Positions 1 to 64,000 are shown, counted from the stretch's first letter. The stretch is DNA of 64,000 bases from Halovivax limisalsi (GCF_023093535.1 NZ_CP095757.1:2666001-2730000); one strand, 5' to 3'. Notes: a model not told the origin generated them from the sequence alone. Made by a program: numbers and translations.

Positions 1-361
1 TGACGACGTAGGACATGTCGACGTTCCGGCGGACGGCGTGGACGAAGTGGCCGGCGCCGATCGAGTAGCCGTCGCCGTCGCCGCCGGCGACCATGACCTC
101 GATGTCTGGCCGGGCCATCTTGACGCCGGTGCCGACCGGCAGGGCGCGCCCGTGGACGCCGTGGAGCGCGTAGCTGTGCATGTAGGTGCCGATCTTACCC
201 GAACAGCCGATGCCGGCGACGACGAACGTGTTGTCGGGGTCGTTGCCCGTGTTCGCCAGGGCCTTCATCATGCCGTTCATGGTCCCGAAGTCGCCGCAGC
301 CGGGACACCAGGTCGGTTGCTTGTCGGACTTGAAGTCGGTGAATCTGACGTCTGAACTCAT
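1..361 (-). CDS. korB: 2-oxoacid:ferredoxin oxidoreductase, beta subunit (partial)
   Basis: This is the N-terminal 120 residues of the thiamine-diphosphate-binding subunit; the rest lies beyond the left edge. Together with KorA it decarboxylates a 2-oxoacid (probably 2-oxoglutarate) to the acyl-CoA and reduces ferredoxin in the cytoplasm. The sequence shows the WCPGCGDFG motif near residue 18 and GGDGDGYSIG, the thiamine-diphosphate and metal-binding GDGD motif, near residue 93. The ATG overlaps the korA stop as ATGA, so the two are translationally coupled. The substrate (2-oxoglutarate rather than pyruvate) is assigned from haloarchaeal family habit, not from a residue I can point to. Confidence 0.93.
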   Translation of the reverse strand, partial: MSSDVRFTDFKSDKQPTWCPGCGDFGTMNGMMKALANTGNDPDNTFVVAGIGCSGKIGTYMHSYALHGVHGRALPVGTGVKMARPDIEVMVAGGDGDGYSIGAGHFVHAVRRNVDMSYVV

Positions 362-2115
362 TGTGCTGGTACCTCCGCGGCGAGCGCCGCCTCGATGTCG
401 TCTGCGAGTTCGTCCGCCTTGAAGCGAACGCCCGTGTACTTGTTGATGCGTTTGACGCGGGTCAGCGTATCGTGTTCGATCACGTCGGCGAACTGTCCCG
501 ACGCGTTACACTCGACGACGACCACGTCGTCGGCCGCCTCGACGTCGTCGGAGAGGTTCGGACGCGGGAAGAGATAGGGGACCGAGAGGACGCGGACGGA
601 GACGTCGCGCTCGTCGAGCAGGTCGAGCGCCTCGACGATCGCACCCTCGTTCGACCCCCACGAGATGACGAGATCGTCGGCGTCCGGGTCGCCGAACTCG
701 CGGTAGTCCCAGTCCTCCTCGGCCCTGGCGGTCTCCACTTTCCGGTTACGTTTGTCGACCTGCTGGACGCGAACGTCCGTCTCCTCGGTCCGGCGGCCGA
801 GTTCGTCGTGCTCGAGGCCGGTACTCATGTGCGCGCCGTCGAGCGTGCCCGGGAGCGCTCGGGGACTGATGCCGTCGTCGGTCGCGGCGTGGGCGCGGAA
901 GCGACCCTCGTCGTCGAGCCACGCCTCGACGTCGTCCTCGTCGACGATCTTCCCGCGGTCGATCTCGACGTCGTCCATGTCGAAGGCCTCCGGCGGGAAC
1001 GTCTGTTCGGTGACCGACATCGCCAGATCGGAGACGAGGAAGACCGGCGTCTGGTACTTCTCCGCGAGGTTGAACGCCTCGATCGTCTTCCAGAAGCACT
1101 CGGTGACGGTCGTCGGGGCGACGACGAAGCGCGGGACCTCGCCGTGGCCGCCGTAGAGGACCATGTTCAGGTCGCCCTGCTCCTGCTTCGTCGGCATCCC
1201 CGTCGAGGGACCGGAGCGCTGCACGTCGGCGATGACGAGGGGTGTCTCGCTCGTCGCCACGAGGCCGAACGTCTCGGTCATGAGGTCGATCCCCGCCCCG
1301 GAGGTCGCCGTCATCGAACGCGCGCCGCCGCGAGCGGCGCCCAGCGCCATGTTGATTGCGGAGAGTTCGTCCTCGGCCTGGACGACGTGGCCGCCGTAGT
1401 CGTCGATGCGGCCCGTCAGGTACTCCATGATCGAGGTCGCGGGGGTGATGGGGTAGCCCGCGTAGAAGCGGCAGCCGGCGGCGATGGCGCCCATGCCGAT
1501 CGCCTCGTTGCCGTTCAGCAGGACGTAGTCCTCGTCTGTCGTCTCCAAATTGTAGCCGAGGCGATCGAGGTCGTAGTGCTCCTCGACGTACTCCTGGCCG
1601 AGTCTGGCTGCCTCCCTGTTGTTCTCGACGATCTTCGAGCCCTTGCCGCCGAAGCGCTTCTCCAGGGCTTCGTCGAGGTACTCGACGTCGAAGCCGGTGA
1701 TCTCACAGGCCGCGCCGAGCGCGACGATGTTTCGCATGATTGCCCCGCCGGCCTCTTCGGCCAGGGACTTCAGCGGAACGTCGACGGCCGTGATCTCCTC
1801 CGGGATCTCCGCGTCCCAGGATCGTTCGCCGTCGTAGATGACGGCGCTGCCGTCGTGCATTTCGTCGAGATTCTCGTCGATGGTGCGCTGGGTGAGCGCG
1901 ACGAGAATGTCGAGCCGATCGACGACGCTCTGGACGTCCTCGACGGCCGTCCTGATCTTGTAGGCCGTGTACCCGCCCCGGATGCGCGAGGCGAAGTCCT
2001 TCGAGGTAAACACGTGCCGTCCCGCCCTGGAGAGCGCCTGGGCGAAGATCTTGCCGGTGGAGTCGATACCGTCCCCGGCCTCGCCGCCGATGGCCCAGTT
2101 GAGGTCTGCAGCCAT
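358..2115 (-). CDS. korA: 2-oxoacid:ferredoxin oxidoreductase, alpha subunit (gamma-alpha fusion)
   Basis: The 585-residue protein is the large subunit of the KorAB ferredoxin oxidoreductase. The first ~190 residues are a gamma-type domain (GGEAGDGIDSTGK near residue 10, SRIRGGYTAY near 43). Residues ~200-400 are the pyrimidine-binding domain, with GNEAIGMGAIAAGCRFYAGY followed by PITPATSIMEYL. The last ~100 residues form the C-terminal transketolase-like domain. A fused gamma-alpha chain is normal in haloarchaea. The stop overlaps the korB start. The enzyme replaces the NAD-linked dehydrogenase complex in these organisms. Confidence 0.95.
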   Translation of the reverse strand: MAADLNWAIGGEAGDGIDSTGKIFAQALSRAGRHVFTSKDFASRIRGGYTAYKIRTAVEDVQSVVDRLDILVALTQRTIDENLDEMHDGSAVIYDGERSWDAEIPEEITAVDVPLKSLAEEAGGAIMRNIVALGAACEITGFDVEYLDEALEKRFGGKGSKIVENNREAARLGQEYVEEHYDLDRLGYNLETTDEDYVLLNGNEAIGMGAIAAGCRFYAGYPITPATSIMEYLTGRIDDYGGHVVQAEDELSAINMALGAARGGARSMTATSGAGIDLMTETFGLVATSETPLVIADVQRSGPSTGMPTKQEQGDLNMVLYGGHGEVPRFVVAPTTVTECFWKTIEAFNLAEKYQTPVFLVSDLAMSVTEQTFPPEAFDMDDVEIDRGKIVDEDDVEAWLDDEGRFRAHAATDDGISPRALPGTLDGAHMSTGLEHDELGRRTEETDVRVQQVDKRNRKVETARAEEDWDYREFGDPDADDLVISWGSNEGAIVEALDLLDERDVSVRVLSVPYLFPRPNLSDDVEAADDVVVVECNASGQFADVIEHDTLTRVKRINKYTGVRFKADELADDIEAALAAEVPAQ

Positions 2116-2390
2116 GTTCTAGCGGCCCTTACCCGGGGGAGCAGAAAAGGGTTCTGAAACCCCCGGTCACGTTCCGGCCGCGTGAACCTCTGGACCGGGT
2201 GTATAGTACATATTCGACCATGTCAATCGCCCGCGCGACGGGCCCGTTCGGGCCGTTCTCGACCGTCGAAGTCGGCCGACACTACACCGTCGTGAGGCGG
2301 ACGACCGGGCGACACCCCGACGCGATACACCCGTCGCACCGATCGGCGACACAAGCGAATTCATTTACCGCCGACGGTCGAACGACGGAT

Positions 2391-3026
2391 ATGGAACGCG
2401 AATCGGTGACGATCGCGGCCGTTCGCGACGTCGGGCCCGGTACCGTCGCGCTCGATCTCGAGACGCCGGACGGGTTCGACGCGCTCCCCGGCCAGTTCGT
2501 CCTGCTCCGGGCGAGTCCGGACGACGAGGAGATCGCCCGCCACTACACGCTCTCGTCGCCGTCGGTCGACGAGACGTTCGAGGTGACCGTCGGTGTCGAT
2601 CCAGAAGGCGACCTCTCGCCCTGGCTCGCCGACCGCGAACCGGGCGACGTCGTCCACATCGAGGGACCCTTCGGCGAGATCAAGTACGACCGAGACCGCG
2701 ACGTGGTCGCCATCGCCGGCGGTCCCGGCGTCGGCCCGGCGGTCGCCATCGCCGAAGCGGCGCGCGACGCGGGCCACGACGCGGCCGTCATCTACCAGGA
2801 CGACGAACCGGCCCACCGCGATCGCCTCGATGCGCTCGCGGACGCGGGAGTGCCCGTCACGGTGCTCGAACAGGGTGACGAGGGGCTCCGCGAGGCCATC
2901 GCTGAACACGTCGACGACGGCCAGTGCTACGCGTTCGGCTTTTCGGACTTCGTCCGGACGGTCGCCGACGCCATCGACGAGGCGGGCGGCGATTCGGACG
3001 ACGCGCTGATCGAGAACTTCGGCTGA
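2391..3026 (+). CDS. FAD/NAD(P)-binding ferredoxin-reductase-type oxidoreductase
   Basis: This 211-residue flavoprotein carries the FAD-binding RHYTLSSP motif near residue 50 and a nucleotide-binding GGPGVGP loop near residue 110, and ends with the family-like IENFG tail. Such proteins pass electrons between NAD(P)H and a ferredoxin or other acceptor through FAD. The reading frame is open further upstream, but ATG 2391 is preferred because the family starts just before the first beta strand and a TATA-like CATTTACC lies about 26 bp before it, which suits a leaderless transcript. It is divergent from korAB; a role in re-oxidising Kor-derived ferredoxin is only inference. Confidence 0.85.
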   Translation: MERESVTIAAVRDVGPGTVALDLETPDGFDALPGQFVLLRASPDDEEIARHYTLSSPSVDETFEVTVGVDPEGDLSPWLADREPGDVVHIEGPFGEIKYDRDRDVVAIAGGPGVGPAVAIAEAARDAGHDAAVIYQDDEPAHRDRLDALADAGVPVTVLEQGDEGLREAIAEHVDDGQCYAFGFSDFVRTVADAIDEAGGDSDDALIENFG

Positions 3027-3110
3027 TCGGGGGAGACGGAGAGCGCAGCCGGGGCCATATCACGCAGCGGTACGGCCCCAATCCGGTTATCGGTGCCTCC
3101 GATCCGCACT

Positions 3111-3506
3111 TCAGAACACTTCGGTCGGTCGTATTTTCAGGAGGACGCGTTCGGTCCGGATCTCGGACGGATACTCCGGGGTCCCCGTGTACCGACCGGC
3201 GAGTTCGTCCGCGTGCTCGCGGGCGCCGTCGGTCGTCACCGCGGTCACCTCACCGATGATCGAGAGGTGGCGGTACGGATCGTCCGGGTCGGTCATGCTG
3301 ATGCCGACGGACGGATCCCGGGCGACGTTGCGTTCCTTGCGTCGCCCCCGCTCGGTGTTGACGAGCACGCGATTCGCGTCGGCGTCGTAGTCGATCCAGA
3401 CCGGCGTCACGTGCGGATCGTCGTCCTCGGTGAGCGTCGCGACGTGCGCGAAGGTGCGTTTCTCGAACAGGTCCAGGTACTCCTCCGGGATCGGCGTCTG
3501 AGCCAT
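3111..3506 (-). CDS. PPOX-class (F420- or FMN-type) split-barrel oxidoreductase
   Basis: The 131-residue product begins MAQTPIPEEYLDLFEKR and matches the small split beta-barrel pyridoxamine-phosphate-oxidase superfamily: an FAHVATLTEDDDPHVTPVWI strand pair near residue 17, then VLVNTERGRRKERNVARDP near 49 and ISMTDPDDPYRHLSIIGEV. Members bind F420 or flavin. A GTG nine bases further upstream (3515) is an alternative start. The exact substrate cannot be read from the sequence. The gene stands alone, with the epimerase relic upstream. Confidence 0.85.
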   Translation of the reverse strand: MAQTPIPEEYLDLFEKRTFAHVATLTEDDDPHVTPVWIDYDADANRVLVNTERGRRKERNVARDPSVGISMTDPDDPYRHLSIIGEVTAVTTDGAREHADELAGRYTGTPEYPSEIRTERVLLKIRPTEVF

Positions 3507-3579
3507 CGCGTTCACGCTCGGCCGCCTCCCATTTGACTCTGGGGCACGACGTCGCCCGAACCAGTCGGCCCTCGATGGT

Positions 3580-3745
3580 CAGTACTCGACGAACTCGATC
3601 AGAACGCCGCCGGTGTCGGCGGATGGAGGAAGGCGACGTCGTGACCCCGCACGCCAGGTCGCGGCTCCGCGTCGACCAATCGGATGTCGAGATCGCGGGC
3701 GACCGCTCGCCCCAGCGTCGGCCGGGTTCGCCATCGCCGACCCGG
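3580..3745 (-). pseudogene. Relic of methylmalonyl-CoA epimerase C-terminus (frameshifted)
   Basis: Read on the minus strand this stretch encodes residues like DLDIRLVDAEPRPGVRGHDV and then AFLHP, and after a one-base frameshift LIEFVEY. The intact epimerase at 5205-5588 has ELEIGLVDEEPRPGAWGHDV, AFLHPADTGG and LIEFVEH. At DNA level the two align from 3580 to about 3745, with one C missing in the GTCGGC-GGATGG stretch. Only about the last third of the gene is recognisable, and nothing upstream restores a reading frame. It looks like a decayed partial copy, since the intact gene is 1.5 kb away. Confidence 0.8.
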
Positions 3746-3923
3746 CCGAACCCGTGTACATCCATTCGGAATTCGACTAGCTGTACGGCAATAGATAAAT
3801 CGACACGGGGGTTCGGTTCGATCGATCCGATTCTTCCGACCGAAAGACCCGACCGAACCGAAATCAGGAGCGCACAAAACCGACGGACGGCACGGTGAAA
3901 CGACCGTTTCACCTACGGTGACG

Positions 3924-3931
3924 TTCTTATC
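3924..3931 (+). promoter_or_regulatory. TATA-like box of the secreted protein gene at 3954
   Basis: TTCTTATC is centred about 26 bp before the ATG, the spacing expected for a leaderless haloarchaeal transcript. The upstream region is rich in CG and shows no other TATA-like sequence at this distance. Confidence 0.5.
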
Positions 3932-3953
3932 GTTCGACCCGGATCACTCGCCC

Positions 3954-4877
3954 ATGCAACGACGAGAGATACTCGGCGCTTTCGGAACGGTCGGAACCGG
4001 CACCATCGTAGCGAGTCGCCTGGCGGACGGATCGAACGGCGACACCGACGACGATTCGAGCGGTCGGCCGGCCGAATCCCGCTCGGCAGAGACGCAGGAC
4101 GGCAACGCCGTGCCCGCTGATCGGGAGTGGACGGGCGAAACCCACGAAGTCGGCGATCCGGCCGAGGTCCCGTTCCCCGGCCGGAATACGCCGCACGAGG
4201 TCGAAGTTCGAAACGGATCCGACGAGTCTCGCCGGGTTTCGGTCGCGGTTTCCGCGGACGACGGCGACCGCGACCGGTCGTTCGAGGCGACCGCGGACCT
4301 CGATCCGACCGAGACGCGCCGCGTGGTGCTGCACGAACCGGGAACGTACGTGATCGACCTCGGCACGGACGACGACCGCGTCGTGGAGCGGATCGGTCAC
4401 TCGTGGTTCGACTGCAACGAGTCGAAAACGACGGCCGAGGTCGAGTCGAGCGGCGTCGACGTTCGCTCACTTTCGACGTCGGTCGCCTGCCGGACCCCGC
4501 GCGTGAAGTCGTCGACGGTCGAGCGCACCGACGCAGGCTGTGCCGGCGGCGAGTCCAACGACCGCCCCGGATTCGACGGTCGGACGTCCATCTCGTGTGC
4601 GGAGCGAGCCGTCGTGATCGAGGGGACGATCATCGCGCCGACGCCGTGTCACGACGTGACCCTCCAGGACGTCACCTACGACGCGGGTCGCGACGACCTC
4701 CAGGTGACCGTCGCCTCCCGGGAGCCCTCTGGCGACGGCGGATGCATCCAGTGCGAGGCCGCGCTGGAGTACGTGGCGACCGTCGAATTCGAGCGGGGAT
4801 TTCCGGGCAGCGTCGACGTCGAACACGCCGACGTGAACGGAACGACCCTCGGTGCGAGCGACGGCGAGTCGCCCTGA
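3954..4877 (+). CDS. Secreted Tat-type protein with several cysteines, function unknown
   Basis: The 307-residue product starts MQRREILGAFGTVGTGTIVA, a twin-arginine signal without an obvious lipobox Cys. It is followed by a long acidic linker of Asp, Ser and Gly. The mature part has a beta-rich domain (residues ~60-150) ending in HSWFDCNESKT, then a second half holding six or more cysteines, including GGCIQCEAALEY near the C-terminus. Clustered cysteines in an exported protein suggest disulfides or metal binding outside the cell. I recognise no named family. An in-frame start at 3918 would place extra residues before the signal and is less likely. Confidence 0.75.
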   Translation: MQRREILGAFGTVGTGTIVASRLADGSNGDTDDDSSGRPAESRSAETQDGNAVPADREWTGETHEVGDPAEVPFPGRNTPHEVEVRNGSDESRRVSVAVSADDGDRDRSFEATADLDPTETRRVVLHEPGTYVIDLGTDDDRVVERIGHSWFDCNESKTTAEVESSGVDVRSLSTSVACRTPRVKSSTVERTDAGCAGGESNDRPGFDGRTSISCAERAVVIEGTIIAPTPCHDVTLQDVTYDAGRDDLQVTVASREPSGDGGCIQCEAALEYVATVEFERGFPGSVDVEHADVNGTTLGASDGESP

Positions 4878-5204
4878 TCGGCTCCCGCAACCGCCCTGAA
4901 CCACTCCACCCGAAGACGCAAGTTCCGTTCGCTGCCGTCAGGCCCTCCAGCATCGACGCGGCTCCACAGCCCTCGCCGGTGCCCACGGATAGCGACTGCT
5001 GACGCCACCGTCCATTCGCCTCCACTCCCCGATCCCGCCGGGGCTCGCGACCGACGGATCGGATGGCTCCGAACGCGAACTGCGGATGCCCTCGACCGCG
5101 GCGTGCGCTGTGGACGCCCACACAGTTCCGGCGCGCACTACGGAGGCCCACGACCGCAGGTTCGCCGACCGCGTCCGGTTCGCGAGCCGGTACTTCTCGG
5201 TCGC
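4878..5204. other. Intergenic, no gene seen
   Basis: This 327-bp gap lies between the convergent secreted-protein gene and mce. Every frame gives only arginine/serine-rich shadow translations. I see no RNA gene, repeat or clear terminator. Confidence 0.6.
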
Positions 5205-5588
5205 TCAGTGCTCGACGAACTCGATCAGGACACCGCCGGTATCGGCCGGATGGAGGAAGGCGACGTCGTGACCCCAGGCGCCGGGGCGGGGCTCCTCGTC
5301 AACCAGCCCGATTTCGAGTTCGCGAGCGGTCGCGAGCGCGGCGGCGACGTCTGCCGTCTCGAACGCGAGGTGGTGAATGCCGGGTCCGTTTTCGTCGAGG
5401 TACCGGGCGATGGTCCCGCCCTCGGTCGGTTCGAGTAGTTCCAGATAGCCGCCGCCGACGTCGAGGAAGACGACGCGCATCCCGTCGAACGTCTCTTCGT
5501 GGGCCACCTCGAACCCGCAGAGGTCCCCGAACAGGGCCGTCAGTTCGGCCGCGTCCTCGGTCGCGATTCCGGCGTGATCGAAACGCAT
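5205..5588 (-). CDS. mce: Methylmalonyl-CoA epimerase
   Basis: The 127-residue protein begins MRFDHAGIATEDAAELTALF and has the glyoxalase/vicinal-oxygen-chelate fold. It interconverts (S)- and (R)-methylmalonyl-CoA between propionyl-CoA carboxylase and mutase. Metal-ligand positions are visible in FDHAGI (His5), GIHHLAFE near residue 75 and the C-terminal LIEFVEH. The frame is open about 50 residues further upstream, but those residues are low-complexity, and the family starts at the chosen ATG. It lies close to mcmA on the same strand, separated by a divergent small gene. A broken copy of its 3' part lies at 3580-3745. Confidence 0.94.
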   Translation of the reverse strand: MRFDHAGIATEDAAELTALFGDLCGFEVAHEETFDGMRVVFLDVGGGYLELLEPTEGGTIARYLDENGPGIHHLAFETADVAAALATARELEIGLVDEEPRPGAWGHDVAFLHPADTGGVLIEFVEH

Positions 5589-5850
5589 CGTCGGGTGGGT
5601 CGGTCCCGAATCGGGGAGAGTGTTGCGTTCCGTGACGGGCCGTCGGTTCCCACCGACCGGTCGGATCGGGGGATCTGACGATGACCGCTCCGCCGGACCG
5701 TCCGTCGATTCGGGTCCGACGTATCCCCGTTCGGTCACCGAGTGGGGTACCGAACGACATCGCCTCGGACGGATTCGCCTCGTCGCCTCCCGATGAATTC
5801 TGCCAAAACGTAATCGGAAGATACACGGTCTCGTGAGCGAACGAGAGCGT

Positions 5851-6141
5851 ATGGAGTTGTCGGTTCTGACGGGTGCGGGGTTCGTCCTGCTTGCCGTCCT
5901 TCTCGTCCTGTACAGCGCGGTGCATCACGTTGCCGACGGAGAGAAGGAAGCGCTGTACGTCTCCGGCGAGATGCGCACCGTCCTGGACGAAGGCATTACC
6001 GTCGTCCCGCCGTTCGTCTCCGAGACCCGTGCGATCGATCCGGAGACGATGACGATCGAAACCGACGACGGCCGGGTCGACGTGCCCGACGAATTCGAGG
6101 CCGAGGTTCGCGAGACATCCCCACCACAGGCGGAACACTGA
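5851..6141 (+). CDS. Miniature SPFH/band-7-like membrane protein
   Basis: The 96-residue product has one N-terminal membrane segment (LTGAGFVLLAVLLVLYSAVH) followed by ADGEKEALYVSGEMRTVLDE and GITVVPPFVSETRAIDPETM. This resembles the beginning of prohibitin/SPFH proteins, where the same order of segments precedes the long SPFH domain. Here the protein stops about 40 residues later, so the rest of the SPFH domain and the coiled coil are absent. A GTG at 5833 is an alternative start; a TATA-like TAATCGG near 5811 fits ATG 5851 better, with a short leader. It sits on the opposite strand between mce and mcmA. Confidence 0.6.
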   Translation: MELSVLTGAGFVLLAVLLVLYSAVHHVADGEKEALYVSGEMRTVLDEGITVVPPFVSETRAIDPETMTIETDDGRVDVPDEFEAEVRETSPPQAEH

Positions 6142-6247
6142 CGGGCCGACGCTGGCGCAGTCCGGACGCCCCATCGACGCCGATTCGTCGATTCACCCCC
6201 CAGGTCGAGATCCTCCGCGAGTCGGGTTCCCGTCACCGGCGGGTGAA

Positions 6248-7933
6248 TCAGACCGTACCGCCGCCCTGGTACTCGCCGAATTCCTCGCGGAGGACGTTAC
6301 AGATCTCGCCGACCGTGGCGTGGGCCTTCACCGCGTCGATGATGTAGGGCATGAGGTTGTCGTCGCCGCGAGCCGCCCGGCGAACGGCTTCGAGGGTCGC
6401 CGCCGCTTCCTCCGCGTCCCGCTTCGCGCGAGCGTCCTCCAGACTCTCGATCTGGCGCCGCTGGTCTTCCGCCGTCACTTCCTGGACGTCCATCTCCTGG
6501 CCCGCCTCGTCAGTCTCGAACTCGTTGACGCCGACGATGACGCGCTCGCCGCTCTCGATCTCCTGCTGGCGATCGAAGGCCGTGTCCTGGATCTGGCGCT
6601 GGACCCACCGTGATTCGACGGCGTCGAGCATGCCGCCGCGCTCGTCGACCTCCTCGAGGATGTCGTAGGCGTCGGCTTCGACCTCGTCGGTGAGGCTCTC
6701 GACGTAATAGCTGCCGGCCAGCGGGTCGATCGTGTCGGCCGCGCCGGATTCGTGTGCGAGGATCTGCTGGGTGCGCAGCGCGGTCCGCACCGACTCCTCC
6801 GTGGGCAACGCGAGGGCCTCGTCCTTGCCGTTGGTGTGGAGGCTCTGGGTGCCGCCGAGGACGGCCGCGAGCGCCTGGTAGGCGACGCGGACGACGTTGT
6901 TCTCGATCTGCTGGGCGGTGAGCATCGAGCCCGCCGTCTGGGTGTGGAACTTGAGCTGCTTGGACTTGGGGTTCTCGGCGTCGAAGCGCTCCTCCATGAT
7001 GTCGTGCCACATCCGCCGGGCGGCCCGGAACTTCGCGACCTCTTCGAAGATGTTGTTGTGGCCGTTGAAGAAAAAGGAGAGTTGCGGTGCGAACTCGTCG
7101 ACGTCGAGCCCGGCGTCGACGGCCGCCTCGACGTACTCGATGCCGTTGCCGAGCGTGAAGGCGAGTTCCTGGGCGGCGGTCGAGCCGGCCTCGCGGATGT
7201 GATAGCCGGAGATCGAGATCGTGTTGAAGTTCGGCGTCTCCTCGGCGCAAAAGTCGAAGATGTCCGTGATGATCCGCATCGAGGGCTCGGGCGGGTAGAT
7301 GTAGGTGTTGCGCGCGATGTACTCCTTCAGGAGGTCGTTCTGGATCGTCCCGCGCAACTGCTCGCGGTCGACGCCCTGGCGGTCCCCGACGGCGATGTAC
7401 ATCGCGAGCAGGACCGACGCGGGCGCGTTGATCGTCATCGAGGTCGAGACCTCGTCGAGCGGGATCCCGTCGAAGACGGTGAGCATGTCGTCCAGCGAGT
7501 CGATGGCGACGCCGGCCTTGCCGACCTCGCCGGCGGCCATTTCGGCGTCCGAGTCGTAGCCCATCTGGGTCGGCAGGTCGAAGGCCATCGATAGGCCCGT
7601 CTGGCCCTGGTCTAACAGGTAGTGATAGCGCTCGTTGGTGTCCTCGGGCGTCGAGAACCCGGCGTACTGGCGCATCGTCCACAGACGGCCGCGGTAGCCC
7701 GTCGAATACACGCCGCGCGTGTACGGCGGCTCGCCGGGATATCCCAGGTCTTCCTCGTAGTCGAGATCGGCGACGTCCGCGGGCGTGTAGAGGCGATCCA
7801 CCTCCTGGCCGTTCGTGTCCGTCGTGAACGTCTCCTTGCGCTCGCCGAACCGGTCGACCACCGGTTCGACCGTTTCCTCGCGCCACTCCGCCCGGCCCTC
7901 GCGGATCGACTCGAGGTCGTCGGGGTCGAACAT
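6248..7933 (-). CDS. mcmA: Methylmalonyl-CoA mutase, large (catalytic) subunit
   Basis: The 561-residue chain matches the TIM-barrel catalytic subunit that converts (R)-methylmalonyl-CoA to succinyl-CoA with adenosylcobalamin. Diagnostic stretches are [40 protein letters not shown] and [17 protein letters not shown] in the first 120 residues, and the [20 protein letters not shown] tail. The length corresponds to the catalytic domain alone. The B12-binding domain with its DxHxxG motif is not in this protein, and no separate small subunit is encoded nearby, so it must be elsewhere in the genome. It acts after Mce and propionyl-CoA carboxylase. Confidence 0.96.
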
Positions 7934-8175
7934 TGTCGGAGGGAACGGGGTCGCGGGGCTTGAAACTTGAGAAATCCGCCAACCTCGCCCGGGAGGGGTG
8001 CGACGGCGCTCGCCGGTCCACGGGATCGGGGGTCGAGCTGGTCGGACGCCCGGAGCGGTCCCGAATCGCGGTGCTCGAGTACCGCCGCGCCCGGGTCCAT
8101 CGGACGAAGACGGCGCGACCGAGTCCGTCGGTTCGTGGCGCCACGCCTATATGGATCCGGCGGCCAGAGGGGTTC

Positions 8176-9450
8176 ATGGATGCCGATCTAGCCGCCGACG
8201 TCGTGATCGGGCTCTACCTCGGGGTGCTCACCTCGATCTTCCCCGCCCTGATCGCGTTCGCGCTCGGCTTCGTCTTCAAGTACGTGACGGGCGTCACCGT
8301 CCCCGGCCTCGGTGTCGTCGTCCTCGGCGGCGGCCTGGCCGGGATCTCCGGCGGGCTTCTCGGACTGCTCGATCCGGCCGTCGCGGGGACGCCTGCGGGG
8401 ATCACGGCGCTGCTCGTCGTCCTGATGGTCTGTCTCTGGGCCCACAGCATCGGCGACACGCTCGGGGCGCGCCTTCCCCGGCGGCTGACGCTCTCGGGGC
8501 TCCGCGGACGCGGCCTGGCGCCGGACCTCGCGGAACACATCGACCGCTTCGGCCAGATCCGCCTGCGACCGATCGGGGAGGTCGAGAGCATCGAGGGCTA
8601 CCCGCCCCTGCCGGCGGAACTCCGGGAGGCCCTCGGCGCGTCGACCTGGACGCTCCCCGCCGATCGATCGCTGTCGGAGCTGGAGACGGAACTCGCCGAG
8701 CAGATCTCGAGCGAATTCGACGTGGCCGAGGTATCGGTCTCCGTCGACCGGCGGGGACACGTCGAACTCGCCGCCGCGCCCGCCACCGCGGGGTTGTCGC
8801 GATCGATTCGGCCCGGACACCGGGCGGTGACGGTCCGCACCCTCCTGCCGACGGGGCTCGCGCGCGGCGACGAGGTGGCGCTCACCGTCGGCGAGGACGA
8901 GACGGTTACCGGCGCCGTCGTCGGCGCACAAACTGACGACGACGAACCGGGGCGACCGAACGCGGACACCGATCCGACCGGGCGACCACCCGACGAGGAT
9001 CCGGATCCGCCGTCCGAACGAGACACGGAACCGGAAGCGCCCGGTGACCGACCGATCGCGACGCCGAGCGCCGGGACGACGACCGGCGGACGCGGACAGG
9101 TCTCGGTGTCGCTCCCGGCCGGCGACGCAGGTCGAATTCTCGCGTCGGACGCGGCGAAGCTGACCGTCCGGGCCGGGGGCAGCCACCGCGAGTTCGCCCT
9201 GGTCAGTCTCCTCCAGCGGGCGGGCAACCGGTTCGAACGGATCTCGATCGCCGCCGGAAGCGACCTCGACGGGGTGACCATCGACGAGGCGGCGGTCCGG
9301 GACGCATTCGAGGTCGCCATCCTGTCGATTCGACGCGCCGGGCAGCGCATCGTCGGGCCCGCCGGGGACGAGGGGCTCCGCGCCGGCGACGAGGTGCTCG
9401 TCGTCGGGAACCCGCCGGCGCTCGATCGATTCGAGGAGGCGGTCGCATGA
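8176..9450 (+). CDS. Membrane protein with C-terminal TrkA-C (RCK_C) domain, first of a pair
   Basis: The 424-residue protein starts MDADLAADVVIGLYLGVLTS and has about three membrane segments in the first 95 residues. A cytoplasmic region follows with a possible first TrkA-C-like unit (~110-230), then a low-complexity acidic linker rich in Asp, Pro and Thr (~255-300). The C-terminal domain (~320-424) ends with ISIAAGSDLDGVTIDEAAVR, AILSIRRAG and GLRAGDEVLVVGNPP, the TrkA-C pattern. TrkA-C domains sense small ligands and gate K+ channels or transporters. No selectivity filter or RCK_N domain is present, so it is probably an accessory or sensor. Its stop overlaps the next gene's ATG. Confidence 0.75.
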   Translation: MDADLAADVVIGLYLGVLTSIFPALIAFALGFVFKYVTGVTVPGLGVVVLGGGLAGISGGLLGLLDPAVAGTPAGITALLVVLMVCLWAHSIGDTLGARLPRRLTLSGLRGRGLAPDLAEHIDRFGQIRLRPIGEVESIEGYPPLPAELREALGASTWTLPADRSLSELETELAEQISSEFDVAEVSVSVDRRGHVELAAAPATAGLSRSIRPGHRAVTVRTLLPTGLARGDEVALTVGEDETVTGAVVGAQTDDDEPGRPNADTDPTGRPPDEDPDPPSERDTEPEAPGDRPIATPSAGTTTGGRGQVSVSLPAGDAGRILASDAAKLTVRAGGSHREFALVSLLQRAGNRFERISIAAGSDLDGVTIDEAAVRDAFEVAILSIRRAGQRIVGPAGDEGLRAGDEVLVVGNPPALDRFEEAVA

Positions 9451-10634
9451 GCACGTCGGCCGTCGGGCTGGTCCTCGAGAACGCGGTGGTCGTCCTGGCG
9501 CTGCGGGTTCTCGGCCTGGCGATACTCTCCGGCGTCGTCACCGCCGTCGCCGCGTTCTTCTTCGCGCGCTACGGGGGCGAGTCGCTCCCCGACGGGCCGG
9601 CGCTGCTGGTCGGGCTGGGGAGCGTGGCCATCTACCTCAACACGCGCGTCGCGCTCGTCCAGTTCCTCGGCGACGGCGGCGATCCGGTGACGCTGAGCGC
9701 AGCCGCCTCGAACCTCGTCGTCCTGGGCGCCGCGGCGATGACCGCGCTCGCCGGCGGGCGCTTCGGGACCGAGGTGGCCGAGTCGGATCGTTTCCGCTCC
9801 GGCGGGTTCGCACGGGATCTGAGTCCGCTCGTCCGGGCGACCGGCCGCTCGATCGCCGTAGAACTGCCGGAGGTGGTCGCAGACATCGAGGGCTACGATC
9901 CGGTCGCCGAGGAGACGCGGACCGCGATCGCGGGGACGACGCTTCACTTCCCGCGCGGTCTCACGGTCGAGGAACTCGAAGCCGAACTCGCCACGCGGCT
10001 GAAAGCCAGATACGACGTCGGCACCGTCGACGCGGATATCACCGCCGACGGCACGGTCGAGTACCTCGCCGTCGGCCAGCGCGCCGCCGGTCTCGCGCCC
10101 ACCATCCCGCCGGGCTACGAGGTAACAGCGGTGACCGCGGATCCACCACGGAGTGCCTCGCCGGGCGACGCAATCCAGCTCTGGCGAGCGGGCGAGCGGG
10201 TCGCCTCGGGAGAGGTGCGCGCGACCGCCGGACGGACCGTCACCCTCGTCGGCGTGGAGGGAGCCTTCGACGCGGTCGATCCGACGGCGTCGTACCGCCT
10301 GGTCACGCTGCCGGCCGATTCGCGGATCGATCGGGAGTTCGTCACGGCGCTGCGTCGGGCGGAGCAGACGACGAGCGAGGTTTCGATCGAGGCGGAGAGC
10401 CCGCTGGTCGGCCGGTCCGTCCGTGACGCGCCGGGGACGATCGTCGCGATCCGAACCCGGACCGGCGAACTCGTCACGATTCCCGATCCGGACCGGCGGC
10501 TCGAGGCCGGCGACGTGCTCTCGGTCCTCGGACTGCCCGCGACGCTACGGGCGCTCGCGTCGGAGGCGACCGAAACGGCCGCCGAACCCGATCCGACCGG
10601 CCCCGACGTCGAGTCCCTCGAACTGGAACGGTAA
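9447..10634 (+). CDS. Membrane protein with C-terminal TrkA-C (RCK_C) domain, second of a pair
   Basis: The 395-residue partner overlaps the preceding gene by ATGA, indicating translational coupling. It has about three membrane segments: VLALRVLGLAILSGVVTAVA near residue 15, LPDGPALLVGLGSVAIYL near 50, and NLVVLGAAAMTALAGG near 88. The middle region has the same plan as the first protein (ELPEVVADIEGYDPVAEET matching VESIEGYPPLPAELREAL). The C-terminal TrkA-C unit includes VSIEAESPLVGRSVRDAPGT, IVAIRTRTG and RLEAGDVLSVLGLPATLRAL. The two proteins look like diverged duplicates and probably form a heteromer in the membrane. The transported ion, if any, cannot be read from the sequence. Confidence 0.75.
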   Translation: MSTSAVGLVLENAVVVLALRVLGLAILSGVVTAVAAFFFARYGGESLPDGPALLVGLGSVAIYLNTRVALVQFLGDGGDPVTLSAAASNLVVLGAAAMTALAGGRFGTEVAESDRFRSGGFARDLSPLVRATGRSIAVELPEVVADIEGYDPVAEETRTAIAGTTLHFPRGLTVEELEAELATRLKARYDVGTVDADITADGTVEYLAVGQRAAGLAPTIPPGYEVTAVTADPPRSASPGDAIQLWRAGERVASGEVRATAGRTVTLVGVEGAFDAVDPTASYRLVTLPADSRIDREFVTALRRAEQTTSEVSIEAESPLVGRSVRDAPGTIVAIRTRTGELVTIPDPDRRLEAGDVLSVLGLPATLRALASEATETAAEPDPTGPDVESLELER

Positions 10635-10659
10635 GGAGCCCGGATGGACCCTGTTACCG

Positions 10660-11238
10660 TCACGTCTCGTACTTGTACGTGGCCGTCTCGGGGTCGATGC
10701 CGAACTCCTCCGGATCGGTCTCGTCGTCGCCCGCGGCTTCCTCCTTGCTGGCCGCTTTGAACGCGTCCCGAAGTCGGTCGGGGACGGTAAAGTCGTCGAC
10801 GGCGACGCGAAGCGGCTTCGCGTCGGGATCGACGCCGTCGCGCTTCGCCTCGAGCCGGGACTGCAAGACGGCCGGGAGCGAGTCGACGTCGATCGACTCG
10901 AAGCCGAATCGGGCGAGGTACGGTCCCTCGCTCGTGAGTGCGTAGACGCGCTCGAACCCCTGGTCGCTCGCGTAGTCGACGAGTCGCTCGACCACGTGGG
11001 CACCGACGCCCTGGTCGCGCCAGGCCTCGAGGACGCCGATGCTCGTCAGTTCGCAGACGGGATCGCCGTCGTCCGGTCGGTGGATCCGAATGCGTCCGAA
11101 GCCCGCCTTCTCGTTCGAGACCTCGTCGATCGCGACCACGTAATCGCGGGACCGAAACGCCGTGTCGTCCAATCCGAGTTCCTCGATCCGATCGAGAAGC
11201 CACACCTCCTCTCGGTTCTTCGCGTCCCGGACGTACAT
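10660..11238 (-). CDS. GNAT-family N-acetyltransferase
   Basis: The 192-residue protein begins MYVRDAKNREEVWLLDRIEE and contains the GNAT core: CELTSIGVLEAWRDQGVGAH is the V/I-x-x-x-x-Q/R-x-x-G-x-G/A acetyl-CoA loop (near residues 67-86), followed by VVERLVDYASDQGFERVYAL and FGFESID. Members move an acetyl group from acetyl-CoA to an amine. The architecture resembles the amino-acid (glutamate) acetyltransferase group, but the substrate is not certain. The C-terminal ~40 residues are acidic. It is divergent from the acyl-CoA synthetase gene. Confidence 0.8.
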   Translation of the reverse strand: MYVRDAKNREEVWLLDRIEELGLDDTAFRSRDYVVAIDEVSNEKAGFGRIRIHRPDDGDPVCELTSIGVLEAWRDQGVGAHVVERLVDYASDQGFERVYALTSEGPYLARFGFESIDVDSLPAVLQSRLEAKRDGVDPDAKPLRVAVDDFTVPDRLRDAFKAASKEEAAGDDETDPEEFGIDPETATYKYET

Positions 11239-11538
11239 ACGAACCCCTAATCTCGCCGACGCAATAGCGCTTGGGGTCTCCGGCCGCCCGGCCCGCGGCC
11301 CGCGCGGCTCTCGAGGGCTGAGAGTGGTGGAGACTCGTTCACCCCCGGTTCTCGGTCGGTGCCAGTCGAGGCCGCTGGCCGACCGGTCACGGCAGCAACC
11401 GCGACAGCCGAAACCCGTTACGACGGCCCGGTGGCATCACCGCGGCTGTCGTCTCCCACCCGACGAGCGGGGATACGTTCCGCCCGGCGACGATGGCAAA
11501 TTTCTTCGGGGTGTGCGTGAAACCGTCGGGCGAGCACA
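11239..11538. other. Divergent intergenic region upstream of the synthetase and acetyltransferase
   Basis: This 300-bp gap has no gene I can support. A TATA-like CAAATTTC around 11497-11504 could serve the synthetase at 11539 with a leader of roughly ten bases. No repeat or RNA gene is seen. Confidence 0.45.
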
Positions 11539-13545
11539 ATGACGGGCGAGTACATCGACGAGGTGGTCCACGAACCGTCGCCGGCGTTCGCCGAGTCGAC
11601 GAACGTCAGGCGGTTCATGCGGACCTACGACATCGACGACTACGAGGAACTGATCGAGCGCACGACGACCGACGTCGACGGCGTCGAGGCCTCGGGGATC
11701 GAGTGGTTCTGGGACGAGCTCGTCGATTACCTCGACATCGAGTTCGACGAGCCCTACGACGCGGTCCGCGACGATTCCGACGGCCCGCAGTTTACCGACT
11801 GGTATCCCGGCGGAGAACTCAACATCGCCCGCAACGTTCTCGATCGCCACGCCGCGCTCGACTCGCCCCAGCGTAACACCGTGGCGACGATCTGGGAGGG
11901 CGAAGACGGCGAAGTCAGGGAGGTAACCTACCACGACCTCCACCGGCAGGCCAACCGGGTGGCGAACGCCCTCGCGGAACGGGGCGTCGGCGTCGGCGAC
12001 ACCGTCGGCCTCTACATGCCGATGGTCCCCGAGGTCGTCTCGATCCTCTACGGCTGTTTCAAGGTGGGCGCCATCGCCGTCCCCATCTTCTCCGGCTTCG
12101 GCGTGGACGCGATCGCGACGCGGATCGCGGACGCCGAGCCCGCCGTCCTGTTCACCGGCGACGGCTTCCTCCGTCGCGGCGACCCTATCACGCTCAAGGA
12201 GTCCGGGGACGAGGCCATCGGGCAGGCCGGCCACGTCGAACACACCATCGTCTTCGATCGACTCGGCGCCAGCGACCCCGACACCGATATCGAGATCCCG
12301 TGGGACGACGATCGCGACGAGTGGTGGGCCGACGCCGTCGCCACGCAGGAACCCGCCTACGACACCCGCTCGCTCCCCTCGGATCAGGAATCGATGCTCC
12401 TCTATTCGTCGGGGACGACCGGCAAACCGAAGGGGATCGTCCACACCCACGCCGGCGTCCAGGTGCAGTGCGCGAAGGAGTTGCACTTCGGGATGGACCT
12501 CAAACCCGCCGATCGGTTCTTCTGGGTCTCGGACATCGGCTGGATGATGGGGCCGTGGACGCTCATCGGCGTCCACACCTTCGGCGGCACCGTCTTCATG
12601 TACGAGGGCGCGCCCGACCACCCCGAGCCCGATCGCTTCTGGGAGCTGATCGACCGCCACAAGCTCACGCAGTTCGGCATCTCGCCGACCGCGATCCGGG
12701 CCCTGCGCAAGCACGGCGACGAGTGGGTCGACGGCCACGACCTCTCCTCGCTGCGGATCCTCGGTTCCACCGGCGAGCCGTGGGATCCCGAATCCTGGCT
12801 GTGGTTCTACGAGACGATCGGCGGCGAGGAATGCCCGATCGTCAACATCTCCGGCGGAACGGAGATCTGCGGCTGCTTCCTCATGCCCATGCCCGACCAG
12901 CCGCTGAAACCCTGCACGCTGGGCGGTCCCGGTCTCGGCATGGACGTCGACATCGTCGACGCCGACGGCGAGTCCGTCGCCGACGACCACGAGCGCGGCT
13001 ACCTCGTCGCGCGCGACTCCTGTCCGTCGATGACGAAGTCGCTCTGGTCCGGCGACGAGCGCTACCTGGAGGAGTACTGGTCGACGTGGGACGACCTCTG
13101 GGACCACGGCGACTGGGCCCAGCAGGACGCGGACGGCTTCTGGTTCCTCCACGGACGGGCCGACGACGCGCTCAACGTCGCCGGGCGCAAGGTCGGACCC
13201 GCCGAGGTCGAGGGCGCGCTCATCGACCACCCGGCGGTGAACCAGGCCGCGGCCGTCGGCGCCCCGGACGAGACGACCGGGACCGCGGTGGTCGCGTACG
13301 TGATCCTGGAGGACGGCGAGTCGGAGTCCGAGGCGCTGCGCGAGGAGCTGCGCGAGCAGGTCGGCGAGGAACACGGCAAGCCGTTCCGCCCGCGCGAGAT
13401 CCTCTTCGTCGACGAGTTTCCCAAGACCCAGTCGGGCAAGATCATCCGCCGCGCGATCGAGGCCACCTACACCGGCGAGGACCTGGGCGACCTCTCGAGT
13501 ATCGAGAACCCCGGGGCGCTCGACGCGCTCGAAGCGGCCAGGTAA
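11539..13545 (+). CDS. AMP-forming acyl-CoA synthetase (acetyl/propionyl-CoA type)
   Basis: The 668-residue cytoplasmic enzyme activates a carboxylate with ATP to an acyl-adenylate and then an acyl-CoA. Adenylate-forming-enzyme motifs appear in order: LLYSSGTTGKPKGIVHTHAG (phosphate loop) near residue 290, ISGGTEICGCFL near 436, DGFWFLHGRADDALNVAGRK near 534 (the DALNVAG hinge), and TQSGKIIRRAI with the catalytic Lys near residue 635. The overall length and the N-terminal ~120-residue domain match the acetyl-CoA synthetase group. Mutase and carboxylase genes in this window make propionate a plausible substrate alongside acetate, but this is inference. Confidence 0.9.
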   Translation: MTGEYIDEVVHEPSPAFAESTNVRRFMRTYDIDDYEELIERTTTDVDGVEASGIEWFWDELVDYLDIEFDEPYDAVRDDSDGPQFTDWYPGGELNIARNVLDRHAALDSPQRNTVATIWEGEDGEVREVTYHDLHRQANRVANALAERGVGVGDTVGLYMPMVPEVVSILYGCFKVGAIAVPIFSGFGVDAIATRIADAEPAVLFTGDGFLRRGDPITLKESGDEAIGQAGHVEHTIVFDRLGASDPDTDIEIPWDDDRDEWWADAVATQEPAYDTRSLPSDQESMLLYSSGTTGKPKGIVHTHAGVQVQCAKELHFGMDLKPADRFFWVSDIGWMMGPWTLIGVHTFGGTVFMYEGAPDHPEPDRFWELIDRHKLTQFGISPTAIRALRKHGDEWVDGHDLSSLRILGSTGEPWDPESWLWFYETIGGEECPIVNISGGTEICGCFLMPMPDQPLKPCTLGGPGLGMDVDIVDADGESVADDHERGYLVARDSCPSMTKSLWSGDERYLEEYWSTWDDLWDHGDWAQQDADGFWFLHGRADDALNVAGRKVGPAEVEGALIDHPAVNQAAAVGAPDETTGTAVVAYVILEDGESESEALREELREQVGEEHGKPFRPREILFVDEFPKTQSGKIIRRAIEATYTGEDLGDLSSIENPGALDALEAAR

Positions 13546-13615
13546 TCGCACCCCACACTCTCGGTCCGCCCTCGCGTCCGGTACCTGCAACCCGCGCTCG
13601 ATCGATCCGCCGTCA

Positions 13616-14011
13616 TCAGGTCGCTGCCGTGCGGTCGATCGACCCTTCGGCGAGGAGTTCGAGGGCGGAGGCGAGCGTCTCGTCGAACGCCAGGACGACG
13701 ACGTTGTTGAACACGAAGAGCAAGTAGAACCCCACGACTGCGACGAGAAAGACGAGATCGACCGGGTGCGAGAGGTAGTGTCCGACGACCACGACCGCCG
13801 CCGCGTAGGTGATCGCCGCGAGCGCGACGCCGGGATAGCCGAGCAGGCCGTAGAAGTAGATCGTCACCGGATTGAGCTCGCTCGCGTACGGGACCGTAAT
13901 CAGGAGGACGGCCGTCACCATGTCGATCAGCCACAGCAGGTGATACGTCCGACGGAGGTGGCGGGAGTCGGGGGGATCCAGACGAAACCGAGACAACCGG
14001 GTGGCTGGCAT
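13616..14011 (-). CDS. Small four-helix membrane protein, haloarchaeal hypothetical
   Basis: The 131-residue product starts MPATRLSRFRLDPPDSRHLR and contains about four hydrophobic segments: LLWLIDMVTAVLLITVPYA, IYFYGLLGYPGVALAAITYA, AAVVVVGHYL and LVFLVAVVGFYLLFVFNNVV. A GTG 60 bases upstream would add a non-hydrophobic leader and is less likely. The pattern resembles haloarchaeal DUF5658-like membrane proteins, but I am not certain of the family. It is convergent with the acyl-CoA synthetase gene. Confidence 0.65.
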   Translation of the reverse strand: MPATRLSRFRLDPPDSRHLRRTYHLLWLIDMVTAVLLITVPYASELNPVTIYFYGLLGYPGVALAAITYAAAVVVVGHYLSHPVDLVFLVAVVGFYLLFVFNNVVVLAFDETLASALELLAEGSIDRTAAT

Positions 14012-14181
14012 AGTTGGACTATCCGCTTCGAAGATGGATAGGGACGCTGCCGGAATATGTGCGGTGGGCACCGGCTATCGTGGATCAGGACTGACCGCCG
14101 GTGGTGTGCCGAATGGAATTATTCGGCCCGGTTCGTGTATACACAGAAACGTATTTGTTTCAGCTATCGCTACTGGCACGC

Positions 14182-15465
14182 ATGGATCGCCGCCACCTCC
14201 TCGCCGAAATGGGAATCGCAGGGCTGTCGCTCGGAATCGCGGGCTGTACCGGACTGATCCGCGACGAGGACCCCGCCAGCAAACCGAAGAACGACGACTC
14301 GGAGGTCGAACCAAACAGTACCGCGCCCGGTTCCGAGGGCGACAGCGGGCAATCCGATGGCGACGCAGCGAGCGAGGAAACCGAGTCCGAACCCGCGTCG
14401 AGCGATGGTCCGGACCCACCGGCGAAACCGACCGGTCCGATACAGCAGCTCGACCGGGAGTGGTCGGCGGATATCGGCGGTCCGCCGTTCGGTGAAAGCA
14501 ACGAAACCGTGTTCGTTCGCGGGGAAGGTCTCACTGCACTCGATGGACCGACCGGATCTCGACTGTGGCAGGTACGTAGCGGCTGGACGGATTCCATGTA
14601 TCCTTCGATCGACGACCGGGCGTATTACGGCTGGGTGTCGGACGTGCCGAGTAATGGCGGCGTCGTCGCCCTCGATTCTGACGGAACCAGGCGATGGACC
14701 GACGAGACGAGTGGAGTTTTCGCTCCGCCGATCGTGACCGACAAATCCGTGGTCGTGGCCGGGACCACTGGAGTCGTCTCTGCATTTTCCCGCGCTACTG
14801 GCCGAACGGAGTGGCAGCGTTCGCTACCGGGAGTCGATGCGAATGATTTGGTGACCTCGTTTACCGCAGGCGATGGGACCCTGTACTGCACGGCAGCTGA
14901 GAATGCATGGGCGGTTGGGATGGACGGTGGAACGCTCGAGTGGCAGGCGGCGGTCGAAAATGGCTTCGGTGACGACCTGCTAGCGCGGGACGAGCGGCTG
15001 TACATTTCCGGCGGCGACCTACGGGTGCTCGAAGATGGTACGCAACGGTGGAGCGTTAGCGGGGACGAGCCGATCGAACTACACGGTGTGGTGGACGACC
15101 GTGTCTACGTTACCCGCGGCCGGACGCTTCAGGCACGCGACGCCGGCGACGGCACGATTCGGTGGCGCTACCCGAACGTCGACGCCGTGACCGTCGACGG
15201 AACGGCAATCGTAGCAAGCGATTCGGTCGTCGCCCTCGACGCGAACGGGAACGAGGCGTGGTCGATCAAGCTAGAGGGTGCGAAGATCACAACACTCGAC
15301 AGGTTCGAGGACGGACTCCTCGCGCTCACGCCGGAGAAGGTGTACGCGGTGCACTACGGCGGCACGATACAGGTGGCGGCGGTTCCGAATGTCGAAGCCG
15401 TCGAATCCGGCACGTACCTGTACGCGTCGACGGAGGCGAACACGTACGCGTTTGACGTATCGTAA
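14182..15465 (+). CDS. PQQ-type beta-propeller repeat lipoprotein
   Basis: The 427-residue exported protein has a twin-arginine signal with lipobox (MDRRHLLAEMGIAGLSLGIA then GC; Cys22 is the likely lipid anchor). An acidic Ser/Asp/Glu linker of about 70 residues follows. The rest is made of repeated blades such as GLTALDGPTGSRLWQVRSG, VVALDSDGTRRWTDET, AFSRATGRTEWQRSLPG and SVVALDANGNEAWSIKL, the AxDxxTGxxxW pattern of PQQ-like (quinoprotein or BamB-like) propellers. It is surface-anchored; the ligand is unknown. The repeats include no Cys pair or heme motif. Upstream AACGTATTTG near 14150 is a reasonable TATA region. Confidence 0.8.
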   Translation: MDRRHLLAEMGIAGLSLGIAGCTGLIRDEDPASKPKNDDSEVEPNSTAPGSEGDSGQSDGDAASEETESEPASSDGPDPPAKPTGPIQQLDREWSADIGGPPFGESNETVFVRGEGLTALDGPTGSRLWQVRSGWTDSMYPSIDDRAYYGWVSDVPSNGGVVALDSDGTRRWTDETSGVFAPPIVTDKSVVVAGTTGVVSAFSRATGRTEWQRSLPGVDANDLVTSFTAGDGTLYCTAAENAWAVGMDGGTLEWQAAVENGFGDDLLARDERLYISGGDLRVLEDGTQRWSVSGDEPIELHGVVDDRVYVTRGRTLQARDAGDGTIRWRYPNVDAVTVDGTAIVASDSVVALDANGNEAWSIKLEGAKITTLDRFEDGLLALTPEKVYAVHYGGTIQVAAVPNVEAVESGTYLYASTEANTYAFDVS

Positions 15466-15573
15466 TCCGGTTCGGTTACGAGCGACAAACTCCGGCGGCG
15501 GAATCAACACCCGTGTTGCTCGCCCGACTGGGGAAGCGAACGGAGCACGATTCGAACTGGTTATTTTCGATAT

Positions 15574-15583
15574 GTTTTACAAA
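15574..15583 (+). promoter_or_regulatory. TATA-like box of the S9 peptidase gene
   Basis: GTTTTACAAA is centred about 27 bp before ATG 15605. This is the expected position for a leaderless transcript and marks the chosen start. Confidence 0.5.
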
Positions 15584-15604
15584 CCCTGCACGGAATCCTC
15601 CGGT

Positions 15605-17482
15605 ATGACAGTCGAGCTGTCGACCGAGGAGCTGCTCGAGGAACTCGCAAGTCTGCCGACGCTGGCCCACCCGACGACCTCGCCGGACGGTGACGCGGTC
15701 GCCTGCTTCTACGATATCACGGGTCGAAACGAGCTCCACGTCGTCGACGCCGAAACGGGGGAGATGAATCAGTGGTCCGACGGCACCGTCCCGCGGAGCG
15801 CCCGCTGGTTCGGCGTCTGGGACGCGACGGGCGAGCGGATCTTCTACCACCGCGACGAGGGTGGTGACGAGGAAAACGACATCTACGCGCTCTCGCCGGA
15901 CGGGACGGCCGAACCGATCGTCGAACTCGACGGGCAGGTCGTCATCCACGACGTCGGCGACGACGGTCGGACGCTGCTCGCCGCCGCGAACCGGGACGGC
16001 CAGATGAACCTCTTCCGACACGATCTCGAGACGAGTGAGACGACGAAGGTGACCGACTACGACCTGGCCGTCTGGAACGGGATCCTCGCCCCCGACTGCG
16101 AGCGGATGGCCTACGCGGCCAACGAGACCGACGACCTGACGAACCGCGACGCCTACGTCGCGGCCGTCGACGGCTCGAACCCCAGACGACTCGACGTCGG
16201 TGAGAGCGGTGCGGAAACCGTCCCGATCGCGTGGGGGCCGGAGGGGCGGCGCTTGCTGCTCGGCGACGACTCGACGGACCTCGCGCGGTTCGGCGTCTAC
16301 GACCTCGAGGCCGACGCGGTCGCGTGGTACGAGGACGGTCCGTACGAGGAACGGGCCGTGGCGTTCGTCGGCGACGGATCGAGGGTGCTCGCGAACCGCC
16401 TGCGAGACGTGCGGTCGATCCCGGTCGTCTACGACCTCGAGACCGGTCGAGCTCGCGAGCTCGACGTCCCGGACGGCGTCTCAGACCTCGGGGCGACCTG
16501 GAGCGCGCCCTCGTGCGTGCTCGACGACTCGCGAATCGTCGTTCGCCACACGACGCCGACGAAACGGCCGGAGCTACTGGTCTACGACCTCGAAACGGAC
16601 TCGTACGAGGTCCTCCTCGAACCCGAGTACGGCCCGTTCGACCGGACCGACTTCCCGGACGCGGAGCACTTCACGTTCACGTCGAACGGCATCCCGGAGA
16701 CGTCACCGGCCGCCGTCGATCACGACCCGTACGAGGAACTGGAGATCGACGCGCTGTTCTACGATTCGGGCGAGCGACCGTCGCCGCTGGTGGTGGCGCC
16801 CCACGGCGGTCCGCGCGCCAGAGACACGAAGCGTTTCAGCCTCTTGCCCCCGTTGCTCGTCTCGCTGGGCTTTTCGGTGTTGCAGGTGAACTACCGCGGC
16901 TCGACCGGCCGGGGCCGCGAGTTCGTCGAACGGCTGATCGGCGACTGGGGCGGCGCCGAGCAGGGCGACGTCGCGACCGCGGTCGAACGCGTCGTCGAGA
17001 CGCGCGAGTGGATCGACGACGACCGGACCGTCGTCTTCGGCGGCTCGTACGGCGGCTACTCCGCCTACTGGCAGCTGGTCCAGTACCCCGAGCTGTACGA
17101 CGCCGGCATCGCCTGGATCGGCGTAACCGACCTCGAAGACATGCACGAGAACACGTTCGACCACTACCGGACCGGTCTCATGGAGCGCTACCTCGGCACG
17201 CCCGAGGAGAACCCAGAACTGTACGAGGAGCGAAGCCCGGTCGCGCACGTCACGAACCTCGACGCACCGCTGCTGATGGCCCACGGCGTCAACGACAACC
17301 GCGTCCCCGTTTCACAGGCGCGCATCTTCCGCGACGCCCTGCTCGAGGCCGGCTACGAAGAGGGCCCGGACGGCGACTTCGAGTACGAGGAACTCGGCGA
17401 CGAGGGTCACGCCTCCTCCGACCAGGCCCAGAAGCTCCGGACGTTTCGGCTGCTCGCGGACTTCCTCGAGCGGCGGGTCTGA
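15605..17482 (+). CDS. S9-family serine peptidase (prolyl oligopeptidase / acylaminoacyl-peptidase type)
   Basis: The 625-residue cytoplasmic enzyme has an N-terminal beta-propeller of WD-like blades (for example HPTTSPDGDAVACFYDITGR, NDIYALSPDGTAEPIVEL) and a C-terminal alpha/beta-hydrolase domain. The nucleophile elbow GGSYGGYSAYW gives Ser481; HGVNDNRVP gives Asp564 and DEGHASS gives His602, completing the triad. The oxyanion HGGPRARD segment is near residue 400. Such enzymes cleave short peptides or acylated N-terminal residues. The start at ATG 15605 is supported by the TATA-like box upstream; the frame is open further upstream but reads through the previous gene. Confidence 0.9.
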   Translation: MTVELSTEELLEELASLPTLAHPTTSPDGDAVACFYDITGRNELHVVDAETGEMNQWSDGTVPRSARWFGVWDATGERIFYHRDEGGDEENDIYALSPDGTAEPIVELDGQVVIHDVGDDGRTLLAAANRDGQMNLFRHDLETSETTKVTDYDLAVWNGILAPDCERMAYAANETDDLTNRDAYVAAVDGSNPRRLDVGESGAETVPIAWGPEGRRLLLGDDSTDLARFGVYDLEADAVAWYEDGPYEERAVAFVGDGSRVLANRLRDVRSIPVVYDLETGRARELDVPDGVSDLGATWSAPSCVLDDSRIVVRHTTPTKRPELLVYDLETDSYEVLLEPEYGPFDRTDFPDAEHFTFTSNGIPETSPAAVDHDPYEELEIDALFYDSGERPSPLVVAPHGGPRARDTKRFSLLPPLLVSLGFSVLQVNYRGSTGRGREFVERLIGDWGGAEQGDVATAVERVVETREWIDDDRTVVFGGSYGGYSAYWQLVQYPELYDAGIAWIGVTDLEDMHENTFDHYRTGLMERYLGTPEENPELYEERSPVAHVTNLDAPLLMAHGVNDNRVPVSQARIFRDALLEAGYEEGPDGDFEYEELGDEGHASSDQAQKLRTFRLLADFLERRV

Positions 17483-17595
17483 TCGGGATCCGCAGCGGGT
17501 GGTTCGAGCGTTCGACGCGATCGAACCTGTCGTGCTCACGAGATCGTCGCGTCCAGAGAGCGGCTCCGCCCCGCGAAGTCAGCTCGACGGACCGG

Positions 17596-18525
17596 TCAAT
17601 CGCCGGCCAGCGCGTCCTCGATGCGCGACTCGATGTCCGTCAATTCCTCTCTGATCGCCTCGCCCTCGGCGCCTTCGAGCGCGTCGAGCCGATCACGAAT
17701 CCCGGCGAGCAACTCGAACTTCTCGTCCTCGTCGACGTCGATCTTCTGGACGTAGACGCTCTCGTCGACGTCGTAGACGTCCGACTCATCGAGGTCGGTC
17801 ACCGAGAGGACGACGTCGAGCTTCGTCCGATCGACGCCGAGGACCCACTCCCGGGGAATCCCGCGCTCGTCGAGGGCCTCGAAGACCGTCTCCTCGTCGC
17901 GAACGGAGCGCCGGGTTCGCGTCGTCCGTCGAACCGTCCCGAACCGACCGTGGAGCTGCTGGTCCGGGCCGAGTCGGGCCAGGAGTTCGTCGCGGAGCGT
18001 CTTCCGCAGTCGGTTGGCCCCGTGCTGGACGTCGGAGCTGACGACGTAGGCGTCGGTCAGCGAGACGGTCTCGAGTTCGGCCGGGTCCGACAGGTCGAGG
18101 CGTTCGACGTGGTCGGCCAGCAAGAGCGCGTCGTCGCGGAGGCGCGTCGGCGGCGCCCTGGCTTCTGCGGGGGAGACGACGTAGGGGCTCTCGCCGGCCG
18201 TCGCCTCGTCCGGATCGTAGACGAGCTCGTCGCCGGCGAGGCGGACGTCCGGGGCGAGCGAGAGGACGGCCGCGTAGGGTTCGACGCCCGGCTGGAGCGA
18301 GTCGACGTGGATCGGGTGGTCGTCCAGTCGCTCCGTCAGGACGTCGAACTGCTCGCGCCAGAGCGTTCGGCTCTCGCCGCTGTCGACGTAGCTGACGTCG
18401 ATGCCGTCGTCGGCGATCGATTCGATCGCGAACCGGCGATCCGAGACCGGCGTCTCGAGTTGGCTTCCGGGTTCGAGCGCCTCGACCCGGGTTCGCAGGT
18501 CCGACCAGCGGGCGGCGTCGACCAT
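17596..18525 (-). CDS. Conserved haloarchaeal hypothetical protein
   Basis: The 309-residue acidic protein starts MVDAARWSDLRTRVEALEPG. I do not recognise a named domain. It has no membrane segment or signal. The N-terminal ~90 residues are beta-rich (RRFAIESIADDGIDVSYVDS), and the middle has helical runs such as GANRLRKTLRDELLARLGP. A basic patch (RTTRTRRSVRDEETVFEALD) around residue 210 precedes a C-terminal acidic helix that ends EEMLxDIE-like (ELTDIESRIEDALAGD). The frame is open upstream to 18639, but that extension is shadow-like. Confidence 0.65.
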   Translation of the reverse strand: MVDAARWSDLRTRVEALEPGSQLETPVSDRRFAIESIADDGIDVSYVDSGESRTLWREQFDVLTERLDDHPIHVDSLQPGVEPYAAVLSLAPDVRLAGDELVYDPDEATAGESPYVVSPAEARAPPTRLRDDALLLADHVERLDLSDPAELETVSLTDAYVVSSDVQHGANRLRKTLRDELLARLGPDQQLHGRFGTVRRTTRTRRSVRDEETVFEALDERGIPREWVLGVDRTKLDVVLSVTDLDESDVYDVDESVYVQKIDVDEDEKFELLAGIRDRLDALEGAEGEAIREELTDIESRIEDALAGD

Positions 18526-18714
18526 ACGAAACGCGACGACGAGCGGCACCAAAATACGTCCGCAGGCACGGTCCGCGGAGAGTCGCGACGAACCGGATCG
18601 AGAGCCGACGGCGCTCCCGGCGTCCGGGCGGATGATCATCTCCGGGGACGACCGGACGCGGACCCGAACCGCGAGGGTACGATATCCCGGACCGAGAGCG
18701 GCTGGCCGCTCCGA

Positions 18715-19218
18715 TTACGACGGGACGATCTTCTCCCAGAAGGACTTCATCTCCGAGCCGGTCGCCATCGCGTCGAGTTCGCGGTAGGCCGACTTCTCCT
18801 CCTCGTGGTTGGCTTCGAGCGGGTCCGTGACGGCGTCGTCGTAGTCGAGGCGATCGGCCATCAGCAGCAGCCCCTCGTAGCTCGTCATCTCGACGCGCTC
18901 GGTCATCTTGCCGCCGGTCATGTAGGCCATGTCGCGCATCCCCGGGTCGTCGATCGAGTCGTCCATCGACTCGCGCTCGCGTTTGATCCCGTCGATCACG
19001 GCGTCCTCCGTCGGCGCTGGCGTCGAACCGATCTCGTCGAAGACCGACTCGAGTCGCGAGACGTGCTCGCGCGTCTCCTCCCGGTGGTCGGCGAACCCGT
19101 CGCTCAGCTTGTCGTTCTCGGCCCGGCGGGCCATGTGGTCGAGTTCGTCGACGAGTTGCGTCTCGGCGTAGTACAGCTGTCGGAGCTTGTGTTCGAACAT
19201 GTCTTCGAGCGAGTTCAT
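18715..19218 (-). CDS. DUF892 (YciE/YciF-type) ferritin-like protein
   Basis: The 167-residue protein starts MNSLEDMFEHKLRQLYYAET, the typical opening of the DUF892 four-helix family. Helix 1 has the ExQL..EL pattern (YYAETQLVDELDHMARRAEN). Later conserved segments are HREETREHVSRLESVFDEIG and TSYEGLLLMADRLDYDDAVT, with an EEEKSAYREL terminal helix. Ferritin-like proteins of this group are linked to stress responses in bacteria and archaea; iron binding is possible through the Glu/His helices but not proven. It is the last gene of a long minus-strand series that includes dnaJ and dnaK. Confidence 0.85.
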   Translation of the reverse strand: MNSLEDMFEHKLRQLYYAETQLVDELDHMARRAENDKLSDGFADHREETREHVSRLESVFDEIGSTPAPTEDAVIDGIKRERESMDDSIDDPGMRDMAYMTGGKMTERVEMTSYEGLLLMADRLDYDDAVTDPLEANHEEEKSAYRELDAMATGSEMKSFWEKIVPS

Positions 19219-19363
19219 GACAATATCACCGCACCGTGAGGTGCATCGAGGAGCGGCTTAGTCACGACCCACGGACGTGCAAGCGATGCGGGCGGGGTCG
19301 GTTCGAACCGCCACGCGCGACCCACCGCGGCTGCGTACTGGACAACCGTCCGAGGGCGTGCGG

Positions 19364-20125
19364 TCAGACCGGTTCGAGTTCGACGGCGTCGATCGGAATT
19401 CGGCGAACCGACGACGGCAGGTCGGTCGAATCGGCGCTCTGGTCCCGGTCCGTGACGATCGCGTCGACGTTCGACCCCGACGCCTCGCCGTCGAGCACGG
19501 TCACCCCTTCGGAGACGAGCGGCGCAAGGATTCCGGCCACGACCGCGCGAGGATCGGCGAACGAGGTCGCGACACCGACGCGCGTCCCGGGGTCGATCTC
19601 GTGTCCCGTCGCCACCGTCTCCGCCGCTCGGACCGCGGCTGCGTGCGCGATCGATCGGTCGCCGCCATCGGCGGCCAGCAGCGGCGTCGCGGGGTCGATA
19701 TCGACCGGCGGAAACGACGGGTTCTCGCTCCAGAGGCCGGCGTCGAGGTGGTGGACGTCGGGTGCGGGCGGCTCCCCGTCGTAGCAGACGGCCTGGACCG
19801 TCGACGGGCGATCGGAATCGCCCAGCGCGTCGGCCGGCGCGACGTGCGTCCTGATCGCGCCGTCGGCCACGGCCCCCGCCGGCGGCTCGAACCAGGTGCG
19901 AGCTTCGAGCAGGGCGGTTCCGAGGAACGAGAGGATCGCGAGCGGACCTCGGCCGTCGATGCCGACGGTCACGCCCCGGCGCGCACCCGTGTGCCGGAGG
20001 AAGTTACCCGCCTTCCAGGCCGAGGTGCACAGCCAGTGGGCGTCGTAGGTCCGGCCGCTGGCGTCCACCAGCGCGGGTCGCTCCGATCGACGGTCGCGCG
20101 TCAGCCACTCATCGACGGTCGCCAC
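19364..20125 (-). CDS. Short protein resembling the N-terminal half of adenylate-forming enzymes
   Basis: The 253-residue product starts at a GTG. Its opening, TVDEWLTRDRRSERPALVDA then SGRTYDAHWL, looks like the first strand-helix units of AMP-forming acyl-CoA ligases (the RPALVDASGRTYTY-type pattern). RRGVTVGIDGRGPLAILSFL and TALLEARTWFEPP then follow, like their second subdomain. The phosphate-binding SSGTTGKPKG loop, the later TGD hinge and the catalytic Lys are all absent. It is therefore unlikely to activate carboxylates by itself. It may be a regulatory or scaffolding derivative of the ligase fold. It stands between dnaJ and the DUF892 gene. Confidence 0.65.
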   Translation of the reverse strand: MATVDEWLTRDRRSERPALVDASGRTYDAHWLCTSAWKAGNFLRHTGARRGVTVGIDGRGPLAILSFLGTALLEARTWFEPPAGAVADGAIRTHVAPADALGDSDRPSTVQAVCYDGEPPAPDVHHLDAGLWSENPSFPPVDIDPATPLLAADGGDRSIAHAAAVRAAETVATGHEIDPGTRVGVATSFADPRAVVAGILAPLVSEGVTVLDGEASGSNVDAIVTDRDQSADSTDLPSSVRRIPIDAVELEPV

Positions 20126-20334
20126 GCGGACTCACCCTCATACGGGACCGTTCGACCCGGGACCGAAAAGCGATCCGGATCCGTCGCGACGGCGACGCGG
20201 GGACCGTACGAGCTGACCCCGGTTTCGGGCGGCGGCTCGCGGTCCCGGATGCCGACTTGCAGTCTCAGGTGTCGGCTCGCGATACCGGGGGTGTCCACGC
20301 GACGTCCTCGCGAAATCGCAGCGTCGCGGGCTCG

Positions 20335-21504
20335 TCAGAACGCGCGCTTGATCCGGTCGAAGAAGCCCTCCTGGACCTCGATCTCGTCGCCGCCCGCCTC
20401 GGCGTAGGCTTCGAGCGCCTCGCGCTGGTCCTCGTTGAGCGACTCCGGCGTGACGACCTGGGTCGTGACGAACAGGTCGCCGCGGCCGCGCCCGCGCAGC
20501 CGCGGCATGCCCTTGCCCTGCAGGCGCATCGTCTCGCCGCTCTGGGTGCCCGCGGGGATCTCGAACTCGACCGAGCCGTCGAGCGTCGGGATGGAGACGG
20601 TGTCGCCGAAGACGACCTGCGGGAACGACACCGCCAGGTCGTAGTGGAGGTCGTCGCCGTCGCGCCGGAACGCCTCGTGGTCGGCGATGGAGACGTCGAT
20701 CAGCAGGTTCCCTCGCGGACCGCCTTCGGGGCTCGGCGCGCCCTCGCGTTCCATCCGCAGCGTCTGGCCGTCGCGGATCCCGGCGGGGACGTCGACGGTC
20801 AGCGTCACCTCGTCGCGGACGTAGCCCTCGCCGCGACACTCCCCGCACGTCTCGGAGTAGAGCGTTCCCTCGCCCTCGCAGCGCCGGCAGGTCGTCGTCT
20901 GCTGGACGCGCCCGAGCGGCGTCTGCTGGACCTGTGTCACCTGGCCGCGCCCGCCGCACTCGGGACACGGTTCGGCGTCGGCCGACGGCGGATGCCCGGA
21001 GCCGCCACACTCGTCGCACTCGGCCGGTCGCTCGACGGTGAACTGCCGTTCGACCCCCTCGAACGCGTCTTCCAGGGTGATCTCGAGTTCGGTCCGCAGG
21101 TCGCGCCCGGCGCGCGGTCGTCGTCGACCGCCACCGCCGCGACCGCCGAAGACCTGCTCGAAGATGTCGCCGAGGCCGCCGCCCATCCCGCCGGCGCCGC
21201 CGAACGGATCGCCGCCCACGCCACCGGCACCGCCGAACGGGCCGGCGCCGCCGTCGCTGGCGTCGAAGCCGTGTTTCTCGGCCTGTTCGTACCGGTCGTG
21301 ACCCATCCGATCGTAGGCGTCGCGCTTGTCCTCGTCGGTCAGGACCTGCTTTGCCTTCTGGATCTTCTTGAACTTCTCCTCGGCGTCGGGATCGTCCGAG
21401 ACGTCCGGGTGGTACTCGGTCGCTTTCTTCCGATACGCCCGCTTGATCTCGTCGGCGGAGGCGTCGGAACTCACCCCGAGTACGTCGTAGAAGTCCTCGC
21501 TCAT
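20335..21504 (-). CDS. dnaJ: Chaperone protein DnaJ
   Basis: The 389-residue co-chaperone stimulates DnaK ATPase and presents unfolded clients. It has a J domain with His32-Pro33-Asp34, and a Gly/Phe-rich linker (GGAGPFGGAGGVGGDPFGG) at ~82-125. Four CxxCxGxG-type zinc motifs follow (CDECGGSG, CPECGGRG, CRRCEGEG, CGECRGEG) at ~165-235, then the two C-terminal client-binding barrels. All four zinc repeats are intact, so this is a full type I DnaJ. It follows the PRC-like gene and dnaK on the same strand but 117 bp after the previous start, so it may have its own promoter. Confidence 0.97.
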   Translation of the reverse strand: MSEDFYDVLGVSSDASADEIKRAYRKKATEYHPDVSDDPDAEEKFKKIQKAKQVLTDEDKRDAYDRMGHDRYEQAEKHGFDASDGGAGPFGGAGGVGGDPFGGAGGMGGGLGDIFEQVFGGRGGGGRRRPRAGRDLRTELEITLEDAFEGVERQFTVERPAECDECGGSGHPPSADAEPCPECGGRGQVTQVQQTPLGRVQQTTTCRRCEGEGTLYSETCGECRGEGYVRDEVTLTVDVPAGIRDGQTLRMEREGAPSPEGGPRGNLLIDVSIADHEAFRRDGDDLHYDLAVSFPQVVFGDTVSIPTLDGSVEFEIPAGTQSGETMRLQGKGMPRLRGRGRGDLFVTTQVVTPESLNEDQREALEAYAEAGGDEIEVQEGFFDRIKRAF

Positions 21505-21620
21505 TCGTTACCCACCGATAACGCGTTGAGCCACTTCAAGGGACCGTTCGGCCCGCGCCGCCACCGCGTCGAGAACCGGTCCGTCGTCCGCCGTCCCGGC
21601 CGGAGCGGGCGCCGACCCGA

Positions 21621-23153
21621 TCAATCGGCGCGATCGAGGCCGCCCAGTTCGTCGGTGCCTTTCAACTCCACCTGGTCGTCGGTGATCCGTCGAATTTGCT
21701 CGATCTCGACCGGGTAGTCGTCTTCGCCGCCGTCGCCCCAGTCCAGCGCCGCCTTGATCCGATCGGTGATCCCCGGGTGCGCGTCGACGCGCATCACCTC
21801 GCCGTTCTCCTCGACGGTCGAGACCATCCCGACCTCCTCGCCGGTCGCGTCGACGACCGTCTTCCCGACGTCGTCGTCCGTGAGGGTCACGCGCCCGGGG
21901 CTGGCGTCCGGTTCGACGCCCGCTGAATCGCCTATCGCGTCGCCGGATTCGGGGCCAGCCGCCCCACCGCCGGCCGCTTCGGTCGAGGGCTCGGCACCGG
22001 TCGCCGTCCCGGCGTCCGCCGCGGATTCGTCGGTGATTTCCGTGGCCACGTCCCGGGTGTCGAGGACCTCCATCTCGAGGACCGAGCCGCCCGTCACGTC
22101 CGCCTCGAGTCGCTTGCGGTCGACCACCTCGTCTTCGACGACGCGCTCGCGGTCGAAGTGGGTCCGAATGCGATCGTCTTCGTCGAACTCGGTCTGGATC
22201 TCGCACTCGTTCAGGACGTCCTCGGAGCTGAGTCCGACGTCGAGCAAGTCGCTCGTCGCGATCGATCGGTGTAACCCTTCGACGTCGATGTCGCGATCTT
22301 CGACCGTCTCCGTCTCTGCGACGTCCGTCTCGGAGACCCGACTTTCGACGGTGAAGCGCTCGACGAACCCCCGGGTCACCGACCACACCTCCTCGACGTC
22401 GAACGACGCGGCGTAGGGCACCGTCGAGGTATCGATCGCACGACGCTCCGCATCGGTTACGCCGGATTCGGTGCTCGGACCCGTATCGTCGTCCATTGCG
22501 CCCATCGTTGACTCGTCGTCCATCGTCCCGGTACCGGACTCGTCGCCCGTCGCGGTCGACCCGCGCTCCATCGAGCCCGCGCGCTCGACCGATCCGAAAT
22601 AGCCCTCCTCGTCGAACCAGTCGCGGTGGCCGCCTTCGACGGACTCGTCGTCGACGAGTCGGCAGCCGGTGCACTCGCGCTCGACCAGTTCGACGTCGAG
22701 CACCTCCTGATCGACCAGGCTCGTTTCCACGAGTTCGCTCTCGACGGTCGCCTCCTCGACGACGACGCTCTCGACGACGGTCGTCTCCTGGATCTCGCTC
22801 GTCACCGTCTCGCCCTCGATGAGGCGCTCTTCGAGTTCCGTTTCCGAGAGGCCCGTCCGGGTGATCGCCTCGTCCCGGCTCGTCACCTCGAACGGTTCGT
22901 CCGCGTCGGCGCCCCGATAGACGACGATCCGGTCGCCCTCGTCGAGGTGGTCGAAGAACTCATCCCACTCGGCTCGCTCGTGGGAGTCGCCCACGTCCGA
23001 CTCGTCGACGATCCGGTACTCCGTCGACTCCGCGGTCGTCCCCTCGCCAGCGCGTCTGACCGGCGTCGCCCGGTGCTCGTCCGCCCAGTCGCGAATCGTC
23101 TCCCGATCCGTCGACAGTCGGCCCGCTCGGTCATCGGCGGAATCTCGACTCAT
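21621..23153 (-). CDS. Acidic hypothetical protein with C-terminal PRC-barrel-like domain
   Basis: The 510-residue protein lies between dnaK and dnaJ. Residues ~1-130 form a globular region (RIVDESDVGDSHERAEWDEF, GDRIVVYRGADADEPFEVTS). The middle is long and repetitive, with runs of ExVxxxE strands (EIQETTVVESVVVEEATVES, ESELVETSLVDQEVLDVELV) and a lone ECTGC pair near residue 162. The last ~90 residues, VTLTDDDVGKTVVDATGEEV followed by GMVSTVEENGEVMRVDAHPG, resemble a PRC barrel. No membrane segment is seen. Position among chaperone genes suggests a stress-related role, which is inference. Confidence 0.7.
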   Translation of the reverse strand: MSRDSADDRAGRLSTDRETIRDWADEHRATPVRRAGEGTTAESTEYRIVDESDVGDSHERAEWDEFFDHLDEGDRIVVYRGADADEPFEVTSRDEAITRTGLSETELEERLIEGETVTSEIQETTVVESVVVEEATVESELVETSLVDQEVLDVELVERECTGCRLVDDESVEGGHRDWFDEEGYFGSVERAGSMERGSTATGDESGTGTMDDESTMGAMDDDTGPSTESGVTDAERRAIDTSTVPYAASFDVEEVWSVTRGFVERFTVESRVSETDVAETETVEDRDIDVEGLHRSIATSDLLDVGLSSEDVLNECEIQTEFDEDDRIRTHFDRERVVEDEVVDRKRLEADVTGGSVLEMEVLDTRDVATEITDESAADAGTATGAEPSTEAAGGGAAGPESGDAIGDSAGVEPDASPGRVTLTDDDVGKTVVDATGEEVGMVSTVEENGEVMRVDAHPGITDRIKAALDWGDGGEDDYPVEIEQIRRITDDQVELKGTDELGGLDRAD

Positions 23154-23503
23154 AGCGTTTTCTAGGGTCGGGCGTCGACCGTCTAAACGGCCCCAATCGT
23201 TTCGGCGATAGTAGGTGATTTCCAGGTCGCCCGCCCGACGATCGCGAGGCCGTCGTTCGTTCGGCCGCGATCGCCGCCGTCCAATATCGCGTTACCGGCG
23301 CCGATCCGTCTCGGCGGCGAACCAGCGGGTCTCGACCAGGTCTGGACGCCACTCGTTTGCCTAGTATCGAATTACTACCGATGGTAATCAACCGTGTCGC
23401 GAACAACGTCGGGGAAAATTGCGTCCGCCTCCGTCACCGTTCGATTCGTCGACGAGCGGCGGGCAGCGACCGGGCGTCGGCCTGCGACGGCGGAGCGGTG
23501 GCT
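23154..23503. other. Intergenic between dnaK and the PRC-like gene
   Basis: This 350-bp stretch separates two genes on the minus strand and holds no coding sequence I can support. An A+T-richer patch around 23360-23395 contains an imperfect inverted repeat, ATTACTACC then GGTAAT around a GAT centre. It lies about 215 bp upstream of the PRC-like gene start. Confidence 0.4.
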
Positions 23504-25444
23504 CTACTCGTCCGCCTCGTCTTCGTCGTCCTCGTCGACTTCCTCGAAGTCCGCATCGACGAACTCCTCTTCGGTCGCCTCGGCGCCGGCAGCCCCGCCA
23601 GCGGGGCCGGGGTTCGGGCCGTCACCCACGTCGGCGCCGGCCGCACCGCCCGGACCGGCTGCGCCGCCAGCTGCGCCCGCGCCCTCGGCGCCAGCCGCCG
23701 CGGCCTCCTGGTAGACCTGCTTGCCGACTTCCTGCAGTTCGTCGCTCAGCTCCTGGGTCGCCTCCTCGATGGCTTCCGCGTCGGCGTCGGTGTCGTCGAT
23801 GGTCTCCTCGACGTCGTCGACGGCGGCCTCGATCGACTCGCGGAGGTCGTCGCCGACGTCGTCGTTCTCCTCGAGGAGGGTCTCGGCGCGCTGGATCGTC
23901 GCCTCGGCCGTGTTACGCGCTTCGATGCGCTCGCGGCGGGCCTTGTCCTCCTCGGCGTGTTCCTCGGCCTCGCGCTGCATGCGCTCGATCTCCTCGTCGG
24001 AGAGGCCGGCGCCGCCCTCGATCGTGATCTCCTCGGACTCGCCGGTGCCTTTGTCCTCCGCGGAGACGTTGACGATGCCGTTCTCGTCGATCGAGAACGA
24101 GACCTCGATCTTCGGCGTGCCGGCGGGGGCCGGCGGGATGCCGGTCAGGTGGAACTCGCCGAGCATCTCGTTCTTCTCGGCGATCTCGCGCTCGCCCTGG
24201 AAGACCCGAACCTGGACGGACGTCTGGTTGTCCGCGGCGGTGGTGAAGATCTTCGACTCCTCGGTCGGGATCGTCGTGTTCTTCTCGATGAGGCGCTCGA
24301 AGAGACCGCCCTTGACCTCGATCCCGAGGCTGAGCGGCGTGACGTCGAGCAGGACGATGTCGTCGACCTCGCCGCCGAGGACGCCGCCCTGGATCGCCGC
24401 GCCCAGCGCGACGGCCTCGTCCGGGTTGACGTTCTTCTGCGGTGCGTGGCCGGTGAGCGATTCGACCTTCTCGACGACCTGGGGCATGCGCGTCGAGCCG
24501 CCGACGAGGAGGATTTCGTCGATGTCGTCCTTGTCGTAGCCCGCGTCCTCGAGCGCTTGCTCCGTCGGTTCGACCGTGCGCTCGATCAGGTCCGACGTGA
24601 GCGACTCGAACTTCGCGCGGGTGAGCGAGGCCTCGAGGTGGATCGGGCCGTCGTCGGTCGCCGTGATGAACGGCAGGTTGATCTCGGTCTCCTTGCGCGA
24701 GGAGAGTTCGATCTTGGCCTCCTCGGCGGCGTCCTTCAGCCGCTGGAGCGCCTGGCGATCGTCGCGGAGGTCGATGCCGTGCTCCTCCTCGAACTGGTCG
24801 GCCAGCCAGTCGATGATCGCGTGGTCCCAGTCGTCGCCGCCGAGGTCGTTGTCACCGTTGGTCGCGACGACCTCGTAGACGCCGCCGCCCAGGTCGAGGA
24901 TGGAGACGTCGAAGGTCCCGCCACCGAGGTCGTACACGAGGACGGTCTGATCGGACTCGTCGTCGAGTCCGTAGGCCATCGCCGCCGCGGTCGGCTCGTT
25001 GATGATCCGCTCGACCTCGAAGCCGGCGATCTCGCCGGCGTCCTTCGTCGCCTGGCGCTGGCGATCCGAGAAGTACGCGGGCACCGTGATGACCGCCTTC
25101 TCGATTTCGTCGCCGAGGTAGTCCTCGGCGTCGCGCTTGATCTTCTGGAGCGTCATCGCCGAGATCTCCTCCGGCGAGTACTCCTCGTCGTCGATCTCGA
25201 CGGTGTAGTCCTCGTCGCCCATGTGGCGCTTGATCGAGGAGATCGTCCGCTCCGGGTTCTGGATCGCCTGGTTCTTCGCCGGTTTCCCGACGAGGCGCTC
25301 GTCGTCGTCCGTAAACGCGACGACCGACGGCGTCGTCCGGTCACCTTCGGCGTTGACGATGATCTCCGGGTCGCCCCCTTCCATCACCGCGAACGCGCTG
25401 TTCGTCGTCCCGAGGTCGATACCGAGTATCTTGTTGCTCGCCAT
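23504..25444 (-). CDS. dnaK: Chaperone protein DnaK (Hsp70)
   Basis: The 646-residue ATP-driven chaperone begins [20 protein letters not shown] with the phosphate-binding IDLGTTNS loop. Other Hsp70 signatures are [12 protein letters not shown] near residue 140, [20 protein letters not shown] near 165 and [20 protein letters not shown] near 305. The substrate-binding domain starts near [14 protein letters not shown]. The C-terminal lid ends in a Gly/Ala/Pro-rich stretch and a very acidic tail. The codon just before the ATG is GTG, but the ATG matches the family start and lies about 28 bp from a TATA box, so the message is probably leaderless. Confidence 0.98.
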
Positions 25445-25469
25445 CACGATTCCCTTGTGAACACTTTGT

Positions 25470-25475
25470 TTTAAA
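25470..25475 (-). promoter_or_regulatory. TATA box of dnaK
   Basis: TTTAAA (palindromic, read on the minus strand) is flanked by further A/T bases and is centred about 28 bp upstream of the dnaK ATG. It is the strongest TATA element in the chaperone block, which fits a highly expressed or heat-inducible gene. Confidence 0.65.
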
Positions 25476-25812
25476 TCTTTGTGCGATCGAGCAGATTTAC
25501 TTTGTATTATTCTTTCTATCCGTCGTAGCCGGGGCGATCCGGGTCTCTACAGCGGGAGACGTCCTGTAATCAGCGTCAGTGAAAGGAAACGTCAACGGCC
25601 GATCGGTACCGACACCATCGACGCGGCCGGTTCGAACCGGCGTCGAATCGATACTGTTTCGATTCAGCATCCCGGACCTCCGACCGGGGCACGTCACGCT
25701 CGTCAGGATCCCCGACACACTCCGACGGTGGACAGTCAACCGGTGCCGCCGCGAACGAGTCGCCGTCGTGCCGGCCGACGTCGACGGTCGAACGGTCGAG
25801 CCGACCGATGTC
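25476..25812. other. Intergenic between grpE and dnaK
   Basis: About 340 bp without a gene. The part nearest dnaK (25480-25520) is A+T-rich and may hold the transcription-factor-B element and heat-response sites. The rest is ordinary G+C-rich spacer. The size argues that dnaK has its own promoter and is not simply read through from grpE. Confidence 0.45.
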
Positions 25813-27216
25813 TTACTCGTCGGATTCGTCGTCGGCGATTTCACCGCCGAGTTCGATCGTGTCGGACGGATCGTCGGTCGACTCCTCGACTTCGCCGCCG
25901 AGTTCGATGGCGTCGTCCCCCTCGGCCGCATCCGCTCGGTCGTCGTCCGACGAGCGGTCCGTCGCACCGTCGCTTGCGTCGTCCTCGGTCGTGGCCGCCC
26001 GTTCGTCGGCTGCTTCGTCGGGCCCCCCGGCGGGGTCGGATTCGTCGTCATCGTCAGCGCCCGCCGGAGCGGCCGGCTCGCCGCCGGCGTCAGGGTCGGG
26101 CTCGTCGACGTCGGTCCCGTCCGCGTCGGATTCGCCGTCGGCACCGGCGAGCGCCTCGGCGTCGGCTTCGTCGGCGTCCTCAACCGAATCAGCCGCGTCG
26201 TCGGGATCGCTCGAGTCCGCCCCGTCGAGTTCGCCGTTGCTCACCGTCACCTGGGCGTTCTGGATGACCTTGTCGCCCATCTCGTAGCCCGGCGTGAACA
26301 CCTCCGCGACGGTTCCTTCCGGCTGTTCGCTGTCGACTTTGACCATCACTTCGTGGCGCTGAGGGTCGACGTCCGTCCCCGGATCCGGCTCGATCTCCTC
26401 GACGTTCTCGTCCGCGAGGACGCGATCGAACTCGCGAAGCGTCATGTCGACGCCCTCCCTGAGCGATTCGGCGTCGTCGCCACCCTCCTCGAGCGCGCGC
26501 TTGAGATTGTCCCGGACGCCCACCAGCCGGGCGACGAGATCCTCCGTCGCGCGGGATTTGAGCTGCTCCTGGCGTTTCTTCGCGCGTTTCTTGTAGTTCT
26601 GGAAGTCCGCCTGCTTCCGTTTCAGCGCCGATTCCAGCTCCTCGACCCGCTCCTCGCGCGATTCGAGTTCGGCTTCGAGGTCCTCGATACGGGTCTCGCG
26701 GTCGTCCAGCTTGGCCTGGAGGTCCTCGATCGTCCCCGCCTGCTCGTCGTTTCGCTCGCGGAGGTCAGCGAGTTCCTCGCGCTGGTGATCGAGCGTCTCG
26801 TTGACCTCTCTGGCCGTTTCGACCACGCTCGTCACCTGCTCGGCGAGGCCCTCGTCGTGCGATGCCACGCGATCGATCAGGTCCTGCAGTTCCGCCGCCG
26901 TGTCGGGCCCCGTCCGGGACGCGTCGGCCGATTCAGCGGCCTCGTCGGCCGCCTCGGTCGGCTCGGTCGGCTCCGCGGTCTCGTCACGGCCGTCGTCCGC
27001 GTCGCCACGTTCGTCGGTCGACTCACCCTCGCCGACCGACGACTCGCCGTCGTCGGTCGGATCAGCGTCCTCCGTCCGTTCGCGCGAGTCCGTTCCCTCC
27101 CCGGCGGGCTCGACGTCCGAGTCGTCCGTTCCCGGCGACGCGTCCTCGTCCGCGTCGGGGCCGCCCTCCGGCCGAACCCCCTGGGCCGTAGCGTCCGCAC
27201 CCTCGTCATCGCTCAT
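25813..27216 (-). CDS. grpE: Nucleotide exchange factor GrpE, with large acidic extensions
   Basis: The 467-residue protein releases ADP from DnaK. The GrpE core runs from about residue 200 to 328: KRKQADFQNYKKRAKKRQEQ starts it, and PQRHEVMVKVDSEQPEGTVA and VFTPGYEMGDKVIQNAQVTV end it. A long heptad coiled coil (about 125-200, for example LEAELESREERVEELESALK) precedes it. The first ~105 and last ~139 residues are almost purely acidic, low-complexity sequence. The C-terminal tail carries two IELGGE copies (residues ~437 and ~454). A usual GrpE has about 200 residues, so this one is more than doubled. The ATG at 27216 begins MSDDEGADATAQGVRPEGG. Confidence 0.93.
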   Translation of the reverse strand: MSDDEGADATAQGVRPEGGPDADEDASPGTDDSDVEPAGEGTDSRERTEDADPTDDGESSVGEGESTDERGDADDGRDETAEPTEPTEAADEAAESADASRTGPDTAAELQDLIDRVASHDEGLAEQVTSVVETAREVNETLDHQREELADLRERNDEQAGTIEDLQAKLDDRETRIEDLEAELESREERVEELESALKRKQADFQNYKKRAKKRQEQLKSRATEDLVARLVGVRDNLKRALEEGGDDAESLREGVDMTLREFDRVLADENVEEIEPDPGTDVDPQRHEVMVKVDSEQPEGTVAEVFTPGYEMGDKVIQNAQVTVSNGELDGADSSDPDDAADSVEDADEADAEALAGADGESDADGTDVDEPDPDAGGEPAAPAGADDDDESDPAGGPDEAADERAATTEDDASDGATDRSSDDDRADAAEGDDAIELGGEVEESTDDPSDTIELGGEIADDESDE

Positions 27217-27418
27217 ATCGATGTCAAGGAAGACCGGAAATAAAAGGATTGAGGTCCGGAGATCCGGGGAACCGGACGCCAGAATCGCGGCGGTCCCGAC
27301 CGATCCCGAGCACCGTGGCGCCCAAATGCCCGATTGTGGAGAGAGTCGTTCCTTTCCGCCGTTGTATTCACGATTCCGTGGAATAAGGATATCCCCCTGG
27401 TCGGTGGCAGGACCACGC

Positions 27419-28804
27419 ATGCGTGAGACCACGCACCACGTCGACCGGCGGACCGTCATCGGCGCGACCGGCGCTGGCATGGCCGCACTCGCGGGCTGTC
27501 AGGGCGTCATCGAATCGAACAGCAACGCCGCCGCGCAGGGCGGCGGCAGCATCACCGTCACGGGCGTCTGGACCGGCGCCGAGGAGGAGAACTTCCAGGC
27601 CGTCATCGACCACGTCCAGGAGGAGACGGGCATCGACATCACGTACGAACCGCGAAGCACGGAGGCGATCCTGACCGGGACGTTGATAGACTATCAGGCC
27701 GGCGTCGCGACGGCCGATATCGTCGTGATCCCCTCGCCGGCACGGGTCCGCTCGGACGCCCGCTCCGGCCACCTTGCGCCGATGAGCGGCGTCTGGGAGG
27801 AGTGGGAGTTTTCACCGTCGCCCGAATCGGTCACCGTCGACGGCGAACAGTACGCCGCCCCGTTCAAGATGGACCTCAAACCGGGGTTCTGGCACCGCCA
27901 GTCCTTCTTCGAGGAGCACGATCTCGAGCACCCGGAGGACTACGACCAGTTCATGAGCCTGCTGGACGAGCTCAACGGAATCGAGGGGGTCGACGCGCCG
28001 ATCGCGTCCGGAAACGGCGTGGGCTGGCCGTTGAGCGACGTCACCGAGGGGTTCATCCAGCGCCAGGAGGACGGCGCGCAGCTCCAGCGCAACCTCATCT
28101 CGGGCGAGGCGTCCATGACCGACGACCGCGTCGCGACGGCTCACCAGGAGATCCAGGAGCTCATCCAGGAGGGCTACTTCAGCACCGTGCGGGACTTCGG
28201 CGTCCAGTTCGAGTACCTCTGGAACAACCAGATCCCGCTCTACTTCCAGGGTTCGTTCATCACCGCCTTCGACGCGATCCAGGACCCGTCGGACCTGAAC
28301 TACTTCATGGTCCCCGGCGCGGAGTCGATGGTCGCCGCCGAGAACTGGTTCACCGTCCCGACCTACGTCGACGACGTCGAGACGGCCCGGACGGCCGTCG
28401 AAACCTTCGTCAGCCCCAGCGCCCAGGCGGTGTGGGCCGAACGCGGCGGCTTCATCGCCACGAGTCCCGAGGTGCCGAGCGACGCGTACGACCTGGAGGT
28501 GATGCAGAACCTCTCCCAACGGGCCGACGAGGTCGAACTCGTCCCGGACCTGGACGACACGCTCGGCGACCCCTTCCAGTCGGAGTACTGGTCGCAACTC
28601 ACCGGTCTCTGGGCCGACCCGGACCAGGACGTCCAGTCGATGCTCGAACAACTGGCCCAGGTCCAGGAGGAATCGGTCACCGAGGGCGGATCCGGCGGTG
28701 GCGACGGCGACGGGTCCGACGGTGGCGGGAACGAGTCCGCCAGTGACGGCGGAAACGGATCCGACGCTGACGGCGGAAACGAATCCGACGGCGACGGAAG
28801 CTGA
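27419..28804 (+). CDS. Carbohydrate ABC transporter, extracellular solute-binding lipoprotein
   Basis: The 461-residue lipoprotein starts MRETTHHVDRRTVIGATGAG with a twin-arginine signal and lipobox Cys27 (MAALAGC). The rest is a family-1 (maltose-binding-like) two-lobed binding protein: ITVTGVWTGAEEENFQAVID opens the first lobe, and FKMDLKPGFWHRQSFFEEHD and NNQIPLYFQGSFITAFDAIQ lie in the cleft region. The last ~38 residues are a Gly/Ser/Asp/Asn-rich tail containing a 24-bp tandem DNA repeat, unusual for this family. The ATPase and permease genes lie 0.4 kb away on the other strand. It overlaps the next gene by one base. Confidence 0.9.
   Translation: MRETTHHVDRRTVIGATGAGMAALAGCQGVIESNSNAAAQGGGSITVTGVWTGAEEENFQAVIDHVQEETGIDITYEPRSTEAILTGTLIDYQAGVATADIVVIPSPARVRSDARSGHLAPMSGVWEEWEFSPSPESVTVDGEQYAAPFKMDLKPGFWHRQSFFEEHDLEHPEDYDQFMSLLDELNGIEGVDAPIASGNGVGWPLSDVTEGFIQRQEDGAQLQRNLISGEASMTDDRVATAHQEIQELIQEGYFSTVRDFGVQFEYLWNNQIPLYFQGSFITAFDAIQDPSDLNYFMVPGAESMVAAENWFTVPTYVDDVETARTAVETFVSPSAQAVWAERGGFIATSPEVPSDAYDLEVMQNLSQRADEVELVPDLDDTLGDPFQSEYWSQLTGLWADPDQDVQSMLEQLAQVQEESVTEGGSGGGDGDGSDGGGNESASDGGNGSDADGGNESDGDGS
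28744..28791 (+). repeat. Two tandem 24-bp repeats in the binding-protein tail
   Basis: Units at 28744-28767 and 28768-28791 differ at two positions and encode DGGNGSDA and DGGNESDG. The adjacent codons show weaker copies of the same pattern, consistent with slippage expansion of an acidic linker. Confidence 0.8.
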
Positions 28805-29103
28805 TGGCGGACGCCGCTTCGGACGGGACCGGACGGTCGCCTGTGGGAACGGTCTCGCGCGCCGTCCAGGAGCTCCGGCGACGCAACGCGAACGCCCTCG
28901 CGATCGACGCGTTCTACCTCTTCACGACGGGATTTCTGACGATCCTCGCGATGGAGGGATTCTGGCCGGCCGTGATCGCCGCCGGGCCGCTCGTCGCCTT
29001 CCTGCTGTTCGCGCTCCGGTCGTCGCTACCGTTTTTCGTCACCAATCTCCTGGCCATCGCCCTGGCCGTCGTGGCCACGCGAGCCGGCTACGTGCCGTTC
29101 TGA
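28804..29103 (+). CDS. Small membrane protein coupled to the sugar-binding protein
   Basis: The 99-residue product starts MADAASDGTGRSPVGTVSRA, at an ATG sharing one base with the stop of the binding-protein gene. After a basic patch (QELRRRNANALAID) it has three hydrophobic segments: AFYLFTTGFLTILAMEGFW, PAVIAAGPLVAFLLFAL and FFVTNLLAIALAVVATRAGY. It has no recognised family. The tight coupling suggests co-expression with the sugar importer, perhaps as a stabilising or accessory membrane subunit, but nothing in the sequence proves this. Confidence 0.7.
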   Translation: MADAASDGTGRSPVGTVSRAVQELRRRNANALAIDAFYLFTTGFLTILAMEGFWPAVIAAGPLVAFLLFALRSSLPFFVTNLLAIALAVVATRAGYVPF

Positions 29104-29208
29104 GGATCGGCTGATAGCCGGCGCAGCGGTCCAGATCGTGGCCGGGATCGACGGCGTGTCAGAGCGATCGACACCGAGTTCGAACGAGGCGGGAAGTCGT
29201 CGACGGCC

Positions 29209-30282
29209 TCAGTCCGCGACCGCGGCGACCATCCCGCGCGTGTAGTAGCGCTCCAGCAGGAGGAAGAGGACGATGGGGACGATCATCGTCATGATGGAGC
29301 CGGCGGCGACGAGCCCCCAGTCGACCTGCAGGCGCCCGCGCATGAGCGGCAGCACCTGCGGGGCGAGGTAGCGTTCCGGCGACCGCATGAAGACCAGCGG
29401 GAAGAAGAAGGCGTTCCAGACCCAGGTGAACTGGATGACGGCCACGGAGACCAGCGCCGGGACCGACAGCGGGAGGATGATCGTCCGGAAGATCTGGAAG
29501 CGCGAGGCGCCGTCGATGCGGGCGGCCTCCTCCAGTTCCTCCGGGATGCCCAGCAGGTAGTTCCGCAGGAAGAGGACGACCCAGCCCAGCCCCCAGCCGA
29601 TGTGGATCAGAATGAGCCCCATGTAGGTGTCGAACAGCTCGATGTTGCGAAGCGTGTTGTAGTTCCCCATCGCGACGAGCTCCGGCGGCGCGGCCATCAC
29701 CAGCAGGATCAGGAAGAACAGGGCGGTCTTCAGGGGGAACTCGAAGCGCGCGAAGGGGTAGGCCGCCATCGCGCCGAGCAACATCACCACCAGCACGGAC
29801 GGGAGCGTCACGATGAACGTGTTCACGAGCGCTCGGCGCAACGGCGCCGTCTGGTACGTCCACGCGCGCTCGTAGTTCTCGAGCGTCAGCGTCATCCCCT
29901 CGAGTTCCCACCAGCCGTTCAGGATCTCCGAGAGCGGGCGAAGCGAGGCCATGAACAGACCCAGAAACGGGACGATCCACAGGACGGCGATGGTGATCGC
30001 GACCACGTACGTCAGCCCGCGCCAGAGCGAGGGCGTGTGGTCGTCCAGCCAGGCGACGAGGTCGCGATCACGTTCCGGCCTGCTCGGCGGGATCTCAGTC
30101 GCCGGGACGTAGGCGTCGCCGTCGGTCGCCCGACGGTCCGGGACCCCACCGTCAGTCATCCGTCGGTCCGACGTCCCGCCGTCGGTCGCCGGTCGGTCTG
30201 ATGCGGCGCCGTCTGTGCTCGCCGTCGCGCTCTCGGGATGGGCGGTCGTGTCGGGTTCGTCGGCGGAATCGTCTGAAACCAT
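29209..30282 (-). CDS. Carbohydrate ABC transporter permease (MalG-type)
   Basis: The 357-residue inner-membrane subunit has six membrane segments, from GLTYVVAITIAVLWIVPFLG to the final IVPIVLFLLLERYYTRG. The cytoplasmic coupling (EAA) loop is visible as EELEEAARIDGASRFQIFRT around residue 255, ending IILPLSVPAL. The first ~75 residues are a low-complexity, acidic, repetitive tail (RPATDGGTSDRRMTDGG, DRRATDGDAYVP). One base separates its ATG from the previous permease stop. It forms the channel with the MalF-type subunit. Confidence 0.93.
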   Translation of the reverse strand: MVSDDSADEPDTTAHPESATASTDGAASDRPATDGGTSDRRMTDGGVPDRRATDGDAYVPATEIPPSRPERDRDLVAWLDDHTPSLWRGLTYVVAITIAVLWIVPFLGLFMASLRPLSEILNGWWELEGMTLTLENYERAWTYQTAPLRRALVNTFIVTLPSVLVVMLLGAMAAYPFARFEFPLKTALFFLILLVMAAPPELVAMGNYNTLRNIELFDTYMGLILIHIGWGLGWVVLFLRNYLLGIPEELEEAARIDGASRFQIFRTIILPLSVPALVSVAVIQFTWVWNAFFFPLVFMRSPERYLAPQVLPLMRGRLQVDWGLVAAGSIMTMIVPIVLFLLLERYYTRGMVAAVAD

Positions 30283-30283
30283 G

Positions 30284-31489
30284 TTACCTCATTCGTGCGA
30301 TGTAGAGCGCCAGCGGCGCGACGATGAGCAGTTCGATAAGCGCGATCACCATCGCGTGGCCGTACTCCAGCGGCGGTTCGAACGCGGCGCGATACACCTC
30401 GATGCCGAGCACCGAGTAGACGTGGTTCGGCCCGCCGGAGGTGCCGCCCGCGGCGTAGACGATGTCGAACATCCGGAGGACCCAGATGATCCCCATGATG
30501 ACGACGACCGCCGTCACGGGCTTGACCTGCGGCCAGATGATGTCGACGAACCGGCGCACCCGGCCGGCGCCGTCGATCTTCGCCGACTCGATGAGCGACG
30601 GGTCGACGGCCGCCAGCGCGGAGCTGTAGAGCAACATCGAGAAGCCGGTCTGGACCCAGACGCCACCGGCGATCAGGGCGTAGATCGCGATCTGGGGTTC
30701 CTGCGTCCAGTTTCTGACCTGTCCCTCCAGCCCGACCACGCGCAGGAGTTCGTTGAAGATCCCCGCCTGCGGATCGTAGACGAACAGCATCACGATCCCG
30801 ATGATGATCGTCGGCGTCGTAAAGCCCAGAAAGACCATCGACCGCAGGATGCGCCGGCCCTTGAGGTCCGCGAACAGCAGCGCGAGTCCGAGCCCGAACA
30901 GCGTGCTGAGCGGGACGTGAATCACGACCCAGAGCAGGTTCTGCGGGAGCGCCCCCATCGGGAACCGGAACTCGCGCAGGTTGTCCCAGTTGATGATCAG
31001 CGGGTCGCGGAACGTCTCGACCCAGTTGTCCCAGCCGATGAACGACTCCATCGTGAACGCGTCCCACGAGAAGAAACTTCCCACGGCGGAGTAGGCGATC
31101 GGCCCGATCGAGAAGATCGCGAACAGCGTCATCCCGGGGACGAGAAAGACCAGTATCGCGACGACCTTCTCGTGATCCACGCCGAGTCGGTCGCTGACGG
31201 TCCGCAACCGGCTCCGCTTCGCCGCACTCGGCGGCTCGCGTCCGGAGTTGTCGGCTACACCGCCGTCCGGACGGGGTCCAGCAGGCGAGCGGGTGCTCGC
31301 GCCGTCGTCCGTGCTTGCTCCGGTTCGCGTCGGTTCGGCGCGCTCGTCCGCGCCCGCACGGTCCTCCGACGGTCCATCTTCGTCCTCGCCAGTCCGTTCA
31401 TCGTCCTCGCCAGTCCGTTCATCGTCCTCGCCAGTCCGGTTGCAGCGGCGATCCAGTCCGGCGGCCTGGAGGACCCTTCGGAGATTCAT
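30284..31489 (-). CDS. Carbohydrate ABC transporter permease (MalF-type)
   Basis: The 401-residue permease has membrane segments starting at VAILVFLVPGMTLFAIFSIG (~residue 110) and an EAA coupling loop, ESAKIDGAGRVRRFVDIIWP near residue 300, followed by QVKPVTAVVVIMGIIW. The first ~90 residues are cytoplasmic, acidic and repetitive: RTGEDDE occurs twice plus a partial third copy, encoded by a 21-bp tandem DNA repeat. It pairs with the MalG-type permease and the MalK-type ATPase. Nine bases separate it from the ATPase gene. Confidence 0.93.
   Translation of the reverse strand: MNLRRVLQAAGLDRRCNRTGEDDERTGEDDERTGEDEDGPSEDRAGADERAEPTRTGASTDDGASTRSPAGPRPDGGVADNSGREPPSAAKRSRLRTVSDRLGVDHEKVVAILVFLVPGMTLFAIFSIGPIAYSAVGSFFSWDAFTMESFIGWDNWVETFRDPLIINWDNLREFRFPMGALPQNLLWVVIHVPLSTLFGLGLALLFADLKGRRILRSMVFLGFTTPTIIIGIVMLFVYDPQAGIFNELLRVVGLEGQVRNWTQEPQIAIYALIAGGVWVQTGFSMLLYSSALAAVDPSLIESAKIDGAGRVRRFVDIIWPQVKPVTAVVVIMGIIWVLRMFDIVYAAGGTSGGPNHVYSVLGIEVYRAAFEPPLEYGHAMVIALIELLIVAPLALYIARMR
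31381..31439 (-). repeat. 21-bp tandem repeat (about 2.8 copies) in the permease 5' end
   Basis: Units at 31381-31401 and 31402-31422 are identical, with a 17-base partial copy at 31423-31439. They encode repeated RTGEDDE heptads in the cytoplasmic N-terminal tail of the MalF-type permease. The exact identity suggests recent slippage, so copy number may vary between strains. Confidence 0.85.
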
Positions 31490-31498
31490 CGTCTCGAA

Positions 31499-32713
31499 TC
31501 AGGTGACGAGTTCGCCGTTCGCGTCGTAGACGTACGCGTCGGCGTCCTCGAACGTCAGGTAGACCCGGTCGCCGCGTCCGAGTCGCGTCTCGGGTTCTTT
31601 GACGGTGACCAGTCGGTCGTTCACCGTCACGTTGACGAGGGCGTACTCCCCGAGGGGCTCGACCGTGTCGACCTCGCCCTCGATCGCGTTCGTGCTCGAC
31701 GGCGGGTCCGCGGCGAGCGAGAAGTCCTCCGGACGAACGCCCAGCGAGACCGCGTCGGCCCCGCGCTCGGGTTCCTGGGTCACCTCGCCGCCGCTGGCGA
31801 CGACTGTTCCGCCGGACTCGCCGGAGTCCGTCGCCGCCACCGGCTCGGGTTCGGCCGGCTCCCCCGCGGTCACGGACCCGGTCTCCGGTTCCGGCCGCTG
31901 GCCGCCCGTCCCACCCTGGATGTCGAGTTCGACGGTACCGGCGTCGCCGAGGTCGATCGCGCCGTTCGTTCGCACGCCCTCGAGGAGGTTCATCGGCGGC
32001 GAGCCGATGAACCGGGCGACCCACGCCGTCCGCGGCCGCTCGTAGAGTTCGCCGGGCGGCGCGATCTGGCGGATCGTCCCCCGGTTCATCACGACCACCC
32101 GGTCGGCCATGCTCATCGCCTCCTCCTGGTTGTGCGTAACGTAGACGGTCGTGATGTCGAGTTCGTCCTGGAGCCGCTTCAGCTCGACGCGCATCTCCTG
32201 GCGCAGCTTCGCGTCGAGGTTCGAGAGCGGTTCGTCGAGCAGGAAGACAGACGGTTCGCGGACGATCGCGCGCGCGAGCGAGACGCGCTGGCGCTGCCCG
32301 CCGCTCAGGTCCGAGGGCGGTTTGTCGGCCTGGTCCTCGATGTGTAGCAGCGAGAGGACCTCGTCGATCCGGCGATCCCGCTCGGCCGGCTCCATCCCGC
32401 GGACCTTCAGCGGGTACTCGATGTTCCCGCGAACGCTCATGTGGGGATACAGCGCGTAGTTCTGAAACACCATCGCGACGTTGCGCGCGCTCGGAGACCA
32501 GCCGTCGACGCGATCGTCGTCGAAGTAGATCTCCCCCTCCGAGGGTTGTTCCAGGCCCGCGATCAGGCGCAGCGCCGTCGTCTTCCCGCACCCGGACGGA
32601 CCGAGGATAACGACGAACTCGCCGTCCTCGACGTCGAGGTTCAGCCGATAGTTCGCGACGGTCTCGCCACCGTCGAAATATTTGCTGACGTCGCGCATCG
32701 CGATGCGGGTCAT
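31499..32713 (-). CDS. Carbohydrate ABC transporter ATP-binding protein (MalK/UgpC-type)
   Basis: The 404-residue cytoplasmic ATPase drives the importer. Walker A is GPSGCGKTT (residues 38-46), the signature is LSGGQRQR near 135, Walker B is VFLLDEPLSN near 155, and the switch His lies in VYVTHNQEEA. The C-terminal TOBE region (~240-404) contains FIGSPPMNLLEGV and SLGVRPEDFSLAADPPSS, but is interrupted at ~270-320 by a long acidic insertion (GGQRPEPETGSVTAGEPAEP and more) not found in typical MalK. The gene leads the ATPase-permease-permease operon. An inverted repeat lies directly upstream. Confidence 0.95.
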   Translation of the reverse strand: MTRIAMRDVSKYFDGGETVANYRLNLDVEDGEFVVILGPSGCGKTTALRLIAGLEQPSEGEIYFDDDRVDGWSPSARNVAMVFQNYALYPHMSVRGNIEYPLKVRGMEPAERDRRIDEVLSLLHIEDQADKPPSDLSGGQRQRVSLARAIVREPSVFLLDEPLSNLDAKLRQEMRVELKRLQDELDITTVYVTHNQEEAMSMADRVVVMNRGTIRQIAPPGELYERPRTAWVARFIGSPPMNLLEGVRTNGAIDLGDAGTVELDIQGGTGGQRPEPETGSVTAGEPAEPEPVAATDSGESGGTVVASGGEVTQEPERGADAVSLGVRPEDFSLAADPPSSTNAIEGEVDTVEPLGEYALVNVTVNDRLVTVKEPETRLGRGDRVYLTFEDADAYVYDANGELVT

Positions 32714-32744
32714 CGATCACGATACCACGGCGCTCAGCGGCATT

Positions 32745-32760
32745 ATTGTTGCGTAACAAT
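32745..32760. promoter_or_regulatory. Inverted repeat ATTGTT-N4-AACAAT at the sugar ABC operon promoter
   Basis: Perfect 6-bp arms separated by GCGT lie 32-47 bp upstream of the ATPase ATG, at or just before the expected TATA position (AATAATG read on the minus strand). The position fits an operator that would block or recruit the transcription pre-initiation complex. Confidence 0.55.
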
Positions 32761-32841
32761 CACGAACCATGATACGTCACCGCTCCCCTCTGGCAGGAGT
32801 AGTTCCAACTTATTCATCGGACGAGTGACACACCTTTCAGT

Positions 32842-32863
32842 GATTGTATTTACGTTTACAATC
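32842..32863. promoter_or_regulatory. Inverted repeat GATTGTA-N8-TACAATC beside a CTATATAG box
   Basis: Perfect 7-bp arms (32842-32848 and 32857-32863) partly overlap the palindromic TATA-like CTATATAG at 32863-32870. The element lies between the sugar ABC operon (minus) and satD (plus) and shares the ATTGT/ACAAT half-site with the repeat at 32745. Confidence 0.5.
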
Positions 32864-33081
32864 TATATAGGTTGTTTATGGGTCATTACTTGCTCCGTCG
32901 TCGCCCGATCCAGGGGGGAGCCCGGCAGGTTTGCGGTAGTTTTCCAACGATCGGTCCGTCACGATCCATCGCCGCATCAGCGGCGGCAGCCGATCCGCGG
33001 TGACCTCCCGGTCGTATTTAGACCGGCGTAGCCGCGCTCGTTCGCCCACCGTCGGCCCGGGGCGGTGCACAATCCGACACT

Positions 33082-33116
33082 ATTGTGGCGCGGATAACAA
33101 CATTTTTCCGTTGTCC
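33082..33116. promoter_or_regulatory. ATTGT and AACAAC/GTTGTCC half-sites upstream of satD
   Basis: ATTGT at 33082, GGATAACAAC at 33092-33101 and GTTGTCC at 33110-33116 form imperfect inverted pairs just before the satD ATG (33134). They resemble the half-sites of the two upstream inverted repeats, so one regulator could bind all three. Confidence 0.4.
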
Positions 33117-33133
33117 ATTCGATCGGCTGAGCA

Positions 33134-33829
33134 ATGACCGCACAGTCAGGAGCGACCGGCGACCGATACGTCGTCCTGGGTGACGTCGTCGACTCGCGGG
33201 CGATAACGGACCGCGACGGGTTTCGCGAGACGTTCGCCGACGCTCGCGAACGCCTGACCGAATCGTACGACTCCGCGTTCGTCGCCGGGCCGTCCGTCCT
33301 GAAGGGGATCGACGAACTCGGCGCCGTCGTCTCCACGCTCGAACCGATATACGACGTCGTCCGCACGCTGGAGCACGAACTCCACCCCCACGCGATCAGG
33401 CTCGCCGTCGCGAGCGGCGAGATCTCCGTCGGGGAGACGGGCTCGGTCGCGCACATGGACGGCGAGGCGTTCCACCGGGCGACGGAACTGCTGGAGCGAA
33501 TCGAGCGCGACGGGCTTCGCTTCGGGCTCGACACGGGGACCCGGCCGCTCGATACGGCCGTCGCGGACGAGATCAACCTCCTCGTGCACCTGCGCGAGGG
33601 CTGGACCGACCGCCAGCGCGAGGTCGTCACCCGCTACGAGCGGGCCGCGACCCAGCAGGCGGTCGCGAGCGAGCTCGACATCAGCCAGCAGGCCGTCTCG
33701 AACGTCCTCCAGAGCGCGTCCTGGCCGCTGATCGAGACGATCGAAGATCGGCTCCGCGAGACGCTCGCGATCGGGTGGGGCGACGACGGACCGGACGGCA
33801 ACGCCGCAGCCGGGGGCGAAGCCGAATGA
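33134..33829 (+). CDS. SatD-family protein with C-terminal helix-turn-helix
   Basis: The 231-residue protein begins MTAQSGATGDRYVVLGDVVD, with the VVLGDVVDSR opening typical of SatD proteins. Residues ~90-160 carry HAIRLAVASGEISVGETGSV and AHMDGEAFHRATELLERI. The C-terminal ~70 residues look like a sigma-70-region-4-type or transposase-type helix-turn-helix: TDRQREVVTRYERAATQQAV then ASELDISQQAVSNVLQSASW. It is probably a DNA-binding regulator. Its stop overlaps the ATG of a small membrane protein, echoing the bacterial pairing of SatD with a DUF3307 membrane protein. Confidence 0.8.
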   Translation: MTAQSGATGDRYVVLGDVVDSRAITDRDGFRETFADARERLTESYDSAFVAGPSVLKGIDELGAVVSTLEPIYDVVRTLEHELHPHAIRLAVASGEISVGETGSVAHMDGEAFHRATELLERIERDGLRFGLDTGTRPLDTAVADEINLLVHLREGWTDRQREVVTRYERAATQQAVASELDISQQAVSNVLQSASWPLIETIEDRLRETLAIGWGDDGPDGNAAAGGEAE

Positions 33830-34221
33830 TTCCACACGTCGCCCTCTCCGAGACGCTCGTCACCGTCCTGCTCGGCCTCGCCGGCTACGCCGTCGTGCTG
33901 GCCACGAGCGGGATCGTCGTGACGTCGGCACTGGCGTGGGCCGACGACGGCTACGCGGAGTCCGTCACCGACACCGATCGCGACATCGGGACAATCGTCG
34001 GCAAGACCGAAAACGTCCTCCTGCTGACGTTCGTCCTGGCGGGGGCGTACTCCGCACTCGCGATCGTCTTCGCCGCCAAGAGCATCGTTCGCTCGGACGA
34101 CATGAAGAACAACAGCCTCTTCTACCTCGCCGGGACGCTGGTCAACGTCACCTACACGCTCGTGATCGGCGTCGCGGTCAGAGCCGTCCTCGGCGCCGGA
34201 CTCGTCGGGTCGATCGGCTGA
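33826..34221 (+). CDS. Small membrane protein coupled to SatD
   Basis: The 131-residue product starts MIPHVALSETLVTVLLGLAG and overlaps the satD stop (ATGA). About four membrane segments are visible: TVLLGLAGYAVVLATSGIVV, NVLLLTFVLAGAYSALAIVF and NNSLFYLAGTLVNVTYTLVI then GVAVRAVLGAG. The second soluble loop contains DDGYAESVTDTDRDIGTIVG. Its strict coupling to satD suggests a regulator-membrane pair; the activity is unknown. Confidence 0.75.
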   Translation: MIPHVALSETLVTVLLGLAGYAVVLATSGIVVTSALAWADDGYAESVTDTDRDIGTIVGKTENVLLLTFVLAGAYSALAIVFAAKSIVRSDDMKNNSLFYLAGTLVNVTYTLVIGVAVRAVLGAGLVGSIG

Positions 34222-34341
34222 GGCGACACCGAGGCGACCGACTGAGGAACCGGTCCGGGGCGATCGATAGGGGAACCGCTCTGTGACGACCGAGTTCGAG
34301 GCGAGTCGCGCGGGACGGCACAACCAGATCGGGCGCACCCG

Positions 34342-34920
34342 TCACAGGTCGCGACGACGACCTTTCGGCACGAGCGATCGGAGTTCGCCGTAGACGTAGA
34401 GACCGATCCCGAGGGGCGCTCGTTCGCCGGCCACTTCGTGCGCCGCGATCAGGTAGCCCCAGTCGCCGTCCCACTCGAGTTCCTGGTCCTCGCCGGCGAC
34501 GAAGCGGGCTGCGGCCGACTCGTCGAGGTCGATCACGCACTCGCTCGCACGATGACCGAAGCGCTGGACGAAGTCCGTCGTCGGCTTCCAGTGTTCCTGG
34601 CGGGTGCGCAGACACGTCATCCCGAGCGCCTCGATTTCGATCGGATCGGGGGCCTCGCCGGAGTAGATCCAGATCTTGCCGGCGCCCTTCTCCCAGAAGG
34701 TGTACGCGTCGAACGTCTCGGGCGGGATCGCGAAGCGATCGGCGAAGTACTCGAGAAGCTCCTCGCGCGAGACGCGACCCTCGACGGTGCGGTCGGCGGG
34801 CGTCTCGGGGAGGCGGTCGAAGCGCTCGCCCTCGTTCGCGTCCAGGGAGTCGCCGTCCTCCGCGACGGAAGCGTCGTCCGCGCCCCCGGCGTCGCCGGGA
34901 GCCGACTCGTCCTCGCTCAT
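34342..34920 (-). CDS. Partner protein of the NSUN methyltransferase, possible PUA-like RNA-binding domain
   Basis: The 192-residue protein begins with an acidic, low-complexity stretch of about 45 residues. It continues with VSREELLEYFADRFAIPPET then FDAYTFWEKGAGKIWIYSGE, DPIEIEALGMTCLRTRQEHW and DLDESAAARFVAGEDQELEW. The second half (GLRxxR- and DGDWGYLIA-like segments) resembles the PUA-type C-terminal part found fused to some NOL1/NOP2/Sun methyltransferases. Its ATG overlaps the methyltransferase stop by one base (TGATG), so they are co-translated. I infer an RNA-targeting role; the family assignment is uncertain. Confidence 0.7.
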   Translation of the reverse strand: MSEDESAPGDAGGADDASVAEDGDSLDANEGERFDRLPETPADRTVEGRVSREELLEYFADRFAIPPETFDAYTFWEKGAGKIWIYSGEAPDPIEIEALGMTCLRTRQEHWKPTTDFVQRFGHRASECVIDLDESAAARFVAGEDQELEWDGDWGYLIAAHEVAGERAPLGIGLYVYGELRSLVPKGRRRDL

Positions 34921-35828
34921 CAGCCTGTCACCTCCAGTTTCGCGACGAAGAAGCCGCCGGTGTCGTTGTGGTGCGGGTAAATGCGCGCGGCGCGCTCGAC
35001 GGACGGGTCGTACGTCTCCTCGCCCCACTCGGTGATTCCGGGCGCGTGATCGATCGGGAGGTCGAACGAGACGATCTCGCAGGCTTCCTCGTCCAGCGCG
35101 TGATCGAGGACGGCCTCGTTCTCCTCCGGCGCGAACGTACACGTCGAGTAGACGACGGTGCCGCCCACGCGGGTGGCCTGGATCGCCCGGCAGAGGATTC
35201 CCTTCTGGACGCCCGCAACGGAGCGGACGCGACCCTCCGACCACTCGTCGAGCGCGTCGGGGTTCTTCCGGATGGTCCCCTCGCAGGAGCAGGGCACGTC
35301 GACCAGCGCGCGGTCGAATTCGTCGAAGGAGAAGGGTCGCATCGAGAAGTTTCGCGCGTCCGCGTTGGTCACCGCGAGCGCCGTCACGCCGAGGCGTTCG
35401 GCGTTAAAGCGCAACGCCGAGAGTCGGCCGAGGTTGCTGTCGTTTGCCACGACGGTTCCCCGGTCGTCCATCATGTCGGCGAGCTGGGTCGCCTTCCCGC
35501 CCGGGGCCGCACAACTGTCCCAGACGCGCTCGCCGGGTTCGGGGTCGAGTACGAGCGCCGGGAGGATCGAGACCGCCTCCTGGCCGTGCGTGAAGCCGTG
35601 AAACGACGCCCACGTCGAGCCGGGGGAGTCCGTCTCGAGGTGGAGGACGCGCGGGTCCCAGTCGGCCTGTTCGTACCCAACGTCCTCCTCGTCGAAGGCC
35701 GCCATCGCGCGCTCGGGCGACGCCTTGATCGTGTTGACCCGCACCGTCGAGCCGAGCGGGCGCTCGCAGGCGGCGCGGAACGCCTCGAAATCGTCGACGA
35801 TCGGCCGATAGCGCTCGAGCGCTTCCAT
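34920..35828 (-). CDS. tRNA/rRNA cytosine-C5 methyltransferase (NOL1/NOP2/Sun family)
   Basis: The 302-residue enzyme transfers a methyl group from S-adenosylmethionine to C5 of cytosine in RNA. The SAM-binding loop DSCAAPGGKATQLADMM is at residues 104-120, motif IV DVPCSCEGTIRKNP at 177-190 and motif VI YSTCTFAPEENE at 227-238. Cys230 is the likely nucleophile and Cys180 or Cys182 the release Cys. The protein stops right after the catalytic domain; the RNA-binding domain is likely supplied by the overlapping downstream gene. Confidence 0.93.
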   Translation of the reverse strand: MEALERYRPIVDDFEAFRAACERPLGSTVRVNTIKASPERAMAAFDEEDVGYEQADWDPRVLHLETDSPGSTWASFHGFTHGQEAVSILPALVLDPEPGERVWDSCAAPGGKATQLADMMDDRGTVVANDSNLGRLSALRFNAERLGVTALAVTNADARNFSMRPFSFDEFDRALVDVPCSCEGTIRKNPDALDEWSEGRVRSVAGVQKGILCRAIQATRVGGTVVYSTCTFAPEENEAVLDHALDEEACEIVSFDLPIDHAPGITEWGEETYDPSVERAARIYPHHNDTGGFFVAKLEVTG

Positions 35829-36092
35829 CTGACCGAGATTCGGCCGCCCCCGGTTAGTGCGTTTCGAAGTTCGGGATCCGCGGACGACGCTTCGACGAGG
35901 AACGCATCATCGCCGCGAGCGCCGCCTTCGAACGCGAACGGCCGTGGCGACGCCGTACGCAGTGGCGTAAGCGACCTCCAGCGCGAACTGCAGGGCGAAG
36001 ACGGACGATCGCAGGGCTTCGGGCGAGGTCGAAACCCCCGGTTCGTCTCCGCAAACGGAATTCCTTACCCGCTCGATGGACACAGTCGATAC

Positions 36093-36932
36093 ATGAGCGA
36101 TCCGGAGACGATCGATCCGACGGACTGTCCACGAGCGAACGGGATGCCGATGCTCGGCCTGGGGACCTGGCAGAACACCGATCCGGCCCAGTGCACCGAG
36201 AGCGTGCGGACGGCCCTGGAGTGCGGGTATCGCCACATCGACACCGCACAGGCCTACGGCAACGAAGAAGCCGTGGGCGAGGGTATCGAGCGCGCGGACG
36301 TCCCGCGCGAGGACGTCTTCCTCGCGACGAAGGTCTGGACCGACAACCTCGCCCCCGAGGACGTAAAACGGACGGCCCGCGAGAGCGTCGATCGGCTCGG
36401 CGTCGAGGCCGTCGACCTGCTCTACGTTCACTGGCCCGCCGGGGCGTACGACCCGAAGACGACGCTGGCGGCGTTCGAGGAACTCGTCGACGAGGGCGTC
36501 ACCCGGCGCATCGGCGTGAGTAACTTCCTCCCGGAACAGCTCGAGGAGGCCGTCGAGCTGTGCGACGCGCCCGTCTTCGCCAACCAGGTCGAACTCCACC
36601 CGCGGCTGCAGCAACCGGAACTCCGCGAAACGGCGGCGGATCTCGGCGTCGAACTCGTCGCCTACTCGCCGCTCGCCCGCGGGGCGGTCTTCGAGGAGCC
36701 GACCCTCTCGGCGATCGCCGACGAGTACGACGTCTCCGAGGCGCAGGTCAGCCTCGCCTGGCTGCGCGGAATGGGGGCGACGGCCATCCCGAAGGCGACG
36801 GGGCGAGCCCACATCGAGGACAACTGGGCGTCGCTCTCGCTGTCGCTCGACGAGGCCGACCTCGAACGGATCGCGTCGGTCGATCGCGGCGAGCGCGAGG
36901 TCGATCCCGACTTCGGCCCCTGGAACCAGTAA
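36093..36932 (+). CDS. Aldo/keto reductase
   Basis: The 279-residue (alpha/beta)8-barrel oxidoreductase reduces aldehydes or ketones with NAD(P)H. The catalytic tetrad Asp50, Tyr55, Lys80 and His113 is visible in CGYRHIDTAQAYGNEEAV, FLATKVWTDN and DLLYVHWP. IGVSNF near residue 175 and AIPKATGRAHIEDN near 240 are the cofactor-binding signatures. The start at ATG 36093 is preferred over a much longer open frame that runs antisense to the methyltransferase; a TATA-like TTCCTTACC lies about 27 bp upstream. The substrate is unknown. Confidence 0.92.
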   Translation: MSDPETIDPTDCPRANGMPMLGLGTWQNTDPAQCTESVRTALECGYRHIDTAQAYGNEEAVGEGIERADVPREDVFLATKVWTDNLAPEDVKRTARESVDRLGVEAVDLLYVHWPAGAYDPKTTLAAFEELVDEGVTRRIGVSNFLPEQLEEAVELCDAPVFANQVELHPRLQQPELRETAADLGVELVAYSPLARGAVFEEPTLSAIADEYDVSEAQVSLAWLRGMGATAIPKATGRAHIEDNWASLSLSLDEADLERIASVDRGEREVDPDFGPWNQ

Positions 36933-37110
36933 TCGGTTCGTGCGCGAACCGGGTCCGGCGAATCGGTGTGCATCCGGCGAATCGGAGCGCAGGACGGCTT
37001 CTACCGTGACCGGAGCGGACGGCTCCCGCCCACCGAGGGCGTCCCGGCCGACCGGTCGGATGAACGAAGACACAGGAAAGTTTACGGTACGTCGGCCGCA
37101 GGGATCGGAC

Positions 37111-37878
37111 ATGTCGACCCACGCTCGATCGTCGAACCGCACCGGGCTCGTCGGCGCGGTGAAGTTCGACCTCGCGAGGCTCCACGGGGCGTGGATGGAG
37201 ATCTTCTTCCCCCGCCAGCGCGGGCGCGGCCACTCCGTGATGGGCAAGTGGAAGCCGGAGACGCTTCCCCAGGCGATCGCGTACTACGGCTGGTACCTCG
37301 TCGGCGCCCTCGGACTGCTCGCCCTGTATCCGCTCGCCGTGATCGGCCTCGCGACCAGGTTCTACGCCTCGAAACTCGACTCGACGGCCACACGCCTCGG
37401 CATCGTCGGCGTCACCGGCGTCGCCGTCGTCGTCTGGGGCCTGTTGAGCCTGCTCGCCTACGTCGAACTGCCCTGGAACTCGTTCCTCGCGATCGCGGCG
37501 GCCAGCAGCGTCGCCGTCGTCTCCGCCGCCCTGGCGACGGTCACCTCGAAGTACGGCGGCCGCCCGGTGACGGTGCTGCTCGCCTACCCGTTCGCGATGA
37601 CGGCGTTATTCCTTCCGCCCGTCGTCGCCGCGCTGGTGACGCCGTCGCTCGAACCGTACGTCCTCGAACCAAGCTACGATCTGGCCGCCTGGTTGCTCGA
37701 CAACGTCCTCGTCGTCGGCGACATCAACGACTACCTCCGCGAGAACTACCAGCTCCAGGGCGGCGCCTACGCCGCCATGTGGTTCGGCTTCTCGGTCACC
37801 TCCGGCTGGTTCTTCGGCCTGCTGGTCTCGCTGGCGAACCTCGTCCGACCCTCGCCGGACGACGGCGACGAGGAGTGA
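37111..37878 (+). CDS. Multi-spanning membrane protein, hypothetical
   Basis: The 255-residue protein starts MSTHARSSNRTGLVGAVKFD. It has five or six membrane segments, among them GWYLVGALGLLALYPLAVIG, LGIVGVTGVAVVVWGLLSLL, FLAIAAASSVAVVSAALATV and PVTVLLAYPFAMTALFLPPV. A soluble loop contains EPSYDLAAWLLDNVLVVGDI then NDYLRENYQLQG, and the last segment is MWFGFSVTSGWFFGLLVSLA. I recognise no family. TTTACGG about 29 bp before the ATG is a likely TATA element and marks the start. Confidence 0.7.
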   Translation: MSTHARSSNRTGLVGAVKFDLARLHGAWMEIFFPRQRGRGHSVMGKWKPETLPQAIAYYGWYLVGALGLLALYPLAVIGLATRFYASKLDSTATRLGIVGVTGVAVVVWGLLSLLAYVELPWNSFLAIAAASSVAVVSAALATVTSKYGGRPVTVLLAYPFAMTALFLPPVVAALVTPSLEPYVLEPSYDLAAWLLDNVLVVGDINDYLRENYQLQGGAYAAMWFGFSVTSGWFFGLLVSLANLVRPSPDDGDEE

Positions 37879-37913
37879 CGATCCCCGACAGCCAGCCCTG
37901 GCGGTCACGTCCG

Positions 37914-38603
37914 CTACAGAGGTTCGCTTCGCGACGCGACGACGTCGAGTCCCGGACTGTAGTAGTACGTGGGTTCGGCGTCGGGTTCCGCGAACCCGTG
38001 GGCCGAGAACAGCGTGTTCGTCTCGACGGTCGCGGTCGCCGGGTACAGCGTCCAGGGCTCGTGTTCGACGTCGGTGTATCGCATCGACCCGTCCGTGGCC
38101 TCCGCGTAGAACCGGTAGCGTTCGACCAGGAACGCGGCGAACGGATCGTCGGGGGCCGAAAACGGACGCCCGCTCGCTCGATACGTCGCCTCGTACTGCG
38201 CGGGCCTGGCGCCGGGGTGCCGACGGCGACTCCGGAAGCTGAGCCGCCCGTCGGCCGATTCCAGCCGGATGTGCGCGTAGTAGTACGGCAAGTGGTGGAA
38301 GAGCCGCGCGCCGAGGACGCTCGCGAGGCCCTGCGCGTCGAGGCTGAAGAAGTAGACGCTCGGGACGCCGGCGTGCGTGACGTACGTCCTGACGTTGAGC
38401 TCCGGGAGTCGGACGCCCAGCGACGCCGGCACGCCCGCCGGCCGGACGGCGACGTTGGTGAACGGGACGATCGAGAGCCACGCCGACCCATCGTACAGGT
38501 CCGGTGACAGCCCGTCCGGCAGGTGCGCGTCCATCACCGCCGGCTCGATCGGCCAGTTCTCGAACAGGAGGTGACGCCACCCCATCGCCAGCGGAACGAC
38601 CAT
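37914..38603 (-). CDS. DUF2071 (YqjF-type) protein
   Basis: The 229-residue protein begins MVVPLAMGWRHLLFENWPIE and continues with VMDAHLPDGLSPDLYDGSAW, LSIVPFTNVAVRPAGVP, ELNVRTYVTHAGVPSVYFFS and LDAQG, the diagnostic order for DUF2071, whose members resemble acetoacetate-decarboxylase folds. The family opening W-x-x-L-L-F-x-x-W-P is intact. No enzymatic activity is established from the sequence. It is convergent with the preceding membrane-protein gene. Confidence 0.88.
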   Translation of the reverse strand: MVVPLAMGWRHLLFENWPIEPAVMDAHLPDGLSPDLYDGSAWLSIVPFTNVAVRPAGVPASLGVRLPELNVRTYVTHAGVPSVYFFSLDAQGLASVLGARLFHHLPYYYAHIRLESADGRLSFRSRRRHPGARPAQYEATYRASGRPFSAPDDPFAAFLVERYRFYAEATDGSMRYTDVEHEPWTLYPATATVETNTLFSAHGFAEPDAEPTYYYSPGLDVVASRSEPL

Positions 38604-38772
38604 ACGGAGACGCTGCTGTCCGGGTAAAAATCACTTTCCCACCGGCAAAGACCGGGGCGGGACCAGATTGGAGGACGGTGTGACTCGCGAGTTGCGTGGA
38701 TATTGTTCGCTATCGCTCACGCAATCCTCGGTATAGCGAGCGGTGTCGGCCGAACCACGAAATCGTGTTCTA
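38604..38772. other. Intergenic between DUF2071 gene and repeat element
   Basis: No gene is seen. It contains the divergent start region of the DUF2071 gene (GGTAAAAATC near 38627 as a TATA-like element) and ordinary spacer up to the hairpin at 38773. Confidence 0.4.
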
Positions 38773-38923
38773 CCGCCGGAGCGGACGACGTCCGCGGAGG
38801 CGGCCTTTTTCATCGAAGTTTTTCTGGTGAGCGGGTTGCGGGCCTCCGGTCCGCAACTGAATGACGTGGCGGCTCCGCCGCCACGCGGTTCGCCGTAGGC
38901 GAACCCGAACCACAAAAAGTTCG
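38773..38923 (-). repeat. Composite intergenic repeat element, copy A, with tandem hairpins
   Basis: Read on the minus strand it starts with CGAACTTTTT-N5-TCGGGTTCGC (38923-38899), directly after the PAPS-reductase stop. Three perfect hairpins follow: 38905-38887 (8-bp arms, GTA loop), 38885-38865 (9-bp arms) and 38857-38835 (7-bp arms). Then come CGCTCACC (38833-38826) and a 22-base core containing CTTCGATGAAAAAGGCC (38823-38802), followed by a nested stem CCGCC-GCGGACG / CGTCCGC-GGCGG (38803-38773). Copy B at 46306-46407 carries the same two blocks in the same order. Confidence 0.8.
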
Positions 38924-38927
38924 GTTC

Positions 38928-39899
38928 CTACATGTATCCGAGGTCGCGCAGGCGCTCCATCAGGTCCTCCTTGTCTTGGGCGCGGCCGGCGCGTTCGGTC
39001 GTCGACTCGAGATCCTGCAACCAGGCGGGTTCCTCGTCGGCCTTCTCGGTGCTGACTTCGCTGCCGAGCGAGCGGAAGCCGGCGAAGTACTTCGGCGAGA
39101 TGGGGATGTCCTCCTGCGAGACGCCCTCGGGAAGATCGTCGTCGGCCTGCGGGACGTAGCCGTCGTCGGGGTACGCCTCGACGGTATCCGGAACCGCGAA
39201 GTTCCAGAACGCGTCCCAGACCGCGGCCTCGTCGAACTGCAGGATGGGCTGGATGCGATCGTGGGGCGGGTAGATGTCGGGGTCGTGGCGCGGCGAGAAG
39301 AACGTCTCGTCCGCGCGGGCCTCCTGCTCGTCCCAGCGGACGCCGCTGATAACGCCGTCGATGTCGTACTCCTCGAGCGCATCGTTGAGCGCGACCGTCT
39401 TCAGCAGGTGGTTGCCGACGTAGGTGTCGAGCAGGAACGGAAACGTGTCCTCCTCGTACTCGAGGATGTTCCTGACGTGGTGCCGGTTGTGTTCCGAGAG
39501 TTCCGATATCTCGATCTCGTCGCCGGGATCGAGACCGTGCTCGTCGACGTACTCGCCGACGTCATCGTTGCGCGCGTAAATGACCTCGAGGTCCCACTCG
39601 TCGGCCCAGCGGTCGACGAAGTCGTGGATCGCGTCGAAGTGCTGGTAGTGATCGATGAACACGGCCGGGGGCACGTCGAGGTCGAAGCGGTCCGCGACCT
39701 CCTTGATGAAGTAGAGCGTGAGCGTCGAGTCCTTCCCGCCGGTCCACATCACCGCCGGGTTCTCGTAGGTCTCGAGGGCCTCCCTGGTGACCTCGATCGC
39801 CTTCTCCATCTTCGCGGTCAGCGAGGGGTACGTCTCGGGCGATTCGCCGGTGCCGTCCTCGTAATCGACGTCGACTGCGACTGGGTTGTCGGTCGGCAT
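38928..39899 (-). CDS. PAPS-reductase/ATP-sulfurylase-small-subunit family protein
   Basis: The 323-residue protein has the PP-loop MWTGGKDSTL (residues 51-60) that binds ATP or adenylylsulfate, followed by FIKEVADRFDLDVPPAVFID and the family VISGVRWDEQEARADETFFS segment near residue 185. These features group it with CysD and PAPS reductases. No other sulfate-assimilation gene (cysN, cysC or sulfite reductase) is in this window, so its substrate may differ. The catalytic C-terminal ECGLH motif of true PAPS reductases is not present. A T-run and the composite repeat element follow its stop. Confidence 0.85.
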   Translation of the reverse strand: MPTDNPVAVDVDYEDGTGESPETYPSLTAKMEKAIEVTREALETYENPAVMWTGGKDSTLTLYFIKEVADRFDLDVPPAVFIDHYQHFDAIHDFVDRWADEWDLEVIYARNDDVGEYVDEHGLDPGDEIEISELSEHNRHHVRNILEYEEDTFPFLLDTYVGNHLLKTVALNDALEEYDIDGVISGVRWDEQEARADETFFSPRHDPDIYPPHDRIQPILQFDEAAVWDAFWNFAVPDTVEAYPDDGYVPQADDDLPEGVSQEDIPISPKYFAGFRSLGSEVSTEKADEEPAWLQDLESTTERAGRAQDKEDLMERLRDLGYM

Positions 39900-40130
39900 T
39901 GTCTAATGAGATGTAATTATCCGGGGTAAAACCCACGGTTGATCGCGCGGCGGTTCGACCGAACCGTCGCCGGCGAGCGTCACGTACCTTCGCCCGACTC
40001 GCAGCGACTGACACCGATCGAAAATCGGACGCGAACGCCCCGGATCGACCGACACGTCCGCCCCGGAGGGGTCTCGGGCAGTTCGATACCGCTCCAGCGG
40101 CGGAGGCGGGGCGGCGACCGCGTCTGACGC

Positions 40131-40138
40131 AAAGTACT
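40131..40138 (+). promoter_or_regulatory. TATA-like box supporting ATG 40164
   Basis: AAAGTACT lies about 28 bp before ATG 40164 but only ~10 bp before the alternative GTG at 40146, which favours the ATG as the real start of a leaderless transcript. Confidence 0.45.
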
Positions 40139-40163
40139 TGCCGCTGTGAACGAACGTCAAGAT

Positions 40164-40820
40164 ATGCTAGATCCGCTCGTCATCGCACCGGTCCTGATCG
40201 GCCTGCTGCTCCTGGTCGTCGGTGCCACGCTGTCGCGCTACGGGATCGCGCTCATGGGTGCGCTCGTCGGCGCCGGAGCCGGCTACCTCGGCGCACCGAC
40301 CGTCGCGTCGGCCGTCGGCGTCGGCGCGACGGCCGGATCGGCCATCGGCATCGCGATCGGCATCGTCGTCGGCGTCCTCGCCGCCCACATGCTGCTGAAG
40401 TTCGCGGTGGGGATGATCGGCCTCGGCGTCGGCTCCTACTTCGGCCTCACCGTCCTCGCCCCGATCCTCGTCGACGGCGCCTGGTACGTCGAGCTGGGCG
40501 CCGGCCTGGCCATCGGCCTCGCGGTCGCGGCCGCGGGCATGGTCTTTACCCACCTGACGATGATCGGGCTCACGTCGTTCATCGGCGCCGCGCTGGTGAG
40601 TCGCTCGCTCACGTTCGAGAACGTCCAGACGGCCCAGTCGGAACTGACGATCGACCCGCTACTGTTCGAGACGACCGACCCGATCTTCCTCGGGCTGTTC
40701 GCCGTCGGCATCGGGCTCCAGGTCGGCCTGCTGAAGCTCGGCTACGCGAGCTGGCTGGTGCGCCGGTTCCCGGGCGCCGGCATGGGCGACGAGAAACGCG
40801 ACTCGACCGCCCAGGGCTGA
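40164..40820 (+). CDS. DUF4203-like multi-spanning membrane protein
   Basis: The 218-residue protein starts MLDPLVIAPVLIGLLLLVVG and consists mostly of glycine/alanine-rich membrane helices: LMGALVGAGAGYLGAPTVAS, GSAIGIAIGIVVGVLAAHML, VGMIGLGVGSYFGLTVLAP and LTMIGLTSFIGAALVSRSLT. Glycine-zipper-like GxxxG spacing is frequent. The layout resembles DUF4203/TMEM198-type proteins, but no enzymatic motif is visible. GTG 40146 is an alternative start; the promoter spacing favours this one. Confidence 0.7.
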   Translation: MLDPLVIAPVLIGLLLLVVGATLSRYGIALMGALVGAGAGYLGAPTVASAVGVGATAGSAIGIAIGIVVGVLAAHMLLKFAVGMIGLGVGSYFGLTVLAPILVDGAWYVELGAGLAIGLAVAAAGMVFTHLTMIGLTSFIGAALVSRSLTFENVQTAQSELTIDPLLFETTDPIFLGLFAVGIGLQVGLLKLGYASWLVRRFPGAGMGDEKRDSTAQG

Positions 40821-40914
40821 TCCGGAACTGAGCGGGCGACGCTGAGCGGAGCAGTTTCGCCGTCCCGACGACGAAGTCGGTCGGGAGACGCGGTCGGTGT
40901 GGCCGGGATGGGCA

Positions 40915-40926
40915 CGTTTTACTATC
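40915..40926 (+). promoter_or_regulatory. TATA-like box of the aminotransferase gene
   Basis: CGTTTTACTATC is centred about 27 bp before ATG 40948, consistent with a leaderless message. Confidence 0.5.
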
Positions 40927-40947
40927 GCCACGAAGTAGACGCAGGAA

Positions 40948-42165
40948 ATGACCGCCGGCAGCGCCGATCGATTGCGTTCGCTGTTGACGCCGCGGGCGCG
41001 ATCGACACTCGACCGATCGGGCTACGGCTCGTGGCGCGCGATCGCCGGGGCCGACGCCGTCTCGCTCGCCTTCGGCTTCCCGTCGCCGGACGCCCTCCCG
41101 ATCGAGGCGCTGTCGAACTCCGTCGACGCCGTCCTGGACGACGAAGGAGCGCAGGCGCTCCAGTACGGTGGCGGGAGGTACGCGGATCGTCTCGAATCGT
41201 GGGTCGAAACGCGGGCGCTCGATCGCGGCATCGACCTCGACTCGCGATCCGTCCTGCTGACCAACGGGGCGACCCACGCCCTCGACAGCACCTGTCGGGC
41301 CTTCCTCGAACCGGGCGACGTCGTCGCCGTCGAAGCGCCGACGTTCATGGGCTCGATCCGCGTCTTCGAGAACTTCGGCGTCGACGTCGTCGGAACGCCC
41401 CTCGACGAGGCGGGCCTCGACGTCGAGGTGCTGGCCGATCGACTCGACCGCCGTCGCCGCGAGGGCCGACCGATCCCGAAACTCGTGTACACGATTCCGA
41501 ACTTCCAGAATCCGACGGGGGCGACGCTGCCTCGCGACCGGCGCGAACGGCTCCTCGAACTCGCCGAGCGGTTCGACTTCGCGATCGTGGCGGACGACGC
41601 CTACGGCGACCTGCGATACGCGGGCGACCCGGAGCCCCCGCTCGCCGCGCTCGACGACGACGGGCGCGTGATCCGCATCGAGTCGTTCGCGAAGACGATC
41701 GCGCCCGGCGTCAGGCTCGGGTGGCTCGTCGCGCCGACGCCGATCCGCGAGGCGATCGGCGCCCTCGCGGCCGGCGGCACGAACACCTTCACCCGCAGCG
41801 CCGTCGGCCACTACTGCACCGAGGGCGCATTCGACGCGGCCCTGCCCGATCTCCGGGCGGCGTACGCGAAGCGCCGGGATCGGCTGCTCGCCGCGCTCGA
41901 CCGAACCATGCCGCCCGAGGCGACCTGGAGCGAACCGGACGGCGGCTTCTTCGTCTGGCTCGAACTGCCCGCGACCGTCGACACCGGCGACCTGCTCGAC
42001 GCGGCGATCGACGCCGGCGTCACGTTCCTGCCCGGTTCGACGTTCTATCCCGACGACCGCGGCGCGAACGCGCTCAGACTCTCCTTTTCCTACGCCGGTC
42101 CGGCGGAGATCGAGGCCGGAATCGAAGCGCTGGGAGCGGCGATCGACGAATACGAGCGGGCCTGA
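40948..42165 (+). CDS. PLP-dependent class I/II aminotransferase (2-aminoadipate/MocR-like)
   Basis: The 405-residue enzyme carries fold-type I signatures: GFPSPDALP near residue 43, YTIPNFQNPTGATLPRDRR near 181, FAIVADDAYGDLRY with the PLP-contacting Asp and Tyr near 215, and the Schiff-base SFAKTIAPGVRLGW with Lys249. The pattern is that of the LysN/alpha-aminoadipate transaminase-like and valine-pyruvate transaminase-like group. There is no helix-turn-helix at the N-terminus, so it is an enzyme and not a MocR regulator. The amino donor cannot be told. Confidence 0.9.
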   Translation: MTAGSADRLRSLLTPRARSTLDRSGYGSWRAIAGADAVSLAFGFPSPDALPIEALSNSVDAVLDDEGAQALQYGGGRYADRLESWVETRALDRGIDLDSRSVLLTNGATHALDSTCRAFLEPGDVVAVEAPTFMGSIRVFENFGVDVVGTPLDEAGLDVEVLADRLDRRRREGRPIPKLVYTIPNFQNPTGATLPRDRRERLLELAERFDFAIVADDAYGDLRYAGDPEPPLAALDDDGRVIRIESFAKTIAPGVRLGWLVAPTPIREAIGALAAGGTNTFTRSAVGHYCTEGAFDAALPDLRAAYAKRRDRLLAALDRTMPPEATWSEPDGGFFVWLELPATVDTGDLLDAAIDAGVTFLPGSTFYPDDRGANALRLSFSYAGPAEIEAGIEALGAAIDEYERA

Positions 42166-42231
42166 CGTCGTACCCCGCGCTCGGGAGTTCGGTGCGAGAG
42201 CGTACGGAGCGGTCGCCCGGATCCCAGCCGG

Positions 42232-43953
42232 CTACTCGGGGTTCGAATGCGCGACGGCAACCGTCGGGACCGACTCGTGGCGCTCACGGAGCTCGGGCCG
42301 ACTGACCGGAACGTCGACGCCATACGCCGGCTCGGGTTCGGCCTCCGATGCGTCGACGGTCTTGTCCACCCAGTAGACGTCCCACGTACAGGCGTCTCGC
42401 GAGAACGTGACGACGGAGTACCCCCAGTTGGCACAATCGGCGAGCGCGAAGCCCAGCAACCGCTGCAGCGCGGTCGTCGCGATCCGATTCGCCAGTCGCG
42501 CGCCGGCGGCTCCGACTCCGTCCGGCACCGCTCGATCGGCGCCGATCCGCCCGCTTGCGGGCAGGCGTTCGATCGCGTTCCGGACGGTACCCGCGATCCA
42601 GTCGTCGATCGTTTCGCTGAGCGTCACGCTCGTGACGCTCGGCGTCATGAACTCCACCCCGATGACGCCGTCTCCCTCGGCCGCCCGTAGGCGGGTGGCG
42701 AGGGTCATGTGCATGTCGCCGGTGAGCAAGACGACCGACGTCTGGTCCCGGACGGCCGCCATCGTCTCGGCGATCGTCGCCCGCTCGGCCGCGAACCCGT
42801 CCCACGAATCCTTCCACAGACCGCGAACGAGGGGTGCGAACAGCACCGCGTTCGCCCACGCCGTCCACCGCGTCTCGCTCCCGCGAAGCGTGTCGAGAAA
42901 CCACTCGCGCTGGGTTCGGCCGAGGATCGTGTGCGACGAATCCGCCCGATCCCAGGGCAGCACGCGATCCCTGCGCGAGTGGGGCCGGCTCCGAAACAGG
43001 CGTTCGTCTGTCAGCACCAGCGTGAGGAGGTCGCCGAACCGCGTGGCCGTGTACAGTTCGAACGAGTCGTGGAGGTGGTCGGCAGTCGGATCGTACGTGA
43101 TGCGCGCGGGGACGAACTCCCACCACGCCTGGATCCCGGCGCGCGTGAGGTACCGCGTGAACGCCGGCACGTCGCCGCACGGGTGGTCCGGAAACACCGG
43201 CGCGTCGCGCTCGTAGTCCCAGTATCGATCGTTCGCGATCGCGTGGTCGTCCCACGTCTGGATGACGGTGTGGCGTTCGTGCAGGCGTTGCAAGCTGGGT
43301 TCCGCCTTGTAGACCTCGTAGAGGTGGCGGAAGTCGTCCAGACTCATCGGGTGCGTCTCGCCGTCGGGAAGCTCGATTCGACGATCGTCGTACGGCCCAT
43401 CACCGACGTCGTCGTAGACGTAGTCGCCGAGGTGGAGGACGAAGTCGACGTCCGCCGCCGCGAGGTTCGCGATCGCCCCGAAGCGGCCGTGCTGGTAGTG
43501 CTGGCAGTTCAGTACGCCGAACGTGACCGACTCCGGCGACCGATCCTCGCCCGGGAGCGTCCGGCACCGCCCCGTCGGACTCCGGACGCCCCGGTACCCG
43601 AATCGATAGAAGTAGACCGAATCCGGCTCGAGGACGCCGTCGAGGTCGACCCGAAGCGTGTAGTTGTCGGTGGGTTTGACGCCGGGACCCGGGAGGACGG
43701 CTCGGACCACCGGATCGTCGAACGACTCGTCGGTCGCGACCTCGAGGCGCAACGACCGGGTCGGATCGTACCGATCCGGATGGATCCGCGTCCAGAGGAC
43801 GATCCCCGTCGGCGTCGGCCCGCCGCTCGCGACGGACTGGGGAAACACGTCCGCCGGACGGTCGTCCGTCCGATCGAGGTCCGTATCTTCGAGCGAGGTA
43901 CCCACGACGAGGTCCGCCGCGTCGACCGGCTGGCGAATGGTGACCGTCACCAT
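42232..43953 (-). CDS. PhoD-family metallophosphatase, apparently cytoplasmic
   Basis: The 573-residue protein has the PhoD N-terminal barrel (ADVFPQSVASGGPTPTGIVL then WTRIHPD) and the catalytic domain. Metal-site motifs are FGVLNCQHYQHGRFG, DVDFVLHLGDYVYDDVGDG near residue 170 and IQTWDDHAIANDRYWDYERD near 235; VVLLTGDMHMTLATRL near residue 400 supplies a later metal His. The family is normally exported by the Tat pathway, but this protein starts MVTVTIRQPVDAADLVVGTS, with no twin-Arg and no hydrophobic stretch. It hydrolyses phosphate esters by homology. A haloarchaeal IRAVPG-like loop precedes PGPGVKPTDNYTLRVDL. Confidence 0.87.
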   Translation of the reverse strand: MVTVTIRQPVDAADLVVGTSLEDTDLDRTDDRPADVFPQSVASGGPTPTGIVLWTRIHPDRYDPTRSLRLEVATDESFDDPVVRAVLPGPGVKPTDNYTLRVDLDGVLEPDSVYFYRFGYRGVRSPTGRCRTLPGEDRSPESVTFGVLNCQHYQHGRFGAIANLAAADVDFVLHLGDYVYDDVGDGPYDDRRIELPDGETHPMSLDDFRHLYEVYKAEPSLQRLHERHTVIQTWDDHAIANDRYWDYERDAPVFPDHPCGDVPAFTRYLTRAGIQAWWEFVPARITYDPTADHLHDSFELYTATRFGDLLTLVLTDERLFRSRPHSRRDRVLPWDRADSSHTILGRTQREWFLDTLRGSETRWTAWANAVLFAPLVRGLWKDSWDGFAAERATIAETMAAVRDQTSVVLLTGDMHMTLATRLRAAEGDGVIGVEFMTPSVTSVTLSETIDDWIAGTVRNAIERLPASGRIGADRAVPDGVGAAGARLANRIATTALQRLLGFALADCANWGYSVVTFSRDACTWDVYWVDKTVDASEAEPEPAYGVDVPVSRPELRERHESVPTVAVAHSNPE

Positions 43954-44414
43954 CGTGTCACCGGTCCGATGGCTCGAGACCAGCCCCGGGGTTCGTCAGG
44001 GACCGCGAGTGCGACTCGACGGGCATACTGTGTGATTAGTCTTGAGTGGAGTTAACTATTAGCATAGCAAGTCAGCAGTGACAACCGAGCGGCCGCGAAC
44101 GCGGTCGGCGCCGTCGACGACGACGGATCAATGGCATGTGCGACGACGGATCGGCCCTATCGACGAACGCGGACGGTCTGACGGGCTCGGCGACGGGCGA
44201 TTCGGACGGCGTCGAGGCCGGCTGGAGGGCGATCTCGACGCGTTCGCGGGATGACCGACTCGCCGGTCGAGCGCGGCGTTCCGACGCGGTGGTCGTGCTC
44301 CGTTGGGCCACCGTCGTGGGCTCGGCGACCGGCTCCGATCGGCCGTCCGCACGTTCGGTCCGCCGGCTGCGTGCTCCGGTCGGCCGGTCGCACGCTCCCC
44401 TCGCCGTCCGCACG
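43954..44414. other. Intergenic upstream of phoD-like gene
   Basis: This 461-bp gap contains A+T-rich sequence with TAACTATTAGC around 44050-44062, about 100 bp upstream of the phosphatase gene. The segment 44180-44410 is G+C-rich with imperfect direct repeats of CGTCCGCACG. No frame gives a believable protein. Confidence 0.4.
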
Positions 44415-44651
44415 CTACGGTCGACCGGCGCGCGCTTTCACCCGTTCCGAGAACGCCGACAGGTTCATCGCGGCGGCGCAGTGTTCACAGCAGTATCGCA
44501 CGGCGACCGTGTACGTCTCCGACAGCGGATCCGGCGGCGTCACCTCGACCCGGAAGCAGCGGGTTGGCGCCACGGTGCGATCACACCGGTAACAGCCGCG
44601 GTCGCGAGGCGAATCGCCGGCGCCGCCGCTCGATTCGTCGACGCCCCTCAT
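44415..44651 (-). CDS. Small zinc-finger-like protein
   Basis: The 78-residue product starts MRGVDESSGGAGDSPRDRGC. It shows CYRCDR near residue 20 and RYCCEHCAAAMNLSAF near residue 53: two Cys-x-x-Cys-type pairs separated by 30 residues, a treble-clef or zinc-ribbon spacing common in haloarchaeal small proteins. The pattern is close to bacterial FmdB-like or CPxCG-type fingers but not identical. An in-frame GTG at 44684 is an alternative start. It probably binds zinc; partner and function are unknown. Confidence 0.6.
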   Translation of the reverse strand: MRGVDESSGGAGDSPRDRGCYRCDRTVAPTRCFRVEVTPPDPLSETYTVAVRYCCEHCAAAMNLSAFSERVKARAGRP

Positions 44652-44684
44652 CCGAGACCACCACGGTACAGTCTGGCGGACCAC

Positions 44685-45096
44685 CCGGTGGCGCTCGGGC
44701 CCCCATCCCCGAAAACGAAGGTAGACGACGGATAGCGATTCAACTCTCTAAACCGCAGGCGTGCGAGACCTTTTTGTCTCGGAAGTGTGTACGCAATCAT
44801 GGCGACCAAAATCCCTGCTTCGGGATTTGGAAGCCACGTCTCGGGTGTGGCAGCACCCGGGACACTTTCATGCCCGTTCGGACGTGACTTCCGTCCTGAT
44901 TGTTGACGTGATGGGTAATATAGTTACTAATTATTAGTTGGAATCAACGGCTCGAGGTCGGAACAGTGCGCCACCTCGAGGTCCTGGAGCCCGTTCGGCG
45001 AAACCGATCGACCGTTGGTTGCAGGAATCCGCGAGACGGGGCATCCGGGCCTGAACAAGGTCCCATTAGACCGTCGTACAATTCCGAAGATACCGG
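44685..45096. other. Intergenic region with hairpin array C
   Basis: Between the zinc-finger gene and the gene at 45097 lie 412 bp. Stems occur at 44764-44781 (CGAGAC/GTCTCG with T5 in the loop), 44806-44830 (CCA-AATCCC/GGGATTTGG with one bulge), 44842-44859 (CGGGTG/CACCCG) and 44880-44896 (GGACG/CGTCC). An A+T-rich patch follows, with TAATATAG and the odd palindrome ACTAAT-T-ATTAGT at 44926-44938. A possible 35-residue open frame (44799-44906) reads through the stems but is probably not a gene. Confidence 0.55.
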
Positions 45097-45678
45097 TCAG
45101 TCGGTGATGAACTTGTTGTCGCGCCAGTTGACGCCGCCGTTCGACCCCGTCGAGTCGCGCGGGCCCTCGACGACCTCGACGTCGGCAGGCCGCACCTCGC
45201 CGTCGACGATGCGCGTCGCTTCGAGTTCGCCGCCCCTGTCGGAGATGGCCGTCAGCGTCCCCTTCTCGGACTGCTCGGCGATGTCACAGAGGACGAGGAA
45301 CATCTCGTACTGCAGGAGCGAGTTCTGGAGGACGGTCTCGCGATCGCCCTTGAACGCGGCGTACTCGACGAGTTCGGACTCGATCTCCTCTTCCTCCTCG
45401 TCCTCCCAGCGGAAGGCGTTCCGGTGCTCTTCCGGGTCCTCCTCGTAGACGCGGTTTTCCGTGACGCTCGCCTTGAGCTGGGCCGACGGGGTGTACTTGC
45501 TGACGCTCTCGTCCTCGGCGTCGGCCTTGAGGATGAGCGTGTTGTTGCGCCGAGTGAGTTCGACGTCGGCGATGCCGTCGGGAAATGTCGCTTCGTCGAG
45601 ATGATCCTGCAGATCCTCGAGCGGCAGTTCGAGCGTCGAGTGCAATCGATACACGTGACTGGATTCCTCGTTGGACAT
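45097..45678 (-). CDS. Conserved haloarchaeal hypothetical protein (DUF7110-like)
   Basis: The 193-residue acidic protein starts MSNEESSHVYRLHSTLELPL. A small alpha/beta domain covers ~10-75 (DLQDHLDEATFPDGIADVEL, LTRRNNTLILKADAED). A highly charged segment (EEHRNAFRWEDEEEEEIESE) and a helix LVEYAAFKGDRETVLQNSLL then QYEMFLVLCDIAEQ follow. It ends with a flexible tail (NGGVNWRDNKFITD). No catalytic motif is visible. The same pattern is widespread in haloarchaea, but the family name given here is from memory and uncertain. Confidence 0.7.
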   Translation of the reverse strand: MSNEESSHVYRLHSTLELPLEDLQDHLDEATFPDGIADVELTRRNNTLILKADAEDESVSKYTPSAQLKASVTENRVYEEDPEEHRNAFRWEDEEEEEIESELVEYAAFKGDRETVLQNSLLQYEMFLVLCDIAEQSEKGTLTAISDRGGELEATRIVDGEVRPADVEVVEGPRDSTGSNGGVNWRDNKFITD

Positions 45679-45925
45679 GGTGAAGGTAGGTGGACTGGTC
45701 GCTTACCACCACATACGACGGCGGCGCTTAAATGACCTGCTGTTCGATACCCGCCGGTTCCGCGCGTACAAATCAAATCCGCGACGACGGTTGATGAAAC
45801 TGATCCGTCAACGGCTAATTAACCGACGGGCATCGGGCCGACCGCGAGTGTCGGTGATACGAGCGCGCTCTCCAGTCCGCCTCGCAGTCAGTAACCGCGG
45901 TGTACTGGGTTCACGACGGGAGCCT

Positions 45926-46270
45926 TTACTCGCCAGCCAGCGTTTCGGCGAGCTCGCCGCGCTCGTCCAGCTCTTCGAGGATGTCGCTGCCGCCGACGAA
46001 CTCGCCGTCGACGTAGGTCTGGGGAATCGTCTCCCAGCCGCTGTGGGCCGAGAGCGCCTGCCGGAACTCGTCGAGCGAATCCAGGACGTCGACCGTCTCG
46101 AACTCCTCGCGGTGCTGGGAGATGAGCCCGAGCGCCTTGCGGGAGTAGCCACACTGCGGCATCAGTTCGGTTCCCTTCATGAAGAGGACGACCTCGTTCT
46201 CGTCGATCGCGGCGTCGACCCGTTCGGTGACCTCGTCCTGATCGAGTCCCTGGTTCGGCGGGAAGTCCAT
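45926..46270 (-). CDS. Monothiol glutaredoxin-family protein
   Basis: The 114-residue thioredoxin-fold protein starts MDFPPNQGLDQDEVTERVDA. The active-site motif CGYSR near residue 41 has a single Cys, as in monothiol glutaredoxins, preceded by VVLFMKGTELMPQ (the K-G-T/S-x-x-P element). WETIPQTYVDGEFVGGSDIL near residue 78 contains the cis-Pro (T-I-P-Q) and the GG-S/C-D glutathione- or cofactor-contact loop. Such proteins carry or transfer Fe-S clusters. Copy B of the composite repeat element starts 36 bp upstream of its ATG. Confidence 0.9.
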   Translation of the reverse strand: MDFPPNQGLDQDEVTERVDAAIDENEVVLFMKGTELMPQCGYSRKALGLISQHREEFETVDVLDSLDEFRQALSAHSGWETIPQTYVDGEFVGGSDILEELDERGELAETLAGE

Positions 46271-46305
46271 ACCCAATCCATGGGCACTCGGCCGCATATG
46301 CCTTG

Positions 46306-46407
46306 CGAACTTTTTACCCCTCGGGTTCGCTCGCGACACTCGCTCACCCTCGGCGCAAAAACTTCGATGAAAAAGGCCGGTGGCTCGGTCACAGACCTCG
46401 CCACCGG
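46306..46407 (+). repeat. Composite intergenic repeat element, copy B
   Basis: It starts with CGAACTTTTT-N5-TCGGGTTCGC (46306-46330), then CGCTCACC (46341-46348), then the 22-base core containing CTTCGATGAAAAAGGCC (46357-46378), identical to copy A. A stem CCGGTGG/CCACCGG (46377-46407) closes it. Between the blocks it has only 26 bp, compared with 75 bp of hairpin DNA in copy A. It lies upstream of the glutaredoxin gene, pointing away from it. Confidence 0.8.
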
Positions 46408-46414
46408 TGTGGTT

Positions 46415-46491
46415 CGAAAGAGCGCTTGCGCTCTTTCGTCATGCCGAGAGAGCGTAGCTCTCTCGTAGCAAACCGCTCGCTGCGCTCGCGG
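46415..46491. repeat. Tandem perfect hairpins next to copy B
   Basis: Two perfect hairpins follow each other: 46415-46438 (11-bp arms, TT loop, CGAAAGAGCGC type) and 46445-46465 (9-bp arms, GTA loop, CGAGAGAGC type). A weaker palindromic CCGCTCGC...CTCGCGG lies at 46473-46491. They sit about 130-200 bp downstream of the KDPG aldolase stop (minus strand). Confidence 0.8.
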
Positions 46492-46619
46492 ACACTTTCC
46501 GATGGTATGTACACAGTCTCTACGGCAAGGTTCCAACTTGTCGCGAAAAATGTCCGGTTACAAACGCCTCACGATCTTCGCTCCACCGAAGTGCCGTCGA
46601 TAGAACTGAATCGATACCC

Positions 46620-47303
46620 TCACTCCCGACGGGCGTCGGCGACTTCGGCGACGAACTTCTCGGCGCGTCGCTCGATCGCGTCGAAGTCGCCCTCGTCGAT
46701 CGCGTCGCCGTCGACCAGGTCGCTCCCGACGCCGACCGCACATGCGCCCGCGTCGAGGTAGTCGGCGGCGTTCTGTAGCGTGACGCCGCCGGTCGGGACC
46801 AGGTCGACGTCACCGAACGGCCCGGCGAGCGCCGAGAGGTGGCCCGGCCCCACGCTGCTCGCGGGGAAGACCTTCAGTACGTCGGCCCCGGCCTCCAGCG
46901 CGGTCACGGCCTCCGTGGGCGTGAGAACGCCGCACATCGACAGCACGCCCCGACGGTTGCACGTCTCGACCACTGGGGGCGCCGTGTGCGGCGTGACGAC
47001 GAACGACGCCCCGGCGTCGATGACCGCGCTCGCCGTCGCCGGATCGAGGACCGTCCCGGCTCCGATCACCGCGTCGGTCCCGTCGAGTTCGGCTCGCAAC
47101 CGCGAGACCTTCTCGGCCGCGCCCGGATCGTCGGCCGTGATCTCGATCCCCGGGACGCCGCCCCGGACAAGCGCCGCCGCGACCGGAACGATCGACTCCG
47201 GGTCGACCCCGCGGAGGACGGCCACCACGCCGCTTTCGACGATGGTGCCGAGCGGCGGCCGTCGACTGCGCTCCCTCCCGTCGTCCGCGTCGAACGCGCA
47301 CAT
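46620..47303 (-). CDS. 2-dehydro-3-deoxy-6-phosphogluconate aldolase (KDPG aldolase, bacterial type)
   Basis: The 227-residue class I aldolase cleaves KDPG to pyruvate and glyceraldehyde 3-phosphate. Residues 21-31 (IVESGVVAVLR) and Glu54 in GIEITADDP form the active-site start. The Schiff-base Lys144 lies in VLKVFPAS, followed by the phosphate-binding VPTGGVTLQNAADYL near residue 169. The usual bacterial chain is about 210 residues. It starts six bases from the preceding dehydratase stop, so the two form an operon in the Entner-Doudoroff route, with gfcR upstream on the same strand. Confidence 0.93.
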   Translation of the reverse strand: MCAFDADDGRERSRRPPLGTIVESGVVAVLRGVDPESIVPVAAALVRGGVPGIEITADDPGAAEKVSRLRAELDGTDAVIGAGTVLDPATASAVIDAGASFVVTPHTAPPVVETCNRRGVLSMCGVLTPTEAVTALEAGADVLKVFPASSVGPGHLSALAGPFGDVDLVPTGGVTLQNAADYLDAGACAVGVGSDLVDGDAIDEGDFDAIERRAEKFVAEVADARRE

Positions 47304-47308
47304 GGAAA

Positions 47309-48598
47309 TCAGGCCTCGTCGAAGAGTTCTTCGCCCTCGACCACGTGCTCGGCGACGACGTCCAGATCGAGCGTGACGCCGAGACCCGGTTCCTCGGGGA
47401 TCTCGATGTACCCCTCCTCGATGACGGTCTCTTCGACCAGATCGTCCCACCACCCGAGTTCGTAGGAGTGGAACTCGACGGCCAGCGCGTTCGAGATCGA
47501 CGCACCGACCTGGGCGCTGGCCATCGTCGCGACGGGCGAGGAGACGTTGTGCATCGCCACGGGAACGTAGTAGAGATCCGCGAGGTCGGCGATCTTCGCC
47601 GTCTCCCGCATCCCGCCGACCTTCGGGAGATCGGGGGCGACGATGTCGACTGCGCCCTCCTCCAGGAGCTGGCGCTGGCCGTGCGTGCGGTAGACGTTCT
47701 CGCCGGTGGCGATCGGCGTGCTCGTCGACTGCGTCACCGCCCGCTGGACGTCGTGGTTCTCCGGCGGGACGGGATCTTCGAGCCACCAGACGTCGTACGG
47801 TTCGAGGGCTCTCGCCAGTCGCTTCGCGCTGTCCGCCGAGAACGACCAGTGACAGTCGAAGGCGACGTCCGCCCGGTGGCCCACGGCCTCGGTGACCGCC
47901 TCGACGATCGAGCGCTTGTGCTCGATCTCCGCGTCGCGAAGGTGGCGGTTCGCCCGGTCCTTCTCGTGGCCGGAGGGCACGTCGAGGTCGAACTTCAACG
48001 CGTCGTAGCCCAGCTCCTCGACGACGCGTTCGGCTTCCTCCGCCTGGGCGAGCGGTTCGGCCGGCGGCGGATTCTCGCCCGCCGCGGCCGCCGTCGGCGG
48101 CCCCGCCTCGCCGTCGCCCTCGACGTGGCAGTCGCAGTAGACCCGAACCTCGTCGCGGTACTTCCCGCCGAGCAGCTGGTAAGCCGGCACCTCGAGGATC
48201 TTCCCCGCCAGATCGTGCAGCGCCACCTCGATCCCCGAGATGGCCGTCACCGTCACGCCGCCGATCGAGCCCTCGCCCGACATCCGCTGGACGAGGTGCT
48301 CCGTGAGGCGATCGATGTCGAGCGGGTTCTCCCCCCGGAGGAAGGGAACCATCCGTTCTACCAACTCCGGCGCGCCGGCCCCCCAGTAGGCCTCGCCCGT
48401 CCCGACGATGCCGGCGTCGGTGTACACCCGGACGAGCGTCCACGGGAAGTTGCCGTCGACCATCGTCGTCTGGACGTCCGTGATCTCGACGTCGCGTCCG
48501 CCGCCGCGCTCGGCGGAGAGTCCCATCGAGTCGGCCGCCAGATCGCGCATCGTGTACTCGGCGTTCGGATCCCGAAGCGCGCTGTAGTCGATTCCCAT
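47309..48598 (-). CDS. Sugar-acid dehydratase of the enolase superfamily (gluconate/xylonate-type)
   Basis: The 429-residue enzyme removes water from an aldonic acid to give a 2-keto-3-deoxy acid. Enolase-superfamily features are LVRVYTDAGIVGTGEAYWGA in the capping domain, ALKFDLDVPSGHEK with the active-site Lys region near residue 208, and metal ligands in VAFDCHWSF, WWLEDPVPPEN and PIATGENVY. The general-acid His lies in VAMHNVSSPV. Linkage to KDPG aldolase favours gluconate (or galactonate), giving KDG; xylonate is also possible for this family. An insert of about 25 residues (GDGEAGPPTAAAAGENPPPA) near residue 180 is unusual. Confidence 0.88.
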   Translation of the reverse strand: MGIDYSALRDPNAEYTMRDLAADSMGLSAERGGGRDVEITDVQTTMVDGNFPWTLVRVYTDAGIVGTGEAYWGAGAPELVERMVPFLRGENPLDIDRLTEHLVQRMSGEGSIGGVTVTAISGIEVALHDLAGKILEVPAYQLLGGKYRDEVRVYCDCHVEGDGEAGPPTAAAAGENPPPAEPLAQAEEAERVVEELGYDALKFDLDVPSGHEKDRANRHLRDAEIEHKRSIVEAVTEAVGHRADVAFDCHWSFSADSAKRLARALEPYDVWWLEDPVPPENHDVQRAVTQSTSTPIATGENVYRTHGQRQLLEEGAVDIVAPDLPKVGGMRETAKIADLADLYYVPVAMHNVSSPVATMASAQVGASISNALAVEFHSYELGWWDDLVEETVIEEGYIEIPEEPGLGVTLDLDVVAEHVVEGEELFDEA

Positions 48599-48726
48599 GG
48601 GGCGTCCAAGCACGTCGACCGTTGTAGCTGTTGGTTCAGCGAACGCGACCGGTCGGAACGCGGATCTGTTCCGTGCGAAACGGTCCCTTCGGGTTCGCCG
48701 AGAACGACGGCGACGTCGGGACGAAC

Positions 48727-49383
48727 TCAGGCGTCGTCCCGGCCGACGCTGATCACCTGCAACAGCGAGTAGATCGGCACGCCGTCGAGTTCGTCGAGTC
48801 CCTGTTTGTCCGCCAGTACCACGCAGGCCAGCGGCTCGCCGCCCTCGGCCCGGATCGCCTCGATCGTCTCGCCCATCGTCGTCCCGCTGGTGATGGTGTC
48901 GTCCACCACGTAACACTCGCGATCGCGAATCCCGGCGAAGTTGTGGCTGAACGAACCGGCGAGCTCGTCGATGTCGCCCTCCTCCCACTGGTGCTTCGCC
49001 GGCGTGTACGTCGCCAGGTCGGTCTCGAGTTCGCGCGCGACGAGGGCGGCGACCGGGCCGCCCGCCTTCTCGATCCCGACGGTCAGGTCGACGTCTTCGC
49101 CGTGTTTCGCGAGCAGATCGGCCATCGCCACGGCGATCGCGCCCAGTCGACGCGAGTCGCGGCCGATCGCCGACCAGTCGACGTGGATGTCCTGCGGACT
49201 GCTCCCGGCGTCCGCTCCCGTAGCCGCTGTCGACCCCGCATCGACCGCATCCGTTCCGCTGCGTTCGACGAGCCAGCTCGCCGTCTCGCGCGAGACGTTG
49301 AGTTCGTCCGCAATTTCGCCGCGCGAGAGGCCCTGCTCGGCCAGTTCGGCCGCACCCTCGATCAGATCGTCGACGTTCTTCAT
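48727..49383 (-). CDS. gfcR: Transcription regulator GfcR (PRPP-binding-type)
   Basis: The 218-residue regulator has an N-terminal helix-turn-helix (EQGLSRGEIADELNVSRETA near residue 17) and a C-terminal phosphoribosyltransferase-like domain. The PRPP-binding loop CYVVDDTITSGTTMG is at residues 157-171. GfcR is the known haloarchaeal regulator of glucose and Entner-Doudoroff genes, and is not a true orotate phosphoribosyltransferase. It is 128 bp upstream of the dehydratase and aldolase genes on the same strand, so it may regulate its own neighbours. Confidence 0.9.
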   Translation of the reverse strand: MKNVDDLIEGAAELAEQGLSRGEIADELNVSRETASWLVERSGTDAVDAGSTAATGADAGSSPQDIHVDWSAIGRDSRRLGAIAVAMADLLAKHGEDVDLTVGIEKAGGPVAALVARELETDLATYTPAKHQWEEGDIDELAGSFSHNFAGIRDRECYVVDDTITSGTTMGETIEAIRAEGGEPLACVVLADKQGLDELDGVPIYSLLQVISVGRDDA

Positions 49384-49570
49384 GCGACCGGCTACGTCGC
49401 ACAGCCTCAAAGGGCTAACACGGGGCCGGATCGAGTTCGACCACTTTTCCTGACCGGCCAATCCCACCGGTCGTCCGTCCGCAGTCCGGAGCCGGACCGC
49501 GCTCGTCCACCCATCGAGGCTGCAACGGCGTCGTCCTTCGAGATCGCCACGTCGGAGTGAATCGATCGAT

Positions 49571-50953
49571 TCAACTATCGCGCGAATCGGGAGCGGCCGC
49601 TCGATCTCTCGCCGCGTCGCCGAGGGCCTCCAGCTCGTCGTTGATGTCGGCGCCGGAGCTCTCACCGGGGAGGATGTCGCCGAGGGCAGCACCGAACGAC
49701 GCCACGGTCCAGACGACGCTGATCCGGGCCAGTGCGACGACCGGGTCGTCCCAGTGTGCGACGCGACCCCACATCGTCGTGAGGGCCGCGGCCGTCAGGA
49801 AGGAAACGAGCGCGATCCCGACCAGCCGACGGGGGACAACGCCGAATATGGGGCGTGATATTCGAACGTCCTGTGGACCAGCCCAGTAGACGAGTGCCAG
49901 GATCATCAGGAGTACGAAGACGGCGTTGACGAGGAGGTAGATCGGGACGAATCCGACCCGGAACGAGAGAAAGAAATCGGCCACGTCGTACACGCCGTCC
50001 TCGACCAGCAACGGAATCGAGAAGAAAATACTGCCGACGAACGCCTCTGCGACGTCTCTGGAGGTGTACTTCTGAATCGTGTCGTCGGACGCATCGTCGA
50101 ACGCTGCCCGGATCGTCCGTTCCCGAAGTCGGTCGGCATCCCGCCGGTCGGCAGCGTCGCCGAAGACCGATTCGAGGTCGGCGAACTCCCGGTGAAGTGC
50201 GTCCAGCAGTTCACCGTCAGAAATCTGGTGGAGTGGGTCCCTCCAATCGTCGCCCGACGGTACGTCGATCGGAGACAGTCCGGGAAGACGGTTCTCCGCC
50301 GCTTCACCCGAAGCGATGGGAGCCCGTGAGTCGGCTCCATCAGCGAGGATGTCACCGAGGGCGGCACCAAGCGATCCGACGGTCCAGATCACGTTGATGC
50401 GGGCGACCGCCTCCATCGGAGACGTCCATCCGCCGACGCGACCCCAGACCGTCATCAGGACCACGGCGACGAGAAACGAGACGGCGAGGGTCATAACCAC
50501 GCGCAGCGGGACGATTCCGAAGGGAACCACCGTCTCGATCGTGTTTCGCCCGGTCCACTCGACCAGTGCGTACGTCATGAGCACGACGAACAGCGTATTG
50601 GCGAGGAGAAATACCGGAATACCGTGAACGGTGGACGCGAAGAGGTGGTCGGCGATGTCGAAGACGCCGTCCTCGACGAGAAGCGGTGCGGCGAAGATCA
50701 CGCTACCGACGAACGCTTCCGCCACGTCGCGCAGCCGGAGTTCGCGCTCTCGCGAGTCGATGAGCCCCCGATCGTGCGCTTCCACGAGCAACCGCTCGAT
50801 ATCTCCGAGTTCGTCTCGCGCGGTGGAGCCGGTCGCGTCGTCCGCCAGATCGGACAGTCCCGCGAAGAGATCCTCGATCGTCGGCGCGGGCGATTCCGCT
50901 CCACCCGTTTCCGGATCTGCCGAGGCTCTCTCCGGTGGAGACGCGTCCGACAT
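49571..50953 (-). CDS. Tandem-duplicated DUF2391-type membrane protein
   Basis: The 460-residue protein contains two copies of the same membrane module. The first starts RDVAEAFVGSVIFAAPLLVE (~residue 77), the second RDVAEAFVGSIFFSIPLLVE (~residue 302). Each continues with LLVEDGV(F/Y)D(I/V)AD, a helix ending WGRV, and ARI(N/S)V(I/V)WTVxSxGAALGDIL. Soluble, acidic segments precede each copy (EDLFAGLSDLADDATGSTAR; DLESVFGDAADRRDADRLRE). Single-copy proteins of this family are about 140 residues, so this is a fusion giving eight or so membrane segments. The function is unknown. Confidence 0.8.
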   Translation of the reverse strand: MSDASPPERASADPETGGAESPAPTIEDLFAGLSDLADDATGSTARDELGDIERLLVEAHDRGLIDSRERELRLRDVAEAFVGSVIFAAPLLVEDGVFDIADHLFASTVHGIPVFLLANTLFVVLMTYALVEWTGRNTIETVVPFGIVPLRVVMTLAVSFLVAVVLMTVWGRVGGWTSPMEAVARINVIWTVGSLGAALGDILADGADSRAPIASGEAAENRLPGLSPIDVPSGDDWRDPLHQISDGELLDALHREFADLESVFGDAADRRDADRLRERTIRAAFDDASDDTIQKYTSRDVAEAFVGSIFFSIPLLVEDGVYDVADFFLSFRVGFVPIYLLVNAVFVLLMILALVYWAGPQDVRISRPIFGVVPRRLVGIALVSFLTAAALTTMWGRVAHWDDPVVALARISVVWTVASFGAALGDILPGESSGADINDELEALGDAARDRAAAPDSRDS

Positions 50954-51257
50954 TTGGTATATCGACCCATCGCGAACCGGAAGGAAATAACTTCTGAGTG
51001 GCCCGGCCCACGGCCCGACCGCTCGATCCCAGCACGACGGAGCTGAAGATCACCCCAAAAGAATGAGGAAACTCGAACTCTGTCGGTATCGTGTCGGTTG
51101 CTGGTAAATCGAGCGGACCAGACGGGCCGTTCTCCAACGACAGACGACGGTCACCCCGACTGACCGATGAATCGTCCGGCCGCTCCCCAGCCGGCTGGAT
51201 GCAGACGGCTCGGTCAAGAAACCGACCGCGAGAACGGCCATCGCCGGTTCCGTACCC
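50954..51257. other. Intergenic between DUF2391 fusion and pccA
   Basis: About 300 bp without a gene. TTATTTCC on the minus strand around 50983-50990 is a likely TATA element for the DUF2391 gene. No terminator hairpin for pccA stands out. Confidence 0.4.
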
Positions 51258-53099
51258 TCACTCCAGCACGACCAGCGTATCGCCCATGTCGACGCTGTCG
51301 CCCTCGCTCACCGGCACCTGGCCGACGGTGCCGCCGCGCGAGGCGACGACGTCGTTCTCCATCTTCATCGCCTCGAGGACGAGGACCACGTCGCCGGCGG
51401 CGACCTCGTCGCCCGCCTCGACCTCGACGGAGAGGACGGTCCCCTGCATCTCTGCGGCGATCGACTCGCCGTCGCCGGAGACGTCGGCGGTCTCGCTGCC
51501 GGCGTCTGCGCCGCCGCCGGACCCCTGCGACGGTCGCTGGGCCTGCGCGGAGCCCCCGCCACCGCCGTTGGCGAGCGGCGCGGCGCCGCGCTCTTCGAGG
51601 TCGACCTCGAAGCGCTTGCCGTTGACCTCGACGGTGAACTCGCGTTCGACGACGTCGACGTCCTCGGGCTCGGCCGACGGCTCGTCCGGCCCCCAGCGCT
51701 CCTGGGCCTCCTCGAACCGGCTGCGGTCGATGTGCTCGTCCAGGTACTTCGTCGTGTGGGTGCCCTCGACGAAGCGCTCGTCGGTGCACATCAGCCGGTG
51801 GAAGGGGACGATCGTCGTCACGCCCTCGATGTCGTACTCCGCGAGCGCGCGCTGGGATCGGGCCAGACACTCCTCGCGATCCGCGCCCCAGACGATCAGC
51901 TTCGCGATCATCGAGTCGTAGTCGGTGACCAGTTCGTCGCCCTGGCGCATCGCGTCGTCGACGCGGACGCCGACGCCGCCCGGCGGGTCGTAGGTGGTGA
52001 GCGTGCCCCCGGAGGCGGGCTGGAAGTCGTTCGCGGCGTTCTCCGCGTTGATGCGGAACTCGATCGCGTGGCCGTCGAACGCGACGTCATCCTGCGAAAA
52101 GTCGAGTTCCTCGCCCGCGGCGATCCGGAGCTGCCACTTGAGGATGTCGATGCCCGTGATCTCCTCGGTCACGCAGTGTTCGACCTGGATCCGGGTGTTG
52201 ACCTCCAGGAAGTAGAAGTTCGCGTCGGGACCCAGCAGGCCGTCGCGGTCCGGGTCTTCCTCCACGAGGAACTCGACGGTGCCGGCGTTGGTGTAGTCGG
52301 CTGCGGCGACGCCGCGCCGGGCCGCCTCGCCGATTTGCTCGCGGATTTCGTCGGTCAGCGCCGGCGAAGGACCCTCCTCGACGACCTTCTGGTGACGGCG
52401 CTGGAGCGAACAGTCGCGCTCGCCGAGGTGCCGGACGTTGCCGTGCTCGTCGGCGACGATCTGCACCTCGATGTGACGCGGGTTCTCGAGGTAGCGCTCG
52501 AGGTAGACCGAGTCGTTGTCGAAGTAGGCCTCGCCCTCGCGCTTGGCGCTCTCGAGCTTGTCGGCGGCCTCGTCGGCCGACTCGACGACCTTCATCCCGC
52601 GACCGCCACCGCCGCCTTCGGCCTTGATCGCGACCGGGAAGCCGTGTTCCTCGCCGAATTCTTCGACCGCCTCGGCGGTGTCGACCGGATCGGTCGTCCC
52701 CGGGACGATCGGCACGTCCGCGTCGTCCATGATCGTCCGCGCCTTCGTCTTCTCGCCCAGGCTCTCCATCGCGTCGCTGGAGGGGCCGACCCAGGTGATA
52801 CCCTCCGTTTCCTCGACCTTCGCGGCGAACGCGGCGTTCTCCGCGAGGAAGCCGTAACCGGGGTGGATCGCGTCCGCGTCGGCCTGCTGCGCGGCCTCGA
52901 TGACGGCCTCGTGATCGAGGTACGAGTCGGCCGCGCGGGCCGGGCCGACGTTGTACGCCTCGTCCGCGTACCTGACGTGCCCGCCGTTCTTGTCCGCCTC
53001 CGAGTAGATCGCGACGGTCTCGACGCCCAGTTCCTCGCAGGCCCGCATGACGCGGACCGCGATTTCACCGCGGTTCGCTACCAGAACCTTCCGAAACAT
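51258..53099 (-). CDS. pccA: Propionyl/acetyl-CoA carboxylase, biotin carboxylase and biotin carrier subunit
   Basis: The 613-residue subunit carboxylates biotin with ATP and carries it to PccB. Biotin carboxylase occupies ~1-450: [20 protein letters not shown] opens it, [20 protein letters not shown] near residue 160 is the glycine-rich ATP loop, and [17 protein letters not shown] near 290 holds catalytic residues. An acidic, Gly/Ser-rich linker runs to ~545. The C-terminal biotinyl domain has EAMKMEN with the biotinylated Lys579. With PccB and PccX it makes methylmalonyl-CoA. Confidence 0.96.
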
Positions 53100-53297
53100 T
53101 CCTGCTCGAACGCTCGTAAGGGCCGTACCTTACTTTTTCGCAATTGAGTCGGCACACGAACGTGCGGACGGCGACGGACCCGCCGCGGGAAGTGAAAGCG
53201 TCCGGACACGCCCACGCGACCGCCGACGACTGTCGAACCCCGGCAGCCGGGGTCGAACGCCCGCTGCCCGGACCTCGCGGCAGTTCGCGAGCGGACC

Positions 53298-53681
53298 TCA
53301 GAATCGATCCGACCGGCCCGCGGCCGTCCACGGATCCGTCGGAGCGGCCGACGGGACGCGGCCCGAACTGCTCGATATCGCCGCGAGACGGCCGGCGAAC
53401 GCCCAGCGTCTGCCATCCCACGATTCGCCGTCCGTCTCCGTCGCTGCTGCCGCCCGCTCGCGATCGCGCAAGTGCGCGCCGATCGCGACCGCGATGGCGG
53501 CGGCTTCCGCCGGGGTCGCGGACGACGGAATCGAGAGTGAGACGTCCTCCGCGAGCGAAATCGCGGCGTCGGTTTCGGCCGCTCGCTCCGCGCTCGCCGC
53601 GCCGGGCTGGTCCCCGCTCGCGTCGTTCGTTACGGTTTCACCGTCGCCGTCCGCCGATTTCGGAGGTTCGTTTCGACTCAT
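53298..53681 (-). CDS. pccX: Propionyl-CoA carboxylase small subunit PccX (epsilon-like)
   Basis: The 127-residue acidic protein lies 13 bases after the pccB stop. Its core, [20 protein letters not shown] then [20 protein letters not shown], has the one-helix pattern of the small epsilon-like subunits of acyl-CoA carboxylases, and its C-terminus contains Trp-Ala/GRL turns ([14 protein letters not shown]). Haloferax mediterranei needs such a third subunit for propionyl-CoA carboxylase activity. The flanking residues are low complexity, as usual for it. The gene order pccB-pccX-pccA supports the call. Confidence 0.85.
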
Positions 53682-53694
53682 CGATCGGGCCCCA

Positions 53695-55245
53695 TCACAG
53701 CGGGATGTTCCCGTGTTTCTTGTCGGGCGTCTCCTCGCGCTTGGACTGGAGCATCTCGAGGTCCGAGATCAGCCGCGGGCGAGTCTCGGTGGGGCGGATG
53801 ACGTCGTCGAGGAAGCCCTTGTCCGTCGCGGTGTAGGGGTTGGCGAACTCCTCGCGGTACTCCTCGATGAGCTCCTCCCGGAGCGCGTCGGGGTCGTCGG
53901 CCTCGGCGAGTTCCTCGCGGTAGAGGATGTTGACCGCGCCCTTCGGTCCCATGACGGCGATCTCGGCGGTCGGCCAGGCGTAGTTGACGTCCGCGCCGAG
54001 GTTCTTCGAGGCCATCACGCAGTAGGCGCCGCCGTAGGCCTTGCGCGTGATGACGGTGAGGAGGGGGACGGTCGCCTCGGAGTAGGCGTAGAGGAGCTTC
54101 GCGCCGTGGCGGATGATCCCGCGGTGTTCCTGATCCGTCCCGGGCATGTAGCCGGGGACGTCGACGAACGTGACGATCGGGATGTTGAACGAATCGCAGA
54201 AGCGGACGAAGCGCGAGGCCTTCATCGAGGCGTCGACGGTCAGCGTCCCGGCGTTGACCCGGGGCTGGTTCGCGACGAGCCCGATCGAGCGGCCGTCGAG
54301 GCGGCCGAACCCGACGACGATGTTCTTCGCGTAGTTCTCGGCGACCTCGAAGAACGAACCTTCGTCGACAACCGTGTCGACGACGTCGGTCATGTCGTAG
54401 GGCTTTTGTGGGTTGTCCGGAACGATCGATTCGAGCGCCTCGTCGCGCCGATCCCGATCGTCCCAGGGATCGACCCGCGGTGGATCCTCGACGTTGTTCT
54501 GCGGAAGGTACGAGAGGAGGCGCCGAATCTGGTCCAGCGCGTCCTCTTCGGACTCGCAGGCGAACTGCGCGACGCCGGTCTCGCCGGCGTGGGTCATCGC
54601 CCCGCCGAGTTCCTCGTGCGTGACGTCCTCGCCGGTGACGGTCTTCGTGACGCCGGGCCCGGTGATGTACATGTGGCTCGTGTCCTTCACCATGAAGATG
54701 AAGTCCGTGATGGCCGGGGAGTAGACCGCGCCGCCCGCACAGGGTCCCATCGTCGCGGAGATCTGTGGAATCACGCCGCTGGCCTGCTGGTTCCGGCGGA
54801 AGATCTCGGTGTAGCCCGCGAGGCTCTTGACGCCCTCCTGGATGCGCGCGCCCGCGGAGTCGTTGAGGCCGATGACCGGCGCGCCGACCTCCATCGCCGT
54901 GTCCATCACCTTACAGACCTTCTCGGCGAACACCTCGCCGAGCGACCCGCCGAAGACGGTGAAGTCGTGCGCGAAGACGAAGACGTGTCGACCGTCGACT
55001 TCGCCGTAGCCGGTCACGACGCCGTCGCCCTTGATTTGCTTCTCGTCCATTCCGAAGTTCGTCTCCTCGTGGGTTCGCAGCTGGTCGAACTCGGTGAACG
55101 TTCCGTCGTCGAGGAAGTACTCGATCCGCTCGCGGGCGGTCAGTTTCCCCTTCTCGTGCTGGCGCTCGATGCGCTCCTCGCCGCCGCCGAGCAACGCCTC
55201 CTCGCGAAGCGACTCGAGTTCCTCGATTCGCTCTTCCATCGTCAT
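53695..55245 (-). CDS. pccB: Propionyl-CoA carboxylase, carboxyltransferase subunit
   Basis: The 516-residue subunit (from [20 protein letters not shown]) transfers the carboxyl group from biotin to propionyl-CoA. Two crotonase-like domains are visible: [20 protein letters not shown] and [20 protein letters not shown] in the first, and [20 protein letters not shown] near residue 300 with [20 protein letters not shown] in the second. PGYMPG and [20 protein letters not shown] are the CoA-binding loops. The frame is open to 55287; the extra [14 protein letters not shown] is unlike the family start. It leads the pccB-X-A operon. Confidence 0.95.
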
Positions 55246-55583
55246 CCGTCGACCCTCCGTCCGACGCTCATTGGTGGGAGGATGCACTAGCCGGGCAAAA
55301 AGTATTCTGAAGACGCAACGGGTGCACGTTCACCCGGTGAACGGGTCGCAATCGAGGTCCGCGTTGCGCCACGAATCGCACCGGTCCGGCGAACGAATCC
55401 AACCGGTCAGATTCTACCACGACCGAAGCGCTCCACACACCACGGTCTGCGATCAAAGAATATATCGAGACCCCGGGGCTGGTACTCACGACAGTTAGTC
55501 GGGATCGCCCACTATCCGAGACCGAGCGAGGGTCCGCTCAATCGAGATGCTTAGATTTCGAGAAGAGGAACGAGATCAATATG

Positions 55584-55601
55584 GAATAACATACGTTATT
55601 C
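55584..55601. promoter_or_regulatory. Perfect inverted repeat GAATAAC-N4-GTTATTC
   Basis: Seven-base arms (55584-55590 and 55595-55601) with an ATAC spacer lie 93 bp upstream of the livK-like TATA box, inside an A+T-rich island. It has the shape of a dimeric regulator site. Confidence 0.55.
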
Positions 55602-55690
55602 GACCCTCTGGTTTGAATTACAAGGCAGTATATAACTGAAGGAGGGTAAATTTGACTCATATTTGCTAATTGAAATAAAAACATAAGTAC
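55602..55690. other. A+T-rich promoter island upstream of the amino-acid binding protein
   Basis: The stretch 55605-55700 is markedly A+T-rich against its G+C-rich surroundings, with runs such as TTGAAATAAAAACATAAG. It has no gene. It probably bends or melts easily and holds regulatory sites. Confidence 0.5.
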
Positions 55691-55698
55691 TTTATAAT
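55691..55698 (+). promoter_or_regulatory. TATA box of the amino-acid binding protein gene
   Basis: TTTATAAT is centred about 25 bp before the ATG at 55719. With A/T-rich flanks, it is the clearest TATA element in the window on the plus strand and implies a leaderless transcript. Confidence 0.7.
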
Positions 55699-55718
55699 GG
55701 ACCGCTATATGGTACCCT

Positions 55719-56957
55719 ATGGCACGCAAGCTGAATCGGCGGCAGGTGCTCGGGGGGATAGGTGCAACTGGAACGCTCTCACTTGCTGGGTGTCTCGATG
55801 CGCTCGGCGGCGGGTCGAACGGCGGTGGGAATGTCGAACCGATGCTGGGTATTCTGCAGCCGGAATCGGGCCAATTGGGATCGCTCGGGACGCCGATCGC
55901 GGATGGCGCAGAGTTGCCAGCACGGCAGCTCGAATCCGAAACCGACCTCACCATCGACGTCGGTCGAAGAGATACCGAGACGAGACCCGAAGTCGGCGTG
56001 AGTCAGGCCCAGACGCTCGTCGACTCGGGGTACCCGGCGATCACCGGGGCTGCGTCGTCGTCCGTCACGATCAACGTCGCGAACGACATCCTCATCCCGA
56101 ACGAGGTCGTCGGCATCTCGCCGGCCAGTACCAGTCCGGACATCACGGGCATGAACGGGGATTACCTGCTTCGAACCTGTCCGAGCGACGCCTGGCAGGG
56201 CGACGCGATGGCGGAGATCGCCGTCAACGATCAGGGCGCGAGTACGATCGCGACGCTCTATCTCAACAACGACTACGGGCAGGGCCTCAACGACGAATTC
56301 GTCGCCGGTTGCGAGGAGCGCGGTGCCGAAATCCTCGCCGAAGTCTCCTTCGACTCGAGCAATACCTCGTTTACGTCCCAGCTGGAGAATTCGGCCGGAA
56401 CGGATCCCGATATGCTGATGATCGTCGGCTACCCTGAGGCCGGACAGGTGATCCTCCGCGAGTTCTACGAGAACTACGACAACGACATGCCGATTCTCGT
56501 TCCCGACGGGCTCATCGACGACAATCTCCCCTCGAACGTGGACAATCCGCTGGAAAACGTCATCGGGACGGCCCCCGGTGCAGGCGGCGAAGGCATCGAT
56601 TCCTTCAAGAGCCTCTACGAAGACGAGTACGACACCGCGCCTGGAGTCTTCAACGCGCAAGCGTACGACGCGAGCGCCGTCCTGATTCTCGCCACCCTCT
56701 ACGGCGGTGAGGTGGACGGTCCGACGATCTCCGAAAACGTCCGAGAGGTGGCCAACCCCGACGGCGAGGAGGTCGGCCCGGGTAACCTCCCCGAAGCGGT
56801 CGAGATGGCCCAGGACGGCGACGCGCTGAACTACCAGGGCGCTTCCGGTCCCGTCGACTTCCTCGATAACGGTAACCCGTCCGCCGTTACGTACGAGATC
56901 GGCAGCTACACCATGGACGGCTACTCCGTCGATCGTAGCGTCACCTACGAAGCCTGA
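55719..56957 (+). CDS. livK: Branched-chain amino-acid type ABC transporter, binding lipoprotein
   Basis: The 412-residue exported protein starts MARKLNRRQVLGGIGATGTL with a twin-arginine signal and lipobox Cys25 (SLAGC). The two-domain type I binding fold is visible: MLGILQPESGQLGSLGTPIA at the start of lobe 1, VSQAQTLVDSGYPAITGAAS then SSVTINVANDILIPNEV near residue 100, and TIATLYLNNDYGQGLNDEFV near 180 at the hinge. Permeases and ATPases of this type lie convergent 0.3 kb downstream. The real ligand may be an amino acid, amide or urea-type compound. Confidence 0.92.
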   Translation: MARKLNRRQVLGGIGATGTLSLAGCLDALGGGSNGGGNVEPMLGILQPESGQLGSLGTPIADGAELPARQLESETDLTIDVGRRDTETRPEVGVSQAQTLVDSGYPAITGAASSSVTINVANDILIPNEVVGISPASTSPDITGMNGDYLLRTCPSDAWQGDAMAEIAVNDQGASTIATLYLNNDYGQGLNDEFVAGCEERGAEILAEVSFDSSNTSFTSQLENSAGTDPDMLMIVGYPEAGQVILREFYENYDNDMPILVPDGLIDDNLPSNVDNPLENVIGTAPGAGGEGIDSFKSLYEDEYDTAPGVFNAQAYDASAVLILATLYGGEVDGPTISENVREVANPDGEEVGPGNLPEAVEMAQDGDALNYQGASGPVDFLDNGNPSAVTYEIGSYTMDGYSVDRSVTYEA

Positions 56958-56963
56958 CGGCGC

Positions 56964-56992
56964 CTCGTAACTCGACAATTTTTCGCGACGAG
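56964..56992 (+). terminator. Possible terminator after the binding-protein gene
   Basis: Short arms CTCGT and ACGAG flank a T5 run (56979-56983) just after the stop at 56957. The gene is convergent with livF. Confidence 0.35.
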
Positions 56993-57263
56993 CTCGGATG
57001 TGCAGTAGCCGCGCCCGTGAGACTGGGAGTACGTAAGGCCGGGTACTCGGCAATGAGGGTTTCGACGGACCCGGGCAGCGTCCGGGGAGGGCCAAATCCG
57101 TCACCGCCGTCTGGGTGCGGCGGTTCGTCTCGACTGCCGACGCGCGACGAGATCACGTCCGCGAAGATCGGTCGAAACGGGCGGGTCGCTCGCGCCCGCT
57201 CCAGGTTGGGTTGCGGTTACTCGTGTCCTGACGCGCGCAGATTGCGCGCCGGTCCGCAGGTCA

Positions 57264-57282
57264 CAAAAACAGCGACGATCCG
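57264..57282 (-). terminator. T-rich terminator after livF
   Basis: On the minus strand a TTTTT run (57264-57268) follows the livF stop within 20 bases, preceded by the partly self-complementary GGATAACGGATCGTC. T-runs are the usual archaeal terminators. Confidence 0.4.
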
Positions 57283-57987
57283 TTATCCGCCGAGGAAGTC
57301 TCGCCGAACCTGTTCGTCCGCGAGTAACGCGTCTCCGGTGTCCTCGTATCGATTTTGGCCCTGGACGAGCACGTAACCGCGGTCACACCTGCGGAGCGCC
57401 TCTTTCGCGTTCTGCTCGACCAGCAGAACGCCCGTCCCATCATCGTTGATGCGATCTATCCGATCGAACATGTCCTGGACGAGATCCGGCGCGAGGCCCG
57501 CGCTCGGTTCGTCGAGCAGGAGGAGGTCGGGATCTAGCATGAGCGCTCGACCCATCGCGAGCATCTGCTGCTGACCGCCACTCAGGTCGCCGGCGGTCTG
57601 GTCGGACCGCTCCTCGAGAATCGGGAATCGATCGAAGATCCGATCGACGCGCTCCTGTGGAACCTCGTCGAGAATGTACGCGCCCATCTCGAGGTTCTCC
57701 ATCACCGTCATCGACGGAAAGACGTTGTCGCTCTGCGGAACGTACCCGATACCGGTCGAAATGATGTCCTCCGGGCGATACCCGCTGATTTCGGTGCCCT
57801 TGAATTCGATCGAACCGCCCATGTACGTCGTGAGACCGAAGACCGATTTCATGACGGTCGACTTCCCGGCACCGTTCGGGCCGACGATGGTGACGTACTC
57901 CCCGTCCTCGACTCGCATATCGACGCCGTCGATAATCTGCAGATCGCCGTATCCCGAGTCGAGGTCCGAGACGTTCAGTAAGGTCAT
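57283..57987 (-). CDS. livF: Branched-chain amino-acid ABC transporter ATPase (LivF)
   Basis: The 234-residue ATPase has Walker [10 protein letters not shown] near residue 36, DLSGGQQQM as the ABC signature near 135 and LLLLDEPSAGLAP as Walker B near 157. VLLVEQNAKEALRRCDRGYV carries the H-loop position as a Gln-Asn, normal for LivF. It overlaps the LivG stop by ATGA and ends the livH-M-G-F operon. Confidence 0.96.
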   Translation of the reverse strand: MTLLNVSDLDSGYGDLQIIDGVDMRVEDGEYVTIVGPNGAGKSTVMKSVFGLTTYMGGSIEFKGTEISGYRPEDIISTGIGYVPQSDNVFPSMTVMENLEMGAYILDEVPQERVDRIFDRFPILEERSDQTAGDLSGGQQQMLAMGRALMLDPDLLLLDEPSAGLAPDLVQDMFDRIDRINDDGTGVLLVEQNAKEALRRCDRGYVLVQGQNRYEDTGDALLADEQVRRDFLGG

Positions 57988-58841
57988 TCGACCTCACCTC
58001 CGAGATACGCCTCGATAACCTGCTCGTTCGACTGGATCGCTTCCGGCGTCCCCTCGTCGAGGACGCTCCCCTGGTGCATCACGATCACGTGTTCACAGTT
58101 CTCCATGATCAGGTCCATATCGTGTTCGACGATGAGGAAGGTGTAGCCGTCCTCGCGAAGGTCGTGGATCCGGTCTAGGATCTTCTCCTCGAGCGTGGGG
58201 TTGACCCCTGCCATCGGTTCGTCGAGCATGAGCATCTCCGGATCCGTCTGCAGGGCGCGTGCAAGGTCGAGCAGTTTCCGCTGCCCGCCGGAGAGGTTCA
58301 TCGCGTACTCCTCGGCGAGGTGATCGATCTCGAAGAATTCGAGCATCTCCCAGGCCTGATCCCTGAGAGCTTTTTCCTGTTCGACGACGGCCGAGCGCGC
58401 TCCCGGGAGGACCGATCGCCAGAGATGTTCACCGAGCTGGCCTTTTGGAGCGAGCATCATGTTCTCGAGGACGGTCATCTCGGGGAATTCGCGTGCGATC
58501 TGAAACGTCCGAACGAGGCCCCGATTTGCGACCTGGTGGGGTTCCCAGCCAGTGACGTCTTCGCTGTCGAACGTAACCGATCCCCCGTCCGGTTCGTAGA
58601 CGCCCGTAATACAGTTGAACGTCGTTGACTTGCCGGCACCGTTCGGTCCGATCAACCCCGTTATTGAGCCGCGCTCGACGGAGAAGCTCGTCTCATCGAC
58701 CGCGACGATTCCCCCAAACGTTTTCCGGAGGTTCGACACTTCGAGGACCGCCTCGTCGACCGACTGCGCTGATTCCGCTACCGCTGCCGATTCGTCGTGA
58801 GCGGAAACCTGGTCAGTGTTACCGGATTCTACGCTATTCAT
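57984..58841 (-). CDS. livG: Branched-chain amino-acid ABC transporter ATPase (LivG)
   Basis: The 285-residue ATPase starts [20 protein letters not shown], an acidic tail of about 28 residues, before the family core [20 protein letters not shown]. Walker [10 protein letters not shown] is near residue 64, [15 protein letters not shown] near 178 and [12 protein letters not shown] near 203. The frame is open a further 57 bases upstream (58898), but those residues overlap livM and look like shadow. The start overlaps the livM stop by a few bases, supporting coupling. Confidence 0.95.
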
Positions 58842-60180
58842 CCGGCTCACCTCCGGCGGGTTCACTGCTGACGGGCTCGCCGGGTCCACCCACGCCACCG
58901 GCAGGGTCGTGCCGGCTGAGATCGACCGCGGCGGCGATCTCTTTGCGGTGGCCGAGCAGTCCTTGCGGTCGGTATATCATCAAGAGGATCAGGACAACAC
59001 CGAGGATGATGTACCTGATTTCGTCCATCGCGTTGACGAGGTAATCGAGCAGCGCCAGCGAATCGGGCGAGGCGACCGCGTCGGCGAGGGTTGCCGGGGC
59101 GGATTGATCTCTGTACGACTCGATGACGCGCTGGAGATATCGCGGGCCGTCGTTGACGAACGCGGCGAAGACGAAGCCGCCGATGACGCTGCCGGTGTTC
59201 GACCCCGAACCGCCGACGATCAGCGCGACGAAGATGTAGAACGTCCAGATCGGGCGGATGTGGTTCGGGGTGACGAGGGTCCGCTGACCGAGCCAGAGCA
59301 TGCCGGCGATACCCATCAGCCCGCACCCGAGGACGAACACGACGATCTTCGTTCGATCCGTCCGCTTCCCGAGCGACTTCGCGGCGAGTTCGTCCTCGCG
59401 AATCGCCTTCAACACCCGACCGAACGGCGAGTACGCGATTCTGGTCAGCAACAGGAAGATCACGATGACGAACCCGATCAGGATGAACGTATAGATGTAG
59501 TTCTCCATCACGGAGTCCGGAATCCCGCCCAGCCTAACCCCGACCGAGATGATGGAATCGATGACGTCCCCGATCAGTGGTGTCCCCTGTAACCACGAGA
59601 CCACGCTGTCGGTTCTCGGGGCGCTGATTCCCTGGCCGCCACCGGTCCCCAGTCCACCGGGCAAATTACTGAGCGAATCGGAGAGCACGAGTAATCGGAC
59701 GATCTCCGAGAATCCCAGGGTCACGATCGCGAAATAGTCCGCGCGGACACGCAGTGCGGGGAGCGCGATGATAAACCCGGCGAGACAGGCTACCAGGAAC
59801 CCGACGAGGATTCCGACGGGAATCGGAAGGCCGAGGCCGGCCGGCGAGCCGCTCGGCGAGGCGGTCACGACAGACATCGAGTAGGCCCCCACGCCCATGA
59901 AGCCGATCACGCCGATGTTGAACATGCCAGTGTACCCCCAGTGGAGGTTCAGCGCGAGGGCGCCCATAGCGAAGATCGCCCCGTAGAAGGTGATACGCTG
60001 GAGAAAGCTCATAATGAAGTTGACATCCAGCCCGGCGAGTAAGCCGAGGCCGAAGAAAAATACGTACGTGATCGCGACGACGGCGGTGATCCTGCCCAGG
60101 TCCAAAAACCAGCTCGGACGGACCATCGGCGTCGGCGCATTTTCTTCGCCGTCCGCGTCGGCGTCAGTTTCGGAACTCAT
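58834..60180 (-). CDS. livM: Branched-chain amino-acid ABC transporter permease (LivM)
   Basis: The 448-residue permease has about ten membrane segments from ITAVVAITYVFFFGLGLLAG onward, including NLHWGYTGMFNIGVIGFMGV. The LivM loop LKAIREDELAAKSLGKRTDR near residue 290 couples to the ATPases. The C-terminal membrane part ends GVVLILLMIYRPQGLLGHRK. The N- and C-terminal tails are acidic and Gly-rich. The ATG at 60180 overlaps the livH stop. Confidence 0.95.
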   Translation of the reverse strand: MSSETDADADGEENAPTPMVRPSWFLDLGRITAVVAITYVFFFGLGLLAGLDVNFIMSFLQRITFYGAIFAMGALALNLHWGYTGMFNIGVIGFMGVGAYSMSVVTASPSGSPAGLGLPIPVGILVGFLVACLAGFIIALPALRVRADYFAIVTLGFSEIVRLLVLSDSLSNLPGGLGTGGGQGISAPRTDSVVSWLQGTPLIGDVIDSIISVGVRLGGIPDSVMENYIYTFILIGFVIVIFLLLTRIAYSPFGRVLKAIREDELAAKSLGKRTDRTKIVVFVLGCGLMGIAGMLWLGQRTLVTPNHIRPIWTFYIFVALIVGGSGSNTGSVIGGFVFAAFVNDGPRYLQRVIESYRDQSAPATLADAVASPDSLALLDYLVNAMDEIRYIILGVVLILLMIYRPQGLLGHRKEIAAAVDLSRHDPAGGVGGPGEPVSSEPAGGEPDE

Positions 60181-61295
60181 GCCGTCTCCACACCCCCTAA
60201 CAAGCCGTTCGGTTTGAACACCAGTATCAGAATCATGAGGACGAATGCGGTGACCTTCGAGAGATCCGACGGAATCCAGATTAACGACATGTTCACCGTG
60301 ATCCCGATGACGAGCGACCCGGCGAGCGCCCCGTAAATCGAACCGATTCCGCCGAGGATGACGGCGGCGAAGATCATCAACAGGAGTAACCAGCCGAGGT
60401 TGATCGAGATCGAACCCCGGTCGAGGACGATGAGGTAACCGGAGATCCCGGCGAACGCCGCGCCGATGATCCACGTGGCCGTGATGACGCGTTCCGTTGG
60501 GATCCCCGTAATCAACGCCAGATCCTTGTTGTCCGCCATCGCGCGCATCGACTTCCCGAGTTTGGTCCGCTGTAACAGGAGGTGCAAGCCGACGATGAGG
60601 ACGACCGCGATGACGACGAGCGTCAACTCGTGGGCCGTGAACGGGCCGATATCGGGCGTGCTCGCGGTTACACCGCGCTTTCTATTCGTGAAGATGACGG
60701 CGAGGAGGTACCGCAGCGCCAGCGCGACGCCGACGCTCGCGATGAGCATCGAGATGCCGCCCTGATCTCGCATCTTCTTGTAGACGAGTCGATCGATCGC
60801 CAGCGCGACGAGCACCGTCATCGCACCGGCGACGAGTAAACCGAACAGGATCACCAGCGGCGACGCGAACACCTGTAACCCGACATCCCCGGGTGAGACG
60901 CCGCCCGATTTCGCACGAACCAGTACTAGTTCGCCGACACTGGCAAGGCCCCAGCCGCCGACGAGATACGCGGCGGCCCAACCGCTGAAGGCGCCGGTGG
61001 TGATCAGGTCCCCGTGCGAAAAGTTCGCGAATCGAAGGATGCTGTAGGTCATCGAGAGTCCGACCGCTGCGAGACCGATGTACATCGAATCCCTGATCCC
61101 CCACCAGAGGTACTCGAGTAACGACGTGGCCGTTATGGTCCCGATCACCAACTGGCGGACCAGATCGAGCACCAGTACTCCCATCAGCAGGCCCAGGAAG
61201 AGGCCGACGATGTCCGCACCAGATGTCTGTGAAAGCCGATCCCGCACAGCGGATGCGCTGTCCGAAAATCGACCCTCACTGAGATTCACACCCAT
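60177..61295 (-). CDS. livH: Branched-chain amino-acid ABC transporter permease (LivH)
   Basis: The 372-residue permease starts MGVNLSEGRFSDSASAVRDR. Membrane segments include VGLFLGLLMGVLVLDLVRQL-like and GLAAVGLSMTYSILRFANFS. The LivH loop LGKSMRAMADNKDLALITGI near residue 247 contacts the ATPases, with the C-terminal MILILVFKPNGLLGG. The chain is longer than the ~300-residue norm because of N-terminal residues and a loop near 125 (VRAKSGGVSPGDVGLQ). It is the first gene of the livHMGF operon. Confidence 0.95.
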   Translation of the reverse strand: MGVNLSEGRFSDSASAVRDRLSQTSGADIVGLFLGLLMGVLVLDLVRQLVIGTITATSLLEYLWWGIRDSMYIGLAAVGLSMTYSILRFANFSHGDLITTGAFSGWAAAYLVGGWGLASVGELVLVRAKSGGVSPGDVGLQVFASPLVILFGLLVAGAMTVLVALAIDRLVYKKMRDQGGISMLIASVGVALALRYLLAVIFTNRKRGVTASTPDIGPFTAHELTLVVIAVVLIVGLHLLLQRTKLGKSMRAMADNKDLALITGIPTERVITATWIIGAAFAGISGYLIVLDRGSISINLGWLLLLMIFAAVILGGIGSIYGALAGSLVIGITVNMSLIWIPSDLSKVTAFVLMILILVFKPNGLLGGVETA

Positions 61296-61322
61296 GCCTG
61301 TCTGCGTGTCTATGCCGATGGG

Positions 61323-61330
61323 TATTATAC
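61323..61330 (-). promoter_or_regulatory. TATA box of the livHMGF operon
   Basis: TATTATAC (read on the other strand as GTATAATA) is centred about 31 bp upstream of the livH ATG, giving a leader of only a few bases. Confidence 0.6.
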
Positions 61331-61536
61331 TTCACGCTACCGCCGTGTAAATCGAACTGAATATTCCGCGGTAGGTGGCAGGTTGCTGTTGATGGTAGCA
61401 ACCCAAACCCACGCCACTCGCTATCACTCGACGGTTAAAGGCGGTGCCACTCGACGACGAGGCCTGCACACCGGACTGAGCCCGCTCCCTCGAGAGGGGA
61501 CCGGAATCGGGCATCGAAGCGACTAACGCGACGTGT

Positions 61537-62250
61537 TCACGCCCTGCCGTAGACGGGTACCGCCGCTCCGCTCGTCACCGTCGTCGCATCGCTGCACAGC
61601 ACCGCCATCACGTCAGCGATCTCGCTCGGATCGACCCACGATTCGTGATCCGCGTCGGGCATCATCTCGCGGTTCGTCGGCGTGTCGATGACGCTCGGCA
61701 TGACGCAGTTCGCCCGCACCGTCCCACGATTCTCCGCGGCGAGCGTCTCGGTCAGCAGCCGGATCCCGGCCTTCGAGATGCGATAGGGGCCGTCGCCCTC
61801 GCCGCCTTCGAGCGAGGAGCGGGCGCTGACGTTGACGATCGCACCGTCCGTCTGCCGGAGCGCCGGCAACGCGTGTTTGCTCGCGAGAAACGCAGTCTTC
61901 AGGTTGACGTCCACGAGGAGGTCGAACTCGGAGAGCGGCGTCTCGTCGATCGGCTGACCGCCGCGCCAGGTGCCGGCGACGTTACAGAGCGCGTCGAGTC
62001 GGCCGTGGTCGTCGACGACCCTGTCGACGACGCGTTCGACGGCGGCCTCGTCGGTCAGGTCCGCTCGATAGAAGTGCCGGCGATCGCCCTCGAACGTCCC
62101 ATCCGCTGGGTCCGGTTCGGCGACGTCGATCCCGCAGACCGTCGCGCCGGCGTCGTGAAAGCGATCGACGACGGCACCGCCGAGCGTGCCCGTCGCCCCG
62201 GTGACGATCGCGACCGTCTCCTCGAAGTCGAAGTTCGCGGTTCCTGGCAT
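61537..62250 (-). CDS. Short-chain dehydrogenase/reductase
   Basis: The 237-residue Rossmann-fold enzyme has the cofactor loop TGATGTLGG (residues 17-25), an NVAG motif near 90 and an NVSARSS segment with Ser142 or so. The catalytic Tyr156 and Lys160 lie in PYRISK. VMPSVIDTP near 185 is the substrate-loop start. FEETVAIVTG is the family beginning, so ATG 62250 is chosen over an upstream in-frame start. The substrate is unknown. Confidence 0.92.
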   Translation of the reverse strand: MPGTANFDFEETVAIVTGATGTLGGAVVDRFHDAGATVCGIDVAEPDPADGTFEGDRRHFYRADLTDEAAVERVVDRVVDDHGRLDALCNVAGTWRGGQPIDETPLSEFDLLVDVNLKTAFLASKHALPALRQTDGAIVNVSARSSLEGGEGDGPYRISKAGIRLLTETLAAENRGTVRANCVMPSVIDTPTNREMMPDADHESWVDPSEIADVMAVLCSDATTVTSGAAVPVYGRA

Positions 62251-62350
62251 GGGTGGACGTAGGGCGCTCGGCCGCATCAATATCGGGGGTCCGCCCTCAC
62301 TGCCGACGCGGACGACCACCGATGACGTGAGACGGACAACGAAACGTTGA

Positions 62351-62358
62351 TTATATTA
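62351..62358 (+). promoter_or_regulatory. TATA box of the lipoprotein gene at 62377
   Basis: TTATATTA lies about 23 bp before the ATG, preceded by a CGAAACG sequence resembling a factor-B element. A leaderless start at ATG 62377 fits; an upstream TTG at 62347 does not. Confidence 0.6.
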
Positions 62359-62376
62359 CACCATCTCGCCGTCAGT

Positions 62377-62883
62377 ATGGGATGTGACAGCGCCGCCGTC
62401 GATCGGCGTCGACTCCTCGGCGGGGTCGCAACCGTTGCGGCCGGTAGCGTGGCCGGTTGCTCGGACCTCGTCAACTGGATCGGCGATCAGGTGCTCGGCG
62501 ACGTCAACGTTTTCAACGAGACGACGAATCGCCTCGATGGCTCGATCGTGATCACGGCCCCGAGCGGCGAGTCCGCGCTCGACACCACCTTCGACCTGCC
62601 GCCCGGCGGGGAGAACGGTGACGGCTCGACGGCCTCGACCGACGAAGATGGAGCCAGCGTCTTCGAGGACGTCTGGACCGACGCGGGTACCTACGACGTG
62701 CGGGTCGCCCTGGCCGACGGCCACGAGGTGGATGGCGAATCCGCGGCCTCGGTCTCGGCGACCATCGAGAAGCCGGACGACGAGATGCTCGCCGTCGTCA
62801 TCGGTGCGGCAGACGTCGAGGATCCGATCGCGTTCGCGACGGGAACCGAGATGACCGATTTCCAGAATAATCTCCTCGAATGA
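62377..62883 (+). CDS. Tat-exported lipoprotein, hypothetical
   Basis: The 168-residue product starts MGCDSAAVDRRRLLGGVATV with a twin-arginine motif and lipobox Cys28 (GSVAGC). The mature part is beta-rich: VNVFNETTNRLDGSIVITAP, SALDTTFDLPPGG, VFEDVWTDAGTYDVRVALAD and AVVIGAADVEDPIAFATGTE. This looks like an immunoglobulin-like or Ig-repeat fold of haloarchaeal surface lipoproteins. An acidic loop (NGDGSTASTDEDGAS) interrupts it. It is probably anchored to the membrane surface; ligand unknown. Confidence 0.75.
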   Translation: MGCDSAAVDRRRLLGGVATVAAGSVAGCSDLVNWIGDQVLGDVNVFNETTNRLDGSIVITAPSGESALDTTFDLPPGGENGDGSTASTDEDGASVFEDVWTDAGTYDVRVALADGHEVDGESAASVSATIEKPDDEMLAVVIGAADVEDPIAFATGTEMTDFQNNLLE

Positions 62884-62941
62884 CGGCGCGGTTCGCGGTC
62901 CCGCACCGGGAGGGCGGCGCGCCGAGATCGCACGCCACCCG

Positions 62942-63331
62942 TTACCCCTCCAGGACAGTGAGCGACAGCCGTCGCGTGCGCGGGCCGTCGCACTCGACCA
63001 GCAGGATCGACTGCCAGGTGCCGAGCGCGAGGGATCCGTCCCGGATCGGCACGGAGACGGACGGTCCCAGTATCGTCGCGCGCAGGTGGGCGTCCGCGTT
63101 ATTGTCGAGTCGATCGTGGGCGTGGCCCTCGTCGGGGACGAGGTCGGCGAGAAACCCCTCGATATCCTCGCGTAGCCGCGGTTCGTTCTCCTGGATCGCG
63201 AGCGCCGCCGTCGTGTGCTCGACGAAGACCGTACAGGTACCCGTATCACAGTCCGGCGAGATCGCGTCGGCGACCCGGTCGGTGACGTCGACGGTCGTCG
63301 TGCGAGCGTCGGTCTCGACCCGCAGTTCCAT
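62942..63331 (-). CDS. YjbQ/UPF0047-family protein
   Basis: The 129-residue protein begins MELRVETDARTTTVDVTDRV. The conserved metal- and substrate-binding segments VFVEHTTAALAIQENEPRLR (~residues 40-60) and HAHDRLDNNADAHLRATILG (~75-95) are intact, followed by LALGTWQSILLVECDGPRTR. Members show thiamine-phosphate-synthase-like activity in some studies. The frame opens at 63358, but the extra residues are unlike the family start. Convergent with the lipoprotein gene. Confidence 0.9.
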   Translation of the reverse strand: MELRVETDARTTTVDVTDRVADAISPDCDTGTCTVFVEHTTAALAIQENEPRLREDIEGFLADLVPDEGHAHDRLDNNADAHLRATILGPSVSVPIRDGSLALGTWQSILLVECDGPRTRRLSLTVLEG

Positions 63332-63490
63332 ACGGCTGCCGGCGACTCCCACGCACAAATTCGTTCCGCCGGAACGGTGGTCCGACGACGGACCCGTCGT
63401 CGTAACGGCGATCGGCCGATTCCGCGCCTCATGTGGCGACTCGACGCTCCCGACGAGTCGTCGGACCGTCGAACCGGTGCGTCGTGCGGG

Positions 63491-64000
63491 TCAGGCGAGC
63501 CAGTCCTCGGGCTTGGTGTCGTAGTCGACGTCGTCCGCGGCGAGGTGCTCGACCTCGTCCCAGGAGACCCGCTCCGCACTCGCCTCCTCGCCGTCGTAGC
63601 GGAGTTTGATCCCGCGCTCCTCCGGTTCGGGTTCTCGGTTGCGACGCTTTGCGACCTCCACGTCGTGGTCGTCGATCTCCTTGCGAATGGTCAGCAGGTT
63701 CACCGGGCGCCCCCAGAGTTCGAAGAGGCGTTCGAGGACGTCCTGGGCCTGGGCGAAGTCGAGTTCGATGCCGTTGTACTCGTGTTCGAGCAGGAGTTCG
63801 CCCGCGTTGGCGTAGTTGCCGTCGGCGACCGTGATCGTCGGCTTGCCGAAGTTGGTAAACTGCAAGAGGAGTTTGCGTTTGACGTCCGCGGGGTCCGTGC
63901 TGGCGACGTGGAACTCCCCGGTCGCCCGCGAGTACTCGTAGGTGAAGTAGTCGTTCGTCCGGATGAACTCGGGCGTCAGGAACTCGTCGAGGAACGTCAC
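63491..64000 (-). CDS. SpoVR-family protein (C-terminal part, cut by right edge)
   Basis: The 169 visible residues (the true start lies beyond the right edge) contain FLDEFLTPEFIRTNDYFTYE, KRKLLLQFTNFGKPTITVAD and GNYANAGELLLEHEYNGIEL then DFAQAQDVLERLFELWGRPV, the C-terminal signatures of SpoVR/YcgB proteins. In bacteria and haloarchaea SpoVR proteins usually accompany a PrkA-type kinase and a DUF444 protein and are linked to stress or starvation. The KPEDWLA C-terminus is complete. Confidence 0.92.
   Translation of the reverse strand: MTFLDEFLTPEFIRTNDYFTYEYSRATGEFHVASTDPADVKRKLLLQFTNFGKPTITVADGNYANAGELLLEHEYNGIELDFAQAQDVLERLFELWGRPVNLLTIRKEIDDHDVEVAKRRNREPEPEERGIKLRYDGEEASAERVSWDEVEHLAADDVDYDTKPEDWLA

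Follow-up and report, generated by a model that had tools for sequence, protein, structure and literature searches.

A dispersed haloarchaeal element at gene boundaries with features of a bidirectional U-tract terminator

Two copies of a composite intergenic element, found in a 64,000-nucleotide stretch of the Halovivax limisalsi genome (the window), belong to a genuine and apparently undescribed family of dispersed elements. The copy number, anatomy, pairing, positional rule and orthologous retention of this family were observed directly. It is moderately probable that the element is a structured, bidirectional U-tract terminator, namely a gene-boundary element at which RNA would end; the principle of U-tract termination is already known. 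Among the options raised in an earlier note on this DNA, a transcription end fits best, as copies begin 0–6 nt after stop codons, contain the sole T5 nearby and are retained at orthologous genes with compensatory changes. Searches of the literature by sequence words and by topic gave no description of the element, and the sequence-word matches were not on archaeal repeats. A known RNA family was ruled out by Rfam searches, which gave no match at the gathering threshold across the window and none for the region of copy A even when E values as high as 1 were allowed.

Anatomy and pairing of the element

The two window copies (Table 1) share a first block, CGAACTTTTT-N5-TCGGGTTCGC, and a 22-base core, AAAAACTTCGATGAAAAAGGCC, both of which match exactly and are separated by 75 bp in copy A and 26 bp in copy B, as the earlier note had reported. 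Its judgement that such a match is unlikely by chance holds, since dinucleotide shuffles with 3 mismatches allowed gave zero matches to block 1 and zero to the core. A coding origin of the blocks was likewise ruled out: the gene model places both sites between genes, and the ORFs that overlap them are mechanical. Block 1 and the core are not independent, as CGAACTTTTT and AAAAACTTCG are imperfectly inverted copies of each other and close a single stem with the intervening DNA inside it. Nor is the CGCTCACC box a fixed module: its distance to the core is 2 bp in copy A but 8 bp in copy B, and other copies merely have the 3′ arm of a variable stem in its place. The tandem hairpins are indeed present, but as parts of the element rather than mere neighbours, including a hairpin-like module at its right end.

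Each copy begins with CGAAC-T(4-6), followed by a sequence-variable GC hairpin, A(4-6)-CTTCGATGAAAA and at least one hairpin, amounting to about 130 bp overall; the motif-to-motif length is about 128 bp, with a 10–90% range of 92–198. The T tract is T4–T6 in every compiled copy, and the GC-rich hairpin region between the T and A tracts varies in both sequence and length among aligned copies. The repeat unit extends past the imperfect inverted repeat (CGAACTTTTT/AAAAACTTCG) to the right end, where 63 of 119 copies have a GCTCRC...CGCGG module downstream of the core, compared to 2 of 118 control stretches. Two main types are distinguished by the post-core sequence, one with GGCC plus a hairpin, to which both window copies belong, and the other with CACTCCTCC...GTCGTCGGCCCG. 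On the outward strand, hairpin 2 is followed by a pair of U-tracts (CUUUUUCAUCGAAGUUUUU) that are spaced about 8 nt from each other and fit within 19 nt. In elements of the GGCC type, such as both window copies, the hairpin on this strand is directly followed by the T tract, and in the CACTCCTCC type a purine-rich spacer lies between the two.

Extra hairpins are located inside the stem in copy A and past the core in copy B. A hairpin module, GGTTCGAAAG(stem)CTTTCGTCAT, occurs as a separate unit in the window (46413–46440) and at four further loci (L007, L008, L013 and L085), adjoining several elements or lying within them, which gives the impression of an exchange of hairpin units among copies. 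In three variant elements (L301, L290 and L298, from genomes G071, G101 and G303), the A tract and CTTCGATGAAAA are apparently separated by an inserted hairpin array (AAAAATCTTC...GCTTAGCTTCGATGAAAAG).

Table 1. Coordinates of the two window copies, their parts and the adjoining genes (window positions).
Feature	Position	Strand	Remarks
Copy A, whole element	38721..38923	-	begins 4 nt past TAG of gene 38928–39899; right end approximate
Copy A, block 1	38899..38923	-	exact match; CGAACTTTTT (5′ arm and sense T5 tract) at 38914–38923
Copy A, three GC hairpins between T and A tracts	38835..38905	-	38887–38905, 38865–38885, 38835–38857
Copy A, core	38802..38823	-	plus strand reads GGCCTTTTTCATCGAAGTTTTT, two T5 tracts met by gene-bound polymerase
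Copy A, hairpin 2	38773..38803	-	immediately past core
CysD/PAPS-reductase-like gene, bounded by copy A	38928..39899	-	NCBIfam matches all below curated cut-offs
Copy B, whole element	46306..46495	+	adjoins promoter of minus-strand glutaredoxin gene; right end approximate
Copy B, block 1	46306..46330	+	exact match; CGAACTTTTT at 46306–46315; CGAAC end 35 nt from glutaredoxin ATG
Copy B, core	46357..46378	+	minus strand has two T5 tracts (46370–46374, 46357–46361) facing aldolase-gene transcription
Copy B, hairpin 2	46377..46407	+	CCGGTGGC...GCCACCGG
Copy B, two more tandem hairpins	46415..46465	+	46415–46438, 46445–46465
Copy B, right-end module	46470..46495	+	AACCGCTCGCTGCGCTCGCGGACAC
Probable TATA element (GCATATG) of glutaredoxin gene	46293..46299	-	abuts element; conserved in relatives; predicted from sequence
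Monothiol glutaredoxin-like gene	45926..46270	-	TIGR00365, 108.1 bits against cut-off of 117.1
KDPG/KHG aldolase gene	46620..47303	-	TIGR01182 above cut-off; transcript would enter copy B

The CGAAC-T segment pairs with A-CTTCG apart from a C.C mismatch that is kept in 100/101 copies, and the T and A tracts are of equal length in 95/101. The pair immediately inside these tracts is T-A in 71 copies, G-C in 14, C-G in 7 and A-T in 5, with all four types present, and is Watson-Crick in 97/101 compared to 55.7 expected. For 18 sequences of one type, 98.8% of the cells are paired, with 44 double-change cells; the covariation score was reached by none of 500 shuffles, and shifting the partner by one column abolished the signal. 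The second type showed similar covariation behaviour. Folding against shuffled sequences gave a mean z of -4.9 for the element and a moderate -2.1 for the post-core stretch, whereas the flanks and distant controls, at about -0.1, showed no folding (control -0.09). Moreover, the forward RNA is less stable than the reverse in 100/101 copies. G-U pairs are rare on both strands (43/2015 and 47/2101), and thus neither single out an RNA strand nor distinguish a fold as RNA from one as DNA, which made G-U asymmetry uninformative as a pointer to the folding RNA strand.

Distribution among genomes and inheritance in Halovivax

The two window copies, which the earlier note had allowed might be the only ones, are accompanied by others, as the genome (a single 3.89 Mb contig) harbours about 20–22 copies including these two. 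It gave 14 core and 14 block 1 matches (at most 3 mismatches) and 20 relaxed-core matches, with 0 for reversed-pattern controls. Of 292 haloarchaeal genomes, 56 contain the exact 16-mer and 55 match the gapped two-arm pattern, according to pattern searches that undercount degenerate copies and gave zero matches for the controls. Copy number ranges from 0 to 27 between genomes. The carriers lie mostly in one family, in addition to two members of another genus with 13–27 copies each, and include Haloterrigena, Natrinema, Natronorubrum, Natronococcus and Natronomonas. Ten plasmid records also carry the element, all ten matches being outside annotated genes; in the six plasmid regions opened, the distances between element and gene are larger, and most of the plasmid copies examined are not tight to genes. 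A viral element was ruled out, as 49 viral contigs carry the 16-mer alone and none has the composite element.

In other genera, some gene-distant copies have a longer downstream part in common. Five such copies (L144, L156, L158, L209 and L216) often show the upstream flank GTGCATAC, or a similar sequence, directly before CGAAC, which suggests either that the repeat unit is longer or that insertion favours such a site. At one locus (L058/L142, G087:C1:373906-374239), three element copies stand in tandem with a 159-bp period, including a repeated gene-fragment-like sequence.

The genes bounded by the element in this genome include those of EF-2, both thermosome subunits, ribosomal protein L16/L10e, TFS, PAN, RadA, a NifU-like protein, glutamate dehydrogenase, HMG-CoA synthase and acyl-CoA dehydrogenase. 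The same genes (EF-2, CysD/PAPS-reductase-like, RadA, TFS and others, among them L16, thermosome, PAN and GDH) retain the element across several Halovivax, and their stems change in a compensatory way. At EF-2, the element stands at exactly +0 in 5/5 Halovivax genomes; in two of the five, the arms CGAAC/CTTCG are replaced by the compensatory CGACC/CGTCG, and the following hairpins are still recognisable. The element follows the CysD-like gene before copy A in 4/4 of the Halovivax species seen, whereas the flanks read from other genera all lack it. The copy B site is occupied in four Halovivax species and empty in a further Halovivax genome (G303), where the aldolase gene directly adjoins the glutaredoxin gene. 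Retention at orthologues together with this empty site indicates that copies have been both inherited and gained or lost. Comparison of this one occupied/empty pair, in which the right boundary is uncertain, gave no clear target-site duplication.

Position relative to genes

For 119 distinct copies with flanks, 110 of which have both neighbours, a codon model trained on the window served to call the genes. A same-strand stop codon lies 0–19 nt before the start of 77/119 copies, and 70/110 copies begin 0–6 nt past the stop, compared to 2.04 expected by random placement in their own gaps. In 96 copies the CGAAC end has a gene boundary within 60 nt; the same is true of the core end in 4. Another 16/119 copies are situated on the promoter side, 35–52 nt upstream of an ATG and again with the CGAAC end facing the gene; the gap before the ATG looks like it holds the TATA element of a leaderless promoter. 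An outer gene was called for 13 of the promoter-side copies, and in 9 of these its reading direction leads into the element. The remaining 26/119 copies are not tight against genes.

The T5 of the element is the sole one nearby in 75/77 stop-adjacent copies, a further sense T5 within 150 nt being present in only 2. The element is not the general terminator of this genome, an option ruled out because most genes lack it and just 3/51 window genes have a T5 within 30 nt past the stop. The stop codons adjoining the element are TAA in 46 copies, TAG in 27 and TGA in 4 (of 77), against a background of 166 TGA among 375 genes (Fisher 2e-12). Expression level alone would not explain this near-absence of TGA with both TAG and TAA enriched.

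Proposed boundary function and its alternatives

The simplest single function is that of a boundary, because the CGAAC end points towards the gene both past stop codons and beside promoters. A polymerase leaving the gene would reach CGAAC-T5 within a few nucleotides of the stop, a U-tract of the kind at which the archaeal polymerase and aCPSF1/FttA end transcripts, whereas a gene-bound polymerase coming from outside would read the opposite strand, where hairpin 2 precedes two U-tracts. The element would thus end the mRNA of its own gene and keep out foreign or antisense transcription, and the promoter-side copies would use the second face, shielding the promoter from read-through of the upstream gene. 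Transcription in Haloferax was terminated in vivo by a T stretch at an efficiency of 95% (PMC7237163); aCPSF1 binds U-tracts, best with two U4-tracts, and termination efficiency tracks the number of U-tracts (PMC8716108). From the sequences we infer that RNA ends at the element with a role for aCPSF1, and that the fold may act either as RNA or as DNA. One difficulty is that an RNA ending at the first T5 would lack the 3′ arm, so the pairing needs another reason. Candidates are read-through RNA, reverse (outward) transcripts, DNA structure and hairpin-templated repair, the last of which could keep the arms complementary, yet should also remove the fixed C.C mismatch.

The element resembles archaeal U-tract terminators such as those of Haloferax volcanii and Methanococcus maripaludis (T stretch; aCPSF1/FttA-dependent) in having 4–6 consecutive T directly past the gene. 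The sequence mark of this class is a run of at least 4–5 sense T soon after the stop; the element has T4–T6 in every compiled copy, and 70/110 copies begin 0–6 nt past the stop. Its outward strand, with two U4+ tracts in 19 nt, has the arrangement best bound by aCPSF1 (PMC8716108). However, those terminators are loose T stretches, whereas here the T tract sits in a conserved, base-paired element of fixed anatomy that recurs genome-wide. With bacterial-type bidirectional intrinsic terminators, the element shares a GC hairpin flanked by T and A tracts and common to neighbouring genes, in addition to compensatory stem evolution. It differs from them in that the sense order is reversed, the T tract being 5′ and the A tract 3′ of the hairpin, so that the sense strand lacks a hairpin followed by T; this succession is present on the outward strand only, through hairpin 2, directly in the GGCC type and across a purine-rich spacer in the CACTCCTCC type. 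It also differs in its conserved CGAAC and CTTCGATGAAAA.

A rather unlikely alternative is a non-autonomous, MITE- or REP-like mobile element that favours sites just after TAA/TAG stops or beside promoters, with any effect on transcription being incidental. Similar to REP/BIME and MITE repeats, the element is short, palindromic, extragenic and dispersed, often at 3′ ends, and its near-identical blocks recur at unrelated genes. The variable copy number, the imperfect terminal inverted repeats (past which the unit continues), the scarcity of adjoining TGA stops, the empty copy B site, the gene-distant copies in other genera and on plasmids and the longer common downstream part in some genera all favour mobility. 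Unlike such repeats, the element strictly abuts stop codons or promoters and is retained at orthologous genes, and the one occupied/empty pair showed no clear duplication. Moreover, the absence of composite copies from the 49 viral contigs and the strict CGAAC-towards-gene rule (96 vs 4) argue against it, as do compensatory stem changes at fixed orthologous sites, unlike a recent inert insertion. Nevertheless, a mobile origin of the family is likely and does not compete with a boundary function; of the mobile option in the earlier note, the dispersed origin stands in view of the patchy copy number, the empty site and the plasmid copies off genes, but it is compatible with the transcription-end reading.

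It is improbable that the element is a 3′-UTR stem, transcribed whole, that shields the mRNA against 3′ exonucleases or determines its half-life, with termination further downstream. A covarying stem that begins at the stop codon and the typical abundance of the bounded housekeeping genes would suit this role, but a second sense T5 rarely follows (2/77), the 16 promoter-side copies would be unexplained, G-U pairs are rare and the forward RNA is almost always the less stable one. It is very unlikely that the element is recognised as DNA, as a cruciform or a protein-binding site, and serves the nucleoid, replication or recombination, the first two being options of the earlier note: the near-pure Watson-Crick pairing would be usable as DNA and the invariant C.C mismatch points to sequence-specific recognition, yet the copies have no strand bias (8 forward, 10 reverse) and their position tracks stop codons and promoters, not chromosome coordinates.

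For the preferred terminator reading, the family would have spread by some copying process and then been retained at useful sites, many of them at housekeeping genes that are typically highly expressed. We tentatively suggest that it may be a mobile-derived, two-faced fence, kept mainly at the edges of such genes and blocking both read-through out and antisense or upstream transcription in, as a recurrent insulator-like boundary. If true, this would provide a defined and testable archaeal terminator or insulator, archaeal terminators so far being mostly loose T stretches, and a case of a dispersed repeat adopted as a regulatory boundary; it could also supply strong, orientation-tested terminators for haloarchaeal genetics.

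In addition, two inverted pairs of elements face inwards at distances of 0.7–1 kb (L001/L012, G000:C1:510254-511257; L010/L011, 120312-121076). One pair is located between the convergent radA and NifU-like genes, and the other between two divergent genes, around a short ORF of low GC3 that looks like a lipoprotein (TVMAGC motif).
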